A stretch of DNA of 64,000 bases from Thermococcus sp. 2319x1 (GTDB taxonomy: Archaea; Methanobacteriota_B; Thermococci; Thermococcales; Thermococcaceae): assembly GCF_001484685.1 (NCBI RefSeq), contig NZ_CP012200.1:676321-740320 (forward strand), in the 5' to 3' direction. The notes below the pieces were generated by a model. That model ran no database searches. It was not told the origin of the DNA and saw only the letters and a list, made by a program, of their open reading frames with translations. Made by a program: the position numbers and the translations under genes. This document shows, piece by piece, positions 1 to 64,000 of this stretch. Positions within the stretch are counted from its first letter, which is position 1. Every line of letters starts with the position of its first letter.

Positions 1-297
1 CCTTTTTCCGTTGTACTCAACTATATCCCTAACCCTATGAATTATTGGATACCTCGTATAGGGCCTCTTGTAGACAACAACGTCTCCAACCTTTATCTCA
101 CTCGGGGGAACTCCCTTGAGAAGGACAACGTCTCCCCGATAAAACGTCGGCTCCATTGAGCCGCTTATCACAATAACCAGTGGCGAGTCGGTGTGAAGGG
201 CAATCTTTAAACCGCTATGAAGGGCAAAAACGACCACAAGGCTGATGAGGAGAAATGCAACGTCCCCTTTCCACCCACTTAGTAACTTTTCCTCCAT
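1..297 (-). CDS. Signal peptidase I, archaeal S26B type (3' part off window)
   Basis: This is the N-terminal part of a membrane signal peptidase that removes signal peptides from exported proteins. The start is the ATG at 297; the gene runs off the left edge, so about 99 codons are visible. A hydrophobic segment (residues about 14-34) precedes the catalytic motif SGSMEPTF, whose Ser is the nucleophile, and a later IIHRV supplies the His expected in the archaeal/ER Ser-His dyad. The first 19 bases overlap the 3' end of the upstream DUF531 gene, so the two are probably cotranscribed. Motif order is that of the family; the C-terminus cannot be judged. Confidence 0.85.
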   Translation of the reverse strand, partial: MEEKLLSGWKGDVAFLLISLVVVFALHSGLKIALHTDSPLVIVISGSMEPTFYRGDVVLLKGVPPSEIKVGDVVVYKRPYTRYPIIHRVRDIVEYNGKR

Positions 298-827
298 TTC
301 AATTCCTCCATTATTGTTCTAATTTTCGTTGGTATTGAACCTATGGCAGTGCATGTTTCCAGACTTATTCTCTTTCCATCGGTGATATCTAAATGATAGT
401 TGGCCAACTTAAAGATTTCCTTCGGAAGTCCATGCCTTCCAAGGCCAACAACTAACATAAAGCTTTCCCCTTTAAGGGCCCTTTCTGCAAGCTGATGAGA
501 AGATATCTCCTTGTTTTCATTGGGCTTCCGTGTAGTTGCCACAATATGACCGAACTGGGAAGGAAAGCCGCCTTTTGGAAACTCAATGAGGTGAAACTTG
601 TTTGTCCTTGCAAGCTCTATGAGGTATTTTCCACCCTCTCCAATAGTTGTATTCTGGGATATTTCCTCAGCTATTTCATTAGGTTTCTTTTTTTCAAAGG
701 GGAACCCTATGAGGGCAAGGTGGAAATCGAAGGCATAACAGATGGGAGCTGCTCTAGCGATGGCTCTCAGATGCGCTTCGTGAAGCTTCTTGGGATCGTA
801 TGAATTGTAGAGGGCCAGGGTAAGCAT
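279..827 (-). CDS. DUF531 family protein
   Basis: This 182-residue protein matches the archaeal DUF531 family in length and general sequence; I recognise the family but no function is established. Glycine-rich segments such as VVGLGRHGLPKE and a C-terminal half ending in TAIGSIPTKIRT resemble the knotted cofactor-binding part of SPOUT RNA methyltransferases; that resemblance is my inference. The ATG at 827 follows a GGTGAT ribosome binding site with normal spacing. It overlaps the signal peptidase gene and is divergent from the TPR-like gene at 898, with a short shared promoter region between them. Confidence 0.75.
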   Translation of the reverse strand: MLTLALYNSYDPKKLHEAHLRAIARAAPICYAFDFHLALIGFPFEKKKPNEIAEEISQNTTIGEGGKYLIELARTNKFHLIEFPKGGFPSQFGHIVATTRKPNENKEISSHQLAERALKGESFMLVVGLGRHGLPKEIFKLANYHLDITDGKRISLETCTAIGSIPTKIRTIMEELKWRKSY

Positions 828-897
828 CCTGAATCACCCGATATTAGGAAAGTGGGAATGTTTATTAAGTTGTTTCTCCAATATATTTTTGATAACG

Positions 898-1968
898 ATG
901 GTTGAGATTGAGGACATTGTGTTTTTGGTGAGGAACGGAAAATACGAGGAAGCATTGAAATTACTCAACAACCTAGACAATAATCTGGATAAAGTGTTAG
1001 CTCTCAGTGCTATGGCTAAGGTGATTTACCCGCAGGACATGGAGATGGCTTATGGTTTTTTGGAGGATGCAGAATATTTTTCTGAAAAAATTAAGGACAA
1101 GGGAGAGAAAGCGAAAGCACTCGCGAATATTGCCTCTGCATATTACAAGATAGGGGATACAGAATACGCCTTGGAGCTGTTTGAAGAGGCAATAAAGGAA
1201 GCGGAGAAAATAAAGAAGCCTGAAGATAGGATATACCCCCTTGCAAATATTGCGTATTATATGGGCATTTCCGAACTTGTGGATTTCTCGCTGGATCTAT
1301 TTGAGAGGGTTTTTGACATAGTGGTCAACCTAAGGGTAAACTACGTGAGGAAGACCGAGTACCTAATAGAACTTGGGAACATAATGGAAAACGTTGGAGA
1401 CGAGCTACCTTCAGAAGAGGCCATTAAATTCTACGAGAGGGCCCATGACTTATTTGAAAAGCTCCGCGTACCAGCGAAAGCTGCGACTATTGAAAGGAAA
1501 ATCGACCTAGCGAGAATCATGGCCACAGTTGGTCTGCCTGAAATAAGAAAAGCCGTCTCGGAAGGAAAATACATCTACGCCACCAAATTAATTATACGCA
1601 CATTCAACGATGAGAAGATGTTTATTGGTCTTTTAGAGGTAGCTCTATGGATGAAAAAGAACGAAACCCTTGGGTACAGCCACATAGTCGAAACAGCCCT
1701 TAAATATCTCCAAGAAATCCAAATATCCAATCACTATCTACATTACGTAATAAAGCTACTGACTGAACTCGAAAGATTTGAAGAAGCGTTAAAACTTTCC
1801 ATGAACATTGAAGACGTGGAGCTGCGCTCTGAGATTATGGCAGAAATATCCGTGGGGATGTTAAAAAGTGGGGAAATTGAAGGTGCTTTCAAGATAGCTG
1901 AGCTGATACCTGATATCCACATCCGCGCCGCCACAGTAGCGGAACTAAGGAAAATACTAAAATATTAA
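898..1968 (+). CDS. TPR-like helical repeat protein
   Basis: This is a 356-residue, almost entirely helical protein. Repeated units with the pattern G(K/D)YEEAL, KAKALANIASAYYKIGD and YALELFEEAIKEAEK are characteristic of tetratricopeptide repeats, with at least three recognisable units in the first 200 residues and weaker ones at the end (RFEEALKLS, GEIEGAFKIAELI). There is no signal peptide or membrane segment, so it is probably a cytoplasmic scaffold. I chose ATG 898 over the in-frame TTG at 889. A TATA-like TTTATTAAG lies about 30 bases upstream, so the message may be nearly leaderless. The partner is unknown. Confidence 0.75.
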   Translation: MVEIEDIVFLVRNGKYEEALKLLNNLDNNLDKVLALSAMAKVIYPQDMEMAYGFLEDAEYFSEKIKDKGEKAKALANIASAYYKIGDTEYALELFEEAIKEAEKIKKPEDRIYPLANIAYYMGISELVDFSLDLFERVFDIVVNLRVNYVRKTEYLIELGNIMENVGDELPSEEAIKFYERAHDLFEKLRVPAKAATIERKIDLARIMATVGLPEIRKAVSEGKYIYATKLIIRTFNDEKMFIGLLEVALWMKKNETLGYSHIVETALKYLQEIQISNHYLHYVIKLLTELERFEEALKLSMNIEDVELRSEIMAEISVGMLKSGEIEGAFKIAELIPDIHIRAATVAELRKILKY

Positions 1969-1996
1969 AAGCAGATAGTCTTATGGGTGGAAAATC

Positions 1997-2929
1997 ATGA
2001 TATTCGATGCCCATTCTGATCTGCCAACCTATATCTATGAGGAAAGAAAGAACGGCAATGCGGTTTTAGAGAGAAACTTTGCGAGGTTCTTTGGAGAAAC
2101 AATAAGGGCAAGGGTAATGGCCATTTGGACAAAACCAGAAAAAAGGGCCACGGCATTAAGATATGCTCTGGAAGTATTGAATAACTTTCACAAAGACGTC
2201 ATTGAGAGTCCAAGCTTTGAGCTCGTGACCAGCGTAAAAGAGATGGAAAATGCCATTAAGAACGGAAAAGTTGCGCTCTGGCTTGGACTGGAGGGTGGAG
2301 AGCCGATAGAAGACAGCTTGGAGTTACTTGAAGTTTTCTACGCCTTGGGTGTAAGGGTTCTAACGTTGACGTGGAATCTAAGAAACGCCATAGGGGATGG
2401 TGTTTTTGAAAGAACAAAAGGAGGCTTAACAAACTTCGGCATAGAAGTGCTTGGAAAAGCGGAAGAACTCGGCATAGTTGTGGATGTAAGCCATCTAAAC
2501 GAGCAGGGCTTTTGGGACGTTGTTGAGACAACGGGGTTTCCAATCATAGCTTCCCACTCCAATGCTCACTCTCTTTGTCCAAATCCCAGAAATCTCAAAG
2601 ACGATCAGATAAAAGCTATAACGGAGAGAGATGGGGTTATTGGAGTTACCGCAATTCCAAGCTTTGTTGATAAGGAAAATCCAACGATGGACAAAATGGT
2701 TGCCCACTTGGAGTACATAGAGGATTTAGCGGGCTATAAACACGTTGGATTTGGTTTTGACTTCGTGTATTATCTCAAAGGATGGAGCGGAAAAAGCGTC
2801 AAGGGATTTGAAAACGAAAGCAAAATTCCGGAGCTTTTGAGGAGGCTAAACGAAACTTTCAGCAAAAGAGAAACTGAAGCAATAGCGTTCAAAAACTTTG
2901 AAAGGGTTTTTGAAAGGGTCGTCGGATAA
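1997..2929 (+). CDS. Membrane dipeptidase family protein (peptidase M19)
   Basis: This 310-residue zinc dipeptidase of the renal dipeptidase (M19) family is expected to hydrolyse dipeptides in peptide catabolism. Family landmarks are in order: DAHSDLP at residues 4-10 (two metal ligands), GLEGGEPIE (bridging Glu), LTWNLRNAIGDG, VDVSHLNEQGFWDV and IIASHSNAHSLCPNPRNL (His ligands), and HVGFGFDF near the C-terminus. Length is slightly short for the family. No signal peptide or membrane anchor is seen, so it should be cytoplasmic. The ATG follows a GGTGG ribosome binding site. It probably works with the other peptidases in this window. Confidence 0.9.
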   Translation: MIFDAHSDLPTYIYEERKNGNAVLERNFARFFGETIRARVMAIWTKPEKRATALRYALEVLNNFHKDVIESPSFELVTSVKEMENAIKNGKVALWLGLEGGEPIEDSLELLEVFYALGVRVLTLTWNLRNAIGDGVFERTKGGLTNFGIEVLGKAEELGIVVDVSHLNEQGFWDVVETTGFPIIASHSNAHSLCPNPRNLKDDQIKAITERDGVIGVTAIPSFVDKENPTMDKMVAHLEYIEDLAGYKHVGFGFDFVYYLKGWSGKSVKGFENESKIPELLRRLNETFSKRETEAIAFKNFERVFERVVG

Positions 2930-2976
2930 CCAAAATTTTTTAACTCTTTTTCATTTCTCTCTCTTGAGTGGAGAGC

Positions 2977-3816
2977 ATGGAAGAAATTTACTTCCTAACA
3001 TTCAGAGAGGCCAGAATTTTACTGCTTTCTAAGGGAGAGGTTAGGGTAAACCTTGACTTGAGAAAAACGAACAGATCGCATGTAGTCCTCGTTAGGGAAG
3101 ATAAAGTCGTTTTTCCCGATGGAAGTGAAGTGGAAAAAGAGATTCTGAAGAGGATAGCAAAGGACGAAAACACAGTTTACTTTTTGAGTAAGGGGCAATT
3201 GTATAAAGCCGCAATCGCCACTGATGGCTTTTACAAGCTCGTTCCCACAATTCCCCCAACAATAGAAATAAACGGCATCAGAATGCACAGGACAAAAGAG
3301 ATGAATCCCTTAAAAGACACCCGGAGCAAAGTAGAAGCGGTGAAACCAAAAGAAGGGGAATTCGTTTTGGATACTTGCATGGGGTTGGGATATACGGCAA
3401 TAGAAAGCGCAAAAAGAGGGGCTTATGTGATTACAATTGAAAAAGATCCGAACGTCATTGAACTTGCCAGGCTTAATCCGTGGAGCAGGGAAGTTTTTAC
3501 ATTCCAAAACATTCAGCTTATCCAAGGAGATGCGTTCGAGGTGATAAAGAGGTTTAACGATAAAAGCTTTGATGCAATAATACATGACCCGCCAAGGTTT
3601 TCTCTTGCCGGGCAGTTGTATAGCGAAGAATTTTATGCTGAGCTGTTTAGGGTTCTAAAGCCAAAAGGGAGGCTATTTCACTACGTAGGGAATCCCGGTG
3701 GGAGATACAGAAGGAGAGATCTCCAGAGAGGTGTGATGGAGAGGTTGAGAAAGGTGGGGTTTAAGGGGGTTAAGAGAGTCGAAGAAGCCCTGGGAGTAGT
3801 TGCCTTAAAGCCATAA
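2977..3816 (+). CDS. SAM-dependent methyltransferase, COG2521-like
   Basis: This is a 279-residue class I methyltransferase. The N-terminal 110 residues form a separate beta-rich domain, followed by a Rossmann fold with motif I VLDTCMGLGYTAIESA, an acidic motif II (ITIEKDP) and the catalytic-type motif HDPPRFS in place of the usual NPPY/DPPY. DPP(R/Y) motifs are typical of nucleic acid base methyltransferases, so RNA is a likely substrate; that is inference. ATG 2977 is preferred over GTG 2968 because GAGTGGAG is then correctly placed as ribosome binding site. It is followed within 12 bases by the PP-loop gene and likely forms an operon with it. Confidence 0.75.
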   Translation: MEEIYFLTFREARILLLSKGEVRVNLDLRKTNRSHVVLVREDKVVFPDGSEVEKEILKRIAKDENTVYFLSKGQLYKAAIATDGFYKLVPTIPPTIEINGIRMHRTKEMNPLKDTRSKVEAVKPKEGEFVLDTCMGLGYTAIESAKRGAYVITIEKDPNVIELARLNPWSREVFTFQNIQLIQGDAFEVIKRFNDKSFDAIIHDPPRFSLAGQLYSEEFYAELFRVLKPKGRLFHYVGNPGGRYRRRDLQRGVMERLRKVGFKGVKRVEEALGVVALKP

Positions 3817-3828
3817 CCGGTGATTGCC

Positions 3829-4644
3829 GTGCTCTCTAAGGCCATAGAGGAACTGAAGGACTTTGCAAGTAGAGAAGGCCTCTATGAAAAGAAGATTCTG
3901 CTTATGTTTAGCGGAGGCAAGGATAGCAGTTTAGCCCTTTATCTCCTCAAAAACGCCGGCTTAAATACCTCTGCAATAACTTTCATTCACAGATGGAGCT
4001 GGAGAGAGCCCCTTCCACACATGCTTAGATTTACAGCCTCCCTTGGAGTAGAGCATTACCTCGTTGACATAACCGAAAGCCTTCTGAGAAACTCTCTCGG
4101 AAAAAAGGGGCCTATATGCATTCACTGTAAAAAGGTCATGCTTAAAAACACCTACTGGTTTGCAAGAATTAATGGGTTTGACATAATTGCCAAAGGGGAC
4201 AATGCAAACGACAAAATAAAAGGCGCTCTGCTGGATCAATGGGAAGGAGATCATAGATTAAGCACCATTCCGAGGATTGGGATTCCAATTTTGAGACCTC
4301 TGATAAACTACACGGCTGAAGAAGTTGAAGCCCTTACAAAAGAGGCAAATTTAAGAGTTTTTAGGATGTATGAATACGGAAGAAGGAGGCAGTGGAGGGA
4401 GGGATGCCCTCTGCAGTATATCGACAAGGAGCTGATAATAAGGGAGGAGTATTTTGACATTGCTTATGAAGCAAATTACGAGATAAGCAAAATTGCAAGA
4501 AAGCATAAGGTGAGGATGAGCATTCGTGTGCCGTCTTTCAGAATAATGTGCCACGGATGTAATGAAAAAGTGCTTGAAGAAACTAAAACTGCCCTCGAAA
4601 ACATTAAAAGGAGGCTCACCAATGCTCCCTCCGGGGAAGGTTAG
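3829..4644 (+). CDS. PP-loop ATPase with two cysteine pairs (TtuA/Ncs6-like)
   Basis: This is a 271-residue adenine nucleotide alpha-hydrolase superfamily protein. The PP-loop is LMFSGGKDSS near residue 30. A CIHC pair occurs near residue 98, a single cysteine in EGCPLQY near residue 190, and a second pair CHGC close to the end. In TtuA-type thiolases a CxxC plus a distal Cys binds a 4Fe-4S cluster, so an iron-sulfur-dependent sulfur transfer is a reasonable inference. GTG 3829 is preferred to GTG 3820 because GGTGAT is then the ribosome binding site. The last 23 bases overlap the AIR-synthase-like gene. The substrate is unknown. Confidence 0.7.
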   Translation: MLSKAIEELKDFASREGLYEKKILLMFSGGKDSSLALYLLKNAGLNTSAITFIHRWSWREPLPHMLRFTASLGVEHYLVDITESLLRNSLGKKGPICIHCKKVMLKNTYWFARINGFDIIAKGDNANDKIKGALLDQWEGDHRLSTIPRIGIPILRPLINYTAEEVEALTKEANLRVFRMYEYGRRRQWREGCPLQYIDKELIIREEYFDIAYEANYEISKIARKHKVRMSIRVPSFRIMCHGCNEKVLEETKTALENIKRRLTNAPSGEG

Positions 4645-5608
4645 AAACGAAATTTTGAGAAAAATAATTCTACCTGACCTTCCCGTTGGTGATGAGAAAA
4701 TAGTCGTTGGGCCAAAAGAGGGCTTTGACGCAGCTGTTCTGGAATATGATGAGGCCAACTACCTTGTGATTGCCACTGATCCAGTTCTCGGGGTTCCAAG
4801 GGAGCACTTTGGTTTTTTCACATATCATTTCGCTTCAAGTGACGTGGCCGTTTTTGGAGCAAGGCCCAGATGGCTGATCGTTGACCTCCTTTTGCCCCCC
4901 GGAGCCAAAGAGGAAGAGCTGAAAGCTACTATGGAGGAGCTTAAAGGGGAGTGCAAAAAATATAAAACCTCCATAGTGGGGGGTCACACTGGCGTTTATA
5001 AAACCATTAACGACTTTACAGCCACAACAACTGCTATTGGAATCGTGAGAAAGGATAAACTAAAGCTTCCCTTAGCTAAGGCGGGAGATGACATAGTTAT
5101 CACAAAGGGGATTGCGATAGAATTCGCAGTCGGGGCTGCGTGGTTTAAAGCCGAGGAACTCAAGAGCGTACTCTCCCCGTCAGAAATTTCTTTTCTAAGG
5201 GAGATGTACAGGCTTGAGAGCGTTGTTAAAGATGCACTTTTGGCAAGAGAACTTGCGAGGGGAATGCACGATGCAACTGAAGGCGGCTTAACGGCTTTGC
5301 ATGAAATAGCCGATAACTCTGGAGTGGGGTTTGAGGTTTATTATGAGAACCTCTACATGCATCCGCTTGTGGAGAAGGTTGTGAACTTCTACGGCGCAAA
5401 TCCGTTAACTGCATCTTCAACCGGCGCTTTAATCATTATCTCACCAAGAGAAAATACGGGAGAATTAATCGAAAAGCTCCAAACAAACGGAATAGGGGCC
5501 TTCGTCATTGGGAGATTCACAGAAAAAAGGGAAAGAGTATTGATTAAAAACGGCAAGAAAGAGGAGTTCCCGGAATTTGAAAGAGATGCATATGCGGATA
5601 TATACTAA
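4622..5608 (+). CDS. AIR synthase-related protein (PurM/HypE/SelD/ThiL superfamily)
   Basis: This is a 328-residue two-domain protein of the PurM-like ATP-binding family. The N-terminal part has the Asp-rich ATDPV and GARPRWLIVDLLLP segments. A mid-protein SIVGGHTGVY and the C-terminal HDATEGGLTALHEIADNSG are hallmarks of this fold. It is not HypE (no C-terminal Cys tail) and not PurM (other AIR synthase signatures are missing), so the substrate is unknown. It starts inside the PP-loop gene, implying translational coupling. An ATP-dependent activation step paired with the PP-loop protein and the upstream methyltransferase is plausible. It ends base-to-base against the convergent pelota gene. 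Confidence 0.75.
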   Translation: MLPPGKVRNEILRKIILPDLPVGDEKIVVGPKEGFDAAVLEYDEANYLVIATDPVLGVPREHFGFFTYHFASSDVAVFGARPRWLIVDLLLPPGAKEEELKATMEELKGECKKYKTSIVGGHTGVYKTINDFTATTTAIGIVRKDKLKLPLAKAGDDIVITKGIAIEFAVGAAWFKAEELKSVLSPSEISFLREMYRLESVVKDALLARELARGMHDATEGGLTALHEIADNSGVGFEVYYENLYMHPLVEKVVNFYGANPLTASSTGALIIISPRENTGELIEKLQTNGIGAFVIGRFTEKRERVLIKNGKKEEFPEFERDAYADIY

Positions 5609-6679
5609 TCACTTCACCTTATACCTCAGCAGTGCGGCAATGCCACCAAGAGCCTTGAGCTTTTCGCCGCCTTCGTGTTCCGAGCTTACTATTACTATTT
5701 CTCCCCTTGTGCCCCTTGCGAACTCCATTATCTCCTCTATCTTTTCCTTGTGCTCCCCCTTTAGCAGTTCGTCCAGAACTAAAAGCGTCTCTATAGCCCC
5801 GTAGTTTGCGGCCTCTTCGACCTCTTTCAAGCCATAAGCGACCAGTCCGTTTTTGGAAATCTCTTCGATAACCTTTTCTACAAGCTGAACTTCCTTGGCG
5901 ACTCTGTTTTCGTGGTAAACCCTATCAACGGTGCCTCTCCTGATTACCTCATAGATGCCGGTTCTTCCCGTAACGCTTGTGTCTTCTATAACAACCTTCT
6001 CGGCTAGATCTGGATAGTTCTCACTTAAAAATTTGTAAAAGTTCTCCTTTGCAAATCCCGGTCCTGCTACAATAGCTCTGTCCACTTTTTCCCTCTCCAT
6101 AATCTCGATCATTGTTCTTGCAAGGTCGTGGAAGAACTTTTTCTCCTCGCTCTCCCTGTCAGCATTATACCTCTTCCCCCCAAGGTTGTGAGTGACATTT
6201 GCTGTGATCTCAACTCCATACTCTCTAACCACAGCTATGTCAGCTTCACCTTCATCAACTACAACTATCATAACCTTAGCTCTCTGGGAGGCCTTGACTG
6301 CCTCTTCCAGCCTCTCGAGGTGGTGTCTCTTCCATTTTTCTTTCTGTATTGTTACTGTATCGTTCTCTTCAACTGCTATTGTGTGGTATTTGCCGAGAGG
6401 AACCTCCTCTCTCGAGGTATATACTATGGGGCCGGTTATCCTTAGGGCGTTTGCGAACCTGTGGAAATTTACCTTTTCCACTTTAACCCCGAGAAACACC
6501 GGTATCGCTTGGACTTTTTCGGGTCTTAGGGAATCACTCCTCTGGCTCTGCTTTCTGAGGGTTTTGGCGTAAACAACATCCCCTTCTTCAATAATGTGAT
6601 AGAGATGCCAGAGATCATCGAGCGTCTCCACCTTGACTTTGATTTTGCCCTCCTTGGGATCTTGATGAACTATTTTCAC
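5609..6679 (-). CDS. pelA: mRNA surveillance protein pelota
   Basis: This is archaeal pelota (Dom34), the eRF1-like factor that enters stalled ribosomes and, with ABCE1, splits them. The N-terminal Sm-like domain shows [15 protein letters not shown] near residue 20, followed by the central domain ([17 protein letters not shown]) and C-terminal domain ([37 protein letters not shown]). No GGQ motif is present, as expected for pelota. I place the start at GTG 6679 ([12 protein letters not shown]), matching the usual N-terminus; the open frame extends further upstream and GTG 6685 is an alternative. The gene is divergent from the L15e gene. Confidence 0.93.
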
Positions 6680-6730
6680 TCTCACCACCAGCTCAAAATT
6701 TGCGGCTTGCTTTTTAAATAATGAGGCGCA

Positions 6731-6741
6731 ACTTTTAAAAA
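6731..6741 (+). promoter_or_regulatory. TATA box of the L15e gene
   Basis: CTTTTAAAAAG lies about 90 bases before the L15e start codon, so transcription should begin near 6760 and leave a leader of about 70 bases. On the opposite strand a TTTAAAAA at about 6710-6720 could serve pelota. Confidence 0.5.
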
Positions 6742-6768
6742 GCAATACCCTTTATTCACCACGACTAG

Positions 6769-6805
6769 GCGGTGGAAACCGCGGGATGTTCCCGGAAGGG
6801 AGAAC
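6769..6805 (+). promoter_or_regulatory. Two GGAA-tetraloop hairpins in the L15e leader
   Basis: In the 5' untranslated region, GCGGT-GGAA-ACCGC (6769-6782) forms a 5-bp stem capped by a GGAA (GNRA-class) loop. It is followed by CCC-GGAA-GGG (6791-6800) inside a longer imperfect GTTC/GAAC arm (6788-6805). Such tandem hairpins in a ribosomal protein leader could bind the protein for autoregulation; this is inference. Confidence 0.4.
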
Positions 6806-6830
6806 CACAAACATGGAAGGAGGGAACGAG

Positions 6831-7415
6831 ATGGGAATGTACAAATACATTAGGGAAGCCTGGAAGAGTCCAAAAAAGAGCTACGTTGGAGAACTCTTGA
6901 AGCAGAGGATGATTAAGTGGAGAAGGGAGCCAAGCGTCGTTAGGATTGAGAGACCAACCAGACTTGATAGGGCTCGGAGCTTAGGATATCAGGCAAAGCA
7001 GGGTTACGTTCTTGTTAGAGTTAGAGTGAGAAAAGGTGGAAGGAAGAGGCCAAGGTGGAAGGGTGGAAGAAAGCCCTCAAAGATGGGTCAAGTAAAGTAC
7101 TCACCAAAGAAGTCCCTCCAGTGGATTGCTGAGGAAAAAGCCGCGAGAAAGTTCCCCAACCTTGAGGTTCTCAACTCATACTGGGTTGGCGAGGACGGTA
7201 TGTACAAGTGGTTTGAGGTTATCCTAGTGGATCCACACCACCCGGTCATCAAGAGCGATCCGAAGATTGCTTGGATTGCTGGAAAGGCCCATAAGGGTAG
7301 GGTCTTTAGAGGACTCACAAGCGCTGGAAAGAGAAGCAGGGGTCTGCTCAACAAGGGTAAGGGTGCTGAAAAGGTTAGACCAAGTATCAGGGCTCACAGA
7401 GGAAGGGGCAAGTGA
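6831..7415 (+). CDS. rpl15e: 50S ribosomal protein L15e
   Basis: This 194-residue basic ribosomal protein is complete and of family length, beginning [14 protein letters not shown] and ending in [13 protein letters not shown] strong GGAGG at 6819-6823 sets the start at ATG 6831; an in-frame ATG at 6813 lies upstream of that site and is not used. The last 154 bases are duplicated almost exactly at 16201-16354, beyond the methionine/threonine cluster. The 3' end of this intact gene may therefore have been supplied by incoming DNA; both copies encode the same 50 residues. T-rich sequence after the stop may terminate transcription. Confidence 0.97.
7262..7415 (+). repeat. Direct repeat, left copy (3' end of rpl15e)
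   Basis: This 154-base stretch matches 16201-16354 with three differences that I can count (ATTGCT/ATTGCC, AGCAGG/AGCAGA, AGGGCT/AGGGCC). All three are silent third-position changes. The copies are 8,939 bases apart and enclose the island. Similarity stops sharply at both ends. Confidence 0.95.
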
Positions 7416-7474
7416 CGCCCCTCTATTCTTTTAATTGCCTCTCTATTAACAGTTTAAAGTCCGATTGGATCTTC

Positions 7475-8005
7475 CTCAGGTTCTGATTCCAATCCGTTGC
7501 ATCATTGTGCAACTCTTTTACTTGGGCCTCTTTTGGTTCATTCTAACAAAAGATACCAACGGTAGAGCATATTACTACATCGTAGAAGGGCCCGTAAAAA
7601 AGGAGACCGTTCTAAGGGACTTCATTAAAACGCAAAGTACTTCTCGCGGAGACCAACATACAGGAGGATACCGGTAATTGGGGGAACCAGGGATTGGATT
7701 GACATTGGGGCAGGCACATGGAAAAAGGCTTCCATTGGGAGCACAATGGAAATGGGAGTAACGGTAGAATTTAGCTACGTCTCTACGACATCGGGGATGA
7801 CATACTATTTTGTGGAAATCCATCAGTCTGGCAATCTTTTGTTGTTATGATTTCAACCACCACATATCCATACAATGCGCTCGCTCAAAACTGGACGGTC
7901 GGAGATGCCGTGATTTCAGAGGGGAAATCTCTACAAAAAAGCTCGCCCTTGATCGTTCTCCCGACCGGCCTTTACGCCCAGAGGGTGCTTGCATTCAGCC
8001 TATGA
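7475..8005 (+). pseudogene. Remnant of an uncharacterised protein gene, several frameshifts
   Basis: The stretch between the L15e gene and the methionine cluster has no intact gene but holds readable pieces of what looks like one protein in changing frames. These are GRAYYYIVEGPVKKETVL (about 7560-7610), then IDIGAGTWKKASIG and VEFSYVSTTSGMTYYFVEI (7697-7820), then TTTYPYNALAQNW and LIVLPTGLYAQRVLAFSL ending at a stop near 8005. The composition (many T, S, Y, V) suggests a beta-rich, perhaps secreted protein. I do not recognise the family. It probably came with the island and has decayed. Confidence 0.5.
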
Positions 8006-8025
8006 CATCTCAAAATTAAATTTTT

Positions 8026-8045
8026 ATTGACATTTTCATGTCAAT
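8026..8045 (+). promoter_or_regulatory. Perfect inverted repeat upstream of the methionine operon
   Basis: ATTGACATTTTCATGTCAAT is an 8-bp perfect inverted repeat with a 4-base spacer in AT-rich intergenic DNA, about 95 bases before the TATA box of metB. The form fits a dimeric helix-turn-helix regulator site; the regulator is unknown. Confidence 0.45.
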
Positions 8046-8139
8046 TTTCGGCCAAAATAAAGGCTTCTGTTGTCTTTTTTCTAACTACTTCAAGTTGAAT
8101 AACTATGAGGAATATTTAGTATCAAAAAATATGTCGAAA

Positions 8140-8150
8140 AGTATATAAAG
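8140..8150 (+). promoter_or_regulatory. TATA box of the methionine operon
   Basis: AGTATATAAAG lies about 31-41 bases before the GTG at 8181, leaving a very short leader that includes the GGTGAT ribosome binding site at 8171-8176. Confidence 0.6.
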
Positions 8151-8180
8151 ATGACGGGGGAGGGTATATAGGTGATTACC

Positions 8181-9281
8181 GTGAGACCCCTCCATGATCC
8201 GATATACCTCACGATCGCCTTCGAGCAGGCAGGCGAGACAGAGCTCTCGGACAGAGGTTTCGATCTCAAGTATTCCAGGGAAGAGAATCCAACGGTAAGG
8301 CTTCTGGAAAAGAATGTTGCCCTCATAGAAGAAGGAGTTGACTCCCTGGCTTTCAACAGCGGAATGGCCGCTATCAGCACCATCTACCTCTCCATTCTCA
8401 GAGCTGGCGACGAGGTAGTTCTCCCAATGGAGGGTTATGGAACGACGATCCAGCTCGCGGAGGAGCTGGGGAAATTTGGAGTGAGGGTTAAGCTTGCATA
8501 TCCGAGTGCAGAAGCCCTCAATGAGGCAATAACAGAGAATACCAAGCTGGTCCTCACCGAGGTTGTTACCAACCCGACCCTGAAGGTCATAGACGTTCCT
8601 GAAGTCATAAAGCGGGCGAAGGAAGTTGGGGCAACGGTCGTCGTTGACAACACCTTCTCGCCGCTGGTCTTCAAACCTCTAAAAGTGGGGGCCGATGGGG
8701 TAATCCACAGCCTCACCAAGTACATAGCGGGCCACAACGACGTTATAGGGGGGGCTCTGATATGGGGCGACCTTGATCCCGAAAACCTCTGGCACTGGAG
8801 GAGGAGGCTTGGATCGATAATCCAGCCTTTCGATGCCTGGCTGGTAATAAGGGGGCTTAAAACCTTAGAATTGCGCTTTGAGAGGCAGAGCAGAAGTGCT
8901 CAGGCAATAGCTGAATTCCTAAGCGAGCATCCTAAGATTGAAAAAGTTCACTATCCCGGGCTTAAGAGCGATCCCTACCATTCAACAGCCAGCAAGATTT
9001 TTTCAAGGCACCTTTTTGGCGGCGTTCTAAGCTTCCTCCATAGGGAGGGAGAGAGTGGAGCTAAAGCATTTCTGAGGAGGCTGAAGAGAGTATTCCCCTC
9101 ACCCTCCCTCGGAGGTACCGAGAGCTTGGCAACCTATCCAGTGATAAGTGCCGCAAAATCGATGCCCGAGGATAGACGCAGGCTCCTCGGAATCACCCCC
9201 GGTCTGATAAGACTCTCCGTTGGGGTTGAGGACACCGATCTCCTTATCGAGGACATAGACAGGGCCCTGAGGGGTGGTTGA
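8181..9281 (+). CDS. metB: Trans-sulfuration PLP enzyme (cystathionine gamma-synthase-like)
   Basis: This 366-residue Cys/Met metabolism PLP enzyme would join an activated homoserine with cysteine (or sulfide) on the way to methionine. YSREENPTVRLLEKNVALIE, the pyridoxal-stacking region and VVDNTFSPL are present, and the PLP lysine is Lys180 in SLTKYIAGHND. C-terminal GGTESLATYP and RLSVGVED are family signatures. It could also be a gamma-lyase or sulfhydrylase; placement with MetE-like genes favours synthesis. GTG 8181 follows GGTGAT; GTG 8172 is the alternative. Codons are noticeably G/C-rich compared with genes outside the island. It heads an overlapping operon. Confidence 0.85.
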   Translation: MRPLHDPIYLTIAFEQAGETELSDRGFDLKYSREENPTVRLLEKNVALIEEGVDSLAFNSGMAAISTIYLSILRAGDEVVLPMEGYGTTIQLAEELGKFGVRVKLAYPSAEALNEAITENTKLVLTEVVTNPTLKVIDVPEVIKRAKEVGATVVVDNTFSPLVFKPLKVGADGVIHSLTKYIAGHNDVIGGALIWGDLDPENLWHWRRRLGSIIQPFDAWLVIRGLKTLELRFERQSRSAQAIAEFLSEHPKIEKVHYPGLKSDPYHSTASKIFSRHLFGGVLSFLHREGESGAKAFLRRLKRVFPSPSLGGTESLATYPVISAAKSMPEDRRRLLGITPGLIRLSVGVEDTDLLIEDIDRALRGG

Positions 9282-10332
9282 GATTCGGGTGACAACGTGC
9301 CCAAAGGACCTCCTGAACGGCCCTTGTGGAGGGGTGCTGAACGAAGAGTGTGAAGTGGATGGAAGGGAGTGCCCATGGGTCAGAGTACTGGAAAAGTTCA
9401 AAATGAACCCAGCGAATCTCTTTGAAGAACACCCACTGCTCCTCGAGCTTGAGGACCTTGTGAACGGAGATTCTATACCGAGAGCTTCGGTCTTCTGGCA
9501 GAACCTGGAGAAAGGAAAGGCACTCAGCGTGGAGTTCCCAGTGGCAGCTGTCTCAAAGCCCCATGAGTCGCTCCGGGTTTTCAGGGGGATCAGTGCTGAC
9601 CTGATAACCGTGCCGGACAATCCACTCGGCTACCCCCACTACGATCCCGTTGCAGTGGCCTGCTACCTCAAATCCCTAGAACTGCGCTCTGGAGTTATGC
9701 CCCACATAACGGCAAAGGATAGGAACCTGAACGCCCTGACATCAGAACTCAGGACCGCCCAGGTCTTCGGCTGTGAAGCCGTTCTGCTTACAACTGGCGA
9801 CTGGCCGAGCTTTGCAGTACCCAGCAGACCCGTCTTTGACGTTGACGCCTCGAACCTGATACGCCTGGCCAGACTCGTATTTGCCGGTGTAATGCCTACC
9901 AAGGAAGTCCTCAAAGTCGAAGACAGGCCTAGGGTTGCGAGCGTAATGAACCCGCACTACAGGCCTAAGATAGAAGCCAAGAGACTGGCAAGGAAGTTGA
10001 TAGCCGGGAGTGAGGCCTTCTTCACACAGGTGGTGGCAGCAAGGGAGAGTGCAACTGGGATTTCAAAGATCATTGAAGAGCTCAAAAAATACGCCGAAGT
10101 TGATGTCCCGATAATCGCATCGGTGCTCTACCCTATGAAGGAGGAGATAAAGCCCTTCCTTAGGGCTCTGGGTATACCTGTAGGAGATGAGCCGTTCGAG
10201 GTCCTTCTGGAGGAGCTGAAGGCCGTGGAGGCCGTAAGAGGTCTCAATCTCATAGTTAGCTCCAGAAGCTTGGAGGAATGGCTGGGCCTCTGGAGGGAGG
10301 CCAGAGAAATAATCGAGGGGGTGTTTGAATGA
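9274..10332 (+). CDS. MetV-like cysteine domain fused to MetF-like (methylene-pterin reductase) domain
   Basis: This is a 352-residue protein. The first 45 residues hold four cysteines in CPKDLLNGPCGG...CEVDGRECPW, the signature of the MTHFR C-terminal/MetV domain, here placed at the N-terminus. The rest resembles a methylenetetrahydrofolate reductase TIM barrel (VEFPV, ADLITVPDNPLG, PHITAKDRN, AVLLTTGD, RKLIAGSEAFFTQ). It should supply methyl groups to the methionine synthase encoded two genes downstream; since Thermococcales are not known for folate, the carrier is probably another pterin. It overlaps metB by 8 bases and the next gene by 4, so it is translationally coupled. Confidence 0.75.
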   Translation: MVEIRVTTCPKDLLNGPCGGVLNEECEVDGRECPWVRVLEKFKMNPANLFEEHPLLLELEDLVNGDSIPRASVFWQNLEKGKALSVEFPVAAVSKPHESLRVFRGISADLITVPDNPLGYPHYDPVAVACYLKSLELRSGVMPHITAKDRNLNALTSELRTAQVFGCEAVLLTTGDWPSFAVPSRPVFDVDASNLIRLARLVFAGVMPTKEVLKVEDRPRVASVMNPHYRPKIEAKRLARKLIAGSEAFFTQVVAARESATGISKIIEELKKYAEVDVPIIASVLYPMKEEIKPFLRALGIPVGDEPFEVLLEELKAVEAVRGLNLIVSSRSLEEWLGLWREAREIIEGVFE

Positions 10333-11258
10333 TAGTGCCAGCCCTTATTGGAAGCCTTCCGAGACCCGTTTCCCTGGCTAAGAAGATCGAGGAGTACTCG
10401 ATAGGAAGACTTAAGGAGAGAGACCTCGAAAAAGCCTACCTTGAGCATACGAGGAGGGCCTTCATCAAGCTCAGGGAGGTCAGGATACAGGTGATCACCG
10501 ACGGCCTTTACCGCTGGGACGACATCTTCAACCCATTCGTAAGGTTCATAGAGGGAGTTGAGGTCAACGGACTGTTCAAGTTCTATGAGAACAACTTCTT
10601 CTACCGCTCGCCTGTCGTGAGGGGGAATCTTTCCTTGCGTGAGAATCCCCTTTCGGAGTGGCTGAACCAGGCGCTTGCAATCAAGGAGGAAGTCTACCCC
10701 GAGGCGACATTTAAGGCCGTCCTGCCCGGCCCGATAACGCTGGCCTACCACTCCCTGAACGAGTACTACAAAAGCCTTGACGAGCTCGCAGAGGCTTATG
10801 CAGGAGTGATTGAAGAGGCCATCAAGGAGCTTCCGGTCGAGTTGGTGGAGCTCCAGGAACCGGCCTTGGCGGCTGAGCTATCAAGGGCCACAAGGGAGAA
10901 GAGCGACGAGGTATCGAAGGAGACCGCCAAAGCCATTATAGAGCGCCTCTCAAGGGTCAAGAAGCTCTGGGTCGTTACCTACTTCGGAACCCCACAGGTT
11001 TTTCCCGATAACATCATCCTGAACGTTGACCTCATCAGCGGCTCGGTTCCTGAAAACTACTCCGGAGAGCTCGGTCTGGGCATAGTAGATGCAAGGGAGA
11101 CCAAGATGGAGCGCAGGGATCGTTTGCAGGACAAGCTTAGGCTCTATCTAAGGAAGTACAGTCGGATTTACGTCACTCCTAACACGCTCTTGGACTTCCT
11201 CCCGGAGAGCGTCGCCTGGAGAAAGCTCAAACTTCTCGGAAGGCTTGGGGGTGAGTGA
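10329..11258 (+). CDS. MetE-like protein, companion of core methionine synthase
   Basis: This 309-residue TIM-barrel protein of the cobalamin-independent methionine synthase superfamily is shorter and more divergent than its neighbour. It begins IVPALIGSLPRPVSLAKK, has ITDGLYRWDDIFNPF and VLPGPITLAYHSLNEYY, and VELVELQEPAL in the place of the IQIDEPA motif. The zinc-binding His-x-Cys and distal Cys of the catalytic protein are not seen, so it is probably not itself the homocysteine-binding subunit. It may resemble the N-terminal half of full-length MetE, presenting the methyl donor. Its ATG overlaps the upstream stop (ATGA). Confidence 0.7.
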   Translation: MIVPALIGSLPRPVSLAKKIEEYSIGRLKERDLEKAYLEHTRRAFIKLREVRIQVITDGLYRWDDIFNPFVRFIEGVEVNGLFKFYENNFFYRSPVVRGNLSLRENPLSEWLNQALAIKEEVYPEATFKAVLPGPITLAYHSLNEYYKSLDELAEAYAGVIEEAIKELPVELVELQEPALAAELSRATREKSDEVSKETAKAIIERLSRVKKLWVVTYFGTPQVFPDNIILNVDLISGSVPENYSGELGLGIVDARETKMERRDRLQDKLRLYLRKYSRIYVTPNTLLDFLPESVAWRKLKLLGRLGGE

Positions 11259-11259
11259 A

Positions 11260-12270
11260 ATGGAGCTTCCAATACTCCCAACCAGCATCATAGGGAGCTA
11301 TCCCAAACCGAGATGGCTCCTGAGGATGTACAGCCTCCACAAGCTCGGCAGGCTGCCGGAAGAGGACTTCAGGGAGGCCGTTAGGGACGCGAGCGTAGCC
11401 GTCCTCAGGGAGCACGAGAGGGCGGGCATTGACATCCCGTGGGATGGTGAAATGGGCAGGAGCGAGATGACGGAATACTTCACCGCTAAAATATCTGGCT
11501 TCAGGTTCTACGGGCCAGTTAGGGTGTGGGGAAACGCTTACTTCAACAAGGCAGCGGCAGTCTCAAAGCTCGAATACCGCGAACCCCTCGTCCTCGACGA
11601 GTTCCGCTGGGTAAAGGAGAACACCTCCAGGGAGGTAGTTAAAGTTCCGGTAACCGGGCCCTACACGATAGCCGAGTGGAGCTTCAACGAGTATTATTCA
11701 AGCAAGGAGGAGTTCGTCTTTGACCTGGCAAGAATCCTGAACAAGGAGTTCAAGCTCCTGGAAAGAGAGGGTGCGACCTTTATCCAGATCGATGAGCCGG
11801 CTATGCTCAACCACCCAGACGAGGTTCCCATAGCTATTGAAGCAATAAACAGGACCGTCAAGGGTGTTAAGGTAAAGTTCGGGCTTCACGTCTGCTACTC
11901 GAACTACTACTTGCTCGCCGACTACTTCGAGGACATAAAGGTCTCACAGTTCGCCTTCGAGGCCGCTAACAGGAACTTCCGCGATCTGGACTACCTCAAG
12001 AAGCTCACCCACCAGGAGCTCGGATTTGGAGTCATTGACGTCCACAACCCGCGCATCGAGACTCCGGAGGAAGTAGCGAAGGCCATTCGCAAGGTCATGA
12101 AGTACGTCGAGCCAGAGAGGCTCTACATCAACCCCGACTGTGGCTTGAAGCTCCTCGACAGGAGCATCGCCTACCAGAAGCTCGTGAACATGGTTAAGGG
12201 CGTTGAGATCGTCAGAAGAGAGCTGGCAAGGGAGGGCAAAACTTCCATACCCTTCAGGAGGGAGGTATAG
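11260..12270 (+). CDS. metE: Core methionine synthase (MetE C-terminal type)
   Basis: This 336-residue protein corresponds to the catalytic C-terminal barrel of MetE, methylating homocysteine to methionine. The zinc ligands are His210 and Cys212 in LHVCYSN and Cys294 in NPDCGLK. IGSYPKPRWL, WDGEMGRSEMTEYF and IQIDEPAML are further signatures. Archaeal core-MetE proteins lack the N-terminal half that binds polyglutamyl folate and take methyl from another donor. The ATG at 11260 follows GGTGA at 11250-11254 and lies 2 bases after the preceding stop. The stop shares a base with the GTG of aspartate kinase. Confidence 0.9.
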   Translation: MELPILPTSIIGSYPKPRWLLRMYSLHKLGRLPEEDFREAVRDASVAVLREHERAGIDIPWDGEMGRSEMTEYFTAKISGFRFYGPVRVWGNAYFNKAAAVSKLEYREPLVLDEFRWVKENTSREVVKVPVTGPYTIAEWSFNEYYSSKEEFVFDLARILNKEFKLLEREGATFIQIDEPAMLNHPDEVPIAIEAINRTVKGVKVKFGLHVCYSNYYLLADYFEDIKVSQFAFEAANRNFRDLDYLKKLTHQELGFGVIDVHNPRIETPEEVAKAIRKVMKYVEPERLYINPDCGLKLLDRSIAYQKLVNMVKGVEIVRRELAREGKTSIPFRREV

Positions 12271-13373
12271 TGCTCTACTCGGGCGGGAGACTCGTAGTCA
12301 AGTTCGGAGGAACCTCGGTCAAAGACGACTTTAAGGAGGCGGTTACCTTCGTCTCCCGCCTCTGGGACGAGAACGAAGTGGCTGTGGTGGTTTCAGCGAT
12401 TAAGGGCGTTACCGACGCCCTGCTGGAATTTTCAAGCACAAGAAAGGGTTTTGAGTGGATAGAGAGGGTCCACAAGGACTTCGCGAAGAAGTACGGGATT
12501 TCCTTTGAAGTTTTTATCGACCCGCTTAGGGAGCTCAAGAACCTCTCAAGAGAGGACTTCCCGTCCTTTGAAGCCTACAGGGACCATATCCTCTCATACG
12601 GAGAGTGGCTTTCGGGACTAGCGTTTACCGAGGCTTTGAGGAGGGAAGGCATACCAGTGGAGCTCTTCAAGCCGTGGGAGATAATAGAGACGGACGGAAA
12701 CTTCGGGAACGCCAACGTGGACATGGGCAAGACTTCCAGAAACCTCAAGGTTGTTGGGGAGGCCCTCGAAAGTGGCAAGGTTGCAGTTGTTCCAGGATTC
12801 ATAGGCTCATACTGTGGCCTCAGAACAACGCTTGGAAGGGAGGGAAGTGACTACACTGCTGCAGTGCTCGGTGAAGGATTGAAAGCGAGAGCCGTCCTGA
12901 TAATGAGCGACGTCGATGGTATCTACACGGCGGATCCCAGAAGGGTCGTCTCGGCCAAGCTTATACCCTTTGTCTCCTACGAAGAGCTTTATGTGGCCTC
13001 GAAGGCCGGAATGAAGGCAATACACCACGGTGCAATTGATGTTGTGCGGGGAATACCGATAATCTTCGGCAGAACGAGGGACTGGAGTATGGGGACCATA
13101 GCGGGCTACGAATCATCCAGCCTGCCCATCCTAGTTCACAGGATCAACGGCGAGAAAGCAGTCATAACAGCTGTTGGAGTCCCTGAGATTCCGGGGTTTG
13201 AATCCGAGAATGGTTCCGAGCGTGGGATCCCCTGGGCAAGGATCGAGGTCCCAGCGTCCCGTCTTGGCAGCACCCTCAACAGACTCCACCTCCTGTTGGT
13301 GAGTGGTAGGGTAAACCTGCCCAGAACCTTGTCTATCGTTCATGAAAGAGAAGCTTCAGCGAATAATATTTAA
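12270..13373 (+). CDS. Aspartate kinase
   Basis: This 367-residue aspartokinase phosphorylates aspartate as the first step to homoserine, methionine and threonine. VVKFGGTSVKDDF at the N-terminus, VVVSAIKGVTDALLEF, the FGNANVDMGKTSRN region, TTLGREGSDYTAA and VLIMSDVDGIYTADPR are the catalytic motifs. The C-terminal about 70 residues (LPILVHRINGEKAVITAVG onward) look like a short, divergent regulatory tail rather than two full ACT domains, so feedback control may be reduced. The gene overlaps metE by one base. Codon use is G/C-rich as in the rest of the island. Confidence 0.9.
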   Translation: MLYSGGRLVVKFGGTSVKDDFKEAVTFVSRLWDENEVAVVVSAIKGVTDALLEFSSTRKGFEWIERVHKDFAKKYGISFEVFIDPLRELKNLSREDFPSFEAYRDHILSYGEWLSGLAFTEALRREGIPVELFKPWEIIETDGNFGNANVDMGKTSRNLKVVGEALESGKVAVVPGFIGSYCGLRTTLGREGSDYTAAVLGEGLKARAVLIMSDVDGIYTADPRRVVSAKLIPFVSYEELYVASKAGMKAIHHGAIDVVRGIPIIFGRTRDWSMGTIAGYESSSLPILVHRINGEKAVITAVGVPEIPGFESENGSERGIPWARIEVPASRLGSTLNRLHLLLVSGRVNLPRTLSIVHEREASANNI

Positions 13374-13397
13374 ATCCGGGGGGAGTTTCTTTGTATC

Positions 13398-13417
13398 TTT
13401 GTCATTTTTCTGACAAA
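13398..13417 (+). promoter_or_regulatory. Perfect inverted repeat before the threonine genes
   Basis: TTTGTCATTTTTCTGACAAA is a 7-bp perfect inverted repeat with 6-base spacer. It lies directly upstream of a TATA-like ATTTTATATC (about 13428-13437), the usual place for an archaeal activator or repressor of the following aspartokinase-thrB-thrC-asd genes. Confidence 0.45.
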
Positions 13418-13443
13418 TTTCCAGAAAATTTTATATCACTCCC

Positions 13444-13918
13444 GGTGTGGATAGAGAAAGGCGGTCGGCCATCGGTAATCAGGAAACTCAACGTCGTGAA
13501 GTTCGGAGGGGGCTCGGTAAGGGACTCTTTTTGGAGTGCCCTGAAGTTGGGGGATTATCTCTATGAGAACAGCAACGTCGTAGTTGTCGTTTCTGCACTC
13601 AAGGATGTCACCGAGGATCTGCTGCTTCTATCTACCACCAAGGACAGAGAGATTCCGGAAAGGGTGAGAGCCGAGGTAGAAAGCCTCCTTTCAGAGCTGG
13701 AAAAGGCCTTGCATGCCGTTCCTTCTGGGGAGAACAGACAGCTGGAGGCCGGGAACTCTTGTGACAGATCTCGGGGGAGGAATGGCCCATCGTGGTGCAC
13801 AGGGTTGGGGATGGATTTTGGGGATAGCGGCTGTGGGAAGGAACGACGTAAGGAGCCTTCTGGGTCCCGGTTGAAGGGCTCCCCGATGCTGTGAAGGGGA
13901 TACACGAGGTGGTGGTCA
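13444..13918 (+). pseudogene. Second aspartokinase, internally deleted and frameshifted
   Basis: The first part reads as an aspartokinase N-terminus: LNVVKFGGGSVRDSF and VVVVVSALKDVTEDLLLLST (about 13483-13630). After about 85 codons the homology breaks. The last 170 bases encode an aspartokinase C-terminus in shifted frames: EEWPIVVHRVGDGFWG, then IAAVGRNDVRSLLGP, then EGLPDAVKGIHEVVVNE running into thrB. The roughly 300 central residues that carry the aspartate and ATP sites are missing. It cannot be catalytic, and the frame changes mean no single product covers both ends. The intact gene at 12270 presumably provides the activity. Confidence 0.75.
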
Positions 13919-14797
13919 ATGAGGGTCTTAGTTCCAGCGACCATAGCGAACTTTGGGCCAGGGTTTGACGTCTTTGGGGTCGGTATAGAGGAGCCCTATG
14001 ACGAGCTGGAGTTTAAGGAATCCAGTGAGTGGGAGATAGAGGTGAAAGGCTTTGAGGTTCCAGCGGACAGAAACAACGTGGCCCTTATAGCGGCGAAGGC
14101 CCTTACCGCCCTAGTCGGAGAAGAGCTCTGCCTAAAGATGAAGCTCAGGAAGGGGATAAGGCCAAAGAGCGGGCTTGGCAGTTCAGGTGCATCCTCACTC
14201 GCCGGGGCGCTGGCCGCTGCAAAGGTCCTCGGCATTGAGGATGACGAGCTGATAATAAAAGCGGCCCTTGAGGGGGAGAAAGCAGCCTCTGGAAGCGTCC
14301 ACGGGGACAACGTGATTCCGGCTTACTACGGAGACTTCACTATAATCGAGTCCCTAAGGCCCCTTAGAGTCCACAGAATACCGGTTGATTTTTCGCTTGT
14401 CGTGGTTTTGCCTGACTTTGAAGTTCCGACGAGCGAGGCAAGGAAGGTTTTGCCGGAGAAAATTCCCAGAAAAGACGCCTTAAGGAACTTGGCGTTAGCT
14501 GGGGCACTCGTGAGGGCGCTAATTGCCAATGACCTTAGAACAGTGGGCAGGCTCCTCGACGACAGAATAGCCTTCCCGTACAGGAAGAGGCTGATGCCTT
14601 GGTTCGAATGGGTTAGAAAAGCCGCCCTCGATGCCGGAGCCTACGGGGCCTTCATCTCGGGCTCTGGACCTGCTGTCTTTGCCCTCGGGGAGGATCTTAG
14701 GAGTATTGGAAAAGCGATCGCAGAAGCCTTTGAGGATATTGGGATAGAGGCCGAGGTTTACGTTACTCACGCCGGGAGGGGTGCCTCTTGGTTTTGA
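13919..14797 (+). CDS. thrB: Homoserine kinase
   Basis: This 292-residue GHMP-family kinase phosphorylates homoserine for threonine synthesis. The N-terminus VLVPATIANFGPGFDVFG, the ATP-binding loop PKSGLGSSGASSLAGA (about residue 82) and C-terminal AFISGSGPAVFAL are intact, and the length is normal. The frame reads without damage between two broken neighbours. Its product would have no use unless threonine synthase exists elsewhere or O-phosphohomoserine feeds the methionine branch. The ATG at 13919 falls at the end of the aspartokinase remnant; the 3' end overlaps the threonine synthase remnant by 10 bases. Confidence 0.9.
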   Translation: MRVLVPATIANFGPGFDVFGVGIEEPYDELEFKESSEWEIEVKGFEVPADRNNVALIAAKALTALVGEELCLKMKLRKGIRPKSGLGSSGASSLAGALAAAKVLGIEDDELIIKAALEGEKAASGSVHGDNVIPAYYGDFTIIESLRPLRVHRIPVDFSLVVVLPDFEVPTSEARKVLPEKIPRKDALRNLALAGALVRALIANDLRTVGRLLDDRIAFPYRKRLMPWFEWVRKAALDAGAYGAFISGSGPAVFALGEDLRSIGKAIAEAFEDIGIEAEVYVTHAGRGASWF

Positions 14798-15108
14798 AGT
14801 GTATAGAATGCGGTAGGGAGTATCCCGAGGATGAGCTGAGGTACAGGTGCGAGTGTGGTGGACTGCTCGAGGATGTTTTCGATGGCAAAAACATCACGCT
14901 CTGGAAGTACGAGAGCTGGCTTCCTGTGAAGAAGAGGGTCTTGCTCAATAAGGGCGGTATGCCTCTATACCGTCTTAAGAACCTTGGAAAAGAACTTGGA
15001 GTTCCAAAGCTCTACGCAAAGAACGAGGGCAACAACCTGACGGGTTGCTTCATCCTCCCCAAGCCGACAGAGCCCACACTTGAGGCTTTCAAGGAGGTGA
15101 TAAGGTGA
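14788..15108 (+). pseudogene. thrC: Threonine synthase with large in-frame internal deletion
   Basis: The first 86 or so codons are a normal archaeal threonine synthase start: a zinc-ribbon pattern (CIECG...CECGG), then GGMPLYRLKNLGKELG and KLYAKNEGNNLTG. At that point, where the family continues SFKDRG with the PLP lysine, the reading jumps in frame to [20 protein letters not shown], which looks like the protein's C-terminal end. About 300 residues including the PLP site are gone, leaving a 106-residue open frame that cannot be catalytic. The TTG start at 14788 is coupled to thrB, and the stop overlaps the GTG of the next gene. Confidence 0.8.
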
Positions 15109-16112
15109 AGGCAGCCGTTTTAGGCGCAACTGGGATGGTAGGGAGAACTTTCGTGAGGCTACTGGCTAAGCATCCTTGGTTTAGAGTTGAAAAACTGGTT
15201 GCCTCTGAGAGGAGTGCCGGAAAGAAGTACGGAGAGCTGGTCGAGGATTCGCCGGAGGAGTTCAGAGATGTGGAGGTGATTTCCCTTCCCGAATTTCTCA
15301 AGGACCCGGACGTTGACCTCGTCTTCAACGCCCTCCCTGCATCGATCTCAAAGGAGGTGGAGGAGGAGCTCGCTCAAAACCTTCCTGTGTTCACCAACGC
15401 GAGGAGCCATCGCTACGATCCTGATGTGCCGATACTAATCCCAGAGGTAAATCGAGAGCACCTTAATCTGATAGAGGTTCAGAGGGAAAAAAGGGATTGG
15501 GAAGGCTTCATAGTGACGAACCCGAACTGCTCGACAGCTATACTCACTGTCTCACTCGCGGCGCTCCGCGGTTTTGGAATCATAGAGGTAAACGTGGCAA
15601 CGATGCAGGCAATAAGTGGGGCAGGTTATTCGGGCCTCTCTGCCCTGGCAATTCAGGACAACGTAATCCCCCTCATCCAGGGAGAGGAGTGGAAGATCGA
15701 GAACGAGAGCAGGAAAATCCTTGGCGAGCTCGACGGAGGAGAGATAAAGCCCGCCGGATTCAAAATAAGTGCCATAGCGACCCGCGTTCCAGTACTGCAC
15801 GGGCATACGGAGGCCGTCTTCATCAAGCTCGAGGAAGGGAGTCTGGGGGAGGTTAGAGAGGCCTTCGAATCCTTCGACCCACTTCGAGATCTCGGCCTTC
15901 CAAGCTACGAGAGACCCATAGTTTACTCCGATGTTCCTCAGCCGAGGCTCCATAGGGACAGGGGAAGGGGCCTAACGGTTACAGTCGGAAGGCTCGAGGA
16001 GAGCAAAGGGGGCTTCAAGTACGTCGTAACAGGCCACAATCTCGTCAGGGGAGCAGCTGGAGGTTCAGTTCTAAACGCTGAAATGGCCTACAGGCTCGGC
16101 TATCTGAAGTAG
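15105..16112 (+). CDS. asd: Aspartate-semialdehyde dehydrogenase
   Basis: This 335-residue NADP-dependent enzyme reduces aspartyl phosphate to aspartate semialdehyde. The nucleotide-binding loop is [16 protein letters not shown] at the N-terminus. The catalytic cysteine is in [12 protein letters not shown] near residue 142, and the later [13 protein letters not shown] carries the His of the active site. Length is normal and the frame is open. It is the last gene of the cluster and starts at a GTG overlapping the preceding TGA. Homoserine dehydrogenase, the next step, is not encoded in this window. Confidence 0.93.
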
Positions 16113-16200
16113 CCTCTCTCTTCTTTCCCTTAATGGTCCCAAGAAAAGGGAAAAGGCCAGTAGTTCCCCAAAGCCGGGAAGTACTCGGGCTTGTAGTCCT

Positions 16201-16354
16201 GAAGATTGCTTGGATTGCCGGAAAGGCCCATAAGGGTAGGGTCTTTAGAGGACTCACAAGCGCTGGAAAGAGAAGCAGAGGTCTGCTCAACAAGGGTAAG
16301 GGTGCTGAAAAGGTTAGACCAAGTATCAGGGCCCACAGAGGAAGGGGCAAGTGA
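16201..16354 (+). pseudogene. 3' fragment of rpl15e (right copy of the direct repeat)
   Basis: This fragment repeats the last 154 bases of the L15e gene, encoding its final 50 residues identically ([17 protein letters not shown]...). It has no 5' part. By chance it stays in frame with an ATG at 16133, giving a 73-codon chimeric frame ([11 protein letters not shown]... then the L15e tail), but no convincing ribosome binding site is seen. The sequence after it is AT-rich like the rest of the chromosome, so it likely marks the right boundary of the inserted G/C-richer block. See also the left copy at 7262-7415. Confidence 0.92.
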
Positions 16355-16545
16355 TTTGCTTTTCTTATTCTCTTTTCTGTTAGATCTGTGCATTTAGGTC
16401 TAATCTCTAATTATCAATTTGTGATTTTAGATGGTCAAACTAAACCTGAATAACAGGGTGAAATTTCATTAATACTAATAAGAGTGTTAAAAATCAAAAA
16501 ATTTAAGTAGTCATAATAGGAACTATAGACTGAGGTGATATTGGA

Positions 16546-16902
16546 GTGTTGAAGATACCCTACTCCAAAAAGTGTTATGTAATAGTGGAAACTCCCCAAC
16601 ATCCATACAACACAGAGGATCCAGTAAATGTTAGGGAGACTCTCCAGAGTTGGGATGTTGATGGAGTATTTTTAAGCTATAACCAAGGATTTGGAGAAAG
16701 AGAGAGATTTTATGAATATTACTCAGCTTTGGAAGACTACATAGAAAATTCGGGATTTATCGTAAATACATTTGGACCTTATTTCTCCGATTATACAACA
16801 ACAGCTTGCACTACTGGAGAAGATATTAGTGGGTGGATCAATCCTTATTTGATCTCAAAACTTTGGAGGAGTTTTGCATCCCCAGAGGAATTCAGAAAAT
16901 AA
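16546..16902 (+). pseudogene. Uncharacterised protein fragment, probably broken gene
   Basis: This 118-codon frame (GTG at 16546 behind GAGGTGAT) begins abruptly with KKCYVIVETPQHPYNTED and continues WDVDGVFLSYNQGFGER, ERFYEYYSALEDYIENSG and FIVNTFGPYFSDYTTTACTT. Alternating strands and helices suggest the start of a TIM-barrel or glycosidase-like fold, but I do not recognise a family. After the stop, further coding-like sequence continues in other frames to about 17086, so it is likely a decayed longer gene. Codons are A/T-rich. Confidence 0.45.
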
Positions 16903-17086
16903 CACTTGTTGCCAAGCTTGGAATGTTGGACAAGCATATGATGATACAAAGGGTATCACAAGATGCCTTGGTTTTGTAGCTGTAATGTTGATAGTTATAA
17001 ATGACGCACTGAATTATTTTGAAGGGGTTGTCTTTTGGGAATACCAATCACTAAAGAGCAACTTTGGAGGTATAGGGAGGGATTAA
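16903..17086 (+). other. Coding remnant between two accessory genes
   Basis: The stretch contains short readable pieces in two frames, ITLVAKLGMLDKHMM then GFVAVMLIVINDALNYFEG and VVFWEYQSLKSNFGG, but no start signal or intact frame. It may be the 3' continuation of the broken gene at 16546 or the end of a different lost gene. The last 20 bases hold the ribosome binding site (GGGAGGGAT) of the gene at 17089. Confidence 0.35.
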
Positions 17087-17088
17087 AG

Positions 17089-18615
17089 ATGAAGTTGGAG
17101 TTCAGGATAAAAATCTTTGTAGTTGTAGTTCTTGTGCTTTTACTTTCTCTTCCTTTTTCATTAGTCCAAAGTGTTCCTGTGGAAAAAGATTACCAAATGA
17201 AAACGCTCTACTCTCATTCCAAAAATTACGGAATATCAAGTTATGATTTTGTTGAAAAGAGTGATGACTTTTATCTAACATGTCTTAAAGTCATAGCTCT
17301 TGCAAGAAGCGAATTTCCAAAGAATTCTCCAGAATTTCAAAGGTTAGTCGAAGAAATAAAATCAAAACAGTTTGAAGATGGTTCATTCCCCCCAATAATT
17401 ACCGATGATTACTCAAGGGCTGAGGGTGAATGGGTTTACTGGGAGAAATCCAAAGCCGCTGGAACTGCTCTCGCTCTGCTGGCTCTTCTTGAGGCTGGAG
17501 AAAGCCCAAACTCCGAAGTTGTAATCAAGGGAATTAAATTTCTCTTGGCTAACAAAACAAACGAGTATTGGACGTCTACAGTTTACATTGATTGGGAGCG
17601 GAGCGGAATTAAAAGAATTGGAGAGTTTCCAAGCTTAGTAGCAACAGCTTATGCTACTGCCCTGTTACATAGACTCGGTTACAATGTTACTGATTCTTGG
17701 CAATGGCTTAGGGCTAACCTGAATACAAAGAACTTAACCAGAAACTATGCTTTTGATAATCTTTTTGTAGGTTTTCTCTTTCCAATGCCCTACAGGGATT
17801 TCAGAATGCCCTATGAAAGCCTAAGTTTACCATTACTTTACTTAAGAGAAGAAGGCTTTAAGCTCAATAATGAAACTTTAGAGTTCTTTAGTTCGCTCTT
17901 TAAGCAGTCTCAGTACTTGGAAAACACAACTTTGCTCTTCGTCTTCTACGAAAATTATAGTACCAAGTATGAGCTCAAATTCCTTCGCTTTTCTTTGATA
18001 AACAAAATGTGGGAGGAGAGTAAAGTAATCCGGGGAGTTGCTAACGAGAAAATTGAGCTCCAATTAAATCCCGAAGAGGAGATTGCAGTTCTAAAGATAG
18101 AGGGTTTGCGAAAGATAAATCCTCAAAAGTCAGGCGTTTTTAAGAAGTTGGGGATAATCAACAAAAGTATGAAGATTTACCCGGAGTTCCCTATGAACTA
18201 CATAAACTTTCGTTCTTACGCTGCCTCCCAAATACTCCACTTTTCTGAAACCAATGGAACTTACTACATAATCCCTCTCCCCAAGCTGGATAAATCATGG
18301 AATCATGATGTATATTCAACCTCAATAGCCCTGATTTGGTTGTACCTAGCAAATAAAACCGGGTATAAAGGGTTTAATGGTGGAATCGAATTTTTACAAA
18401 GTAGTGGGGAAAGTCTAAGCTTTGACGGTTATGCTTATGCTTTGATTGCTTTAAGCTTGTATGGTGGAGACTGGGAGAAGAACAAGCCAGAGATTAATGC
18501 CATTGTCTCTAATAAGGAAAAGAATATTAAATACCCAGTTTACATTCTCGCGATAATTGTGATATTTTCAATAGGTTACTTCTGGAGAAAGCGTAAACAA
18601 GATAAAGGTCTCTAA
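17089..18615 (+). CDS. Secreted, membrane-anchored prenyltransferase/squalene-cyclase-like repeat protein
   Basis: This is a 508-residue exported protein. Residues about 7-27 form a signal peptide (IFVVVVLVLLLSLPFS) and about 483-500 a C-terminal membrane helix (YPVYILAIIVIFSIGYFW) followed by a basic tail, so most of the protein faces outside. The body has alpha/alpha-toroid features: KSKQFEDGSFPP, KAAGTALALLALLEAGE and, near the end, FLQSSGESLSFDGYAYALIALSLYGG. These QxxDGSF-type repeats occur in prenyltransferases, cyclases and complement-like proteins; no catalytic Asp motif is evident. Numerous NxT/S sequons fit a surface glycoprotein. Function is unknown; it lies in accessory DNA. Confidence 0.65.
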   Translation: MKLEFRIKIFVVVVLVLLLSLPFSLVQSVPVEKDYQMKTLYSHSKNYGISSYDFVEKSDDFYLTCLKVIALARSEFPKNSPEFQRLVEEIKSKQFEDGSFPPIITDDYSRAEGEWVYWEKSKAAGTALALLALLEAGESPNSEVVIKGIKFLLANKTNEYWTSTVYIDWERSGIKRIGEFPSLVATAYATALLHRLGYNVTDSWQWLRANLNTKNLTRNYAFDNLFVGFLFPMPYRDFRMPYESLSLPLLYLREEGFKLNNETLEFFSSLFKQSQYLENTTLLFVFYENYSTKYELKFLRFSLINKMWEESKVIRGVANEKIELQLNPEEEIAVLKIEGLRKINPQKSGVFKKLGIINKSMKIYPEFPMNYINFRSYAASQILHFSETNGTYYIIPLPKLDKSWNHDVYSTSIALIWLYLANKTGYKGFNGGIEFLQSSGESLSFDGYAYALIALSLYGGDWEKNKPEINAIVSNKEKNIKYPVYILAIIVIFSIGYFWRKRKQDKGL

Positions 18616-18786
18616 TAGAATGTTAATCCATCATTTTCTACTTTTTTATATCTCATATCAACTCCCGGTTCCCTAAGCTTAGTGGGAAGCCAACAAAGCA
18701 ACTTCAAACCGCTTATAGGAGTAAAACCCTAGTTCCCATCAGGTCGTTAGATTTATATGCATTTAAATTTTTTGGTTGATTGGTGC
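18616..18786. other. Intergenic stretch with hairpin, possible IS200/IS605-type end remnant
   Basis: No gene is seen. TTCCC...GGGAA at 18669-18688 encloses the palindrome CTAAGCTTAG and is followed by CTTCAAACC and a second CCC-containing segment ending near 18745. Hairpins of this kind occur at the ends of IS200/IS605 elements and their guide RNAs. No TnpA or TnpB is nearby, so this is only a suggestion. Confidence 0.2.
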
Positions 18787-19554
18787 ATACTGTTAGGATA
18801 ACTTGGGTATCACCTCCTGAACCCATTCAGCGATGTTTCAAGGCGGAGCATTAAACCGAGAATGAATCCTGACAAAATTATACCAGAAGGCAAACAGAAA
18901 AATAAACCTCTGAACCCCCCAATCGCTACTCCTAAATTATTCCAGAAACGCTTTGTCCGCTCCTTCACAGTCCTAAACCAGCGCTCAATACTATTCCTTG
19001 GCCCGAAAGTTACGTGAACATAAGCCAGCCCAAGGGATTTAAAAGCAGACTTGTACCCTAGCATTATCAATCAGAAAAACAGGCCGCCCTTCACAGGACT
19101 TTAAAACAACCAGAATGAAATCTCTAGCAACCCACCAGTTTCTGGTGGCTGTAATCCAGACTGCGAGGATTTCTTTGCTTTCAACATCAATCGCAGCCCA
19201 GAGAAATCTTTTCTGTCCATTGATTTTTATTACAGTCTCATCAACTGCGATAAAATTCCTCTGTTTCCTCACTGTGAGGATTTTTGGCTTGTAAATTGCT
19301 TCCGCTAGTTTTTGAACTGTTTCGGCTCTTGTGTGGCTGATTTCCAGTATTCTTCCAACTTGCCAGTAACTGAGGCCCTGCAATAATTCTACTGCCCTGA
19401 TTTTTCTTTTCTGGTGGGATTTTGTTCCGGCGAAAAGGTTTTAAGGCTGAAAACAAGCAGTATAGGATGATTTCAGCTCTCATCTCTCCCCCTTTTTCTG
19501 AAGAAGTACCAGAAACTTAAACCTAACGCCCCCTCCGCTTATCCTAACAGTATC
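18787..19554 (-). mobile_element. Decayed IS6-like insertion sequence
   Basis: The element is 768 bp with perfect 15-bp terminal inverted repeats, ATACTGTTAGGATAA at 18787-18801 and its reverse complement at 19540-19554. Size, repeat length and the DDE transposase fit the IS6-type elements common in Pyrococcus and Thermococcus. The 8 bases on either side (ATTGGTGC and CTTTGGGA) are not a target duplication, so one flank has been rearranged or the insertion is old. The transposase inside is frameshifted, so the element cannot move by itself. Confidence 0.85.
18810..19490 (-). pseudogene. IS6-family DDE transposase, frameshifted
   Basis: The coding sequence is split over three frames. The start has CLFSALKPFRRNKIPPEK (about 19420-19483). 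The middle has SYWQVGRILEISHTRAETVQ and RNFIAVDETVIKINGQKRFL, whose Asp is the first catalytic residue, then VFLIDNAR with the second Asp. After a frameshift near 19060 come YKSAFKSLGLAYVH and FGPRNSIERWFRTVKERTKR, whose Glu completes the DDE triad. The helix-turn-helix and all three acidic residues are still readable, so the decay is recent, but no continuous protein can be made. Confidence 0.85.
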
Positions 19555-19602
19555 TTTGGGAAAACCCAAAGTTATTTAAAGTTAATTGATGACCTCTACT
19601 CC

Positions 19603-19914
19603 ATGAAGAGTGAATACGCTGTCTTGGGAATACTTTTAATCGGCCTAATTGTTTCAATCGTCTCCAAGAGCTATGCTGGTGTAGCAATAGCTGCCTTGGG
19701 AATCCCTCTGTATCTTGCTTATATCTCCAGGGAGATGAACATCCTCGCGAAATCCAGAATTTTTGATCGGGACTTGTTTGTTATGATTGGCATAACGATT
19801 TTCATAATCCTCCTCTTTGAGTACCTCATTGATCCAAGAATAGGACTTATCGTTGCGGCATTTTTGATTCCCCTTTCAATATGGGGTTGGGACAGATTAA
19901 AGAGTAGAAAATAG
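19603..19914 (+). CDS. Small membrane protein of unknown function
   Basis: This is a 103-residue protein with about four hydrophobic segments: YAVLGILLIGLIVSIV, YAGVAIAALGIPLYLAY, LFVMIGITIFIILLFEYL and IGLIVAAFLIPLSIWGW, ending in a basic tail. It is an integral membrane protein; I do not recognise a family. Its last 18 bases overlap the 3' end of the convergent kinase gene. It starts about 50 bases beyond the right end of the IS element, and GTTATTTAAAGTT just upstream may provide its TATA box. Confidence 0.6.
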   Translation: MKSEYAVLGILLIGLIVSIVSKSYAGVAIAALGIPLYLAYISREMNILAKSRIFDRDLFVMIGITIFIILLFEYLIDPRIGLIVAAFLIPLSIWGWDRLKSRK

Positions 19915-20541
19915 CTCCCTGATCTTCTCAACGTTTTTCGTCCTCTTATATTCTCCCAGAGCTTCTCGTAAAGCGTTTAGGAAGCGGGTATCCAGGTTAA
20001 ATTTTTCCCTAACCCTTTTTGCAATAGTGTTGTCGTTGAGAAACATCATTGCCATGGCGGAGGTTACGTTCTTTGGCTTTCTAAAGCCCGCTTTTTCAAA
20101 GTCGATTATCCAGACGGTGTCCCCTATTATGATGTGCTTTCCTCCCTGTATCTGCCCGTGATCAATACCCAGAGCATCGAGGCGGTATGTTTTTTCAAGT
20201 ATCTGAAGTATGTGCTTTTTTCGAGGAGTTGCATAAAGCAGAGGATCACCTTCGGCAAACTCTCTAACGAGAAACTCTTTGCCCTCGAAGACGCCATAAT
20301 CCACCAAGCGTGGCGTTATTTCTTCCCTCTCAAGAAACTTCAGAATTTCCGCTTCCCTCTTGAAGTTCTTTCTCGGTGAATCAGGCCTTTCGAGCTTTAT
20401 GATAACCTTTTTATCATCTGCATTTCCAGTAAACACTAAACTAGTCGTTCCTTTAGAGTAGAACTTTTCGAGCATAATTCCCTTTTTCCCGAGAAGCTCT
20501 TTGAACTTCTTGAGCTCCTTCTGACTTATGAGATGTTCCAT
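19897..20541 (-). CDS. Predicted Ser/Thr protein kinase, RIO-like (COG2112)
   Basis: This 214-residue atypical small kinase has a truncated P-loop region SKGTTSLVFTG, the ATP-lysine in VIIKLERPD, the catalytic-loop equivalent LGIDHGQIQGGKHII (an HxQ form in place of HRDLKxxN) and the metal-binding IDFEKAGFRKP in place of DFG. This pattern is that of archaeal COG2112 kinases related to Bud32/RIO. Substrates are unknown. The ATG at 20541 has AT-rich promoter sequence upstream shared with the divergent acetamidase pseudogene. Confidence 0.8.
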   Translation of the reverse strand: MEHLISQKELKKFKELLGKKGIMLEKFYSKGTTSLVFTGNADDKKVIIKLERPDSPRKNFKREAEILKFLEREEITPRLVDYGVFEGKEFLVREFAEGDPLLYATPRKKHILQILEKTYRLDALGIDHGQIQGGKHIIIGDTVWIIDFEKAGFRKPKNVTSAMAMMFLNDNTIAKRVREKFNLDTRFLNALREALGEYKRTKNVEKIRELFSTL

Positions 20542-20599
20542 TTTTCTTCCCCGATAGTTTAATTAACATTGCTGGAATATTTTAAAGCTGGTGGTGTGT

Positions 20600-21506
20600 A
20601 TGATCTTCATAGACAAATCTAAGCATATCTTTGCATTTGGCCCAAATCTTGAGCCCATTGCAGAAGCAGAAAACGGGGAGGTAGTGGTTTTTGAAACCTT
20701 GGACGCCCTCTCCAACCAGATAAGTTCTGAAGAGCAAACTCTTGAAGCCGTTGACTTCTCAAAAGTAAACCCCGCAACAGGGCCGCTCTATGTAAAAGGC
20801 GCCGAACCGGGGGGATGCATTAAGGGTTGATATTCTGGATATAGAAGTTGCAGATAAAGGAGTGGTTGTTATTGCACCAAATGCAGGAGTTTTAGGGGAC
20901 GAGGTCAAAGAGCCGAAAACTAAGGTCTGCAAAATCAAAGACGGTTATGTTTACTTTGGAGACATCAGAATACCGGCAAAGCCTATGATAGGTGTAATTG
21001 GTGTTGCTTCTCCAGAGGAAATCCCATGCGGGGAGCCAGGCAAGCATTGAGGGAACATGGACACCAAGCTCATAAGAAAGGGCACTACCCTTTATCTGCC
21101 AGTATTTGTTGAAGGAGGTTTACTGGCCCTTGGAGACCTCCACGCAGTAATGGGGGATGGAGAGATCTGTGTTTCAGCCTGTGAGGTCCCTGGAAAAGTA
21201 ACGGTAAGGGTTAGCATCGTAAAGGGAATGGCCCCTCCATATCCAGTGCTAGAAACAGAGGATTCAGTTTATATAATCGTGTCCCATGGAGACTTGTGGG
21301 ATGCTATTAAGCAGGCAACCGAGCTTGGCGTTGAGGTTCTTCAAAAGGCCTTAGGCTTAAGCTGGGAAGAAGCCTATATGCTTGGGAGTCTCATTTTGGA
21401 TGTCGAGATCAGTCAGCTGGTAGATCCAAAAAAGACCGTGAGGATTAGGATTCCAAAGGAGTATGTATCGGCGAAAGAGGTTCTAAATGCCTTATCTTTG
21501 GAATAA
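20600..21506 (+). pseudogene. Acetamidase/formamidase family protein, one frameshift and one nonsense codon
   Basis: The gene reads as an almost complete amidase that would release ammonia from formamide or acetamide: NPATGPLYVKGAEPG, ILDIEVADKGVVVIAPN, MIGVIGVASPEEIP, NMDTKLIRKGTTLYLPVFVEGG and LGDLHAVMGDGEICVSACE. Two lesions break it. In the run of six Gs at about 20811-20816 one extra base shifts the frame (five Gs would give EPGDALRVDIL). At 21048-21050 a TGA stands where the family has Gly before GNMD, consistent with GGA to TGA. All other motifs are intact, so inactivation is recent, or the G run is a sequencing error. Confidence 0.85.
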
Positions 21507-21535
21507 TTAGCTTTCCCTGATTTGTCATTTTTTCC

Positions 21536-21551
21536 TTATCGATGACGATAA
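21536..21551 (+). promoter_or_regulatory. Inverted repeat abutting the promoter of the Lrp-like gene
   Basis: TTATCGATGACGATAA is a 6-bp perfect inverted repeat with a 4-base spacer. It touches the BRE/TATA sequence AGCTTAAATAC (21551-21561) of the gene at 21593. Its position suits a site for autoregulation or another regulator. Confidence 0.45.
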
Positions 21552-21592
21552 GCTTAAATACTCAAAAAACCAAATATTGTTGGTGGTAAGCT

Positions 21593-21820
21593 ATGGTGAC
21601 GGCGTTTATTTTGATGGTGACAGCCGCTGGAAAGGAAAGGGAAGTTATGGAGAAACTTCTTACCTATCCGGAAGTAAAAGAGGCGTATGTGGTTTATGGA
21701 GAATACGACCTCATAGTTAAGGTTGAAACCGATACTCTCAAAGACCTCGACCACTTCATAACGGAAAGAATAAGGAAGATGCCAGAGATACAGATGACCT
21801 CAACCATGATAGCCATCTGA
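21593..21820 (+). CDS. Stand-alone Lrp/AsnC ligand-binding (RAM) domain protein
   Basis: This 75-residue protein consists only of the alpha-beta RAM domain of Lrp/AsnC regulators: TAFILMVTAAGKEREVMEKL, VKEAYVVYGEYDLIVKVE and DLDHFITERIRKMPEI followed by TSTMI. The DNA-binding helix-turn-helix of full-length Lrp is absent. In archaea and bacteria such single-domain proteins form ring oligomers that bind amino acids and may modulate Lrp proteins. The ATG follows GGTGGTAAGCT. It is probably monocistronic with its own promoter. Confidence 0.85.
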   Translation: MVTAFILMVTAAGKEREVMEKLLTYPEVKEAYVVYGEYDLIVKVETDTLKDLDHFITERIRKMPEIQMTSTMIAI

Positions 21821-21883
21821 AGTTTTCTCTTCTTACTTTTCCTTGAGAATTTGGAACTTAAAAAAGCAGAAAACCAGAGAGGT

Positions 21884-22570
21884 TCATTTGCTCATCATCA
21901 GTCTTATTCTTTCTGCTGCATCTTTTGCCCTATCCGATATGTTGCTTAGTGTTTTTGCAATGTTGAGGAGGTACATTCCAAGCCCCCAGTCTAACTTGGA
22001 AGAGTTTTTGAAAATTATCTCCATGAACTTGGTGTCTAGTTCATCTACCTTGTGCTCCACGCTTTCTATTTCTTTGATTATCTCGTACTCCCTCCCAATT
22101 TCTTTCTCACCGAATCCGCTTTCTATAACTCTGTCCATTTGAACTATTGCTTCGTGGACGAGTTTTGCTGCCTTAATGCTTTCATGGCTCATCTTCATTA
22201 TTAGACTTTTCACTTCCACCCTGAGGTCTTCGGGAGTATCGCTCGGGTCTCTAACCAGAAGCCACTTTGCCGTGTTCTCGGCAGCATCTGCTATCTTATC
22301 CTGCATCTGAAGATACCTCAAGATGTCTTCTCTGTTAACGGGCATAAAGAGTTTTGAACTCAAGCTATCCCTTATCTCCTCCTTGATTTTATCGGCAAAG
22401 TCCTCTAGATCGTCTACTTTCCTTGCGTATTCTCTCATTGTCTCGTATTCTTCCTTTTCCCATGCCTCAAGGGCCTTCTCAAGGGTCTCCACAGTCTCTA
22501 AAACAACTTCAGCGTGCTTTATCAAGGGCTTAAACGGGCTTTTAGCGAATAATTTTGTCCAAACTTGCAT
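21884..22570 (-). CDS. DUF47 (PhoU-like) phosphate transport regulator
   Basis: This 228-residue helical protein of the DUF47/TIGR00153 family is related to PhoU and usually paired with PiT transporters, which it is thought to regulate. It has two long helical hairpins with acidic metal-binding signatures: EEYETMREYARKVDDLEDFA and DKIADAAENTAKW in the first half, EIIKEIESVEHKVDELD and LSNISDRAKDAAERI in the second. ATG 22570 lies 5 bases after the pit stop codon, with GGGGTGA overlapping that stop as ribosome binding site, so the two are coupled. A paralogue lies at 39808. Confidence 0.88.
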   Translation of the reverse strand: MQVWTKLFAKSPFKPLIKHAEVVLETVETLEKALEAWEKEEYETMREYARKVDDLEDFADKIKEEIRDSLSSKLFMPVNREDILRYLQMQDKIADAAENTAKWLLVRDPSDTPEDLRVEVKSLIMKMSHESIKAAKLVHEAIVQMDRVIESGFGEKEIGREYEIIKEIESVEHKVDELDTKFMEIIFKNSSKLDWGLGMYLLNIAKTLSNISDRAKDAAERIRLMMSK

Positions 22571-22575
22571 TATTT

Positions 22576-23802
22576 TCACCCCACAATCATTAATACCTTA
22601 AACACAATTCCCGCAATTATAGCCGCTACGGGCACTGTTACAAACCAAGATATGATTATATCCTTAACGATGTCCTTGTTTATTGCTTTTACCCCCCTTG
22701 CCAATCCCACACCTATAACGGCCCCGACAACAGTGTGTGTTGTTGAGATTGGCAGTCCCAACCAAGAGGCTATTAGCACTACCGTTGCAGCGGAGAAATC
22801 TATGCTAAATCCCCTCGTGTTCGTCAGCTCGGTGATTTTCTTTCCAACTGTCTCCATGACTTTGTATCCATAAGTTGCCACTCCTATGGCTATTCCTAAA
22901 CCACCCATTGCCAAAATCCACCTAGGCACCGGAACCTTCATTCCAGCCAATCCCATGGTTGCGACTGCATAAACTGCTGCAACCGGTCCAACTGCATTTG
23001 CAACATCGTTTGCACCGTGGGACAGGGCAACGTAGGCGGAAGTTAGCACTTGAACATTTCTAAATATCGCCTCAGCTCCCAAGTATGGATCGGTCGCTTT
23101 GAAGTTTCTTCTCAAAAGTGCAAAGCTGATCAAAAACGCTCCAATTCCTGCCGCAAGACCATACCTGCTTACTGCAACGAAGAGAGAATTTCCATGCATG
23201 ACCTTAATATAGAACATCGATCCTATAACCACAAACGCCAATCCTATCCATACGGGTGCCCATTTTTTAGCGCTTTCTACTGGATCTTTTTGCTGGAGTA
23301 TGGTCTTGGAAACGAGCTTTATGACTACGAATGCAACTATTGCACCGAATATCGGAGATAATATCCAGCTGGCAACTACTTGCGCCATCTTGCCCCAATT
23401 CACTATTGAAGTCCCGGCATATACCATGCCATAACCAACTATACCTCCTATAATGGAGTGGGTCGTTGACACCGGCAATCCGAACTTTGACGCAAACAGC
23501 AACCACAAAGAGGCTGCAAGAAGAGCGGCAATAGAGCCATAAACAATAACATGGGGCTCTGTTATTCGAGAAGCATCAATTATGCCCTTTCTTACGGTCT
23601 CGGTAACGGTTTTTCCGAAGAGGTAAGCACCGGTGAATTCAAGCACGCCCGCTATTATAACTGCCTGCTTTGGTGTTATCGCTCCGGCTCCAACGGCTGT
23701 GCTCATTGAGTTTGCGGCATCGTTTGCACCTATTGCCCATGCCATAAAGAGACCAGCCACAATCGTGATGAGCAACCAGGGATCGCTAAGCAGCTCGATC
23801 AT
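22576..23802 (-). CDS. pitA: Inorganic phosphate transporter, PiT family
   Basis: This 408-residue membrane protein has about ten transmembrane segments and the duplicated PiT signature, GANDAANSMSTAVGAGAI in the first half and SHGANDVANAVGPVAAV in the second, plus the paired GLPVSTTHSIIGG and GLPISTTHTVVGA motifs. It imports phosphate by cation symport. Start ATG 23802 is chosen because GGTGA then sits at normal spacing. TATTTATATAC about 30 bases further up is the likely TATA box. It forms an operon with the DUF47 gene behind it. Confidence 0.93.
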   Translation of the reverse strand: MIELLSDPWLLITIVAGLFMAWAIGANDAANSMSTAVGAGAITPKQAVIIAGVLEFTGAYLFGKTVTETVRKGIIDASRITEPHVIVYGSIAALLAASLWLLFASKFGLPVSTTHSIIGGIVGYGMVYAGTSIVNWGKMAQVVASWILSPIFGAIVAFVVIKLVSKTILQQKDPVESAKKWAPVWIGLAFVVIGSMFYIKVMHGNSLFVAVSRYGLAAGIGAFLISFALLRRNFKATDPYLGAEAIFRNVQVLTSAYVALSHGANDVANAVGPVAAVYAVATMGLAGMKVPVPRWILAMGGLGIAIGVATYGYKVMETVGKKITELTNTRGFSIDFSAATVVLIASWLGLPISTTHTVVGAVIGVGLARGVKAINKDIVKDIIISWFVTVPVAAIIAGIVFKVLMIVG

Positions 23803-23877
23803 TTTCATCACCAAGGCAGGCTGAACATGACGTATATAAATACTTTGCCGCAATAGAATATAGCCAAATACAGTGGA

Positions 23878-23894
23878 CTATATAAAATATATAG
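23878..23894 (-). promoter_or_regulatory. AT-rich inverted repeat upstream of pit
   Basis: CTATATAAAATATATAG is a 7-bp perfect inverted repeat with a 3-base spacer between the phosphoesterase stop and the pit promoter. It may be an operator for phosphate control or a spare promoter element; low complexity limits confidence. Confidence 0.25.
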
Positions 23895-23908
23895 AAAAGG
23901 GAAAAGAA

Positions 23909-25501
23909 CTATTCGACTTTCACGGGCTCTACAGCTATGGTATCCCCAGCATTTATCCTTACGTAATGATAGAAGCCTCCTTCCTCGGGCTTTGCATATA
24001 GCGGTGCTCCCCCGCCGCCGGTTATCACCATTTCCACACCATCCTTTTCACCGTACCAGTATATGTGGATGTGCCCAAACACTCCAAAGGCGTTGTATTC
24101 CTTCATGAGCTCTAAGAGTTTTTTGGCGTCTGTGGGGTTCATTGCGTGGTCTCCCCCAGGTCTGGGGTCTATAGGGGGAGTATGCATCACTATAACAGGC
24201 CTTTTACCTAAGGCTTTGGCTTTCTCAAGCTCCTTTTCAAGCCATGTCCATTGAGCTGATGTGAGCTTGTAGTTGTTCTCAACGTTGTTGGCAAAGATGA
24301 AGTAATATTTGCCAAGAACAAAGGAATAATCCGTTGGTCCAAAGAACTTGTGATAGATGTTCTTTCCTTCTCCTTGGTATTCATGATTTCCGGGAGCAAC
24401 AAACACGGGCTTGTTGAACCTCCACTCCTTCAACAGTTCTGCCCACTCTTCAACTTTCCCCGAGTAGACCAGATCTCCGCTGTCAATTATAAAAGCTCCA
24501 GTATCTTCGTTCATGAGGTCTCTTATCTTGAAGAATACCTCCGGCTGCTTTGTCCCGCTTCCAGGTCTGTGGTCGCCAAATGCCAAGAACGTGAAGCTCT
24601 CCACTTCTCTGGGAGTTATAGAGAAGTCCCCACTTGTTGTGAATTCTATCCAGGTATCCCCTACCTTAGCACCCTTTGGATACTCAACGAACTGGGGATT
24701 TATGTTCTCAATTACGTAGGTTATCTGGACGCCTTTCGGATCCTTGACCTTAACGCTTACGTTGAATCCAATGGCTTTTATATGGACTTTTGAGCCGTTT
24801 ACAAGTCTTATAAAGCCTCCGCTTACAGTTATGTTCTCTCCTTTAACGATTCTCCAGCCGTAAATGAAGGGCTCTTCCACGTATATCTCCTTTAGAAGCC
24901 AGTATTCATCTTCATCTTTTACTCCATCCCAGTCGTTATCACCGATCACTTTAACTACCACCCCCTCAAAGTCCCCTCTCCTCAAGACAACTGAGGGGTT
25001 CAACTTCCTCCCCTCTTTTAGCTCTTTTGCAAATTCCAAAGCTGCCCCTATCCCGGACTTTCCATTTCCTGTGAAGATAAGCCTATCCTTGCCGTTTTCC
25101 TTATATGCCACTATAGTTCCTATTTCCTCGCCCACGAATTTGATCCCGGACTTGTAGATCACGTATCCAAAATACTCCCTTGGGGTTGTGACAATGGGCT
25201 TTCCTCCAAGGAGTTTCCTTGCATCTTCCGGAGATAAGATTGCTATGCCACTTTCAAACTCGTCCTTGGTTTTTATATTGGCATTTGGGAAATAATACTT
25301 TGCAAGCTCTTCATATCCCTCGCTTACATAAACTGTCTCAGTGCTGAATATCTCTGTCCATTTTTGGATTACCTCTCCCCTGTTGTAGGAGCCAAAGTCT
25401 ATTCCTTCTTGAGTAGTTGCTGGAGTCGTGGTAGAGGTTTGAGTGCATCCAGCTACAAAAACCAACAGTCCTATGAATAGTATGGGCAACAATTCTCTCA
25501 T
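23909..25501 (-). CDS. Metallophosphoesterase lipoprotein
   Basis: This is a 530-residue exported protein. The start MRELLPILFIGLLVFVAGC carries a lipobox with Cys19, followed by a Thr-rich linker, so it should be anchored outside the membrane. An N-terminal region of about 280 residues (including DNDWDGVKDEDEYW, an EF-hand-like stretch) has no family I can name. From about residue 295 a calcineurin-like phosphoesterase domain begins: FLAFGDHRPG, IIDSGDLVYSG, FVAPGNHEYQG, VIVMHTPP and VFGHIHIYW supply the five metal-binding blocks. The substrate is unknown; placement upstream of pit suggests phosphate scavenging. The gene behind it in transcription is pit. Confidence 0.85.
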   Translation of the reverse strand: MRELLPILFIGLLVFVAGCTQTSTTTPATTQEGIDFGSYNRGEVIQKWTEIFSTETVYVSEGYEELAKYYFPNANIKTKDEFESGIAILSPEDARKLLGGKPIVTTPREYFGYVIYKSGIKFVGEEIGTIVAYKENGKDRLIFTGNGKSGIGAALEFAKELKEGRKLNPSVVLRRGDFEGVVVKVIGDNDWDGVKDEDEYWLLKEIYVEEPFIYGWRIVKGENITVSGGFIRLVNGSKVHIKAIGFNVSVKVKDPKGVQITYVIENINPQFVEYPKGAKVGDTWIEFTTSGDFSITPREVESFTFLAFGDHRPGSGTKQPEVFFKIRDLMNEDTGAFIIDSGDLVYSGKVEEWAELLKEWRFNKPVFVAPGNHEYQGEGKNIYHKFFGPTDYSFVLGKYYFIFANNVENNYKLTSAQWTWLEKELEKAKALGKRPVIVMHTPPIDPRPGGDHAMNPTDAKKLLELMKEYNAFGVFGHIHIYWYGEKDGVEMVITGGGGAPLYAKPEEGGFYHYVRINAGDTIAVEPVKVE

Positions 25502-25513
25502 TTCAGCCACCAC

Positions 25514-26023
25514 CTATAATTCGTCTCTTCTCTTAAATCTCTTTTGAAGAACTTTACTTCTCTTGAAAGCAAAAAATGGGCCTATGACAATCAAGAGCGC
25601 ACTGCCGATTCCAATCAGCAAAGCAGAAAATGTAGAGTGTTTGATTAGATACACCCTTCTGACCACGAGGAGTTTGGCCGGCAAAAGAGAACTTTGGGAG
25701 TTGTCGTAGAATATCTGGTATATTCCCTCTTTTGAGGTTTTGAAGTGTAAGTATAGCCCTCCTCCCTTAATCTCTCTTCCAGAGGCTTTCTCTACGGCGT
25801 AGAGGACAACACTCCTGTTGCCGCATTCTACAGTGGCATTTACTTCAAAAAGAACATCTTTTGCAAGTTTCCACTCCTCCATAAACACGTATCCCGGCTT
25901 TATCGCTATCTCATCCTCCCATTGGTTGTACAGCTCATAGGTTTCTCCAAAGTTCATACCGATAGCTATTAGCAGCCCTCCAAGCAAAAACGGAAACATT
26001 AAAGTTTTCCACTCCTTGACCAC
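25514..26023 (-). CDS. Membrane-anchored protein of unknown function
   Basis: This is a protein of about 169 residues with an N-terminal hydrophobic segment (LMFPFLLGGLLIAIGM), a beta-rich extracellular part of about 90 residues containing N-glycosylation sequons (FEVNATVECGNRS), a second membrane helix (FSALLIGIGSALLIVIGPFF) and a very basic tail. I do not recognise a family. GTG 26023 is preferred because GGTG lies 6 bases before it; GTG 26032 is possible. It lies 12 bases upstream of the phosphoesterase lipoprotein and is likely cotranscribed with it, suggesting a joint role at the cell surface. Confidence 0.6.
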   Translation of the reverse strand: MVKEWKTLMFPFLLGGLLIAIGMNFGETYELYNQWEDEIAIKPGYVFMEEWKLAKDVLFEVNATVECGNRSVVLYAVEKASGREIKGGGLYLHFKTSKEGIYQIFYDNSQSSLLPAKLLVVRRVYLIKHSTFSALLIGIGSALLIVIGPFFAFKRSKVLQKRFKRRDEL

Positions 26024-26083
26024 GTTTGGCACCTTTATCCTTCAACACCTTAAGGGTTAAGAAGTTTGTCCTTTGCAAAAGCA

Positions 26084-26112
26084 TGCTGTTAGGATAACTT
26101 GAGTATCGCCTG
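26084..26112 (+). mobile_element. Solo end of the IS6-like element
   Basis: GCATGCTGTTAGGATAAC and the next dozen bases match the left end of the IS at 18785-18813 (about 29 bases, with three or four differences), without any transposase or second end nearby. It sits 15 bases from the 3' end of the tRNA-Arg gene. It is a footprint of a lost copy, or a product of recombination between two copies. Confidence 0.7.
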
Positions 26113-26126
26113 CGCGAAGTTTGTTA

Positions 26127-26204
26127 TGGCGGGCCCGGCGGGATTTGAACCCGCGACCTTCGCCTCCGGAGGGCGACGCTCTGTCCAGACTAAGCTACGG
26201 GCCC
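26127..26204 (-). tRNA. tRNA-Arg (anticodon CCG)
   Basis: On the minus strand the 78-base gene folds into a cloverleaf: acceptor GGGCCCG/CGGGCCC, anticodon stem TCGCC/GGCGA with loop CTCCGGA (anticodon CCG, reading CGG), T arm GCGGG-TTCAAAT-CCCGC and an encoded CCA. No intron is seen. Confidence 0.95.
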
Positions 26205-26475
26205 TCGATAATGTCAAGAGAAAATGGGATTAAAAATCTTTTTCTCTCAAGCTTCTATGTAAAAACATCATCGCCTAAGTTCACTCTACATAGTCTTTAT
26301 GCCCCTGTAAATATCGAAAGAACTTGAGAAAAAGTCCGCCTATTGAAATCCCCATACCAAAATCTGCCGAAAAGGAACCTGAAGCAGGAAATAGATCCCA
26401 AGGCACAAAGAACCAAAACTTTTTTAACACTTTTCCACACTTTAATGTGAACCGCTTCAAATACGGTGTGGTCAT
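26205..26475. other. Intergenic region between tRNA-Arg and DUF835 gene
   Basis: About 270 bases, AT-rich, with no gene that I can support. A 64-codon minus-strand frame (26281-26475) contains VPWDLFPASGSFSADFGMG, which looks like a protein fragment, but its start would lie in the opposite gene's leader and it has no recognisable family. ACTTTTTTAACAC near 26417 may be the TATA box of the gene at 26476. Confidence 0.3.
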
Positions 26476-27540
26476 ATGAACGAGGAATACCTGACCTTGT
26501 TTGTCTATGTCTTAAGTATATTCATAGCCACCGGAACCTTAGGAGTGCTATTCCACACGTATTTAATGCACAGGGTAAAAGCTCTCCTTTTTTGGTCAGC
26601 TGCATGGGTGTTTTTCATACTGATGCAGGTGGCCTTTTATACGGGAAATAAAGAAGGAGTTGCACTCTTTTACTCTTTCTTCTCAGGGACTCTGATATAT
26701 GGAGTCCTGGTGTATCTCAAAGAGTATGGGGATATCAAAACATCAATAAGACCGGAATTGATAGGGGTTATCCCTCCTATCTTTGCACTTTATGGGATAT
26801 TCTTAGCTCATCTAGGGCTTCCATATGAATTATCCTCTATCGAGGTGCCGTTTGTCGTTCTCTCAGGGATATTCTTTTTGTTTTCTGGCTTCGTCTTCTT
26901 GGAGATAGGTAAAAAGAAAAAGAGCAGTCTTCATCTTGGTATCTTGACAATTGCATTTGGTATCTTCGTTCTTCTCTATCCAGTAAGGTTAAGCTTCCCA
27001 CACCTCAGTTTTGTATGGATATTTCTCGGCACCGCGCTTTCCGTAGGCATGGCACTCTTCATGATAAACCTCGTAACTTCCAGAGAATTTTTGTTCTTTG
27101 AGGAACCTGTGGAACTAAAGGTTGTTTTAGAGCCCGGTGCCGAACTTATAACTCCAGAGGACTACGAGCAAATAAAGGAGACTCTTAAGGATTACCCCGT
27201 GCTGGCATTTGTTAGAAGCCTAAACGTTCCAAAAAAGTGGAAGGTCTATTATTTGAGCACCGAAGAAAGGGAGGGCAGGATCTCCCCCACGAACCTTGCC
27301 TACATGGCTCAGATGACAAGCGAGTACTTCAGAGAAGCAAGGGGAAAAGGACACAAAGGTGTGGTGGTAATAGATTGCCTGGAGTATCTGGCAATGTACA
27401 ATGGGTTTGAATCCATTGTAAAATTTTTAGCAGCATTAAAGGACTTTGCGGTAATAAACAATGGAGTTCTCCTTGGAGTTATTGATGAGGATGCTTGGAG
27501 CAAACGGCAGCTTGCAATCCTAAGGCGCATTTTCAGTTAG
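26476..27540 (+). CDS. DUF835 domain membrane protein
   Basis: This is a 354-residue protein with two parts. The first about 210 residues hold seven or eight membrane helices (for example LFVYVLSIFIATGTLGVLF and LSFVWIFLGTALSVGMALF). The last 140 residues form a soluble DUF835 domain with KGVVVIDCLEYLAMYNGFE and GVLLGVIDEDAWSKRQL; this domain is abundant in Thermococcales and its function is not known, though a P-loop-like or signalling role has been suggested from its Walker-B-like VVIDCLEYL. The ATG follows GGTGTGGTCAT. It appears monocistronic. Confidence 0.8.
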   Translation: MNEEYLTLFVYVLSIFIATGTLGVLFHTYLMHRVKALLFWSAAWVFFILMQVAFYTGNKEGVALFYSFFSGTLIYGVLVYLKEYGDIKTSIRPELIGVIPPIFALYGIFLAHLGLPYELSSIEVPFVVLSGIFFLFSGFVFLEIGKKKKSSLHLGILTIAFGIFVLLYPVRLSFPHLSFVWIFLGTALSVGMALFMINLVTSREFLFFEEPVELKVVLEPGAELITPEDYEQIKETLKDYPVLAFVRSLNVPKKWKVYYLSTEEREGRISPTNLAYMAQMTSEYFREARGKGHKGVVVIDCLEYLAMYNGFESIVKFLAALKDFAVINNGVLLGVIDEDAWSKRQLAILRRIFS

Positions 27541-27621
27541 AACTTTTAAGTCATACGTTACAAGTTACAACTTCAAAGTTAAGTTTAAGAGAATAAAAAG
27601 CCTAAAAATTAAGGTGCCCCC

Positions 27622-28530
27622 ATGAAGATCGTCCCACTCGCCTCTGAAAGTCTCGGTGTTAGAAGCCTCGCAACTTTCTTAGAGGTTGGAAAAGTGGGCA
27701 TTCTTATCGATCCCGGGGCTGCTTTAGGTCCAAAGCGTTATTCTCTTCCCCCAGCAAAAGCGGAACTTGAGGCCCTGCAAAAGGCAAGGGAGAAGATACA
27801 GCGTTATTCAAAAAAAGCCCGGATAATAACGATCTCTCACTACCACTATGATCATCATACTCCTTTCTTTGAGGGGATTTACGAAAGCTCTTCTCCCGAA
27901 AAAGCTAAGGAACTCTACACCGAAAAAATCCTCCTTATAAAGCACCCCACGGAGAACATAAACTTCAGCCAGCGAAAACGGGCTTGGGCTTTTCTTAAGG
28001 AGGCAGAAAAAATAGCGAAAAAAATTGAATATTCTGACGGGAAGTTCTTTGACTTTGGGGATTTCATAATCGAGTTCTCTCCAGCCGTTCCCCATGGAAG
28101 TGAAGGCTCAAAGCTCGGATTTGTCGTGATGGTTATGGTGGATGATGGAAGGAAAAGGGTGATTCACGCAAGTGACATCCAGCTTTTGAACAGCGCATCA
28201 AAAGAGTGGATAATCGAGCAGACGCCAGATGTGCTGATCACTGGAGGACCACCGATATATTTAGAAGGATACAGGGTTAAGGAAGCCTGGAACACCGGGC
28301 TTAAAAACCTCAACGAGATAATAAAAGAAACGAACGCCAAAATTATCCTGGATCACCACTTGATCAGGGATAAGAAATATCCTGAATTTTTTGCCCAGCT
28401 TGAGAAAGAACCCCTAACATTTGCCCGATATCTTGGGGAGGAGGACAAGCCTTTAGAAGCCTACAGGAAAGAACTTCACAAACTTGAGAAAGGAGAAAAA
28501 GCTGAAATTCCGTTTGGGATTGAGTGGTAG
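27622..28530 (+). CDS. MBL-fold metallohydrolase, UPF0282 family
   Basis: This 302-residue protein of the metallo-beta-lactamase superfamily is conserved in archaea as UPF0282. The metal-binding motif ISHYHYDHHTPF (HxHxDH) is near residue 72; later VPHGSEGSKLGF, HASDIQLL and LDHHLIRD provide further His/Asp ligands. The physiological substrate is unknown. The gene is followed within 3 bases by a small membrane-protein gene. Upstream lies an AT-rich spacer containing AACTTTTAAGT, related to a repeat seen at 41421 and 62937. Confidence 0.85.
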   Translation: MKIVPLASESLGVRSLATFLEVGKVGILIDPGAALGPKRYSLPPAKAELEALQKAREKIQRYSKKARIITISHYHYDHHTPFFEGIYESSSPEKAKELYTEKILLIKHPTENINFSQRKRAWAFLKEAEKIAKKIEYSDGKFFDFGDFIIEFSPAVPHGSEGSKLGFVVMVMVDDGRKRVIHASDIQLLNSASKEWIIEQTPDVLITGGPPIYLEGYRVKEAWNTGLKNLNEIIKETNAKIILDHHLIRDKKYPEFFAQLEKEPLTFARYLGEEDKPLEAYRKELHKLEKGEKAEIPFGIEW

Positions 28531-28532
28531 TC

Positions 28533-28724
28533 ATGAGAATACTGGAAGAGCTTGGGACTCTCTTCCTAATCGTGGGGCTTGTTATTGCAATGGCATTACT
28601 AATAATTCTCACGAGAGTTCTTGCAACGTATACCAACTTATTGATAACAATGGTTGGGATGGTGACCTTTGTGGGCTTGATAGGATTCATATTATGGCTT
28701 CTGGATAAGAGGTCAAAAATCTAA
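28533..28724 (+). CDS. Small two-helix membrane protein
   Basis: This 63-residue protein has two hydrophobic helices, TLFLIVGLVIAMALLIILT and LLITMVGMVTFVGLIGFILW, ending in a basic DKRSK tail. The ATG lies 2 bases after the UPF0282 stop, so it is translated from the same message. I recognise no family. Its 3' end overlaps the convergent flavodoxin gene by 12 bases. Confidence 0.55.
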   Translation: MRILEELGTLFLIVGLVIAMALLIILTRVLATYTNLLITMVGMVTFVGLIGFILWLLDKRSKI

Positions 28725-29150
28725 AAGCCTGAAAGCCCATCTCCTTGCCTTTTCTATCTCTCCCTCCCTTATATTTCCAATGCCGCCTCTTAACACGAGG
28801 GTACCAACGATTTCTCCGTGAATTCTCTCCCTTAAGGGCTTTATGTAGTGGTTTTGAATATGCCATCTAACGAGGCTGCCAAACGCAATTGCAAAGTAAA
28901 CAATAAAAATTGCCACCTTTTTCTTCTCAAGCTCCTCGGAATGCTTTTCCAGAAACTCAAGAACGCTCTTTAGAGGTCTCTCATAGTAAATTGGGGTACC
29001 AATAATAACGAGCTCACAAGCTTTAAGGGATTTCACTTCGCTTACCCTTACCACGTCTACATTCGCATACTTCTCGATAGTCTCTTTTATTGCCCTTGCA
29101 ACCTTTTCCGTCGTCCCGTGCTTGGAGTCGTAGATTATGCATACCTTCAT
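28713..29150 (-). CDS. Flavodoxin domain protein
   Basis: This 145-residue FMN-binding electron carrier has the N-terminal phosphate loop YDSKHGTTEKVARAI, of the flavodoxin/HemG T-x-T-G-x-T type in relaxed form, followed by ELVIIGTPIYYERPLKSVLE around the FMN isoalloxazine. The C-terminal half resembles the menaquinone-dependent protoporphyrinogen oxidase-like flavodoxins (GGIGNIREGEIEKARRWA). The electron partner is unknown; ferredoxin-linked metabolism is likely in this organism. The gene is divergent from mtaB with about 85 bases between. Confidence 0.85.
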   Translation of the reverse strand: MKVCIIYDSKHGTTEKVARAIKETIEKYANVDVVRVSEVKSLKACELVIIGTPIYYERPLKSVLEFLEKHSEELEKKKVAIFIVYFAIAFGSLVRWHIQNHYIKPLRERIHGEIVGTLVLRGGIGNIREGEIEKARRWAFRLLDF

Positions 29151-29236
29151 GCTGCATCATTTCTTATCCGATTAGAGGTTTAAATACCCATCTTTGCTAC
29201 CATATCTTTTTAAATGCTCTAAGGGATTGGATTGCG

Positions 29237-30511
29237 ATGAGAGTTCACATAGAAACTTATGGGTGCACAAGGAACAAGGCAGATGCAGAGATTATGGAAG
29301 CCCTGCTGCTCAAAGCGGGTTATGAGATAGTGGACTTGGATAGTGCGGAGTATGTTGTTGTTAACACCTGTGCCGTTAAAGATCCAACGGAAAAGCACAT
29401 GAGCAAAAGGATTAAAGAGCTCATTGATAGTGGAAAAAGGGTAATAGTGACGGGCTGTTTGCCACACGTTAATCCAGACGCAATAGATGAGAGAGCCTCT
29501 GGAATTCTTGGGGTTAAAAGCATAGACAGAATTGTTGAAGCCATACAACTGGCAGAGAAGGGAGAAAAGCTAATCAGTGTTGAAGGGTGGAAAGAGAAGA
29601 GCATTGACAAACTGGAACTCCCCAGAGTTTGGAAGGGAGGCGTTGTTTTTGTAGTTCCGATAAGCGAGGGGTGCTTGAATGCCTGCACGTATTGTGCCAC
29701 AAGATTTGCAAGGGGAGTTTTAAAGAGCTATAAACCCGAGCTCATTGTGAAATGGGTCAAGGAAGCTTTGGCCAAGGGATACAAGGAGATTCAGCTCTCA
29801 AGCGAAGACACCGGTTGCTATGGCTTCGACATAGGTACTAACCTGGCAAGGCTTTTGGACGAGATTACGGCAATGGAGGGCGATTTTAGGGTAAGGGTTG
29901 GTATGATGAACCCCAACAATGCGATTAAAATACTGGATGAGCTTATAGAGGCTTATAAGGATGAGAAAATCTACAAGTTTCTGCATTTGCCGGTGCAGAG
30001 TGGGGATAATGAAATTCTGAGAAAAATGGGGAGAACCTATACGGTTGAGGAGTTTGAAGAGATAGTTAAAGAATTCAGAAGGCACATCAAAGAGCTCAAC
30101 CTTAACACGGACATAATCGTTGGCTTTCCGGGAGAAACCGAGGAAGCATTTCAAAACACGGTGGAGCTGGTTAAGAGGATAAAACCCGACAAGATAAACG
30201 TTTCACGCTTTTCACCACGGCCCGGAACATTGGCGGCAAAGATGAAGGAGCAGATAGTAGGGTGGAAAGTAAAGGAGCGCTCCCGCTATCTGCACAGATT
30301 AAGGCTTGCAATAAGCTACGAGATAAACAAAAAATACATAGGCAGAGAAGTAGAGGTTTTGACGCACTCTCCGGGAGAAAAAGGAGGAATAGAAGGAAGG
30401 ACAATGAACTATAAGGATATAATCCTCCCCAATGCACCCGTTGGAGAGTTCGTGAGGGTAAAGGTTACAAAGGCAACTTCAACGTATCTTCTGGGCGAGA
30501 TTACAAGATAA
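29237..30511 (+). CDS. tRNA t6A37 methylthiotransferase (MtaB/CDKAL1 family)
   Basis: This 424-residue radical SAM enzyme adds a methylthio group to t6A37 of tRNAs reading ANN codons. The UPF0004 domain begins VHIETYGCTRNKADAEIM with three cluster cysteines (YGC, NTC, TGC). The radical SAM motif is SEGCLNACTYCATRFARG near residue 150, and the TRAM domain occupies the last 60 residues (GREVEVLTHSPGEK onward). ATG 29237 is used because the motif starts three residues later; the open frame upstream is not coding. Length is typical of the archaeal proteins. Confidence 0.93.
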   Translation: MRVHIETYGCTRNKADAEIMEALLLKAGYEIVDLDSAEYVVVNTCAVKDPTEKHMSKRIKELIDSGKRVIVTGCLPHVNPDAIDERASGILGVKSIDRIVEAIQLAEKGEKLISVEGWKEKSIDKLELPRVWKGGVVFVVPISEGCLNACTYCATRFARGVLKSYKPELIVKWVKEALAKGYKEIQLSSEDTGCYGFDIGTNLARLLDEITAMEGDFRVRVGMMNPNNAIKILDELIEAYKDEKIYKFLHLPVQSGDNEILRKMGRTYTVEEFEEIVKEFRRHIKELNLNTDIIVGFPGETEEAFQNTVELVKRIKPDKINVSRFSPRPGTLAAKMKEQIVGWKVKERSRYLHRLRLAISYEINKKYIGREVEVLTHSPGEKGGIEGRTMNYKDIILPNAPVGEFVRVKVTKATSTYLLGEITR

Positions 30512-30611
30512 GTTTTATCCTTTCCTCTGACTTCCTCCCCGTTTTTAAGGGCGAGGCTTTCAAAAGAAAGAATGCAAAAGCAATGATAAGAAAACACAAG
30601 GTTGATAGCGA

Positions 30612-32090
30612 TTATTCGACTACTACTTCCTTTTCTCCTTCGTTTTCCATCTCGTGTATTCTCCCACCTTTCATTATCTCTCTTGTGGCCAATATGAGAA
30701 GTGCCAAGAGTAGGTATATCCCCGCAGCACCACCGAATAACATTTCGTAGGCCTTTTCCGTAGGTATTTTCAATGGAATTGGAACGCCAGAGAGTTTGAG
30801 CAGAGTGTAATAAGTGCTCATGATTGTTCCAGCTATTGCTGGTCCCCATGTAGAACCGAAGTTCCTGAAGAGACTGTTGGCACCTGTTGCCACTCCCATT
30901 ATCCTTGGTGGAACACTAAAGACCAGAATGTTGATGAGGGAAATGTTCATGAGAGTTATTCCTGTTCCCACTATGCTTATCATCGTAACGTACTGAGGCA
31001 GAGAAAGCGTTGTTGCGTACTTTGACATGAACGCAAGGCCACCACTTGCTATAAGCGAGCCGGCAAGGGCTATTGGCTTTGCACCAACTTTGGGCATAAG
31101 TTTTCCTGCCAGTGGGGCGACGATAAGCATCACCAGTGCTTGAGGAGTCATCAATAAGCCACTCTGAAGTATTGTTTTGCCAAATCCGTAGGGTTCTGGC
31201 ATTTGGAAAATATATGTGTTTGCTTGGCTCATCATGGAGATTCCAAAGGCGGCAAACATTATACCCACGTTTACTATTGCAGGGTTCCTCTTTGAGACGA
31301 TTTCGATGGGTATCAATGGATTCTCGGCTCTCCTCTCTTGGAGAATGAGGAGAACAAGCCCGATAGCCGCTGTTCCAAAGAGTATGAGGCTCTGCCTTGA
31401 TGTCCAGCCAACAGTGGGTGCCCTAGTTACTGCTACGAGTGCGGGCACTACCGTAAAGGCTAGTAAAATCGCGCCCGCCCAGTCGAGCTTTCCGGGGTTG
31501 ACGTAGCGGCTCTCTTTAAGTACCTTCCATGCAAGGAAAAACATAACCAGCACAAAGGGGACGGCTGAGTGGTACGTCCAGCGCCAGCCCCAGTTTTGTG
31601 TAACCCATGCACCAAGTGGGAGAGCTATGACCATACCCACCGCGAACATTGCGCTTATCATTCCCTGAACCTGTGGCACCATGCTCGGTGGAAACTCCTC
31701 ACGGACTAGACTGAAAGCAAGGGGAAAGATAGCCATACCAAAGCCCTGTATTGCCCTCGTAACGAGTAGCCACTGGAAACTTGGGGCAAAACCGTTAAGG
31801 ATGACGCCGAGGGTGTAGAACCCGAGCGCTATAAGGAACATTCTTTTCTTCCCATACATGTCGCCGAGTTTCCCAAAGAGAGCGACACTCACCGTACCAA
31901 CTAGCAGGTAAATCGTAAGCACCCAGCTAACGTCGTTGGGATTTATCACGAACTCTTTCTGTATAGTTGGCAATGCCGGTGTAAGCATAGCTTCCGTGTA
32001 CATAACGAGGAGGGGTAAAAGAACGACGACGAGTGCTGCCTTTTTTGCATAACTCAGGTTGTAGGTCTCACCTCTTTCCATCACTTCCAT
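30612..32090 (-). CDS. MFS drug-efflux transporter, DHA2 (14-helix) type
   Basis: This is a 492-residue major facilitator protein with about 14 membrane helices. Motif A appears as GKLGDMYGKKRM after helix 2, and the TRAIQGFGMAIFPLA region and AVGMVIALPLGAW correspond to motifs B and C of the DHA antiporters. It probably exports toxic hydrophobic compounds by proton antiport; the actual substrate is unknown. ATG 32090 follows GGTGAT. Its promoter (CTTTATAAATG on this strand) is directly followed by a perfect palindrome at 32110-32127, so expression is probably repressed until an inducer is present. Confidence 0.9.
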   Translation of the reverse strand: MEVMERGETYNLSYAKKAALVVVLLPLLVMYTEAMLTPALPTIQKEFVINPNDVSWVLTIYLLVGTVSVALFGKLGDMYGKKRMFLIALGFYTLGVILNGFAPSFQWLLVTRAIQGFGMAIFPLAFSLVREEFPPSMVPQVQGMISAMFAVGMVIALPLGAWVTQNWGWRWTYHSAVPFVLVMFFLAWKVLKESRYVNPGKLDWAGAILLAFTVVPALVAVTRAPTVGWTSRQSLILFGTAAIGLVLLILQERRAENPLIPIEIVSKRNPAIVNVGIMFAAFGISMMSQANTYIFQMPEPYGFGKTILQSGLLMTPQALVMLIVAPLAGKLMPKVGAKPIALAGSLIASGGLAFMSKYATTLSLPQYVTMISIVGTGITLMNISLINILVFSVPPRIMGVATGANSLFRNFGSTWGPAIAGTIMSTYYTLLKLSGVPIPLKIPTEKAYEMLFGGAAGIYLLLALLILATREIMKGGRIHEMENEGEKEVVVE

Positions 32091-32109
32091 TTCTATCACC
32101 TATCTGCCA

Positions 32110-32127
32110 ATATATCGAACGATATAT
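32110..32127 (-). promoter_or_regulatory. Palindromic operator at the MFS transporter promoter
   Basis: ATATATCGAACGATATAT is an 8-bp perfect inverted repeat with a 2-base centre. It lies just downstream of the TATA-like CTTTATAAATG and upstream of the start codon, where the transcription start is expected. This is the classical place for a repressor of TetR, MarR or PadR type. No such regulator gene is adjacent. Confidence 0.6.
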
Positions 32128-32247
32128 CATTTATAAAGTTAGCGACAGGACAAATCTTTGCTCCACAAAAGTTTCTTGAAGGCCAAAGCTGAAAGTTGTT
32201 GGGCACTTGGTATCCTATCATCGAGCAGAGAAATATAAAATGAAAAC

Positions 32248-33291
32248 TCAGATAAGTTCTCTTTCCGTTTTTGTTAGCCTTCTTGCCCCGTTCTTTGTTA
32301 TAACGACGGTATCCTCAATCCTGACGCCACCGAATTTTGGAATATATATCCCCGGCTCTATTGTGATTACCATGCCTTCTCTCAGCACCGTCTCATCTTG
32401 CTGAGAAACCCTCGGCCACTCGTGAACCTGAAGTCCTATTCCATGTCCGAGGGAGTGGATGAACTTGTCACCATAGCCGTACTCCTCTATTACCTTTCTC
32501 GCAACGCTGTCGAGTTCTTTTGCAGTCATCCCGGGCTTTGCCTCTTCCACGGCTTTCTTCTGGGCTTCGAGGACTATCTCATAAATCTCCCTCTGCTTTT
32601 CATTTGGAGTACCCACAACTATTGTCCTCGTTATGTCGGAGTTGTAGTGCCTGTAAAGCGCCCCAAGGTCAATAACAACGAGGTCTCCTTTCTCAATCCT
32701 TTTGTCGCTTGCAACTCCATGGGGCAGGGCGGAGCGGTAACCGCTTGCAATTATCGTGTCAAAGGCCGGTTTCTCAGCGCCTTCGAGTTTCATCACATAT
32801 TCAACCTTAGCGGCGATCTCTTTCTCGCGCTTTCCTTCGCTTATCTCCTCTATGGCAGTCATAACCCCTATATCCGCTAATCTGCATGCGTCTTCGATGA
32901 GCTTTATTTCCTCTTCGCTCTTTATCATCCTGAGCTCCTTTATTACCTCGTCCAGAAGCTTGAATTCTTTAACCCCGGCTTTTTCCTTCAAGGCATTTTG
33001 GAAGGAAATGCTCATGTTGCCCTCAACTGCAAGTGACTTAAAGCGCTTGAGGTATTCATAGAGCTCGTCCATTTTCTTGAATTTCTCCACGCTTACCTTG
33101 GCTTCCTCTTTTGCCTGCTCGTACTCGAGTTCAGGGACAAGTAGAGTTTCTTCCTCCAGGGTTACCACAAGGTAGCCACCAACCAAGGGCGCGGCGTTTG
33201 TGAAGTAGAAGAGGTTCGGAGCGCTTGTTATTAAAGCAGCCTCAACTCCGTTCTCTTCCAAATATTTTTTGATGCTCTCTATCCTTCCCAT
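32248..33291 (-). CDS. pepQ: Xaa-Pro dipeptidase (prolidase)
   Basis: This 347-residue metallopeptidase of family M24B cleaves dipeptides with C-terminal proline. The creatinase-type N-terminal domain (SAPNLFYFTNAAPLVGGYL) is followed by the pita-bread domain. The two-metal ligands are in VVIDLGALY, NSDITRTIVVG, IHSLGHGIGL, ITIEPGIYIP and GVRIEDTV. ATG 33291 (MGRIESIKKY) is chosen because GGTGA is correctly spaced before it. Together with the other peptidases in the window it supports growth on peptides. The first base lies about 100 bases from the divergent COG1931 gene. Confidence 0.93.
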   Translation of the reverse strand: MGRIESIKKYLEENGVEAALITSAPNLFYFTNAAPLVGGYLVVTLEEETLLVPELEYEQAKEEAKVSVEKFKKMDELYEYLKRFKSLAVEGNMSISFQNALKEKAGVKEFKLLDEVIKELRMIKSEEEIKLIEDACRLADIGVMTAIEEISEGKREKEIAAKVEYVMKLEGAEKPAFDTIIASGYRSALPHGVASDKRIEKGDLVVIDLGALYRHYNSDITRTIVVGTPNEKQREIYEIVLEAQKKAVEEAKPGMTAKELDSVARKVIEEYGYGDKFIHSLGHGIGLQVHEWPRVSQQDETVLREGMVITIEPGIYIPKFGGVRIEDTVVITKNGARRLTKTERELI

Positions 33292-33389
33292 GTTTTTCAC
33301 CAATTTAGATGACTTTCATTGCAATAAAATGCTTTCGGTTGATGAGAAAAGTTCAAAAACCGTCTCCCCAACTATTACCGGTGGGCGAG

Positions 33390-33797
33390 GTGTTTGAGGA
33401 AGTTGAGGTTGAAGCTTACGTTTATCCTACAGAGGACATTGAAAAGGTTAAGAGGGCCATGCTTAACTTAGTGTCACCCCTCGAGTTTGAGGCGTTTGAC
33501 AAAGGTGATTACATCCTTTTAGTGGGAAAGACGAGGGATAAAAAAGCACTTCAGAGACTTTATGAGCTCTTCAGAGGACAGCAGATTCTTGATACGGCAA
33601 GGGCAATGCTGGAAGAAGGTTACTTTGGAGAAGAGATAATAATCAAGGTGCATAAGCAGGTCGCATATGTGGGCAAGGTCAACTTTAACGAGGAATCTCC
33701 CCTTGGCCCAATAACGATAATAATAAGGACAAAGGATCCGCAAAGGCTAATGAAATGGTTGGCTCCAAGAACAAAAGATGGAGTGCCGATAGAATAA
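33390..33797 (+). CDS. RNA-binding domain protein, COG1931/UPF0201
   Basis: This 135-residue protein has the conserved start [20 protein letters not shown] and middle [19 protein letters not shown] of the archaeal COG1931 family, annotated as a predicted RNA-binding or exosome-linked protein related to the L5-like fold. I place the start at GTG 33390 ([11 protein letters not shown]), as in the family; the open frame continues 27 codons further up without family similarity. The gene ends base-to-base with the convergent hflX gene. Confidence 0.8.
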
Positions 33798-35072
33798 CTA
33801 ACTCGGATGCTTTAGTTCTAATCCCATTTTTGTAAGGCTTTTTATCATACCCACCTGAATGTAAGCTGAAATTCTTGTCGTTTCGCCGTATTCTATGTCG
33901 AGAATTTCCCCTATGGAGTTTATTAAAGCTATCACCTTTGGTACCTTCTCCTTTTCCTTGACCAGAATCTCAAAGAATCTGTATTTCGGAAGGGTAAACA
34001 TTACCTCCTCAAGGGCACTGTAGAGTTCTTCCAGCTCCCTTTCCTTTGCGGATATTGAGGCGATACCACTTACTGTTATTCCCTTTCTTCTGATTAGCTC
34101 TTCAATTGCCTTCCTTTTGTCTGAAAGGTCTTCCTCAGTTGTAAGGTCTTTCTTGTTTAGAACGATCAAAATAGGCTTATCCAGTGCTTTGAGCTCTTTT
34201 AGCACTTCTATCGATGCTAAAAACTTTCTCTTTATCTCTCTCCAAGGTTCGCTTGAGTCCAAAACAAGAAGGACAACATCTGCCCTCACTATTTCTTCAA
34301 GGGTTGAATGAAAAGCCTCAACTATAAAGGGCGGAAGGTCATCTATAAAACCAACGGTATCGGTTATCAAGGCCCTCTTCCCGTTTATTGTAAACCTTCT
34401 TGTGGTCGTGTCAAGGGTTGTGAACATCTGTGTCTTTGCCTCTATGTTCTCATCTGCCAGTGCATTTAAGAGAGTTGACTTTCCAGCGTTTGTATAGCCT
34501 GCTAAAGCAACAAGTATAAATCCCACTTCTTCTCTTCTCTTTCTTTTTACTTCCCTATCTGCTCTAACCTTTTCAAGCTCTTTTCTTATTTTTCCCATTC
34601 TGTAGCGGATGTGCTTCAGATACTGCTGCGTCTGATATTCACCCATACCTTTGAAACCCGCCCTATCTCCAAGCTTAATTCTCCTAATGGCTTCCTTTAC
34701 GAGGGGTAATTCATACTGGAGGTTTGCCAGCTCAACCTGAAGCCTGGCCTCCTTTGAATGTGCTCTCTTCTCAAATATCTCAAGAACGAGCTGCCACTTG
34801 TCAATGACATCAATTTTAAGCTCTTTTGTTATGTTGAAGGACTGGGAAGGGGTGAGTGGGTTTGCAAATATTACCCTATCGGGATTGAGCTCTCTTATGA
34901 GTTCCTTCACTTCCTGGAGCTTCCCGGGACCTATGTTATACTTGGGGTGTTCTTCTCTGGTCTGTTCAACTATTGCGAGAATCTCATAACCGGCACTTCT
35001 CAAAAGCTCCTCAAATTCTTCTTTATTGACCCTCCTATTGGGCGAGTGTCTTATTACTCCAATAGCTCTCAT
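33798..35072 (-). CDS. hflX: GTPase HflX
   Basis: This 424-residue ribosome-associated GTPase has the N-terminal HflX domain with EEHPKYNIGPGKLQEVKEL and FANPLTPSQSFN, a long coiled-coil with RQTQ-like GEYQTQQYLKHIRYRMGKI, and a TRAFAC GTPase domain: G1 GYTNAGKSTLLN, G3 DTVGFIDDLP and G4 LNKKDL. A short C-terminal domain follows. It binds large subunits and acts in ribosome rescue or stress. Its ATG at 35072 is divergent from the AhpD-like gene and 80 bases away. Confidence 0.93.
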   Translation of the reverse strand: MRAIGVIRHSPNRRVNKEEFEELLRSAGYEILAIVEQTREEHPKYNIGPGKLQEVKELIRELNPDRVIFANPLTPSQSFNITKELKIDVIDKWQLVLEIFEKRAHSKEARLQVELANLQYELPLVKEAIRRIKLGDRAGFKGMGEYQTQQYLKHIRYRMGKIRKELEKVRADREVKRKRREEVGFILVALAGYTNAGKSTLLNALADENIEAKTQMFTTLDTTTRRFTINGKRALITDTVGFIDDLPPFIVEAFHSTLEEIVRADVVLLVLDSSEPWREIKRKFLASIEVLKELKALDKPILIVLNKKDLTTEEDLSDKRKAIEELIRRKGITVSGIASISAKERELEELYSALEEVMFTLPKYRFFEILVKEKEKVPKVIALINSIGEILDIEYGETTRISAYIQVGMIKSLTKMGLELKHPS

Positions 35073-35153
35073 CGACTGGAGCTAAGCAAAGGGGTTTATA
35101 TCCTTTTGGATTAGGTATTTATACCCAAAAAACTAATTTTACACGGTGGTATT

Positions 35154-35513
35154 ATGGAGTGTGAAGGCGTCCAGACAAAACTTAAGGAAATAGAGGAACT
35201 CCTTCAAACACTCGGAAAGCAACACCCAAAGGAAATATCAGCCTTTTCAAGGTTTTTGAGGGAAGTTGCTGAGACAAAAGCTTTAACAACAAGAGAAAAG
35301 GAACTTATAGCCTTGGCTTTGGGGATAGCTGCCGGTTGTGAATGGTGTATCTATCTGCACACCCAAAAGGCCCTGGAAGCGGGGGCAAAGAAAGAGGAAC
35401 TTATAGAGGCCGGATTGGTAGCAGTTCTGATGGCTGGGGGACCTGCTCTAATGCATTTAATTCCCCTAATGAGGGCAATTGAAGCATTTGAAAAGGAACA
35501 TGGGGAAGAGTAA
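35154..35513 (+). CDS. AhpD/carboxymuconolactone decarboxylase family protein
   Basis: This 119-residue all-helical protein has the redox motif CEWCIYLHTQKALEAGA (CxxC with downstream His), typical of AhpD-like peroxidase reductants rather than of the true decarboxylase. It probably takes part in peroxide or disulfide metabolism; the partner is unknown. A TATA-like TATTTATAC and GGTGGTATT precede the ATG. It ends 2 bases before the convergent NAC gene. Confidence 0.85.
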   Translation: MECEGVQTKLKEIEELLQTLGKQHPKEISAFSRFLREVAETKALTTREKELIALALGIAAGCEWCIYLHTQKALEAGAKKEELIEAGLVAVLMAGGPALMHLIPLMRAIEAFEKEHGEE

Positions 35514-35515
35514 CT

Positions 35516-35857
35516 CTAAGATTCTTGGAGTTTTAATATTGCCTCTGCCAGGTCTCCCTTTGTTTCTTCCAATGCCTTTTTGGCGGTCTCGTAGTCAACG
35601 CCCGCCTGCTCCATAACGAGCTTTATGTCCTCTTCGGGAATGTTGAGAACTTCTCTGACTTCCTCCTTGCCCACTATTTGGTAGCTCTTCTCCCCCATAG
35701 CCGTTATCACGGTTACTGCAGCGTCTTTAATAACGATTTCTTTATTTTCAAACCTTATTATGACCTCCTTAACTCCTTCAAGCTCTTCCATCTTAATTCC
35801 AAGCTGTTTCATGAGCTTCTGCATTTGTTTGGGGTTCATACCCTTCATTGGCATCAT
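35516..35857 (-). CDS. nac: Nascent polypeptide-associated complex protein
   Basis: This is the 113-residue archaeal NAC homologue, which forms homodimers at the ribosome exit and contacts emerging chains. The NAC domain ([29 protein letters not shown]) is followed by a C-terminal UBA domain ([32 protein letters not shown]). ATG 35857 ([11 protein letters not shown]) is chosen over the longer upstream frame because GGTGATAGGT directly precedes it. Confidence 0.93.
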
Positions 35858-35917
35858 ACCTATCACCAGAAGGGAATCAAAAAAGGGATATATAACGGTT
35901 TCCAAAAAATGAAAAAG

Positions 35918-36952
35918 TCATTGTGGCTTCTCTGCTTCTTCCGGGAAGTTTGAAGTTTCTTCGTTGCTTTTCATTATTCTTTGCCTATATTCTTCGTACT
36001 TCTTCCTCGCTTCTTCAGCCTTCTCTTTTTCTCCCAGGTATTCATAAGCCTCTGCAACGTGCTTCCACCACATGGGGTCTTCTTCGGCCTCTCTTAAGCA
36101 GTATTCAAGGAATTTTTGATAGGCTTCTTTTGCAAGCTCTTCGTTTCCAAGCTTCCTCGCTATATTGCCAACATCCTCCCAGAAGACACCCTCTTCTTGG
36201 GCTTCACCTTTGTAGTATTCCAAAGCTTTTTCCCAGGCCTCTCTTGCTTTTTCCCCATTGCCAAGCTCTTCATAGAGCTTTGCAACATCCTCCCAGAACC
36301 ACGGCTCTTCCTCGGCATACCTCTCCAGTGCCTTTGCGGCTCTCTCCATGTTGCCAGCCTTTTTCCAGTACTCGTGGGCCTCCTTGAGGTAGTAGGTGTC
36401 CTTTTCCTTCTCGTAAAGCTGCTCATAAATTTCCGCAGCTCTTTCGTATTTTTCGGCCTTTTCATATGCCCAAGCTGCGCTTTCCATCCAGCCAAGCTTT
36501 TCATACATCTCTGCGGCTTTTAAGTAGTTCCCTTTCTTTTCATATTTTCTCGCAGCGGCCTTATATTTGCCAGCCCTCTCAAGACTTTCGGCACTTCTAA
36601 AGCGGTCAGTTAAGCTCAAATCGGGTTCACTTATGTACCATATACCAAACGCAAGCCCGAGAACAAAGAGGACTATTATTCCACCAACTATCCTTAGCTT
36701 CTGCCATGTGATGCTTAGATACGTTGCATAGGCACTTAATGCTGTTGGAATTACCAAAAGCCCAGCGTACTTCCAGCTTTCTGCGTAAAGTGTCAATGCC
36801 AAGAAAAACCCAAGCATTAGGGTTAATCCCAAAAATCCTAAGCTCAGCACTATCCTAACCAGCATCCAGAAGCCCCATTTGTATATTATGCCTGCTGCTA
36901 TCGCAATAATAGCCACGAGGAACCCTATGAGGTAGAGTTTTAGCTTGTCCAT
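35918..36952 (-). CDS. Membrane-anchored TPR protein
   Basis: This is a 344-residue protein. Three to four hydrophobic segments fill residues 5-125 (LYLIGFLVAIIAIAAGII, IVLSLGFLGLTLMLGFFLAL, GGIIVLFVLGLAFGIWY). Then a cytoplasmic region of about six TPR units follows, such as RAGKYKAAARKYEKKGNYLK, AAEMYEKLGWMESAAWAYEK and WFWEDVAKLYEELGNGEKA, with unusual repeated WFWEDV/VFWEDV/MWWKHV tryptophan motifs. It probably scaffolds a membrane complex. ATG 36952 has GGGGTGA and overlaps the 3' end of ogt by 13 bases. Confidence 0.8.
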   Translation of the reverse strand: MDKLKLYLIGFLVAIIAIAAGIIYKWGFWMLVRIVLSLGFLGLTLMLGFFLALTLYAESWKYAGLLVIPTALSAYATYLSITWQKLRIVGGIIVLFVLGLAFGIWYISEPDLSLTDRFRSAESLERAGKYKAAARKYEKKGNYLKAAEMYEKLGWMESAAWAYEKAEKYERAAEIYEQLYEKEKDTYYLKEAHEYWKKAGNMERAAKALERYAEEEPWFWEDVAKLYEELGNGEKAREAWEKALEYYKGEAQEEGVFWEDVGNIARKLGNEELAKEAYQKFLEYCLREAEEDPMWWKHVAEAYEYLGEKEKAEEARKKYEEYRQRIMKSNEETSNFPEEAEKPQ

Positions 36953-37467
36953 TTTTTCACCCCCTCCAGCATGAGTAAAAACTTTTTGTAGTCTATTTTT
37001 GGAGTGTACCACCCTAAGCCGCTTGATGCAACAACTCTATGGCAGGGGACCACTACAGGATAGGGGTTTCTTTTCATTGCCCCTCCGACGGCCCTTGGCG
37101 AGCTCTTGAGCATTTTAGCAAGCTCACCGTATGTTATGACTTCCCCTCTTTTAACCTTTTTTGTAAGTGTCTCGTAAACTTTCTTCTCAAAGGGAGTGGT
37201 CCCCTCAAAGCTAAGGTATTCCAGTGCTTCTTCGTTTTTAATCTCTCCACTAAGAACCCTGTAAACCAGTTGAGGAAAGTTGCTTTCCTTTTCCCTTAGA
37301 CCGACATTCACACCACGCTTTCCTAAGTGTTTTACCAAAGCTCTAATTCTTTCTCGAAGAAACTCTTCTCCATCAAGGGAAAAAGCTACGCCTTGAATTC
37401 TCTCTTCATAGATTACCGCTATCTGTATTTCTCTTTCGCCTATTTTGAATGAGTCAATAGCAATCAT
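36940..37467 (-). CDS. ogt: Methylated-DNA--protein-cysteine methyltransferase
   Basis: This 175-residue suicide repair protein removes alkyl groups from O6-alkylguanine. The active-site motif VVPCHRVVASSGLG is near residue 145, preceded by the DNA-recognition helix with KSSPRAVGGAMKRNPYP. ATG 37467 (MIAIDSFKIGE) overlaps the upstream TrmJ-like gene by 14 bases, so the run TrmJ-Ogt-TPR protein is translated from one message. Confidence 0.93.
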   Translation of the reverse strand: MIAIDSFKIGEREIQIAVIYEERIQGVAFSLDGEEFLRERIRALVKHLGKRGVNVGLREKESNFPQLVYRVLSGEIKNEEALEYLSFEGTTPFEKKVYETLTKKVKRGEVITYGELAKMLKSSPRAVGGAMKRNPYPVVVPCHRVVASSGLGWYTPKIDYKKFLLMLEGVKKWTS

Positions 37468-38194
37468 CTTTACATCTCTCCAATCTTTCAATGGCTTTTC
37501 TTAGAGGCCCGTACATGGAGTGTATCTCCTTTGCGTATATAAACCCTCTTCCCAGAAAACGCTGGAACATCAGCACAGAGAGCTTTCGTCTTTCCAAATC
37601 CTTTGGATACTCCAAAGTGTTTAAGAGCTTTCCCCAAAGCTCAACCAATCTGATCCTCTCTTCCTTTGTAGACTTTCTAAGCTTCTCTTTTCTCTCTACA
37701 ACTTCAGCCTTTGTTCTCTGCTTGTAAACCTCATACAGTATCACGGCAACAGCATGGCTCAAGTTCATCACTGGGTATTCTTCGCTGGTAGGAATCGTAA
37801 CCGTAAAATCGAGCTTCTTAAGTTCTTCATTGTCCAGCCCCCTGCTTTCCCTACCAAAAACCAGCCCAATACTCCCATCGTAAAGAAAAGCCCTCTTTGC
37901 GAATTCTTCCGGTGTTATGGGAGTTCTTTCCGGGATGTAATCCCCTCCGGCTATTCCACTAGTTCCTACAGCTAAATCCACCATTTTAAGGGCTTCATCC
38001 AGAATCTCGACAACTTTTGCATTTTCTAGTATATCCACAGCGTGCGCGGCAAATTTTCTGGCCGTTTTGTCATTGGGACTAACCCTGGGATTAACTAAGA
38101 TAAGCTCCTTTACCCCAAAGTTTTTCATAACCCTTGCAATAGCCCCGAGGTTTATTGGGTATTCTACCTCGACTAGTATTACTGCAAGCTCCAT
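37454..38194 (-). CDS. trmJ: tRNA/rRNA 2'-O-methyltransferase, TrmJ (SPOUT) family
   Basis: This 246-residue SpoU-class methyltransferase starts AVILVEVEYPINLGAIARVM and has the knot motifs IGLVFGRESRGLDNEEL and PVMNLSHAVAVILYEVY. A C-terminal helical extension follows, as in TrmJ, which methylates position 32 of tRNAs; the tRNA target is inferred from family membership. ATG 38194 is preceded by CCTTAAATATC at a distance that suggests a very short or absent leader. It is divergent from the membrane gene at 38244. Confidence 0.85.
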   Translation of the reverse strand: MELAVILVEVEYPINLGAIARVMKNFGVKELILVNPRVSPNDKTARKFAAHAVDILENAKVVEILDEALKMVDLAVGTSGIAGGDYIPERTPITPEEFAKRAFLYDGSIGLVFGRESRGLDNEELKKLDFTVTIPTSEEYPVMNLSHAVAVILYEVYKQRTKAEVVERKEKLRKSTKEERIRLVELWGKLLNTLEYPKDLERRKLSVLMFQRFLGRGFIYAKEIHSMYGPLRKAIERLERCKDDCY

Positions 38195-38243
38195 GACTAC
38201 AAGATATTTAAGGGGATGTATTAAAATGGTTACGGTGAACACC

Positions 38244-38879
38244 GTGAGACGGCTCATGCCAATAGGAGTATACCTCTTATCCCTTGCAGTTTTTGTTTAT
38301 GGTGTAAAGGCGGAACTTTCGGGCAGCCTTGAAGGGCCAAAATGGTTTTACCTTCCCCCCATAATGCTGACGCTTCTTTCTATCGCCTATTTGAGTGAAA
38401 GATCGAGGTTCTTCGGTGGGGTCTCCCTGTTTTCAGCTTTCATGCTATCCATATTCTATCTGGCAGATGTAAGGGTTCCATTGATCTTTGCCATAGGGCT
38501 TTTGCTCTCCCTTATTGCGATACTCATTGCTCTGCCAAAGGGAATGCAGCAAATCAGCTTTAGCGAAAGGGTGATCAATATTGCAGTCGGGATTTTTTCC
38601 CTAGCTGTTATACTCAAGGCTTTGAACTTTGTGTGGCCCGACGAAATAAAGCCCTACATATTTTCTTTAGCAATTATTGGGATTTTGTTGCTCTTTTTCA
38701 AAAATAGGAAGTTTTCAATCGGCGGAATTCCGCTTTTGGCAATGTTTTATACAGCCCTTTCTTACACAATTTACACGTTTAACTACTCACTTCGGGGTTA
38801 CTGGTGGGTATTCTTTGCAATTTCTCTTACATTGTCCTTTTACTCGTTATTTCCACTAAGGAAGGTGATGAAGGGATGA
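38244..38879 (+). CDS. Multi-spanning membrane protein of unknown function
   Basis: This protein of about 211 residues has seven predicted membrane helices (PIGVYLLSLAVFVYGV, WFYLPPIMLTLLSIAYL, VPLIFAIGLLLSLIAILIAL, WWVFFAISLTLSFYSLF and others) and short loops. I do not recognise a family. GTG 38244 follows GGTGAACACC and is preferred to ATG 38226. The stop overlaps the start of the ketopantoate reductase gene (ATGA), so the two are coupled, although no functional link is evident. Confidence 0.6.
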   Translation: MRRLMPIGVYLLSLAVFVYGVKAELSGSLEGPKWFYLPPIMLTLLSIAYLSERSRFFGGVSLFSAFMLSIFYLADVRVPLIFAIGLLLSLIAILIALPKGMQQISFSERVINIAVGIFSLAVILKALNFVWPDEIKPYIFSLAIIGILLLFFKNRKFSIGGIPLLAMFYTALSYTIYTFNYSLRGYWWVFFAISLTLSFYSLFPLRKVMKG

Positions 38880-39775
38880 AAATTTACGTTCTTGGAGCCG
38901 GTTCCATAGGCTCCCTTTTTGGTGCACTTTTAACGAGAATCGGGGAGGATGTGACGCTGATAGGTCGGAAGGAACATGTAGAGGCCATAAACAATAATGG
39001 TCTCATGGTCGTTGGGGTTGAAGAGTTCACAGTGTATCCCAAAGCGGTTACCAAAGCTCCTCCAGAGCCTCCAGACTTGATAATCTTGGCAACAAAGTCC
39101 TATTCCTCTGCTTATGCTCTGGAGTGCGCAAGGGAGAGCATAGGGGAAAACACGTGGATACTTAGCATTCAAAACGGGCTTGGAAATGAGGAGGAAGCAT
39201 CAAAATACACAAAAAATGTTCTGGGCGGGATAACTACCAATGGGGCAACTCTTGAGAGATGGGGAGTTGTTAGATGGACTGGGAAGGGAATAACAATAAT
39301 CGGAAATTACCCTAAGGGAAAAGGAGAATTTGCAGAAAGGCTCGTTGCCCTCTTCAAGAAAGCCGGGTTAGAGGCAGAGATTAGCGAGAACATAGCAGGA
39401 TGGAAGTGGGCTAAGGCTATAGTTAACTCCGCAATAAACCCAATTGGAGCGATTATGGAAGTCAAAAACGGAGATATTCTGGAAAATGATTACCTCTTAA
39501 CCTTGGCGATGGAAGTGGTAAAGGAAGGCTGTCAGGTTGCCATCCAACGGGGAATCGAGTTTGAGATGCACCCAATGGAACTCCTCCTCGAGACCCTTAA
39601 GGGAACAAGAGAAAACTATAACTCCATGCTCCAAGACATAAGAAGGGGCAAAAAAACAGAGATTGACTTCATAAATGGTAAAATCATTGAATACGGTGAG
39701 GAAATAGGGATAAAAACTCCCCTAAACTTTGCACTCTGGAGTTTGGTAAAGGCCAAGGAGTCACAAACTAAATAA
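38876..39775 (+). CDS. panE: 2-dehydropantoate 2-reductase
   Basis: This 299-residue ketopantoate reductase makes pantoate for coenzyme A. The Rossmann motif IYVLGAGSIGSLFGALL is at the N-terminus. ILATKSYSSAYAL and ILSIQNGLGNEEE line the cofactor site, WAKAIVNSAINPIGAI carries the catalytic lysine, and RENYNSMLQDIRRGKKTEID is the conserved C-terminal motif. In Thermococcales this enzyme is the known point of CoA feedback control. Confidence 0.93.
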   Translation: MKIYVLGAGSIGSLFGALLTRIGEDVTLIGRKEHVEAINNNGLMVVGVEEFTVYPKAVTKAPPEPPDLIILATKSYSSAYALECARESIGENTWILSIQNGLGNEEEASKYTKNVLGGITTNGATLERWGVVRWTGKGITIIGNYPKGKGEFAERLVALFKKAGLEAEISENIAGWKWAKAIVNSAINPIGAIMEVKNGDILENDYLLTLAMEVVKEGCQVAIQRGIEFEMHPMELLLETLKGTRENYNSMLQDIRRGKKTEIDFINGKIIEYGEEIGIKTPLNFALWSLVKAKESQTK

Positions 39776-39807
39776 AGGCTCCCATTGATAGTATACTGGG
39801 GATAGGC

Positions 39808-40455
39808 ATGTCCATATTTGGAGGGAAGGAAAGTAATGTTTTTGCAACAATTGATAAACATCTTGATGCAGTAAATTCCACCATAATAAAACTTAGAGAA
39901 CTTGTGGAAGCTTATCTCAATGGGGAAGTTGAGAGGGCAGAGGCTTTAATGAAAGAAGTTAAAGAACTGGAGAGAGAGGCAGATACTTTAAGGAGAAAAA
40001 TAGAGACAATGCTTTATCAAGGCGCATTTTTACCGGTTAACAGAGGCGACTACGTCAGATTATCCGAGCTTGTGGATAGCGTGGCAGATGCAGCGGAAAG
40101 TGCCGCCCACTCTTTAATCCTGGCAAAACCAAGAGTGCCCTCAGATCTAAAAGATGAGATCTTGGAACTTTTAGATTATTCCTTGAGGACATATCAGCTT
40201 CTTGAAAAGGCTGTTAAAGCACTCAACACGAATGTTGATGAGGCGATTGAGTATGCAAAAAAGACCGAAATAGCAGAGGAAGAGGCCGATAAAATTGAGT
40301 ATTCCCTTTTGAGAAAAGTTTTTGAAAGTGAAAAAATAACAACATTCGCAAAAATCATATGGGATAAGGTTATAACAAAGATTGGGGATATAGCCGATAG
40401 AGCGGAGGATGCCTCCGATCAGGTTTTGATTATGGCACTAAAAAGGAGGGGTTGA
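39808..40455 (+). CDS. DUF47 (PhoU-like) family protein
   Basis: This 215-residue helical protein is paralogous to the DUF47 protein at 21884, with VERAEALMKEVKELEREADT, VDSVADAAESAAH and IGDIADRAEDASDQV. Metal-binding acidic helices are preserved. Unlike the other copy it is not next to a phosphate transporter; it is followed 2 bases later by serA with an overlapping ribosome binding site. The role is probably regulatory. Confidence 0.82.
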   Translation: MSIFGGKESNVFATIDKHLDAVNSTIIKLRELVEAYLNGEVERAEALMKEVKELEREADTLRRKIETMLYQGAFLPVNRGDYVRLSELVDSVADAAESAAHSLILAKPRVPSDLKDEILELLDYSLRTYQLLEKAVKALNTNVDEAIEYAKKTEIAEEEADKIEYSLLRKVFESEKITTFAKIIWDKVITKIGDIADRAEDASDQVLIMALKRRG

Positions 40456-40457
40456 GA

Positions 40458-41375
40458 ATGAAAGTGTTAGTTGCCGCACCTCTGCATGAAAAGGCAATCG
40501 AGATTTTGAAAAATGCCGGGTTAGAGGTGGTCTATGAGGAATATCCAGACCAAGAGAAGCTCAAAGAGCTCGTTAAGGATGTCAGCGCCATAATAGTCAG
40601 GAGCAAGCCCAAAGTGACGAAGGAGATTATAGATGCCGCACCGAGCCTTAAGGTTATAGCCAGAGCCGGCGTTGGGTTGGACAACATAGACGTCGAGTAC
40701 GCAAAGAGCAAAGGGATTGAGATCGTCAACGCTCCCGCAGCATCAAGTAGAAGCGTTGCCGAATTAGCTATTGCATTGATTTTTAGTGTTGCCAGAAAAG
40801 TAGCCTTCGCTGACAGGAAGATAAGAGAGGGAGTGTGGGCCAAGAAGCAGTGCATGGGGTTTGAGCTTGAAGGAAAGACTCTTGGTGTCGTAGGATTTGG
40901 AAGGATTGGGTACAATGTAGCAAAGATAGCAAAGGCCATTGGGATGGAAGTCCTTCTCTATGACGTCATGAAAAATGATGAAAGGGCAAAGGAAGTTGGT
41001 GGAAGGTTTGTGGAGCTTGAAGAGCTTTTGAGAAACAGCGATGTTGTTACAATCCATGTGCCTCTCCTTGAAAGTACTTACCACCTCATTAACGAAGAGA
41101 AGTTGAAGCTCATGAAGCCCACTGCAATCCTCATCAACACATCAAGGGGCCCCATTGTGGACACAAACGCTTTGGTAAAAGCTCTTCAAGAGGGATGGAT
41201 TGCTGGAGCCGGCCTGGACGTCTTTGAGGAAGAACCGCTTCCCAAAGATCACCCCTTGACAAAGCTTGACAACGTGGTTTTAACTCCTCACATAGGAGCA
41301 TCTACGGTTGAAGCCCAAGAAAGAGCCGGCATAGAGGTTGCTGAAAAAGTCGTTAAGATTCTGAAGGGCGAGTAG
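40458..41375 (+). CDS. serA: D-3-phosphoglycerate dehydrogenase
   Basis: This 305-residue D-isomer 2-hydroxyacid dehydrogenase has RAGVGLDNIDVEYAKSKGI, the NAD motif VVGFGRIGYNVAKIA, LINTSRGPIVDTNALV and the catalytic His in LTPHIGASTVEAQER. This short form lacks the C-terminal ACT domain, so it is probably not inhibited by serine. The assignment to SerA over other hydroxyacid dehydrogenases rests on the GASTxEAQ motif. ATG 40458 follows GGAGGGG. It is convergent with the gene at 41447. Confidence 0.85.
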   Translation: MKVLVAAPLHEKAIEILKNAGLEVVYEEYPDQEKLKELVKDVSAIIVRSKPKVTKEIIDAAPSLKVIARAGVGLDNIDVEYAKSKGIEIVNAPAASSRSVAELAIALIFSVARKVAFADRKIREGVWAKKQCMGFELEGKTLGVVGFGRIGYNVAKIAKAIGMEVLLYDVMKNDERAKEVGGRFVELEELLRNSDVVTIHVPLLESTYHLINEEKLKLMKPTAILINTSRGPIVDTNALVKALQEGWIAGAGLDVFEEEPLPKDHPLTKLDNVVLTPHIGASTVEAQERAGIEVAEKVVKILKGE

Positions 41376-41420
41376 CTTTCCCTCTTTTTGCATTTTATTC
41401 CTTCTTTGATGGCGAAGAAC

Positions 41421-41437
41421 TTATAACTTAAAAGTTA
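41421..41437. repeat. 17-bp palindromic repeat in a convergent intergenic region
   Basis: TTATAACTTAAAAGTTA occurs here and, as its exact reverse complement, at 62937-62953, also between two converging genes. It contains the palindrome TAACTT-AA-AAGTTA. It may be a bidirectional terminator or a small dispersed repeat. Confidence 0.5.
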
Positions 41438-41446
41438 AAGGAAATG

Positions 41447-42448
41447 TCAGAGGAGTTTAACCTCTTCTACTGGCCTTATCTTGAGAACTTCCCTGTTTAC
41501 TATATTTTCCGGAATTTCGCCCTTAAAAATCGACAGCAGATTGTTTACTGCTTGGAACCCCATGTCTTTCATAGCCTCTTTCGCCAATCCTGCGTGATGG
41601 GGAGTAAGCACCGTTTCCCATTCCATTTCAAAGAGTTCGCTCTCCTGAAGCGGCTCCTTTTCATAAACGTCGGTGGCAAATCCCTTGAGTTTCCCTTCTT
41701 TTAGGGCCTTGATGAGGGCTTTTTCATCAACCAAGCTTCCTCTGCCTATGTTTATTAGATACTTCCCTTCCATGAGCTTAATTCTTTCCTCATTTATTAT
41801 GCGATAAGTTTCTGGGGTTGAAGGAAGGGCAAGGATAACAATGTCGCTCTGCTTTAAAACCTCCTCAAGTGGAAGCCACTTTGCATTTACTTCCTTTTCT
41901 ATATCCTCTTTTCTGCTTCTGCTCCAGTAGTAGATTTCCGTTCCAAGAGCTTTCATTCTTCTTGCTATGGCCTTGCCTATTGGACCCATTCCAAGGATTC
42001 CAACCTTCTTGCCGTAGACCGTTTCCACTCTTTTATACCATCCCCAAACCGTCCTGTGGGAGTCCCAAAGGCCCCTTCTCACGAACTTGTCCGAATAGGC
42101 AATTTTCCTCAGGAGAGCTATGGTCAAACCCACGGCAAACTCTGCAACGGCTTCGCTTAAAACCCCACTAACCTTTGTTACGTATATTCCCCTTTCAGTT
42201 GCCGCTTCAACGTCTATATGGTCGTAGCCAGCGGAGTGGGTACTTATGACCTTAAGCTTTTCTCCTCTCTCAATTATTTCTCTATCCACCCTATTCAAGG
42301 GTGAGACTATTAGTCCATCGTATTTGCCTATTATTTCTAATATCCTTTCCTTCTCGGGATAAACCAAGACGTCAACATCGCAATACTGCTTCAAGAGCTC
42401 TAAGGGTTCACTCTTCATGTTAAAAAGAACCAAGACTTTTGGCTTCAT
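41447..42448 (-). CDS. D-isomer 2-hydroxyacid dehydrogenase
   Basis: This 333-residue NAD(P)-dependent dehydrogenase related to glyoxylate/hydroxypyruvate reductases has STHSAGYDHIDVEAATERGI, the nucleotide motif VGILGMGPIGKAIARRM, LINIGRGSLVDEKAL and a catalytic LTPHHAG. Sequence after GMGPIG (YYWSRSRK) suggests NADP preference from its Ser/Arg residues, an inference. The substrate cannot be fixed from sequence. ATG 42448 is chosen because GGTGA precedes it; an ATG at 42472 is possible. Confidence 0.85.
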   Translation of the reverse strand: MKPKVLVLFNMKSEPLELLKQYCDVDVLVYPEKERILEIIGKYDGLIVSPLNRVDREIIERGEKLKVISTHSAGYDHIDVEAATERGIYVTKVSGVLSEAVAEFAVGLTIALLRKIAYSDKFVRRGLWDSHRTVWGWYKRVETVYGKKVGILGMGPIGKAIARRMKALGTEIYYWSRSRKEDIEKEVNAKWLPLEEVLKQSDIVILALPSTPETYRIINEERIKLMEGKYLINIGRGSLVDEKALIKALKEGKLKGFATDVYEKEPLQESELFEMEWETVLTPHHAGLAKEAMKDMGFQAVNNLLSIFKGEIPENIVNREVLKIRPVEEVKLL

Positions 42449-42555
42449 TTCTTTCACCACTAAAACTTTCATCGAAACATGTTAATAAAACTTTTTGAGA
42501 AATCTGCGAAAGATTAAAAAACATTGGGCATTTTTAAGGAATAGGTGGTGAGTTT

Positions 42556-44022
42556 ATGGATGATGCCAGTAAAAAACCAAAAGTAAAGAGAGAAAGGTGG
42601 TCAAACGAGTTCAGCGAATGGTACAATGAGATGATAGAGCTCGCTGGGATACAAGATAAGAGATACCCGGTAAAGGGAATGAACGTCTGGTTGCCATATG
42701 GATTAAGGATTATGAGGAACATTGAAAACTTCATTCATGAGGAAATGAGAAGGACAGGCCATGACGAAGTGCTCTTTCCAGCTTTAATTCCAGAGACGGA
42801 GTTTGAGAAAGAGGCAGAGCACATAGCGGGATTCCATGGGGAAGTTTTGTGGGTAACACAGGCTGGTGAGAAGCCCCTGGATATAAAGCTTATTTTGAGA
42901 CCAACCAGTGAAACCGCCATGTACCCCATGTTTAACCTATGGATTAGGTCTCACGCAGATCTGCCCTTCAAGGTTTATCAGATAGTTAACGTTTATAGAT
43001 ATGAGACGAAGCATACAAGACCTTTGATCAGGGTAAGGGAAATAAGCAGATTCTTTGAGTCCCACACCGCTCATGACAGCTTTGAAGATGCCGAGAGGCA
43101 GATAAAGGAAGACCTTGAGATATTTGACAACCTTGCCAAAAAACTCGCTCTGCCTTACATTGTCTCAAAAAGACCGGACTGGGATAAGTTCCCAGGAGCG
43201 TTCTATTCTCTCGGTGCGGAAGTAATAATGCCCGATGGGAGGACTCTGCAAATTGGGACAATGCACAACTACAAGCAGAATTTTGCAAAGGCATACGAGA
43301 TAACCTATGAAAAAGAGGACGGAACCCACGACTATGTTCACCAGACTACATTTGGAATGAGCGAAAGACTGCTTGCTGCCGTCATGGCGGTGCATGGAGA
43401 CGACAACGGCCTTGTGTTGCCTCCAACAATAGCCCCCATCCAGGTGGTGATAGTTCCGATTCCAGTGAAGGACTCTCCATATGATGTTAATGCCTATGCC
43501 AAGGAAATTGCCGAAGAGCTCAAGACGGCTGGCATTAGAGTTCATGTAGACGATAGAGAGGAGATAAGACCCGGGAGAAAGTTCTACGACTGGGAAATCA
43601 AGGGCGTCCCATTGAGAATTGAGGTTGGACCGAGGGACGTCGAGAGCAAAAAGGCAGTTCTGGCAAGAAGAGACACCTTTGAAAAGTTCACCGTCGAGAG
43701 GGAAAAAATCGTTGAAGAAGTCAGAAAGGCCCTCGATGCAGTAATGGAGAATCTCTATGCAAGGGCAAAAGAGTTTTTGGAGAGCCACATAAAGAGGGTT
43801 GATACAATAGAAGAAGCTAAACAGCTCTTTGAAGACAGAAGAGGAGTAGTGGAGCTCCCATGGTGCGGTGAAGAGAGCTGCGGTGTGGAGATGGAAGAAA
43901 TCTTGGATGCAAGTATGCTCGGAATACCGTACCCAGAAGAGGCTGCAAAGATTGAAGGGAAGAAGTGTGCCCACTGTGGAAAAGAAGCGAAGTACATAGC
44001 AAGGTTTGCAAGGACATACTAA
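42556..44022 (+). CDS. proS: Proline--tRNA ligase
   Basis: This 488-residue class II synthetase of the archaeal/eukaryotic type has motif 1 around [17 protein letters not shown], motif 2 [18 protein letters not shown], motif 3 [16 protein letters not shown] with the anticodon-binding domain after it, and the C-terminal zinc domain ([26 protein letters not shown]). It has no bacterial-type editing insertion. The final Tyr and ARTY ending are typical. Its stop overlaps the convergent pcp gene. Confidence 0.95.
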
Positions 44023-44621
44023 CTCTTTATGCTTTCTCTTATTGCTATTTCTACTGCTCTCCTTATCATCTCGAGACTCATCGAAGGCTGTGGCTTTTCT
44101 AAAACCTGCTCGGGGATATATGGAACGTGTATAAAGCCCGCTTTCGCCTCCAATCCGTTTACTGCTATGTAGTGTAGAGCCGTGTACATGGCGGTGTTGC
44201 ACACGTAGGTTCCGGCTGAGTTGGACACCATGGAGGGAATTTTATTCTCCCTTAGAGCTTTTACAATTCTCTTTACGGGTATTGTAGCAAAATAAGCCGC
44301 TGGAGCATCTTCAAATATTGGTTCGTCCTCTGGCTTGTATCCCTCGTTGTCTTCCATCCTTGCATCCATAACGTTTATCGCAACCCTTTCAACTGTTATG
44401 TTAACCCTTCCACCGGCCTGGCCTGTGAGGATCACAACATCCGGCTTAACATCTTCTATAATCTTGGGCAGCTTTTCTTTAACTCCCTTAAAGCTCACCG
44501 GAAGCTGGTGCTTTATTATCTCCGCGTTTTTGATTTTCTCAGGAAGCCCCTTGACGGCTTCCCAAGATGGGTTTATCTTCTCTCCCCCGAAAGGCTCAAA
44601 ACCCGTAACCAAGACTTTCAT
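44019..44621 (-). CDS. pcp: Pyrrolidone-carboxylate peptidase
   Basis: This 200-residue cysteine peptidase removes N-terminal pyroglutamate. [11 protein letters not shown] is at the N-terminus, and the catalytic Glu lies in [15 protein letters not shown], Cys in [13 protein letters not shown] and His in [12 protein letters not shown]. The enzyme is well known from Thermococcus and Pyrococcus. ATG 44621 follows GGTGACT. It contributes to peptide use. Confidence 0.95.
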
Positions 44622-44684
44622 TTTAGTCACCAAAAAGGCTAAAGTTTAATTAAGATTTAAAGGTTACACTTTTCGGTGAAGCTT

Positions 44685-45803
44685 ATGAAATATGATGTTG
44701 TGATAATAGGTGGGGGAGCAGTTGGGAATTACCTCGCAAACCTTCTTGCGGGAGAGTTTGAGGTTGCAGTAGTTGAAGCAAAGACCTCTTTTGGAGGTAA
44801 GGCATGCACAGGTATAATCGGGGCAGAAAATTTTGAAAAGCTCAACCTTCCAAAGGAAGCGATTCTTAACGAGTTCAGAGGCGCGGTGTTTTATTCCAGA
44901 ATTCAGAGCTTTGAGATAAAAAGGAAAGCTCCACAGGCATATATGGTCGACAGGAAGATTCTCGAAAAGAGCCTTGCCGAGAGAGCGGTCAAAAAAGGTG
45001 CCGAATACTATATGGGAGCCAGATTCTTGGGGTTTAAAAATGGAAAGGCTCTTGTACAGAGGTTTAACGAGAGGTTCGAGATAGAGGGCGATTTCTACGT
45101 TGGAGCCGACGGAGTGTCAAGCAAAGTCGCCCAGGAAATTGGGGTAAGGGCAGAGGCAGAATTTTTGAGCGGTTACGAAGTTGAAGTGGTTGGAGACTTT
45201 AAAAAGAAGGATTTCGTTGAAGTGTGGGTGAACAAGGACATAAACGGGGAGTTTTTCATGTGGGTGGCTCCGGTAAATGAATCCCTAGCAAGGGTGGGTA
45301 CTTTTGGAAGCTACGATGCACTTATAAGGTTTTTAAGGCTAAGGCTCCTCAGAGAAACACAAGTTGTTGAGATAAAAGCCGGAAACGTCGGTTTTGGATT
45401 CAGAAAACCATGGGTAAAGGAAAACGTTGCACTCGTGGGAGATGCCGCTTTGCAGATAAAGCCTCTAACGGCCGGAGGTATCGTATACGGGATGCTCTGT
45501 GCTCATGCACTCAGATACGCCATAAGAAAGAATAACCTGGCTATTTACGAAAATCTCTGTGGGGATATAAAGAAGCAGATTGCCTTTGGACTCAGAGTTA
45601 GGAAGCTTTTCAAAGCCCTCGACCAAGAAAAAATAGAGAAGCTCTTCGAGGTTCTTTCAAGCAGAGAAGCGATAGAGGTGATAGAGAACTACGCGGACTT
45701 TGACGACCACAAGAAAACAATAACTGCTCTTGTAAAGCATCCACGTTTGCTTGCAAGGGCCTTGAGAGTCACCCCAATGTTATTGAGATATCTGGTGGTG
45801 TAA
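44685..45803 (+). CDS. Geranylgeranyl reductase-family FAD protein
   Basis: This 372-residue flavoprotein has the dinucleotide motif VVIIGGGAVGNYLANLLA, the acidic VVEAKTSFGGKACTGIIG with the conserved cysteine of geranylgeranyl reductases, YVGADGVSSKVAQEIG and ENVALVGDAALQIKPLTAGG. It probably reduces isoprenoid double bonds of membrane lipids or a related substrate. A second relative lies at 61752. ATG 44685 has GGTGAAGCTT before it. The next gene begins 1 base after its stop. Confidence 0.82.
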   Translation: MKYDVVIIGGGAVGNYLANLLAGEFEVAVVEAKTSFGGKACTGIIGAENFEKLNLPKEAILNEFRGAVFYSRIQSFEIKRKAPQAYMVDRKILEKSLAERAVKKGAEYYMGARFLGFKNGKALVQRFNERFEIEGDFYVGADGVSSKVAQEIGVRAEAEFLSGYEVEVVGDFKKKDFVEVWVNKDINGEFFMWVAPVNESLARVGTFGSYDALIRFLRLRLLRETQVVEIKAGNVGFGFRKPWVKENVALVGDAALQIKPLTAGGIVYGMLCAHALRYAIRKNNLAIYENLCGDIKKQIAFGLRVRKLFKALDQEKIEKLFEVLSSREAIEVIENYADFDDHKKTITALVKHPRLLARALRVTPMLLRYLVV

Positions 45804-45804
45804 A

Positions 45805-46161
45805 ATGGAGTGGGAAATGGGGCTTCAAGAGGAGTATCTGAAGCTGATAAAAGAGGGAAAAAAGAAGATTGAGGGAAGGCTGTACGATGAAAAGCGAAGG
45901 CAGATAAAGCCGGGAGATGTAATAGTTTTTGAGGGACGCTTAAAAGTAAGAGTAAAAGCCTTAAGGGTCTATCCATCGTTCAAGGAAATGCTTGAGAAAG
46001 AGGGACTTGATAGGGTTCTCCCGAATGTCAAGAGCATAGATGAAGGAGTAGAAACCTACAGAAAATTCTACAGCGAAGAGGAAGAAAGGAAATACGGAGT
46101 TGTGGCGATTGAGGTGGAGCCAATAGAGGAGATAGAAAAAAAGGAAGGGACTTCAGCCTAG
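45805..46161 (+). CDS. ASCH domain protein
   Basis: This 118-residue protein has the ASCH beta-barrel pattern: IKEGKKKIEGRLYDEKRRQI, KPGDVIVFEGRLKVRVKALR and VYPSFKEMLEKEGLDRVLP. ASCH domains bind RNA or modified nucleosides and are linked to translation control; some hydrolyse acetylcytidine. It is translated directly after the flavoprotein gene and overlaps the convergent carboxypeptidase by 9 bases. Confidence 0.85.
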   Translation: MEWEMGLQEEYLKLIKEGKKKIEGRLYDEKRRQIKPGDVIVFEGRLKVRVKALRVYPSFKEMLEKEGLDRVLPNVKSIDEGVETYRKFYSEEEERKYGVVAIEVEPIEEIEKKEGTSA

Positions 46162-47655
46162 ATATTTTTCCTTTATGTATTCTATGAAGTATCCTGGATT
46201 TATGCCTTCTCCGAAGCTTCTCTCGAGGAGTTCTTTTGGTGGATACATGCTTCCATATTTGTGCACTTTCTCCCTCAGCCATTCTCTTATCGGCGCAAAT
46301 TCTCCGTTTGCGACCTTTTCGTAGAAGTCCGGGATGTCCTTAAGGATGTAGCTCCTAATCTGCGTTGCCAGGAGTGTTCCGATGCTGTAGGTGGGGAAGT
46401 AGCCAACGGTTCCGTGGGCCCAGTGAATATCTTGGAGAATTCCCTCTTTGTAGCTCTTTGGTCTTATGCCGAGAAGCCTCTCCATCTCTTCGTTCCAGAG
46501 CTCAGGTAAATCCTTGGCCTTGACTTCTTCGTTTACCATGAGCTTCTCAAGTTTGTATCTCAAGAGGATATGCAAGTTATAGGTAACTTCATCTGCCTCC
46601 ACCCTTATGAAGTCCGGCCTGACTATGTTGAAGTAATTGTAAACGTCCTCTTCAGTGTATTTTGACATGAATGGGAGATTTTCCTTGAGGATTGGGTAAA
46701 TTAACCCTGCAAATTCCCTGCTTCTTCCAATGATGTTCTCCCAAAATCTGCTCTGGCTCTCGTGGATTCCGAGGGAAACACCTCCGGCCACTGGGGAGAA
46801 CATAAACCTCTCGTCCACCTGGAGCTCATAAAGTGCATGACCAAATTCGTGAACCACAGCTAAGAGGGTTCTCCTGAAATCAAAGCCCTCATATCTGGTT
46901 GTTATTCTAACGTCATGAATCCCAAACTCCGTCGTGAACGGATGAGGTGACACATCCAAGCGACCTCTTGTTCCTAAAGGATATCCCAAGAGCTCAAGAA
47001 CCTTTAAATTAACCTTTTTCATGCTCTCAACGTCGTATTCCTCCTTCTCTAATGGATGCTCCCTGGGAATCTTGCCTTCCTCAAGTATTCTGTCCAGAAT
47101 AGGTTTCAGCTCCTTTTCCAGCTTTTCAAATATGGGCTCCAAATCTCTTGTTCTCAGCCCCTCTTCATATAAATCAAGGAGGGCATCGTATGGATATTCC
47201 TCATAGCCGAGGTAATCTGCCGCCTTCTTTGCAAGCTCTATTATTTTATCAAGCCACGGCTCAAACTTCTTGAAGTCGTCCTTTTCCTTCGCCTCAGCCC
47301 ATGCCATGGTTGCTCTGCTTCTAACTTCACTCAGCTCCCTAACGAACTCCGGTGGGAATGCCTTTGCTATTCTTATCTCCCTCTGCAGTACTCTAACGAC
47401 TCCTCTCTCATAATCGTTTAACTCTTCCCCAGCTGCTTTCTCCACAAGCTCAACAAACTTTGGCTCCAGCATAAAACTATGGGCCAAAACTGAAAGCTCC
47501 CCCTGTGCTGTGCTTCTCTCGGTTATCCCCATTTTGGGCATGTTTACTTCCATATCCCACCCAAGAACGCTCTGAGCATGTCCAATTGCCCATATCTTCC
47601 TATAGTGGGCCAAAATCTGTTTTATGGTCTCGTTTTGGAATATCTCCTCAGCCAT
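46153..47655 (-). CDS. Metallocarboxypeptidase, family M32
   Basis: This 500-residue carboxypeptidase closely follows the Pyrococcus enzyme in length and motifs. The zinc motif HEFGHALYE lies near residue 270, followed by GIHESQSRFWENIIGRSREF, IRVEADEVTYNLHILLRY and GTVGYFPTYSIGTLLATQI, all diagnostic of M32. It removes C-terminal residues with broad specificity in the cytoplasm. Confidence 0.95.
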   Translation of the reverse strand: MAEEIFQNETIKQILAHYRKIWAIGHAQSVLGWDMEVNMPKMGITERSTAQGELSVLAHSFMLEPKFVELVEKAAGEELNDYERGVVRVLQREIRIAKAFPPEFVRELSEVRSRATMAWAEAKEKDDFKKFEPWLDKIIELAKKAADYLGYEEYPYDALLDLYEEGLRTRDLEPIFEKLEKELKPILDRILEEGKIPREHPLEKEEYDVESMKKVNLKVLELLGYPLGTRGRLDVSPHPFTTEFGIHDVRITTRYEGFDFRRTLLAVVHEFGHALYELQVDERFMFSPVAGGVSLGIHESQSRFWENIIGRSREFAGLIYPILKENLPFMSKYTEEDVYNYFNIVRPDFIRVEADEVTYNLHILLRYKLEKLMVNEEVKAKDLPELWNEEMERLLGIRPKSYKEGILQDIHWAHGTVGYFPTYSIGTLLATQIRSYILKDIPDFYEKVANGEFAPIREWLREKVHKYGSMYPPKELLERSFGEGINPGYFIEYIKEKYLG

Positions 47656-47785
47656 CTTTATTCACCTATGTGTATCTAAGTCCGCTACATTTTTAACTCT
47701 TTCGATATGCATCTTAACGCAAAAACTCGCTTGAAAACACCAAAGCTTTTTAGAAAACCAAGAAAAAAGGTATTGAGGATGCAAG

Positions 47786-48335
47786 ATGAAAGCGGTAATT
47801 CTGGCGGCCGGGCTTGGAACTCGAATGGGAAAACTCAGCAAGGAAACTCCCAAGGGCCTAATAAAAGTTGCTGGAAGGGAGATACTTTACAGAACGATGA
47901 AAATTCTTGAAATGGAAGGAATTGACGAGTTTGTGATTGTTACCAATCCCTTATACAAGGAAAAGTTTGAGGGATTTTTAAGGAAAAACAACTTTAGATG
48001 TGATTAATGAGTTCCCAGAAAGGGGGAACGGATACAGCCTATATCTCGCCCGTCCATACGTCTCGGAAAGGTTTGTCGTAGTGATGAGCGATCACATCTA
48101 TGAGGAAGCCTTTATTAGAGAAGCCTTGAAGGGTAAGGGGCTTGTAGTTGATAGGGAAGGGAAACTCACAAATACTGAAGAAGCTACAAAGGTGAAAATA
48201 GAAGATGGGAGGGTAGCAGATATTGGAAAAGCACTTGAAGAGTACGACGCTCTGATCGGAGAAAAAGAGAAGCTAGAGTTTTGGTCACAGTTTATCTGGT
48301 CCAAAAAGGTGAAAACCCTGGGAGATAAGTCATAA
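47786..48335 (+). pseudogene. Inositol-1-phosphate cytidylyltransferase (IPCT, DIP synthesis), broken
   Basis: The sequence starts as a nucleotidyltransferase, [20 protein letters not shown] and [21 protein letters not shown] frameshift follows near 47998 (NNFRC, then [20 protein letters not shown] in another frame), then FVVVMSDHIYEEAFIREALK and NTEEATKVKIEDGRVADIGK. After KALEEYDA the usual DTG-containing segment is missing, and the text ends GEKEKLEFWSQFIWSKKVKT with a premature stop. The membrane phosphotransferase domain that makes di-myo-inositol phosphate is absent. The gene cannot yield an active enzyme. The family is recognised from the combined motifs, so the exact name is an inference. 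Confidence 0.7.
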
Positions 48336-48370
48336 ACATATTTGTTCATTGATGAATTTATATTCAACAT

Positions 48371-48390
48371 AATGTTCTAATGTGAACATT
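48371..48390 (+). promoter_or_regulatory. Inverted repeat upstream of the AOR gene
   Basis: AATGTTCTAATGTGAACATT is a 7-bp perfect inverted repeat with 6-base spacer in the 157-base region before the AOR gene. A second one, CAAATT-TTAT-AATTTG (48434-48449), overlaps the probable TATA box. Both may bind regulators of tungsten enzyme expression. Confidence 0.4.
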
Positions 48391-48492
48391 ACTGTTTAAC
48401 CTCTTTCTTTTCTGCAAACTATTTTATTTTCGTCAAATTTTATAATTTGAAATGCGTAATCATATATTGATATTTGCTTGAGGTGTTGCTTT

Positions 48493-50310
48493 ATGTTTGG
48501 GTATATGGGAAAAATATTGAGAGTTAACCTAACGACGGGAGAAATAAAAGTGGAAGAACTGAAGGAAGAAGACGCAAAGGAGTTCATCGGCGGTAGAGGC
48601 CTTGCAACAAAGATCCTTTTAGAGGAAATAGATCCAAAGGTTGATCCATTCAGCCCGGAGAATAAGTTAATCTTTGCCACGGGGCCCTTGACCGGAACAA
48701 CTGCTCCAACTGGCGGTAGATACATGGTGGTTACAAAGTCTCCGCTAACGGGGTTCATAGCTTCAAGCAACTCAGGTGGCTTCTTTGGTGCAGAGCTGAA
48801 GTTTGCGGGTTATGATGCCTTGATTGTTGAGGGAAAGGCAGACCATCCGGTCTACATAAGCATAAAGGACGAAGATGTGGAGATCAAAGATGCCTCCCAC
48901 CTCTGGGGTAAAAGAGTTGGAGAAACTACTGACAAGCTCCTTGAAGAGTTTGGGGACAAAAAGGCGAGGGTTGCTTGTATAGGCCCCGCTGGAGAGAAAC
49001 TTGTAAAGTTTGCAAACATAATGAACGACAAACATAGAGCCGCTGGAAGAAGTGGTGTAGGAGCAGTAATGGGGAGCAAGAATTTGAAGGCTGTTGTAGT
49101 TAGGGGAACAAAGCAAGTAGAGCTCGCCGACAAAGAAAAGTTCATGAGCGTCGTTAAGGAGAAGATAAAGAAGATAAAGGAGAACCCAATTACGGGCGGA
49201 GGACTTCCACAGTATGGAACCGCAGTTCTGGTAAACATAATAAATGAAAACGGCCTTTATCCAACGAACAATTTCCAGACTGGAGTATTCAAGTATGCCT
49301 ACGAGCAGAGCGGTGAGGCCTTAGCTGCAAAGTACCTGGTGAGAAACCACCCATGCTTTGCATGTCCAATTGGATGTGGAAGGGTCTCGTATCACCCGGC
49401 CATAGGAATTACCGAAGGTCCCGAATACGAAAGCATATGGGCCCTTGGTGCAACCTGTGGTATAAACGACCTGGCAAGCATAGTGATAGCGAACCACCTA
49501 TGTGATGAGTTTGGCCTTGATACGATTTCAACAGGTGGAACTTTAGCGGCAGCTATGGAGCTTTATGAGAGGGGCATCATAAAGCAGGAAGAGCTTGGAG
49601 ACGCACCGCCCTTGAGATTCGGTAACACTGAAGTGCTCCACTACTACATCGAGAAGATTGCGAAGAGAGAGGGCTTTGGGGACAAACTAGCTGAAGGAAG
49701 CTACCGCTTGGCTGAGAGCTACGGGCATCCAGAATACTCAATGAGCGTTAAAAAGCAGGAGCTCCCGGCATATGATCCCAGAGGAGCAGAAGGACACGGT
49801 GTAACTTATGCCACCTCCAACAGAGGTGGATGTCACGTTAGAGGTTACATGATCAGCCCAGAAATCCTCGGTGTTCCTGTAAAGCTTGATCCCCACGACG
49901 TAAGCGAAGAGAAGGCCAAGTGGGTTAAGATATTCCAAGACTTAACCGCAGTAATTGACTCCTCCGGCTTGTGCCTCTTCACGAGCTTTGCACTTGGAGC
50001 AGATGATTACTCCGAGATGCTGAATGCCGCAACGGGCTTTGAGTTTACGACTGATGAGTGGCTCAAGGCGGGAGAGAGAGTATGGAACATTGAGAGGATC
50101 TTCAACCTTAAAGCCGGTTTAGTCCCAGAAAAAGACGATACTTTGCCCAAGAGATTCTTGGAAGAGCCAATGCCTGAAGGACCCAACAAAGGACACGTGG
50201 TAAAACTCCACGAGATCCTTCCAAAATACTACAAGCTCAGGGGCTGGGACGAGAAAGGATACCCGACTGAGGAGAAGCTCAAGGAGCTTGGTTTGGACAA
50301 GTATTATTAA
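48493..50310 (+). CDS. aor: Tungsten-containing aldehyde:ferredoxin oxidoreductase
   Basis: This 605-residue enzyme oxidises aldehydes from amino acid fermentation to acids, reducing ferredoxin. The 4Fe-4S ligands are Cys288, Cys291, Cys295 ([10 protein letters not shown]) and Cys494 (SSGLC), exactly the numbering of the P. furiosus AOR structure. Pterin-binding segments [35 protein letters not shown] and DTISTGG are present. Choice of AOR over FOR or GOR rests on overall similarity to AOR and length. It is followed by a MoaD-like and a radical SAM gene that serve its cofactor. Confidence 0.95.
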
Positions 50311-50344
50311 CTTTTCTTCCATTATTTATTTTTGGGTGAGGAAA

Positions 50345-50593
50345 ATGGTTAGGGTAAGGGTTTTTGCTACCCTTAGAGGGATTGTTGGAAAAAACGAACT
50401 GGAAGTTCAGGCTGATACGGTAGGGGAGCTTTTGGAAAAGCTCTATAACGAGTATCCTAAAATGAAAAAAGAGCTCGAAAAGGGAGCCGTTATCCTGGTT
50501 AACGGAAAAAACATCGAGCACCTTGAGAAACTTAACACCAAACTTAAAGACGAAGACGTGGTAAGCATATTCCCACCAGTCGGAGGCGGTTGA
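50345..50593 (+). CDS. MoaD/ThiS-family sulfur carrier
   Basis: This 82-residue ubiquitin-like protein ends in VSIFPPVGGG; the terminal GlyGly is the site of thiocarboxylation. It supplies sulfur for the dithiolene of the tungstopterin cofactor. It lies 34 bases after the AOR gene and abuts the radical SAM gene, so the three form an operon. Confidence 0.9.
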   Translation: MVRVRVFATLRGIVGKNELEVQADTVGELLEKLYNEYPKMKKELEKGAVILVNGKNIEHLEKLNTKLKDEDVVSIFPPVGGG

Positions 50594-51712
50594 ATGCACG
50601 AGTTTCACTGGGACAACGCTAAGATTCTGCTTCCTAAATCTCCGGATATGAAGTACCTCTACATTGAAATAACAAACCGCTGTAATCTAAGATGTGAGAT
50701 GTGTTTTAAGCAGTACTGGGAGGATAAAGAAGGAGATATGGATTATGACCTTTTCTTGAAAATTCTGAGGGATGCGGAAGAGTTCCCCAACTTAAAGATG
50801 ATTTACTTTGGTGGCATTGGCGAGCCCCTTGTACACCCTCGTTTTATGGATATGGTGAAGGAAGTGAAGAAGAGAGGATATGCGTTGGGAATTTCAACGA
50901 ACGGCTTTCCCCTCACGGATAAACTTATTGAAGAGCTCGTGAAGCTCAGAGTTGATTTGATATACATCTCACTTGATGCAATCCCAACACAGCCAACAAA
51001 ATTGGGTCACATAATGCCCAGCGTTACCGTTGAACGGCTCAAAAAGTTTGCCGAGATAAAGAAGAGGGAAAACACCGAGATTCCGCATGTTGGAGTTGAA
51101 GTAGTCTTGACAAAAGAGAACTACACACAAATGGCAGAGCTTGTGAAGTATCTCTCCAAGTTCAACATAGACGCACTGCTTTTCTCAAACCTAATGCCGA
51201 TTACAGCGGAGCACGCCGAGATGATAATCTACGATGGAAGCGTCGATATAAGCAATGCACTCTCAAAACTTTACCCCCAGATATACCGTGGATTTCCAGT
51301 CAAAGTAGCGGAATTTAAACTTAGGAGTGAGAGACACTGTGACTTTGTTGAAAACAACGTTGCAGTTGTTAGATGGGATGGAGAGGTTGCACCTTGTTAT
51401 CGCTTTCTCCATACATATCCGGAACACATTTTCGGAAGGGAGAAAAGGGTGGAAGCTTATTCCTTTGGCAATGTGAAAGAAAAATCCCTGAAAGAGATAT
51501 GGACGGGCAGAGAATATACATGGTTCAGGTTTAGTGTTAGGAACTCTCTCTACCCCTCCTGCACAGATTGTCCCATTGTTGACGCGTGTGATTATGCCAA
51601 GGGCTCAAAAATGGACTGCTGGGGAAACGTGCCAAGCTGTGGGGATTGCTTGTGGGCAAGGAGAATAGTTCTCTGCCCGATTCCAAGAGAGGAGCATGGA
51701 AAGTTCTGGTGA
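50594..51712 (+). CDS. Radical SAM/SPASM protein for tungsten cofactor (Cmo-like)
   Basis: This 372-residue radical SAM protein is regularly found beside AOR-type genes. The SAM cluster motif is CNLRCEMCFKQYW near residue 32, followed by MIYFGGIGEPLVHPRFM. The C-terminal SPASM-like region has many cysteines (PSCTDCPIVDACDYAK, CWGNVPSCGDCLWARR) for additional clusters. It is thought to modify the tungstopterin cofactor or help mature AOR; the exact reaction is not established. The ATG directly follows the moaD stop. Confidence 0.9.
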   Translation: MHEFHWDNAKILLPKSPDMKYLYIEITNRCNLRCEMCFKQYWEDKEGDMDYDLFLKILRDAEEFPNLKMIYFGGIGEPLVHPRFMDMVKEVKKRGYALGISTNGFPLTDKLIEELVKLRVDLIYISLDAIPTQPTKLGHIMPSVTVERLKKFAEIKKRENTEIPHVGVEVVLTKENYTQMAELVKYLSKFNIDALLFSNLMPITAEHAEMIIYDGSVDISNALSKLYPQIYRGFPVKVAEFKLRSERHCDFVENNVAVVRWDGEVAPCYRFLHTYPEHIFGREKRVEAYSFGNVKEKSLKEIWTGREYTWFRFSVRNSLYPSCTDCPIVDACDYAKGSKMDCWGNVPSCGDCLWARRIVLCPIPREEHGKFW

Positions 51713-51797
51713 TCTTTCATTTAGCCTCATAAAATCTTTGAAAATATATTCGTTGGTAACGCACCTCTCTTCGATTTTATTTCATTGAGGTTCATAA

Positions 51798-53156
51798 ATG
51801 TGCCAGAAAGTTTTAAATGCAACCATTGCTGGAACAGTAGGTATAGGAAACATAGCGGGTGTAGCGACTGCAATAGCTGCCGGAGGACCGGGTGCAATGT
51901 TCTGGATGTGGGTCACAGCTCTCGTTGGAATGGCAACTAGGTACTCGGAGGGACTTTTGGGAGTTGCCTTTAGAAGCAAGTTGCCAGATGGAACAATGAT
52001 CGGTGGAACCTTCAACTTCTTGGAGAGAGGACTGGCAGAGGAGGAAATCTCACCAACTTTCAGGACAATAGCTGGGCTCTTAATAACCCTCTTTGCAATA
52101 TTCATCGGCTATGAAGCCACAAAGCTAAGCGGGGGATTAATGGTACTCGCCGTCATAATAGCAATTCTCTTCCTTATACTGGCGCTATACCTATTAACGG
52201 GGCGCTCACTTCCAACCCTTGGCAAGACCCTCGCAATACTCTTCGCGTTATTTGCAGCGATTTCAGCATTTGGAATTGGAAACATGACACAGGCAAACTC
52301 TCTAGCACTGGGAATGAAGCAGGCGTTCAACGTTCCAACATGGATAACAGGTGTGTTCTTTGCTTTCATAACCTTCATAGTTATCGTTGGTGGAATTAAG
52401 AGAATCGGAGAAGTTGCAGAGGCTTTAGTTCCCTTTATGGCAATAGTCTACTTCATCTTTGCAATTGGTGTCTGGATTAAGTACGCCGGTCAGCTGCCAT
52501 CTGCAATAGCCCTTATATTCAAAGATGCATTCACTGGAGAAGCCGTTGCCGGTGGTGCAGTGGGTACCGTAATAAGGTGGGGGGTGGCTAGAGGTCTGTT
52601 CTCCAACGAAGCTGGTTTGGGAACTGCTACATTCGTTCACGCTACAGCAAGAACAGATCATCCATCAAGACAGGCCCACGTGGCAATGCTTGGACCATTC
52701 ATTGACACAATCCTGATATGTTCACTTACCGGTATTTCAATAGTTGCCACCGGGGCGTGGGAAACTGGAAAGACGAGCACTCCCCTAACCCAAGAGGCTT
52801 TCGCAAGGGCATTTGGACACATAGGTGAGATCATGGTTGTTATAGGCGTCATTCTCTTCGCGTACTCCACAGTGCTTGCATGGTCTTTCTACGGCAGACA
52901 GAACATTATGTACCTTGCAAAGTGGATTGAAGGGAATCCAGAGAAGTTCGCGAAGCTCTATCCAAGACTTCACCTGATCTACAACCTCCTCTTCGTAGTG
53001 TTCCTCTACATCGGTGCCACAACTGCCCTTGAAAACGTATGGACATTCTCAGACATGATGAACGGACTTATGGCAATACCAAACCTCGTTGGACTCATAC
53101 TCTTGGCAACGGTTATCAAAAGGTACACCGACGAGTTCGTCTCTGCAAACCCATGA
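51798..53156 (+). pseudogene. Sodium:amino acid symporter (AGCS family), 5'-truncated
   Basis: The 452-codon frame begins with LNATIAGTVGIGNIAGVATA, which in AGCS alanine/glycine symporters lies after an N-terminal region of one or more membrane helices. Those residues are missing and unrelated AT-rich sequence precedes. The rest is intact with about nine or ten helices, including GGPGAMFWMWVTALVGMATR and RGLFSNEAGLGTATFVHATA, to the normal C-terminus. It may therefore be a pseudogene created by a deletion ending near 51800, or a shortened protein starting at ATG 51798. The 3' neighbour is a class III aminotransferase. Confidence 0.7.
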
Positions 53157-53203
53157 TTTCTCTTTTTCTTTTTGACTTTTTATCGTTTTGTGAGGTGATT
53201 TAA

Positions 53204-54580
53204 GTGAAATATCCAAGACTAGTTGTTACTCCTCCGGGGCCAAAGGCCAGGGAACTCGTAGAGAGGGAGAAGAAGGTTATTTCACAAGGCTTAGGTGTTA
53301 AGCTTTTCCCCGTTGTCCCTGAGAGAGGTTACGGAGCTTTGATAGAGGATGTAGACGGCAATGTTTTTATAGACTTTCTTGCCGGAGCCGCTGCGGCTTC
53401 AACCGGTTATGCTCATCCCAAGTTAGTTAAAGAAGTTCAGGAACAGGTGGCAAAGATACAGCATTCGATGATCGGCTACACATACAGCAAAAGAGCGATA
53501 GAAGTTGCTGAAATTCTGGTCGAGAAAGCCCCAATAGAAAACCCAAAAATTCTCTTTGGTTTGAGTGGGAGTGATTCCATTGATCTGCTTATGAAAGTTG
53601 CCCGTTTTGCCACAAGAAAACCCTGGATAGTTGCCTTCATTGGGGCTTACCACGGCCAGACCTATGGAGCGACATCCGTTGCCGCCTTTCAAAGCTCACA
53701 GAAGAGGGGATTCTCACCATTAGTTCCAAATGTTGTCTGGATTCCATATCCCAACCCTTATAGAAACCCGTGGAGGATAGACGGCTATGAAGAGCCTAAC
53801 GAGCTGATAAACGCCTTTTTGGACTATCTGGAGAATTACGTTTTTGCCCATGTGGTGCCTCCGGATGAGGTAAGCGTTCTTTTAGCTGAGCCCATTCAGG
53901 GAGACGCTGGAATCGTTGTTCCACCAGAGAACTTCTTCAAAGAGCTCAAAAAAGTACTAGACGAATATGGGATTCTCTTGGCAATGGATGAAGTGCAGAC
54001 AGGAATTGGAAGAACCGGAAAGTGGTTTGCAAGTGAGTGGTTTGGTGTTGAGCCAGACTTTATATCCTTTGGAAAGGGTGTGGCAAGTGGAATGGGGCTC
54101 AGTGGAGTAATTGGAAAGGCTGAGCTCATGGAGATGACAAGCGGTTCTGCTCTGCTCACACCTGCCGCCAATCCCGTTATTTCAGCGGCAGCATATGCAA
54201 CGCTCAGAATAATAGAGGAGGAAAACCTCTTAGAAAACGCACTGAAGGTTGGGGACTTCATAAAGAAGCGCTTGCTTGAAATGAAGGATAGCTACGATGT
54301 CATTGGAGACGTTAGGGGCAAGGGCTTGATGATAGGCGTGGAGATAGTGAAACTCAACACCAAGATTCCAGACCCAGAGTTAACCGGAAAAATCTGTTGG
54401 AGGGCATTTGAGCTTGGCTTAATTTTGCCGAGCTACGGCATGTTCGGAAACGTCATAAGAATAACGCCACCGCTTGTAATAACGGAAGAGATTGCCGAAA
54501 AAGGACTGGAGATTATGGAGCAGGCATTAAAAGATGCTCTCGCTGGAAAGGTGAAGCACAAAACCGTTACGTGGCACTAG
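53204..54580 (+). CDS. Class III PLP aminotransferase / amino acid racemase family
   Basis: This 458-residue fold-type I PLP enzyme has SGSDSIDLLMKVARFATRK, AYHGQTYGATSVAAF, LLAEPIQGDAGIVVPP and LAMDEVQTGIGRTG, with the PLP lysine in SFGKGVASGMGLSGVIG. Members in Thermococcus and Pyrococcus are reported as 4-aminobutyrate/ornithine aminotransferases or as amino acid racemases of moderate specificity; sequence alone does not decide. The neighbouring symporter gene suggests an amino acid substrate. GTG 53204 follows GAGGTGAT. Confidence 0.85.
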   Translation: MKYPRLVVTPPGPKARELVEREKKVISQGLGVKLFPVVPERGYGALIEDVDGNVFIDFLAGAAAASTGYAHPKLVKEVQEQVAKIQHSMIGYTYSKRAIEVAEILVEKAPIENPKILFGLSGSDSIDLLMKVARFATRKPWIVAFIGAYHGQTYGATSVAAFQSSQKRGFSPLVPNVVWIPYPNPYRNPWRIDGYEEPNELINAFLDYLENYVFAHVVPPDEVSVLLAEPIQGDAGIVVPPENFFKELKKVLDEYGILLAMDEVQTGIGRTGKWFASEWFGVEPDFISFGKGVASGMGLSGVIGKAELMEMTSGSALLTPAANPVISAAAYATLRIIEEENLLENALKVGDFIKKRLLEMKDSYDVIGDVRGKGLMIGVEIVKLNTKIPDPELTGKICWRAFELGLILPSYGMFGNVIRITPPLVITEEIAEKGLEIMEQALKDALAGKVKHKTVTWH

Positions 54581-54603
54581 TTCTCTTCTTTTTAACACCT
54601 TTT

Positions 54604-54612
54604 GTTTGAAAC
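54604..54612 (+). promoter_or_regulatory. Probable SurR site at the hypA promoter
   Basis: GTTTGAAAC fits the SurR core GTTnnnAAC. It lies 7 bases upstream of the TATA box TTTATAAAC (54620-54628) of hypA, the location used when SurR activates hydrogenase genes. The extended n5GTT half is absent, so this rests on the 9-base core and its position. Confidence 0.5.
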
Positions 54613-54658
54613 GCCACCATTTATAAACTTCCTCGCTTAGAGTTTTTCGGTGAAGATC

Positions 54659-55075
54659 ATGCACGAATGGGCGCTTGCTGATGGTATAGTTAGGACTGCA
54701 ATTGAATTTGCAAGGCAGCATGGGAAAGACAAGGTTCTGGGCATGAGGATTGTTCTCGGAGAACTGCAGGACGTTAATCAGGAGATACTTGAGTTTGCCA
54801 TCAACGAAATAAAAAAGGGAACGATTGCAGAGGAGGCGGAGATTGAGTTTGTTATTGAGGAGGCTGAGTTTAAGTGCAGAAACTGTGGAAACGAGTGGAA
54901 GCTCAAAGATGTCAAAGGGGGTTTTGACGAGAGGATAAAAGAGGATATCCACTTTATTCCAGAGGTGGTTCATGCTTTCCTTGCCTGTCCAAAATGTGGG
55001 AGCAGGGACTTCGAGGTTACAAGGGGGAGAGGAGTTTATCTGGCAGCAATAAAGGTTGAGGGTGATGAGGAGTGA
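54659..55075 (+). CDS. hypA: Hydrogenase maturation nickel chaperone HypA
   Basis: This 138-residue protein delivers nickel to [NiFe] hydrogenase precursors. The N-terminal MHEWALADG supplies the nickel ligands (the Met amine, His2 and Glu3 region). The zinc site is formed by CRNCG and CPKCG separated by an insertion of about 40 residues, as in archaeal HypA. ATG 54659 is fixed by the need for MHEW at the N-terminus and by GGTGA upstream. It heads an operon with hypB and hycI. Confidence 0.95.
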   Translation: MHEWALADGIVRTAIEFARQHGKDKVLGMRIVLGELQDVNQEILEFAINEIKKGTIAEEAEIEFVIEEAEFKCRNCGNEWKLKDVKGGFDERIKEDIHFIPEVVHAFLACPKCGSRDFEVTRGRGVYLAAIKVEGDEE

Positions 55076-55797
55076 TTGACCCGAGGATAAAGGCAGTTGA
55101 GGCCAGGCTTGAAAAAGTCAAGAGAATAATCCCCGTAGTGAGCGGCAAAGGAGGAGTGGGAAAATCAATGATATCAACTACTCTGGCCTTAGTTTTGGCT
55201 AAGAAAGGTTATAAAGTTGGCCTTCTCGATCTGGACTTCCATGGGGCAAGTGACCACGTCATACTGGGTTTTGAGCCCAAGGAGTTTCCCGAAGAGGACA
55301 GAGGCGTTGTTCCCCCGGAAGTGCATGGGATTAAGTTCATGAGCATAGTGTATTACTCCGAAGATAAGCCCACTCCATTGAGAGGAATGGAAATAAGCGA
55401 CGCCCTGATAGAGCTTTTAGCAATAACAAGATGGGATGAGCTTGATTTCCTCATAATTGACATGCCCCCCGGAATGGGGGATCAATTTTTGGACGTCTTG
55501 AGGTTCCTCAAAAGGGGCGAGTTTCTGGTTGTGGCAACACCTTCAAAGCTTGCCATAAACGTTGTTAAAAAGCTCCTTGAGCTTTTGAAAGAGCAGAACC
55601 TCAAAATAATTGGCATGGTGGAGAATATGAAGCTCGATGAAGAGAAGGACATTGAGAACCTCGCCAGAGAATTTGGTGTGCATTATCTTGTCGGCATTCC
55701 ACTCTACAGAGACCTTGATGAAAAGATAGGCAACGTGGGAGAGCTTTTTAATACTGAATTTGCCAAAAAGGTTGAAAAAATTGCAGAGTCTCTTTAA
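55072..55797 (+). CDS. hypB: HypB, MinD/Mrp-type ATPase for nickel insertion
   Basis: This 241-residue P-loop ATPase of the Mrp/MinD class functions as HypB in Thermococcales, unlike the GTPase of bacteria. The deviant Walker A is VVSGKGGVGKSMISTTLALV, with LLDLDFHGAS (A') and FLIIDMPPGMGDQFLDVL (B). ATP binding changes the affinity of HypA for nickel, as shown for the T. kodakarensis pair. Its GTG overlaps the hypA stop. Confidence 0.93.
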   Translation: MIDPRIKAVEARLEKVKRIIPVVSGKGGVGKSMISTTLALVLAKKGYKVGLLDLDFHGASDHVILGFEPKEFPEEDRGVVPPEVHGIKFMSIVYYSEDKPTPLRGMEISDALIELLAITRWDELDFLIIDMPPGMGDQFLDVLRFLKRGEFLVVATPSKLAINVVKKLLELLKEQNLKIIGMVENMKLDEEKDIENLAREFGVHYLVGIPLYRDLDEKIGNVGELFNTEFAKKVEKIAESL

Positions 55798-55819
55798 ATT
55801 TCAATTTTTGGTGATAATT

Positions 55820-56287
55820 ATGGAGGAGTTTTTGAAAGGGGCAAAAAAGGTTGTTGTATGTGGCATCGGAAATGACCTCAGGGGAGACGATGCTTTTGGA
55901 GTTTACGTTGTGGAAATGCTAAAGAAAAGGGTTTCAAACCCAAAGGTGGTGTTTTTAAACTGTGGCGAAATGCCCGAGAGCTATGCCGGGAAGATAATAA
56001 GGGAAAACCCCACTCATGTGATTTTTATAGATGCGGTGCACTTTGAAGGAAAGCCGGGCGAGATAGCTTTAGCAGACCCTGAAGGAACACTTGGAGAGGC
56101 TTTTTCAACTCACAGAATGCCTTTAAAGCTTCTGGTTAGCTATCTAAAAGAACACATAAACGCAAAGTTCATTCTCATCGGTGCCCAACCAAAGCAGACT
56201 GGACTTTTTGTTGAGATGAGCGAGGAGCTTAAGGAAAGTGCAGAAAGGCTTGTTGGTATTTTAGAGAGAATTTTAGCCGAAATTTAA
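55820..56287 (+). CDS. hycI: Hydrogenase maturation endopeptidase HycI
   Basis: This 155-residue protease trims the C-terminus of the hydrogenase large subunit after nickel insertion. VVCGIGNDLRGDDAFGVYV carries the first nickel-sensing Asp, VIFIDAVHFEG the second Asp, and STHRMPLKLLVSYL the His. It lies 22 bases after hypB with its own GGTGAT. No hydrogenase subunit genes are in the window. Confidence 0.93.
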   Translation: MEEFLKGAKKVVVCGIGNDLRGDDAFGVYVVEMLKKRVSNPKVVFLNCGEMPESYAGKIIRENPTHVIFIDAVHFEGKPGEIALADPEGTLGEAFSTHRMPLKLLVSYLKEHINAKFILIGAQPKQTGLFVEMSEELKESAERLVGILERILAEI

Positions 56288-56337
56288 GACCTTAGCAGGC
56301 AAGAACTTCTATTTTTTAGTCCCTTATTAAGAAAAGG

Positions 56338-56398
56338 GGCTCAGTTACGGGTCCAGCTCATCATATTCAGCCGGGGAGACCTTATGGTCATCATTGCC
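56338..56398 (-). ncRNA. C/D box guide sRNA
   Basis: On the minus strand a 61-base RNA shows all four boxes in order: C ATGATGA (56388-56394), D' CTGA (56367-56370), C' ATGATGA (56358-56364) and D CTGA (56341-56344). A GGC/GCC terminal stem closes it. The D' guide is CCATAAGGTCTCCCCGG and the D guide GCTGGACCCGTAA; by the N+5 rule each would direct 2'-O-methylation of a G. It lies between hycI and tRNA-Arg, the typical size and setting for Pyrococcus/Thermococcus sR RNAs. The targets were not identified. Confidence 0.85.
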
Positions 56399-56452
56399 AT
56401 GTTATTTGTGAGGTTAAGAAGAATCATACCGTAGAGGTGTTTTTGAAGAACT

Positions 56453-56531
<79 letters not shown>

Positions 56532-56602
56532 TCGGAGTTTATTGGGCCTGATTGCATTTATAAACCTTACGGTTTTTGGAAATTTAAAAGGAAAGGGAGC
56601 CC

Positions 56603-57895
56603 TTATGGATAAATCCTCGAAGGTGTTCTCGGAAAGAGCGTTGCCCATCTGATGTGGTCGAGCTTTAGCACCCATGTAACGAGCCTCTCCAGCCCAAGTC
56701 CAAAGCCACTGTGCGGGACGCTTCCATACCTCCTAAGGTCGAGATACCACTCGTAGTTCTTGGGGTCCATGCCTTCCTCAATTATTCTCTGCACAAGCTT
56801 GCTGTAGTCATCTTCCCTCTGACTTCCCCCGATGATCTCACCGTATCCTTCAGGTGCAAGCATATCGGCAGCTAGAACTTTTCTCGGGTCTTCAGGGTCT
56901 TCCTTCATGTAGAATGCTTTGATATGCTTGGGGTAGCCATACACAAAGAACGGCCTATCAAATTCCTCCGTTAAAACCCTCTCCTCATCTGCCCCCATAT
57001 CTTCGCCCCATTCTATCTTAACCCCCTTGCTCTGGAGGATATCTATCGCTTCATCATAGCTTATCCTTGGGAACGGGGGCTCTGTGTTTTTAAGGGTTGT
57101 GAGATCCTTCCTAAACCTTTCAATCTCCTTTTTTCTGAGCTCAAGAGTGCGCTGCACCATATAGCTTACAAGCTCCTCCTCAACCTTCATTATGTCCCAT
57201 AGATCCATCCAAGCTGCCTCAAGCTCAAGATGCCAGTATTCAGTTAGGTGCCTTCTTGTTCTGCTCTTTTCGGCCCTAAAGCTTGGAGTTAAGCTCCACA
57301 CCTTCTCAAGTCCGAATATTGCTGCCTCAAGGTAAAGCTGAGCTGACTGGCTGAGGTAGGCTTCCCTATCAAAGTACTTCAGCTTGAAAAGGGTTGAACC
57401 ACCTTCAACTGCCCCAGTGACTAAGATTGGGGGGAACACCTCATACCATCCATCTTGAAGGAGCCACTCCCTTGCCGCCTGCATTAACGTGCCTTTAACT
57501 TTCATGATATCGGCTACCTTAGGTGAACGGAGATGGAGATGTCTCACATCGAGCAAAAACTCATCGCTTGCGTCTTTCGTTATCGGGAAGAACTCAACGT
57601 TTTGAATGATTTCTATCTTATCAGCCTGAATCTCCACTCCAGTGGGGGCCCTTGGATCAACCCTAACAGTCCCCCCGATTATTACGCTTGACTCTATTCC
57701 AACCTGCTTTGCCTTCTCATAGGCCTCTTCGCCAAGCTCTTTTGTGAAGACTGTTTGTATTATGCCGCTTGAATCCCTAAGGACTATGAAAACCTTCTTA
57801 CCTACTTCTCTCTTTCTATAGACCCATCCAGCAAGCCTTACCCTTTCTCCTTCCATTTTAGGCTTTACATCTGCACAATAAACCTTCTCGATCAT
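56603..57895 (-). CDS. asnS: Asparagine--tRNA ligase
   Basis: This 430-residue class IIb synthetase has an N-terminal OB fold RVRLAGWVYRKREVGKKVF with IVLRDSSGIIQTVF binding the anticodon, motif 2 TPSFRAEKSRTRRHLTEYWH and motif 3 GFGLGLERLVTWVLKL. The RHLTEYWHLE signature favours AsnRS over AspRS (which has RHLNEFT), so asparagine is charged directly. It reads toward the tRNA-Arg gene. Confidence 0.9.
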   Translation of the reverse strand: MIEKVYCADVKPKMEGERVRLAGWVYRKREVGKKVFIVLRDSSGIIQTVFTKELGEEAYEKAKQVGIESSVIIGGTVRVDPRAPTGVEIQADKIEIIQNVEFFPITKDASDEFLLDVRHLHLRSPKVADIMKVKGTLMQAAREWLLQDGWYEVFPPILVTGAVEGGSTLFKLKYFDREAYLSQSAQLYLEAAIFGLEKVWSLTPSFRAEKSRTRRHLTEYWHLELEAAWMDLWDIMKVEEELVSYMVQRTLELRKKEIERFRKDLTTLKNTEPPFPRISYDEAIDILQSKGVKIEWGEDMGADEERVLTEEFDRPFFVYGYPKHIKAFYMKEDPEDPRKVLAADMLAPEGYGEIIGGSQREDDYSKLVQRIIEEGMDPKNYEWYLDLRRYGSVPHSGFGLGLERLVTWVLKLDHIRWATLFPRTPSRIYP

Positions 57896-57959
57896 CGTAA
57901 AACACCTCCAATCTTGCTTGAGTTTTTAATCTTGGCTTTATTAATTTATCCCAGAAGAG

Positions 57960-58115
57960 TCAATTATTCCAGAGAAATTTTGCAAGGAACCTTTTGCCTT
58001 TAACCTCAAATACCACTGGCATGGCTATCACGTCCTTAGAATGCGGATGAATATTTAAATTCTTTGCCTCTTCTTTTGCCATTTTGCCATAGGGTTTAAA
58101 TAATCCAAGCATCAT
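57960..58115 (-). CDS. Small protein of unknown function
   Basis: This 51-residue frame begins MMLGLFKPYGKMAKEEAK and ends VVFEVKGKRFLAKFLWNN. Codon use (AAA, GAG, ATA, AGG) resembles that of neighbouring genes. No membrane segment and no family are recognised. Its start would lie within the promoter region of the divergent mtaD gene; a clear ribosome binding site is not seen. Confidence 0.4.
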   Translation of the reverse strand: MMLGLFKPYGKMAKEEAKNLNIHPHSKDVIAMPVVFEVKGKRFLAKFLWNN

Positions 58116-58141
58116 AAAGTTAATCCCATGGGGTGGTAAGA

Positions 58142-59386
58142 GTGAAGGCAATCATAGCCGATTATGCCCTTGATGTCGAGGGGATTAAAAGGAACGTTGC
58201 CGTTCTTATAGAAAAAGATAAGATAGTCGGAGTTGTTCCGCATGAGAGCCTAAGGGACTTTGGCGTTGATGAAACCTTTGGGGGAAGTGGGTATCTTCTC
58301 ATACCCGGGCTTGTCAATGCTCATACCCACGTTGCAATGAACAAATTCAGGGGATTTGGCGATGACATGCCTCTCGACAGGTGGCTTAAGGAGGTAATAT
58401 GGCCAATGGAGAAGGAATGGACTGAGGAGGAAATCTACAAATGGGCTCTGATAGGAATCGCTGAGGCAGTAGCAAACGGTTCAACTGTAATAAACGACCA
58501 CTACTTTTTTGCATGGAAAATAGCGGAAGCTGCTGAAAAGCTGGGCGTTAGGGCTTTTATCGGACAGACGATGATGGATCTTGTTGAGATGTCCATAGCG
58601 GGGCCTGAACTGGGGTTTAAATTCTTCAAAAGATGGAAAAAAAGTGACCTTGTGAGAGCAACGCTTGCCCCCCACGCGACAGATACAGTTTCGAGAGACC
58701 TGCTGATGGAAGTTAAAGAGGTCGCAGAAAAGGAAAGTGGAATAATCCATATGCACGTCTCCCAGAGCAAAGAGGAAGTCCTTCGGGTCAAGAAAAGGGA
58801 AAAGATGCTACCGGTTGAGTATCTAAAGGAGTTGGAAATGCTGGGAGAGAATTTCATGGGGGTTCATGGAGTTTATCTTTCAAAAGACGAAGTTAAAATT
58901 TATGCAGAGAGCGGTGCAACCCTTGTTCACTGTCCTACAAGTTTGGCGAAGCTCGAAGGGGAAATTGGCCCTATAATAGACCTGTGGAAGCTCGGTGGAA
59001 GAATCGCCCTCGGAAACGACTGCGCAGTTTCCAACAACTCCCTTGACATGATCCTCGAAATGAAGTTCGCGGCAATACTCAACAAAGTGAAAGCAAGGAA
59101 TCCCACAAAACCAACTGCGAAGGAGGTGTTTTACTGGGCAACCGTTGGAGGAGCCGAAGCGTTGGGGTTAAAGGCCGGTCTCATAAAAGAGGGCTATCTG
59201 GCGGACTTAGTTCTGATAGACACAAAGAAGCTCCATTTCCTGCCGAGGGAAAACGTTCTTTCGCACATTGTCTACTCGGCAAAGGGGAGCGATGTGGAGA
59301 AGGTCTTTGTTGGAGGGGAGCTTATATACGATCAAGGGAGATTCCTAAAAACCAATGAAATTGAGGAGCTGCTTGCCTTAGAATAG
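58142..59386 (+). CDS. mtaD: 5-methylthioadenosine/S-adenosylhomocysteine deaminase-like amidohydrolase
   Basis: This is a 414-residue metal-dependent hydrolase. [20 protein letters not shown] has the HxH metal site; [10 protein letters not shown] and [12 protein letters not shown] follow, and [20 protein letters not shown] carries the catalytic Asp. The pattern is that of the MtaD/TrzN group; deamination of MTA/SAH and related adenosines would feed the methionine salvage route. Substrate range cannot be read from sequence. GTG 58142 follows GGTGG. A TATA box GTTTAAATAA lies at about 58094. Confidence 0.88.
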
Positions 59387-59980
59387 TTTATCAAGGAAGA
59401 TATTGACGTAAGCTATTACATGCGAGGTTAGATAGCTCCTTTTTCCTACACTAACCTTTTCCGCTATTCCTTCAAGAAAAGCTTCATCCTCTTTTGTTAG
59501 CCCTTCGTGATCTCCAAGAACAAAGGCAACGTTGCCTTTGAAGTTTACCCTCTCGATCGGCTTCCCTTCTTCGTGAAGGTAATAGAGGGCTGAATTCTTA
59601 ATGGTTTTCCTTATGATATCTTCAAACCTTAGATTGCTCACATAAACTCCCGGAAGGACGGGGTACTCTTTTGTTGGCTCTTTTATGCCCTCGCCAACTT
59701 TTAGGGCTTTTATTATTATCTTGGCAAGGCTCATTTCGTCGGGATTTATTGTCTTGGGCTTGATTTCACTCCCCTCAAATCTGATGGTCTTTGGAGGATC
59801 AGGGGGTCCGTTGAGGTTGAGCCATACTCTAACATCCTTCCTAAACCCATGAGAGAGGAGAAACGCTGAATTTAAGGCTCTACAAAGTAAATCAATCCTC
59901 CCACTCGTCCCCGGAAGGTCTTTCAGGCTGAAATCAGCCCTTGTACGGGCTTTATTGGCCTTTATTATGAATGTCCTCAC
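59378..59980 (-). CDS. trmY: tRNA (pseudouridine54-N1)-methyltransferase
   Basis: This 200-residue SPOUT enzyme makes m1-pseudouridine at position 54 of archaeal tRNAs. [20 protein letters not shown] at the N-terminus, [19 protein letters not shown] and the knot motif [14 protein letters not shown] are typical. GTG 59980 ([11 protein letters not shown]) follows GGTGTCCCCC and matches family N-termini. It overlaps the convergent mtaD by 9 bases. Confidence 0.92.
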
Positions 59981-60023
59981 GGGGGACACCTAAACGCAAG
60001 AAGAAAAGGGAAGTTAAAAAGGT

Positions 60024-60698
60024 TCACTCTAAAGCTTGGAGAAGCTTTTCGAGGAACATTTTTTCTGGGTAAGCACCCTCGAATGAAACCTTGTCCTCGC
60101 CGTTGACCCTTATTACAACCTTTGGAACTGCCATGACGCTGTACTGGTCGGCCCACTCGGGGAATTCTATTGCCTCAATCATGTCTCCAAGGATTTTGCC
60201 TTTTCCTGCAAGTGAGTTCTCAATTGCAAACTTGTGTGCCATTCTAACGGCCATTGGACAGTAGGGGCAGGTTGGGGTTACAAAGACGTATATTTCGACG
60301 TCTTGGTCAATGTTTCTTACTGCTTCTTTAGTGTCCTTCATGAGGTCGGTTTCGCCTTTTGAAACGTCGACGATGTCCTCTAAGAACGCTCCAAATTCAT
60401 GCCCTGCCGGAATACCAAAGTACCTAACTCCAAGGTCTTTCCCATCTTGGGTTATTATGGTTACTGGGGCTTTATCGATTCTGTACTTCTCGGCAAGCTC
60501 TTTTTCACTGTCAAAGTCGTGCACTTCATAGCTTATAAGGTCGCTAAGCTCGCTAATTTCTTCAACAAGCTGTTTCAGCTGGTCACAATATTGGCAGTGC
60601 TCTTTCCCTGTGAAGACTATGATCTTGACTGGATTAACGAGCTTTGAAAAGAACTCCTCCTTAATTATCTTCTTATCCCCATCACTAATAAGCGCCAT
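60024..60698 (-). CDS. pdo: Protein disulfide oxidoreductase (glutaredoxin-like)
   Basis: This 224-residue protein has two thioredoxin folds. The active sites are CQYC in GKEHCQYCDQLKQLVEE (residues about 35) and CPYC in VTPTCPYCPMAVRMAHKF (about 146). Each unit has its cis-Pro (KAPVTIITQ, MAVPKVVIRV). It forms and reshuffles disulfides in cytoplasmic proteins and is a SurR target in P. furiosus. ATG 60698 (MALISDGDKK) matches that protein's start. A SurR core site lies in its promoter. Confidence 0.95.
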   Translation of the reverse strand: MALISDGDKKIIKEEFFSKLVNPVKIIVFTGKEHCQYCDQLKQLVEEISELSDLISYEVHDFDSEKELAEKYRIDKAPVTIITQDGKDLGVRYFGIPAGHEFGAFLEDIVDVSKGETDLMKDTKEAVRNIDQDVEIYVFVTPTCPYCPMAVRMAHKFAIENSLAGKGKILGDMIEAIEFPEWADQYSVMAVPKVVIRVNGEDKVSFEGAYPEKMFLEKLLQALE

Positions 60699-60717
60699 CT
60701 CCATACACCCCCAATCA

Positions 60718-60726
60718 GTTTCAAAC
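60718..60726 (-). promoter_or_regulatory. SurR core site in the pdo promoter
   Basis: GTTTCAAAC matches GTTnnnAAC. It lies between the pdo TATA-like TTAAAAAGC (about 60733-60741) and its start codon, a place where binding could block transcription start; the direction of control is inference. Confidence 0.55.
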
Positions 60727-60781
60727 TAAAGCTTTTTAACCTTTGGATGCAACATATCTACGGAAACTTTACAAATTTAGA

Positions 60782-60798
60782 GTTTTCAACCAAAGGTT
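60782..60798 (+). promoter_or_regulatory. Extended SurR site at the surR promoter
   Basis: GTTTTCAACCAAAGGTT is a perfect match to the extended SurR consensus GTTn3AACn5GTT. It ends 10 bases before the TATA box TATATAAAC (60809-60817) of surR, consistent with autoregulation. Confidence 0.8.
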
Positions 60799-60848
60799 AG
60801 GATGACGGTATATAAACTTTACGATACAGATTTGGGTAGGTGGGTAAC

Positions 60849-61541
60849 ATGTCTGAACCAGATATATTTTACATCTTGGGGAACAAGGTGAGGAGGGACT
60901 TGCTCAGCCACTTGACATGTACCGAATGCTACTTCAGCCTGCTCAGCAGCAAGGTTAACGTTTCATCTACTGCCGTCTCAAAACACCTGAAAATAATGGA
61001 AAGAGAAGGGGTTCTGAAGTCTTATGAAAAAGAGGAAGGATTTATTGGGCCCACGCGAAAATATTACTCCATAGCTGTTTCAAAAACGTTTCTTGTAACT
61101 GTCACCCCTAATATATTCTGGTATAAAAGCCTGGACTTAGATTCTCCGGAGAGATTTGAAAGATTTGAAATCAGGCTTGATGAGCTTAACAAATCCCCAA
61201 AAAGCTTACACTCTATGGTGACGGCTCTTATAGATGCAAACAAAAAGTTGGATCAGATAATAGAGGCTTTGAGAATTATTGAGAGCTACAGAAACAATCT
61301 CATGAAGAACATCAAAGAGAGGTATTTGAAAGAAATCGGCGACATGACCCAGCTTGCCATACTCCATTATCTGCTCCTCTATAGAAAAGCAACGGTAGAG
61401 CAATTGAGCGACATTCTAAACCTCAAAGAGAGGGAAATTAAGGAAAAGGCCGAAGAACTCTCAAGGGTAATACCGCTGAACATAAGAGAAAACCTTATAG
61501 AAATTGATGAGGATGAACTAATGAAAAAAGAAGCAAAATGA
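60849..61541 (+). CDS. surR: Sulfur-responsive redox regulator SurR
   Basis: This 230-residue ArsR-type winged-helix regulator has a redox switch, Cys24-Thr-Glu-Cys27 in LTCTECYF. In P. furiosus, oxidation of this pair by sulfur releases SurR from DNA, turning off hydrogenase genes and turning on sulfur reduction genes. The recognition helix lies in VSSTAVSKHLKIMEREGVL, and a C-terminal domain with a second helix-turn-helix (ATVEQLSDILNLKEREIKEK) follows. ATG 60849 gives the known N-terminus MSEPDIFYILGNK. A ferredoxin and flavoprotein gene follow 10 bases later. Confidence 0.95.
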   Translation: MSEPDIFYILGNKVRRDLLSHLTCTECYFSLLSSKVNVSSTAVSKHLKIMEREGVLKSYEKEEGFIGPTRKYYSIAVSKTFLVTVTPNIFWYKSLDLDSPERFERFEIRLDELNKSPKSLHSMVTALIDANKKLDQIIEALRIIESYRNNLMKNIKERYLKEIGDMTQLAILHYLLLYRKATVEQLSDILNLKEREIKEKAEELSRVIPLNIRENLIEIDEDELMKKEAK

Positions 61542-61551
61542 GGGGATTGCC

Positions 61552-61755
61552 ATGCCGGAGAAAATCAGAATCATCGTAAACGAAGATAGATGTTACCTTT
61601 GCGGTGGCTGTGCAGGTGTTTGCCCTGCCCTTGCAATAAGGGTTTCATCTTCGAAATGGGAATTTTTCCAAGATAAGTGCATTTCTTGCAGGATATGTAT
61701 AAACGCGTGTCCCGTAGGGGCTTTAAGTGCAGAACCTCTGGAGGGAGAGCTATGA
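61552..61755 (+). CDS. Ferredoxin, two cluster-binding motifs
   Basis: This 67-residue iron-sulfur protein has [16 protein letters not shown] and [16 protein letters not shown], each binding a 4Fe-4S cluster. It starts 10 bases after surR and overlaps the following flavoprotein (ATGA), to which it probably donates electrons. Confidence 0.92.
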
Positions 61756-62933
61756 GATACGACGTTGTTGTTGTCGGCTCTGGAATAGCGGGCCCAATAG
61801 TCGCCAGAAACGTTGCCAAAGAAGGGTACTCGGTTCTTCTCATAGACAAAAAACCAGCCATAGGTGCCCCAAAGCAGTGTGCCGAGGGGATTAACATAAA
61901 AGTTTTCGAGAAGTACGATATTCCATATGACAGGAGATTCATAAACCGTGAGATTTATGGGGCAAAACTGTATTCTCCCAGTGGTTACGAGCTTGAAATA
62001 AGATACAAAGATGTGAGCGGAGTTATTTTGGAAAGAAAGGTATTTGATAAAATGCTGGCTTTTTATGCCGCAAGGGCTGGGGCCGATGTACTTGCCAGAA
62101 CTGAAGCCCTCGACGTTATCAGGGAAAATGGAGCCATAAAGGGCATAAAAGCAAAACACGAAGGCGAGCTTCTTGAGATATACGCTGATGTTATTGTGGC
62201 AGCGGATGGCGTTGAAAGCACCATAGCGAGGAAAGCCGGAATAAACACCTACGCTCCTCCGCATGAGTTCGACTCCGCATATGAGTACGAAATGCTCATC
62301 GAGGGATTTGATCCGGACATGATCCATCTGTGGTTTGGAAATGAAATAGCGCCGAGAGGTTATGTATGGGTCTTTCCAAAAGATGAGGACAGGGCTAACG
62401 TTGGGATAGGTATAAACTCCGATAACCCAAGGACAGCCAAGTACTACCTCGACAAGTGGCTCGAAGAAAATAAGGTTCCGGCAAAGAAGCTCCTTGAAAT
62501 AAACGTAGGTGTTGTTCCCGTTGGAGGGTTTGTAAAAGAACTTGCTAAAGACAACGTGGTCGTTGTGGGAGATGCCGCTAGACAGGTAAATCCCATCCAT
62601 GGCGGTGGAATGGCGGAGGCCATGGAAGCTGGCACAATAGCAAGCAAGTGGATAGTAAAGGCACTTGAAGAGGAGAATCTCGAGCTTCTAAAGAACTACA
62701 CAAGAGAATGGTGGGAAAAAGACGGTAAAAGGCTCGAGAGGGTTCTTAAAATCAGAAAAGCCGTGGAGAAGTTGACTGATGAAGACTTGGACGTGTTTAT
62801 TCAAGTGCTAAGTGGAGCAGATGCAGAGAAAATTGCAGGTGGGGATTACTTAGAGGTCATAAAAGCCCTCCTCAAACATCCAAAAGTGCTCATGAGCAAA
62901 AGAAGGATGGCACTCCTCAAGGAACTCCTGTGA
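61752..62933 (+). CDS. Digeranylgeranylglycerophospholipid reductase-like FAD protein
   Basis: This is a 393-residue flavoprotein of the geranylgeranyl reductase family. [20 protein letters not shown] binds [23 protein letters not shown] has the conserved cysteine. [35 protein letters not shown] and [20 protein letters not shown] are diagnostic. Saturation of archaeal membrane lipid side chains with electrons from the ferredoxin encoded just upstream is the likely role. The location behind surR suggests redox-linked control of this step. Confidence 0.88.
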
Positions 62934-62936
62934 TTC

Positions 62937-62953
62937 TAACTTTTAAGTTATAA
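62937..62953. repeat. 17-bp palindromic repeat, second copy (inverted)
   Basis: TAACTTTTAAGTTATAA is the exact reverse complement of the sequence at 41421-41437. It also lies between converging genes and is followed by a further CTAACTTTTA half. Confidence 0.5.
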
Positions 62954-62956
62954 CCT

Positions 62957-64000
62957 CTAACTTTTACCTTTTTCCCGATTTTTGTGGCATTTCATGTCAA
63001 GACACACTTCATATTCCCTGTTGTGCTCCTTGATCTTTACTATTGGAACATTTCCGCACTCAGGGCATGTTTTTCCCGTTGGAATTATCTCGCCCCTTTG
63101 GAGAAGGGGATAAGTAACGTCACAGTTGGGCCAGTTGGAGCAGCCCACAAACCTTTTTCCTGTTTTTCTATTATATTTCACCACCAAGTCGCCGCCGCAT
63201 TTGGGACACTTTCCCACTATTATTGTCTCCATAGATTTTTTCTTTTCAAGGGACTTTTTGATGCTCTCTTCTTCTTCGGCGGTTAGTTCTTTTGTATCGG
63301 CGCTTTTCTTATTCTTTTTGTTTTTCTGGCTCTCTAAAAACGTTTCCAGAAGTTTTCTCCCTATTTCCTCCTCTTTCTTTTTGAACTCCTTTAGAATTCT
63401 TACTAAGGCCTCCTTGGATTCCTCAATGACCTTCTCCCTGCTTATTTTGTTCTGCATTATCTGTTCCATTTTTTCTTCGAACTCCCTCGTTAGTTCAACG
63501 CTTACTATATCAGGGACATTGTTTTCCAAGGCTTCTATCACCTTCATGCCGAGAGGGGTCACCTTTATCTGTTTCTTACCCTCTATGTACCCCCTTGAGT
63601 ATAATGTCTCCAGGATTTGAGCCCTCGTGGCCTTGGTTCCAATGCCCAGGTCTTCCATTTTTTTAATAACGCTTGCTGGAGAATACCTTGCCGGAGGTTT
63701 GGTTTTCTTCTTCTCCCTCTTTATCTGAATAACTTTTATTCGCTCTCCTTCCTCGAACTTTGGAAGCAGAACTTCATCAAATTTAACGTACTTGCCGTAA
63801 ATCTTCAGCCATCCCTCTTTAACTGTTCTCGAACCACTGAGGATAAAGCGGTGGCTGTTTGAGTTTATGATTACTTTCATACTCTCCCTTACGGCAGGAT
63901 CGGCAAATGCAGCTAGGAATCTTCTAACTATCAAATCGTAGAGATTTTGCTCATCTTTGCTTAGCTCTCCAGGTTTAGGTAGCTCACCGGTGGGATATAT
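62957..64000 (-). CDS. topA: DNA topoisomerase I, type IA (5' part off window)
   Basis: The last about 347 codons of a type IA topoisomerase, which relaxes negatively supercoiled DNA. The visible part starts in the core with [20 protein letters not shown] and has the conserved [40 protein letters not shown] and [19 protein letters not shown]. After a Lys-rich linker come two C-terminal zinc ribbons, CPKCGGD...CSNWPNCD and CPECGN...CLDMKCH, that bind single-stranded DNA. The active-site Tyr lies outside the window. It is not reverse gyrase, whose C-terminus lacks these ribbons. Confidence 0.92.

Follow-up and report, generated by a model that had tools for sequence, protein, structure and literature searches.

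A conserved PP-loop and AIR-synthase-like gene pair of Thermococcales and its candidate sulfur insertase

Three consecutive genes in a 1.96 Mb genome of the order Thermococcales, encoding a methyltransferase, a cysteine-rich PP-loop ATPase (PP) and an AIR-synthase-like protein (AIR-A), raise the question of whether they form one pathway. The original prediction, made for the window (the whole stretch of 64,000 nucleotides that was analysed), was that the trio could carry out a new thio- or methylthio-type modification of RNA or a cofactor. Translation of the window confirmed the three predicted open reading frames in position and in motifs. The methyltransferase gene runs from an ATG at 2977 to a stop at 3816 (279 aa), its start agreeing with that of the solved homologue 8vyd, the PP gene from a GTG at 3829 to a stop at 4644 (271 aa), with orthologues beginning at the same place with GTG or ATG, and the AIR-A gene from an ATG at 4622 to a stop at 5608 (328 aa). 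As had been proposed, a DPPR-type methyltransferase with the motif HDPPRF is present just upstream of PP, and the genes for PP and AIR-A overlap by exactly 23 bases (4622-4644). The features of the locus are given below.

2977..3816, + strand: SAM-dependent methyltransferase with HDPPRF motif, homologue of the PDB 8vyd protein; a neighbour of the pair, not a member
3829..4644, + strand: PP-loop ATPase (PP) with invariant CXXC...GCP; predicted [4Fe-4S] sulfur insertase
3910..3927, + strand: codons of the PP-loop SGGKDS (PP residues 28-33), invariant in 13/13 aligned orthologues
4117..4128, + strand: codons of CIHC (Cys97, Cys100), putative cluster ligands, invariant and aligned with CSYC of TtuA
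4399..4410, + strand: codons of EGCP (Cys193), putative third cluster ligand; invariant, but in another alignment column than the third TtuA Cys
4549..4560, + strand: codons of CHGC (Cys241, Cys244), possible metal site, dispensable; the pair is lost in G023, G055, G058, G066 and G098
4622..5608, + strand: AIR-synthase-superfamily protein (AIR-A) with invariant Cys111 and GGHTG and a SelD/HypE/ThiL-like fold
5609..6745, - strand: archaeal homologue of Pelota with eRF1 domains, a conserved neighbour that converges on AIR-A, given as context

Further downstream in the window, positions 6769-6811 match the eL15-Euryarchaeota ribosomal protein leader (Rfam RF03144, 39.2 bits) at the start of a likely L15e gene. 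By eye, the stretch 8172-12270 contains a run of a PLP-dependent trans-sulfuration-like, a methylenetetrahydrofolate-reductase-like and two MetE-like open reading frames, which resembles a gene cluster for methionine synthesis whose cobalamin-independent synthase is split.

Does the methyltransferase belong with the other two genes? Its product aligns over the full length with 8vyd (476.9 bits), with no notable difference between the two proteins. We take 8vyd to be the enzyme that forms N4,N4-dimethylcytidine (m4,2C918) in the 16S rRNA of T. kodakarensis. Fluke et al. reportedly identified, in 2024, N4,N4-dimethylcytidine at position 918 of this rRNA. The modification itself is cited in PMC11898903. 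Among 94 Thermococcales genomes collected for comparison, 74 of them near-complete, the methyltransferase was found in 73 of the 74 near-complete ones. Its adjacency to the PP/AIR pair is confined to g1, the genus to which the window belongs, and in most genera it is encoded elsewhere. This distribution and location rule it out as a member of the PP/AIR unit. Most likely the enzyme is a known one that happens to be encoded here, presumably an RNA-type methylase that would have come to lie beside the pair in one genus. To this extent, the trio is not one pathway.

The association of the other two genes is of a different kind. PP is present in 77 of the 94 genomes and in 66 of the 74 near-complete ones. 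Both PP and AIR-A were found in 66 genomes, and in 64 of these a coordinate script placed them adjacent or one gene apart. Spacing was within 60 bases in 55 of the 66, corresponded to a gene-sized gap in nine, and the pair was split across contigs in one genome and separated by 830 kb in another (G016). The gap in G055 holds a gene for a PP2C-type protein phosphatase (L084, 8645-9400). A convergent Pelota gene follows AIR in four genera. The upstream neighbour of the pair is the methyltransferase in g1, and in g3 and g6 this place is taken by divergent feoAB-like genes, of which FeoA was recognised with Pfam and FeoB by inspecting the sequence. The neighbourhood is thus conserved well beyond this genome, and with the pair kept together across Thermococcales the observation at this locus is well beyond chance. 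Given the 64 of 66 genomes in which they are adjacent or one gene apart, PP and AIR form an old operon.

An old operon might encode a two-step pathway, in which PP transfers an activated phosphate or thiophosphate species that AIR has produced, with a paralogue of about 39% identity (AIR-B) substituting where AIR-A is missing. The same-strand arrangement with overlapping or close genes, the widespread occurrence of AIR-B and, in AIR-A, an invariant Cys111 together with a SelD-like GGHT motif all speak for such a scheme. However, each gene is also retained alone. PP occurs without AIR-A in eight near-complete genomes, which are all the near-complete ones of genus g2, probably Pyrococcus; in place of an AIR-A orthologue they have only AIR-B, and every conserved residue is intact in the g2 PP sequences inspected. 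In G062, an intact PP adjoins a truncated AIR, and PP and AIR-A coexist at a distance in G016. Conversely, AIR-A occurs without PP in six near-complete genomes (G005, G008, G009, G012, G015 and G020), and in the first four the block of TPR protein, peptidase M19, methyltransferase, AIR and Pelota is unchanged with PP missing. AIR-A keeps its motifs in genomes without PP, and its dN/dS there is about 0.09-0.14 (two close pairs), no higher than the 0.14-0.23 in the presence of PP, so that purifying selection acts on it in genomes that lack PP. G082 and G089, both possibly incomplete genomes, are devoid of both genes. Joint loss would be expected of a two-protein pathway, yet each gene persists without the other, and we therefore consider the two-step scheme improbable. 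What is conserved at the locus is an operon whose two genes are retained independently of each other, accompanied by a methylase that is found elsewhere in most relatives. In g2 genomes without AIR-A (loci L080-L081), the PP gene follows a gene for an MBL-fold (PhnP-like) protein, and an inverted element, GGGGCCGACA...AATGGCCCC, precedes its putative promoter.

What, then, is AIR-A? The assignment to the PurM/HypE/SelD superfamily was borne out, with scores of 58.1 bits for AIRS and 58.3 bits for AIRS_C, far above the Pfam cut-offs, and a Foldseek match to HypE from the HypCDE complex of T. kodakarensis at E 1e-22. Nevertheless, AIR-A falls below every curated cut-off, with 94.7 versus 251.6 bits for HypE (TIGR02124), 102.7 versus 184 bits for ThiL (TIGR01379) and 65.9 versus 125 bits for SelD (TIGR00476). 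HypE, ThiL (275 bits), PurM and PurL are each encoded separately in the genome, which excludes AIR-A as the missing member of any of these four. AIR-A is thus related to SelD, HypE and ThiL but is itself none of them. Its Cys111 is invariant in 45/45 sequences, and it probably phosphorylates a substrate of its own, a predicted ATP-dependent function. AIR-A would then be an ancestral operon neighbour of PP. The suggestion that AIR activates sulfur or carbamoyl groups for PP found one positive argument, adjacency. Since the trio is not one pathway, work on the AIR-like protein should seek AIR's own substrate.

The PP protein belongs to the PP-loop ATPases, with the signature SGGxDS present as SGGKDS at residues 28-33; FSGGKDSS was invariant among the orthologues inspected. 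Further motifs are Cys97-IHC100, Cys193 within REGCPLQYID, and Cys241-HGC244. Across about 46 different orthologue sequences that were examined, the first CXXC and GCPL never vary. At least five genomes have lost the C-terminal CXXC as a pair, as expected for a dispensable metal site. No curated NCBIfam cut-off is reached by PP, the Pfam models passed are only the broad ThiI and QueC, weakly, and the closest families are LarE, TtuA, TilS and ThiI. The score against the TtuA model NF049949 is 30.1 bits (cut-off 450), whereas a profile comparison with Thermococcales TtuA/NcsA gave 99% probability over 240 columns and placed CIHC of PP on CSYC of TtuA. Among PDB profiles, TtuA PH0300 matches PP best. 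Foldseek with a modest PP model (weak, built on three sequences, pLDDT 61) listed the TtuA holoenzyme 5mkp first and then LarE, at a TM of about 0.36. Profile and fold comparison therefore place PP next to TtuA, NcsA and LarE, in keeping with the earlier view that it resembles [4Fe-4S] sulfur insertases. The more specific claim of a TtuA-like cysteine placement holds for the aligned CXXC. It does not hold for the distal Cys, as the third TtuA Cys (ECPHARG) pairs with RMYEYGR of PP and GCPL follows about 14 residues later, nor for the C-terminal pair with its losses. Not being column-aligned, Cys193 is a plausible but unproved third ligand. From the CXXC to Cys193 the spacing is 93, which lies within the range of known cluster enzymes; the corresponding spacing is about 88-97 in TtuA, NcsA and TtcA, in part by the profile comparison. 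In LarE of T. maritima, where Cys92, Cys95 and Cys172 (spacing 77) bind a [4Fe-4S] cluster, the cluster passes on a non-core sulfide (PMC9283937).

The genome encodes its own TtuA separately (548.7 bits), and NcsA and ThiI are also found elsewhere. Two other PP-loop-type genes were noticed. One, at L104 638-1378 (G000:C1, about 362.1-362.9 kb), encodes a 247-aa PP-loop-like protein with CGKC and FGCPLW that matched no NCBIfam model and gave no convincing match to a solved structure, and might be a Cys-dependent sulfur insertase. The second, at L105 483-1310 (G000:C1, about 1427.5-1428.3 kb), encodes a PP-loop protein of 276 aa, which carries CKKC as well as an N-terminal Cys-pair finger, is closest to TtuA, LarE and WbuX and is assigned to no family.

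On these grounds we consider it somewhat probable that PP inserts sulfur in an ATP-dependent reaction of the TtuA/NcsA/TtcA/LarE type, with RNA as its most likely substrate and with no need for AIR or the methylase. By the same mechanism as in LarE, a substrate oxygen, carbonyl or imide, would be activated through adenylation by the PP-loop and then replaced by a sulfide. This additional sulfide would be carried on the free iron of a [4Fe-4S] cluster, for which Cys97, Cys100 and Cys193 would be the ligands. As an uncharacterised sulfur insertase, PP is credible.

N-acetyl sugar amidotransferases are likewise PP-loop proteins with Cys pairs, which counts against the insertase assignment. PP could accordingly be an amidotransferase, or another amide- or amidine-forming enzyme, acting on a small molecule or sugar and binding zinc through its cysteines. 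Amides are common products of PP-loop ligases, the C-terminal CXXC resembles a zinc site, and there is a weak match of 22.3 bits to WbuX, the N-acetyl sugar amidotransferase (TIGR03573). This score is, however, far from the cut-off of 203.2 bits, and PP is closer to TtuA and LarE both by profile and by Foldseek, which makes such an activity unlikely in our judgement. A nickel-pincer role can be dismissed more firmly. LarE (TIGR00268) is the top NCBIfam match of PP (33.6 bits, cut-off 150), and LarE structures dominate the Foldseek list. However, LarC (PF01969), which is needed for nickel insertion, was found in 0/94 Thermococcales genomes, the control search being positive in six reference genomes; with LarC absent there is no nickel-pincer route for PP, and a LarE-type function in making that nucleotide is ruled out for practical purposes as extremely improbable.

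If PP is a sulfur insertase, which molecule does it modify? tRNA of T. kodakarensis contains m5s2U, cnm5s2U, s4U, s2C and two methylthio-adenosines, and s2C is independent of ubiquitin-like sulfur carriers (PMC11323500). In P. furiosus, T. kodakarensis and M. maripaludis, s2C was mapped to position 17 of tRNA (PMC7668247). In a review of 2017 the entry for the enzyme making archaeal s2C was 'to be determined' (PMC5372739), and our literature search found no enzyme assigned to tRNA s2C17. With TtuA, NcsA and ThiI encoded elsewhere in the genome, s2C17 is left over for an enzyme. It is the most concrete candidate target for PP, and we give it a rather low chance. Against it stand the occurrence of s2C17 in M. 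maripaludis, PP having been found in Thermococcales alone (in a searched set without Methanococcus), and the two further uncharacterised Cys-containing PP-loop proteins of the same genome (L104 and L105). The broader proposal that PP is the missing Thermococcales s2C17 synthase, a lineage-specific [4Fe-4S] thiolase outside the TtuA, TtcA and NcsA families, and that AIR-A is in addition a new enzyme that activates its substrate with ATP at an active site like that of SelD, with an invariant Cys, is a doubtful one. Alternatively, PP might thiolate a protein or cofactor, its neighbours being purely historical; AIR is the sole conserved partner of PP, and in g3 and g6 PP is divergent from the feoAB iron-transport genes. 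As tRNA is the substrate of most of the nearest families, we hold a non-RNA substrate to be quite improbable.

With respect to distribution, PP was not found among the non-Thermococcales genomes of the phylum that were searched (E 1e-18), nor among 390 genomes from the phylum to which the Thermoplasmata genome G115 belongs (E 1e-15), a set without a positive control. A scan of a public genome collection returned, among the matches listed, Thermococcus relatives only, together with distant PP-loop proteins. If the sulfur insertase reading is true, an archaeal tRNA thiolation without an assigned enzyme gains a specific candidate, and species without PP are natural knock-outs. Moreover, an apparent three-gene pathway is removed as a false lead. 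For specialists this amounts to a useful annotation and a clear test, and to no great surprise.

Comparison with known systems sets both proteins of the pair beside well-studied relatives. HypE carries a C-terminal Cys in PRxC (the genome's own HypE ends in PRVC), whereas AIR-A ends in DAYADIY, without such a Cys. SelD has an N-terminal Cys or Sec, whereas AIR-A has no Cys before residue 111. Asp36, Asp53 and Asp74 of AIR-A are aligned with conserved Asp residues; where HypE and ThiL carry an Asp, AIR-A has GGHT, presumably like that of SelD. PP has the PP-loop, the CXXC-C motif and a similar size in common with T. maritima LarE, although it lies far below the LarE cut-off and the absence of LarC means that the LarE pathway is absent from Thermococcales. 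TtcA, the tRNA 2-thiocytidine(32) synthetase, is a [4Fe-4S] PP-loop thiolase with a CXXC and a distal Cys, and its chemistry is that proposed for PP, which scores only 18.0 bits against the TtcA model NF007972 (cut-off 272). TtuA, the tRNA-5-methyluridine(54) 2-sulfurtransferase (PH0300; PDB 5mko, 5mkp and 3vrh), has zinc fingers, of which PP lacks the N-terminal one (it has no N-terminal Cys pair) and retains one C-terminal CXXC only, missing in some orthologues; the two proteins share SGGKDS, an aligned CXXC and a later Cys followed by Pro.
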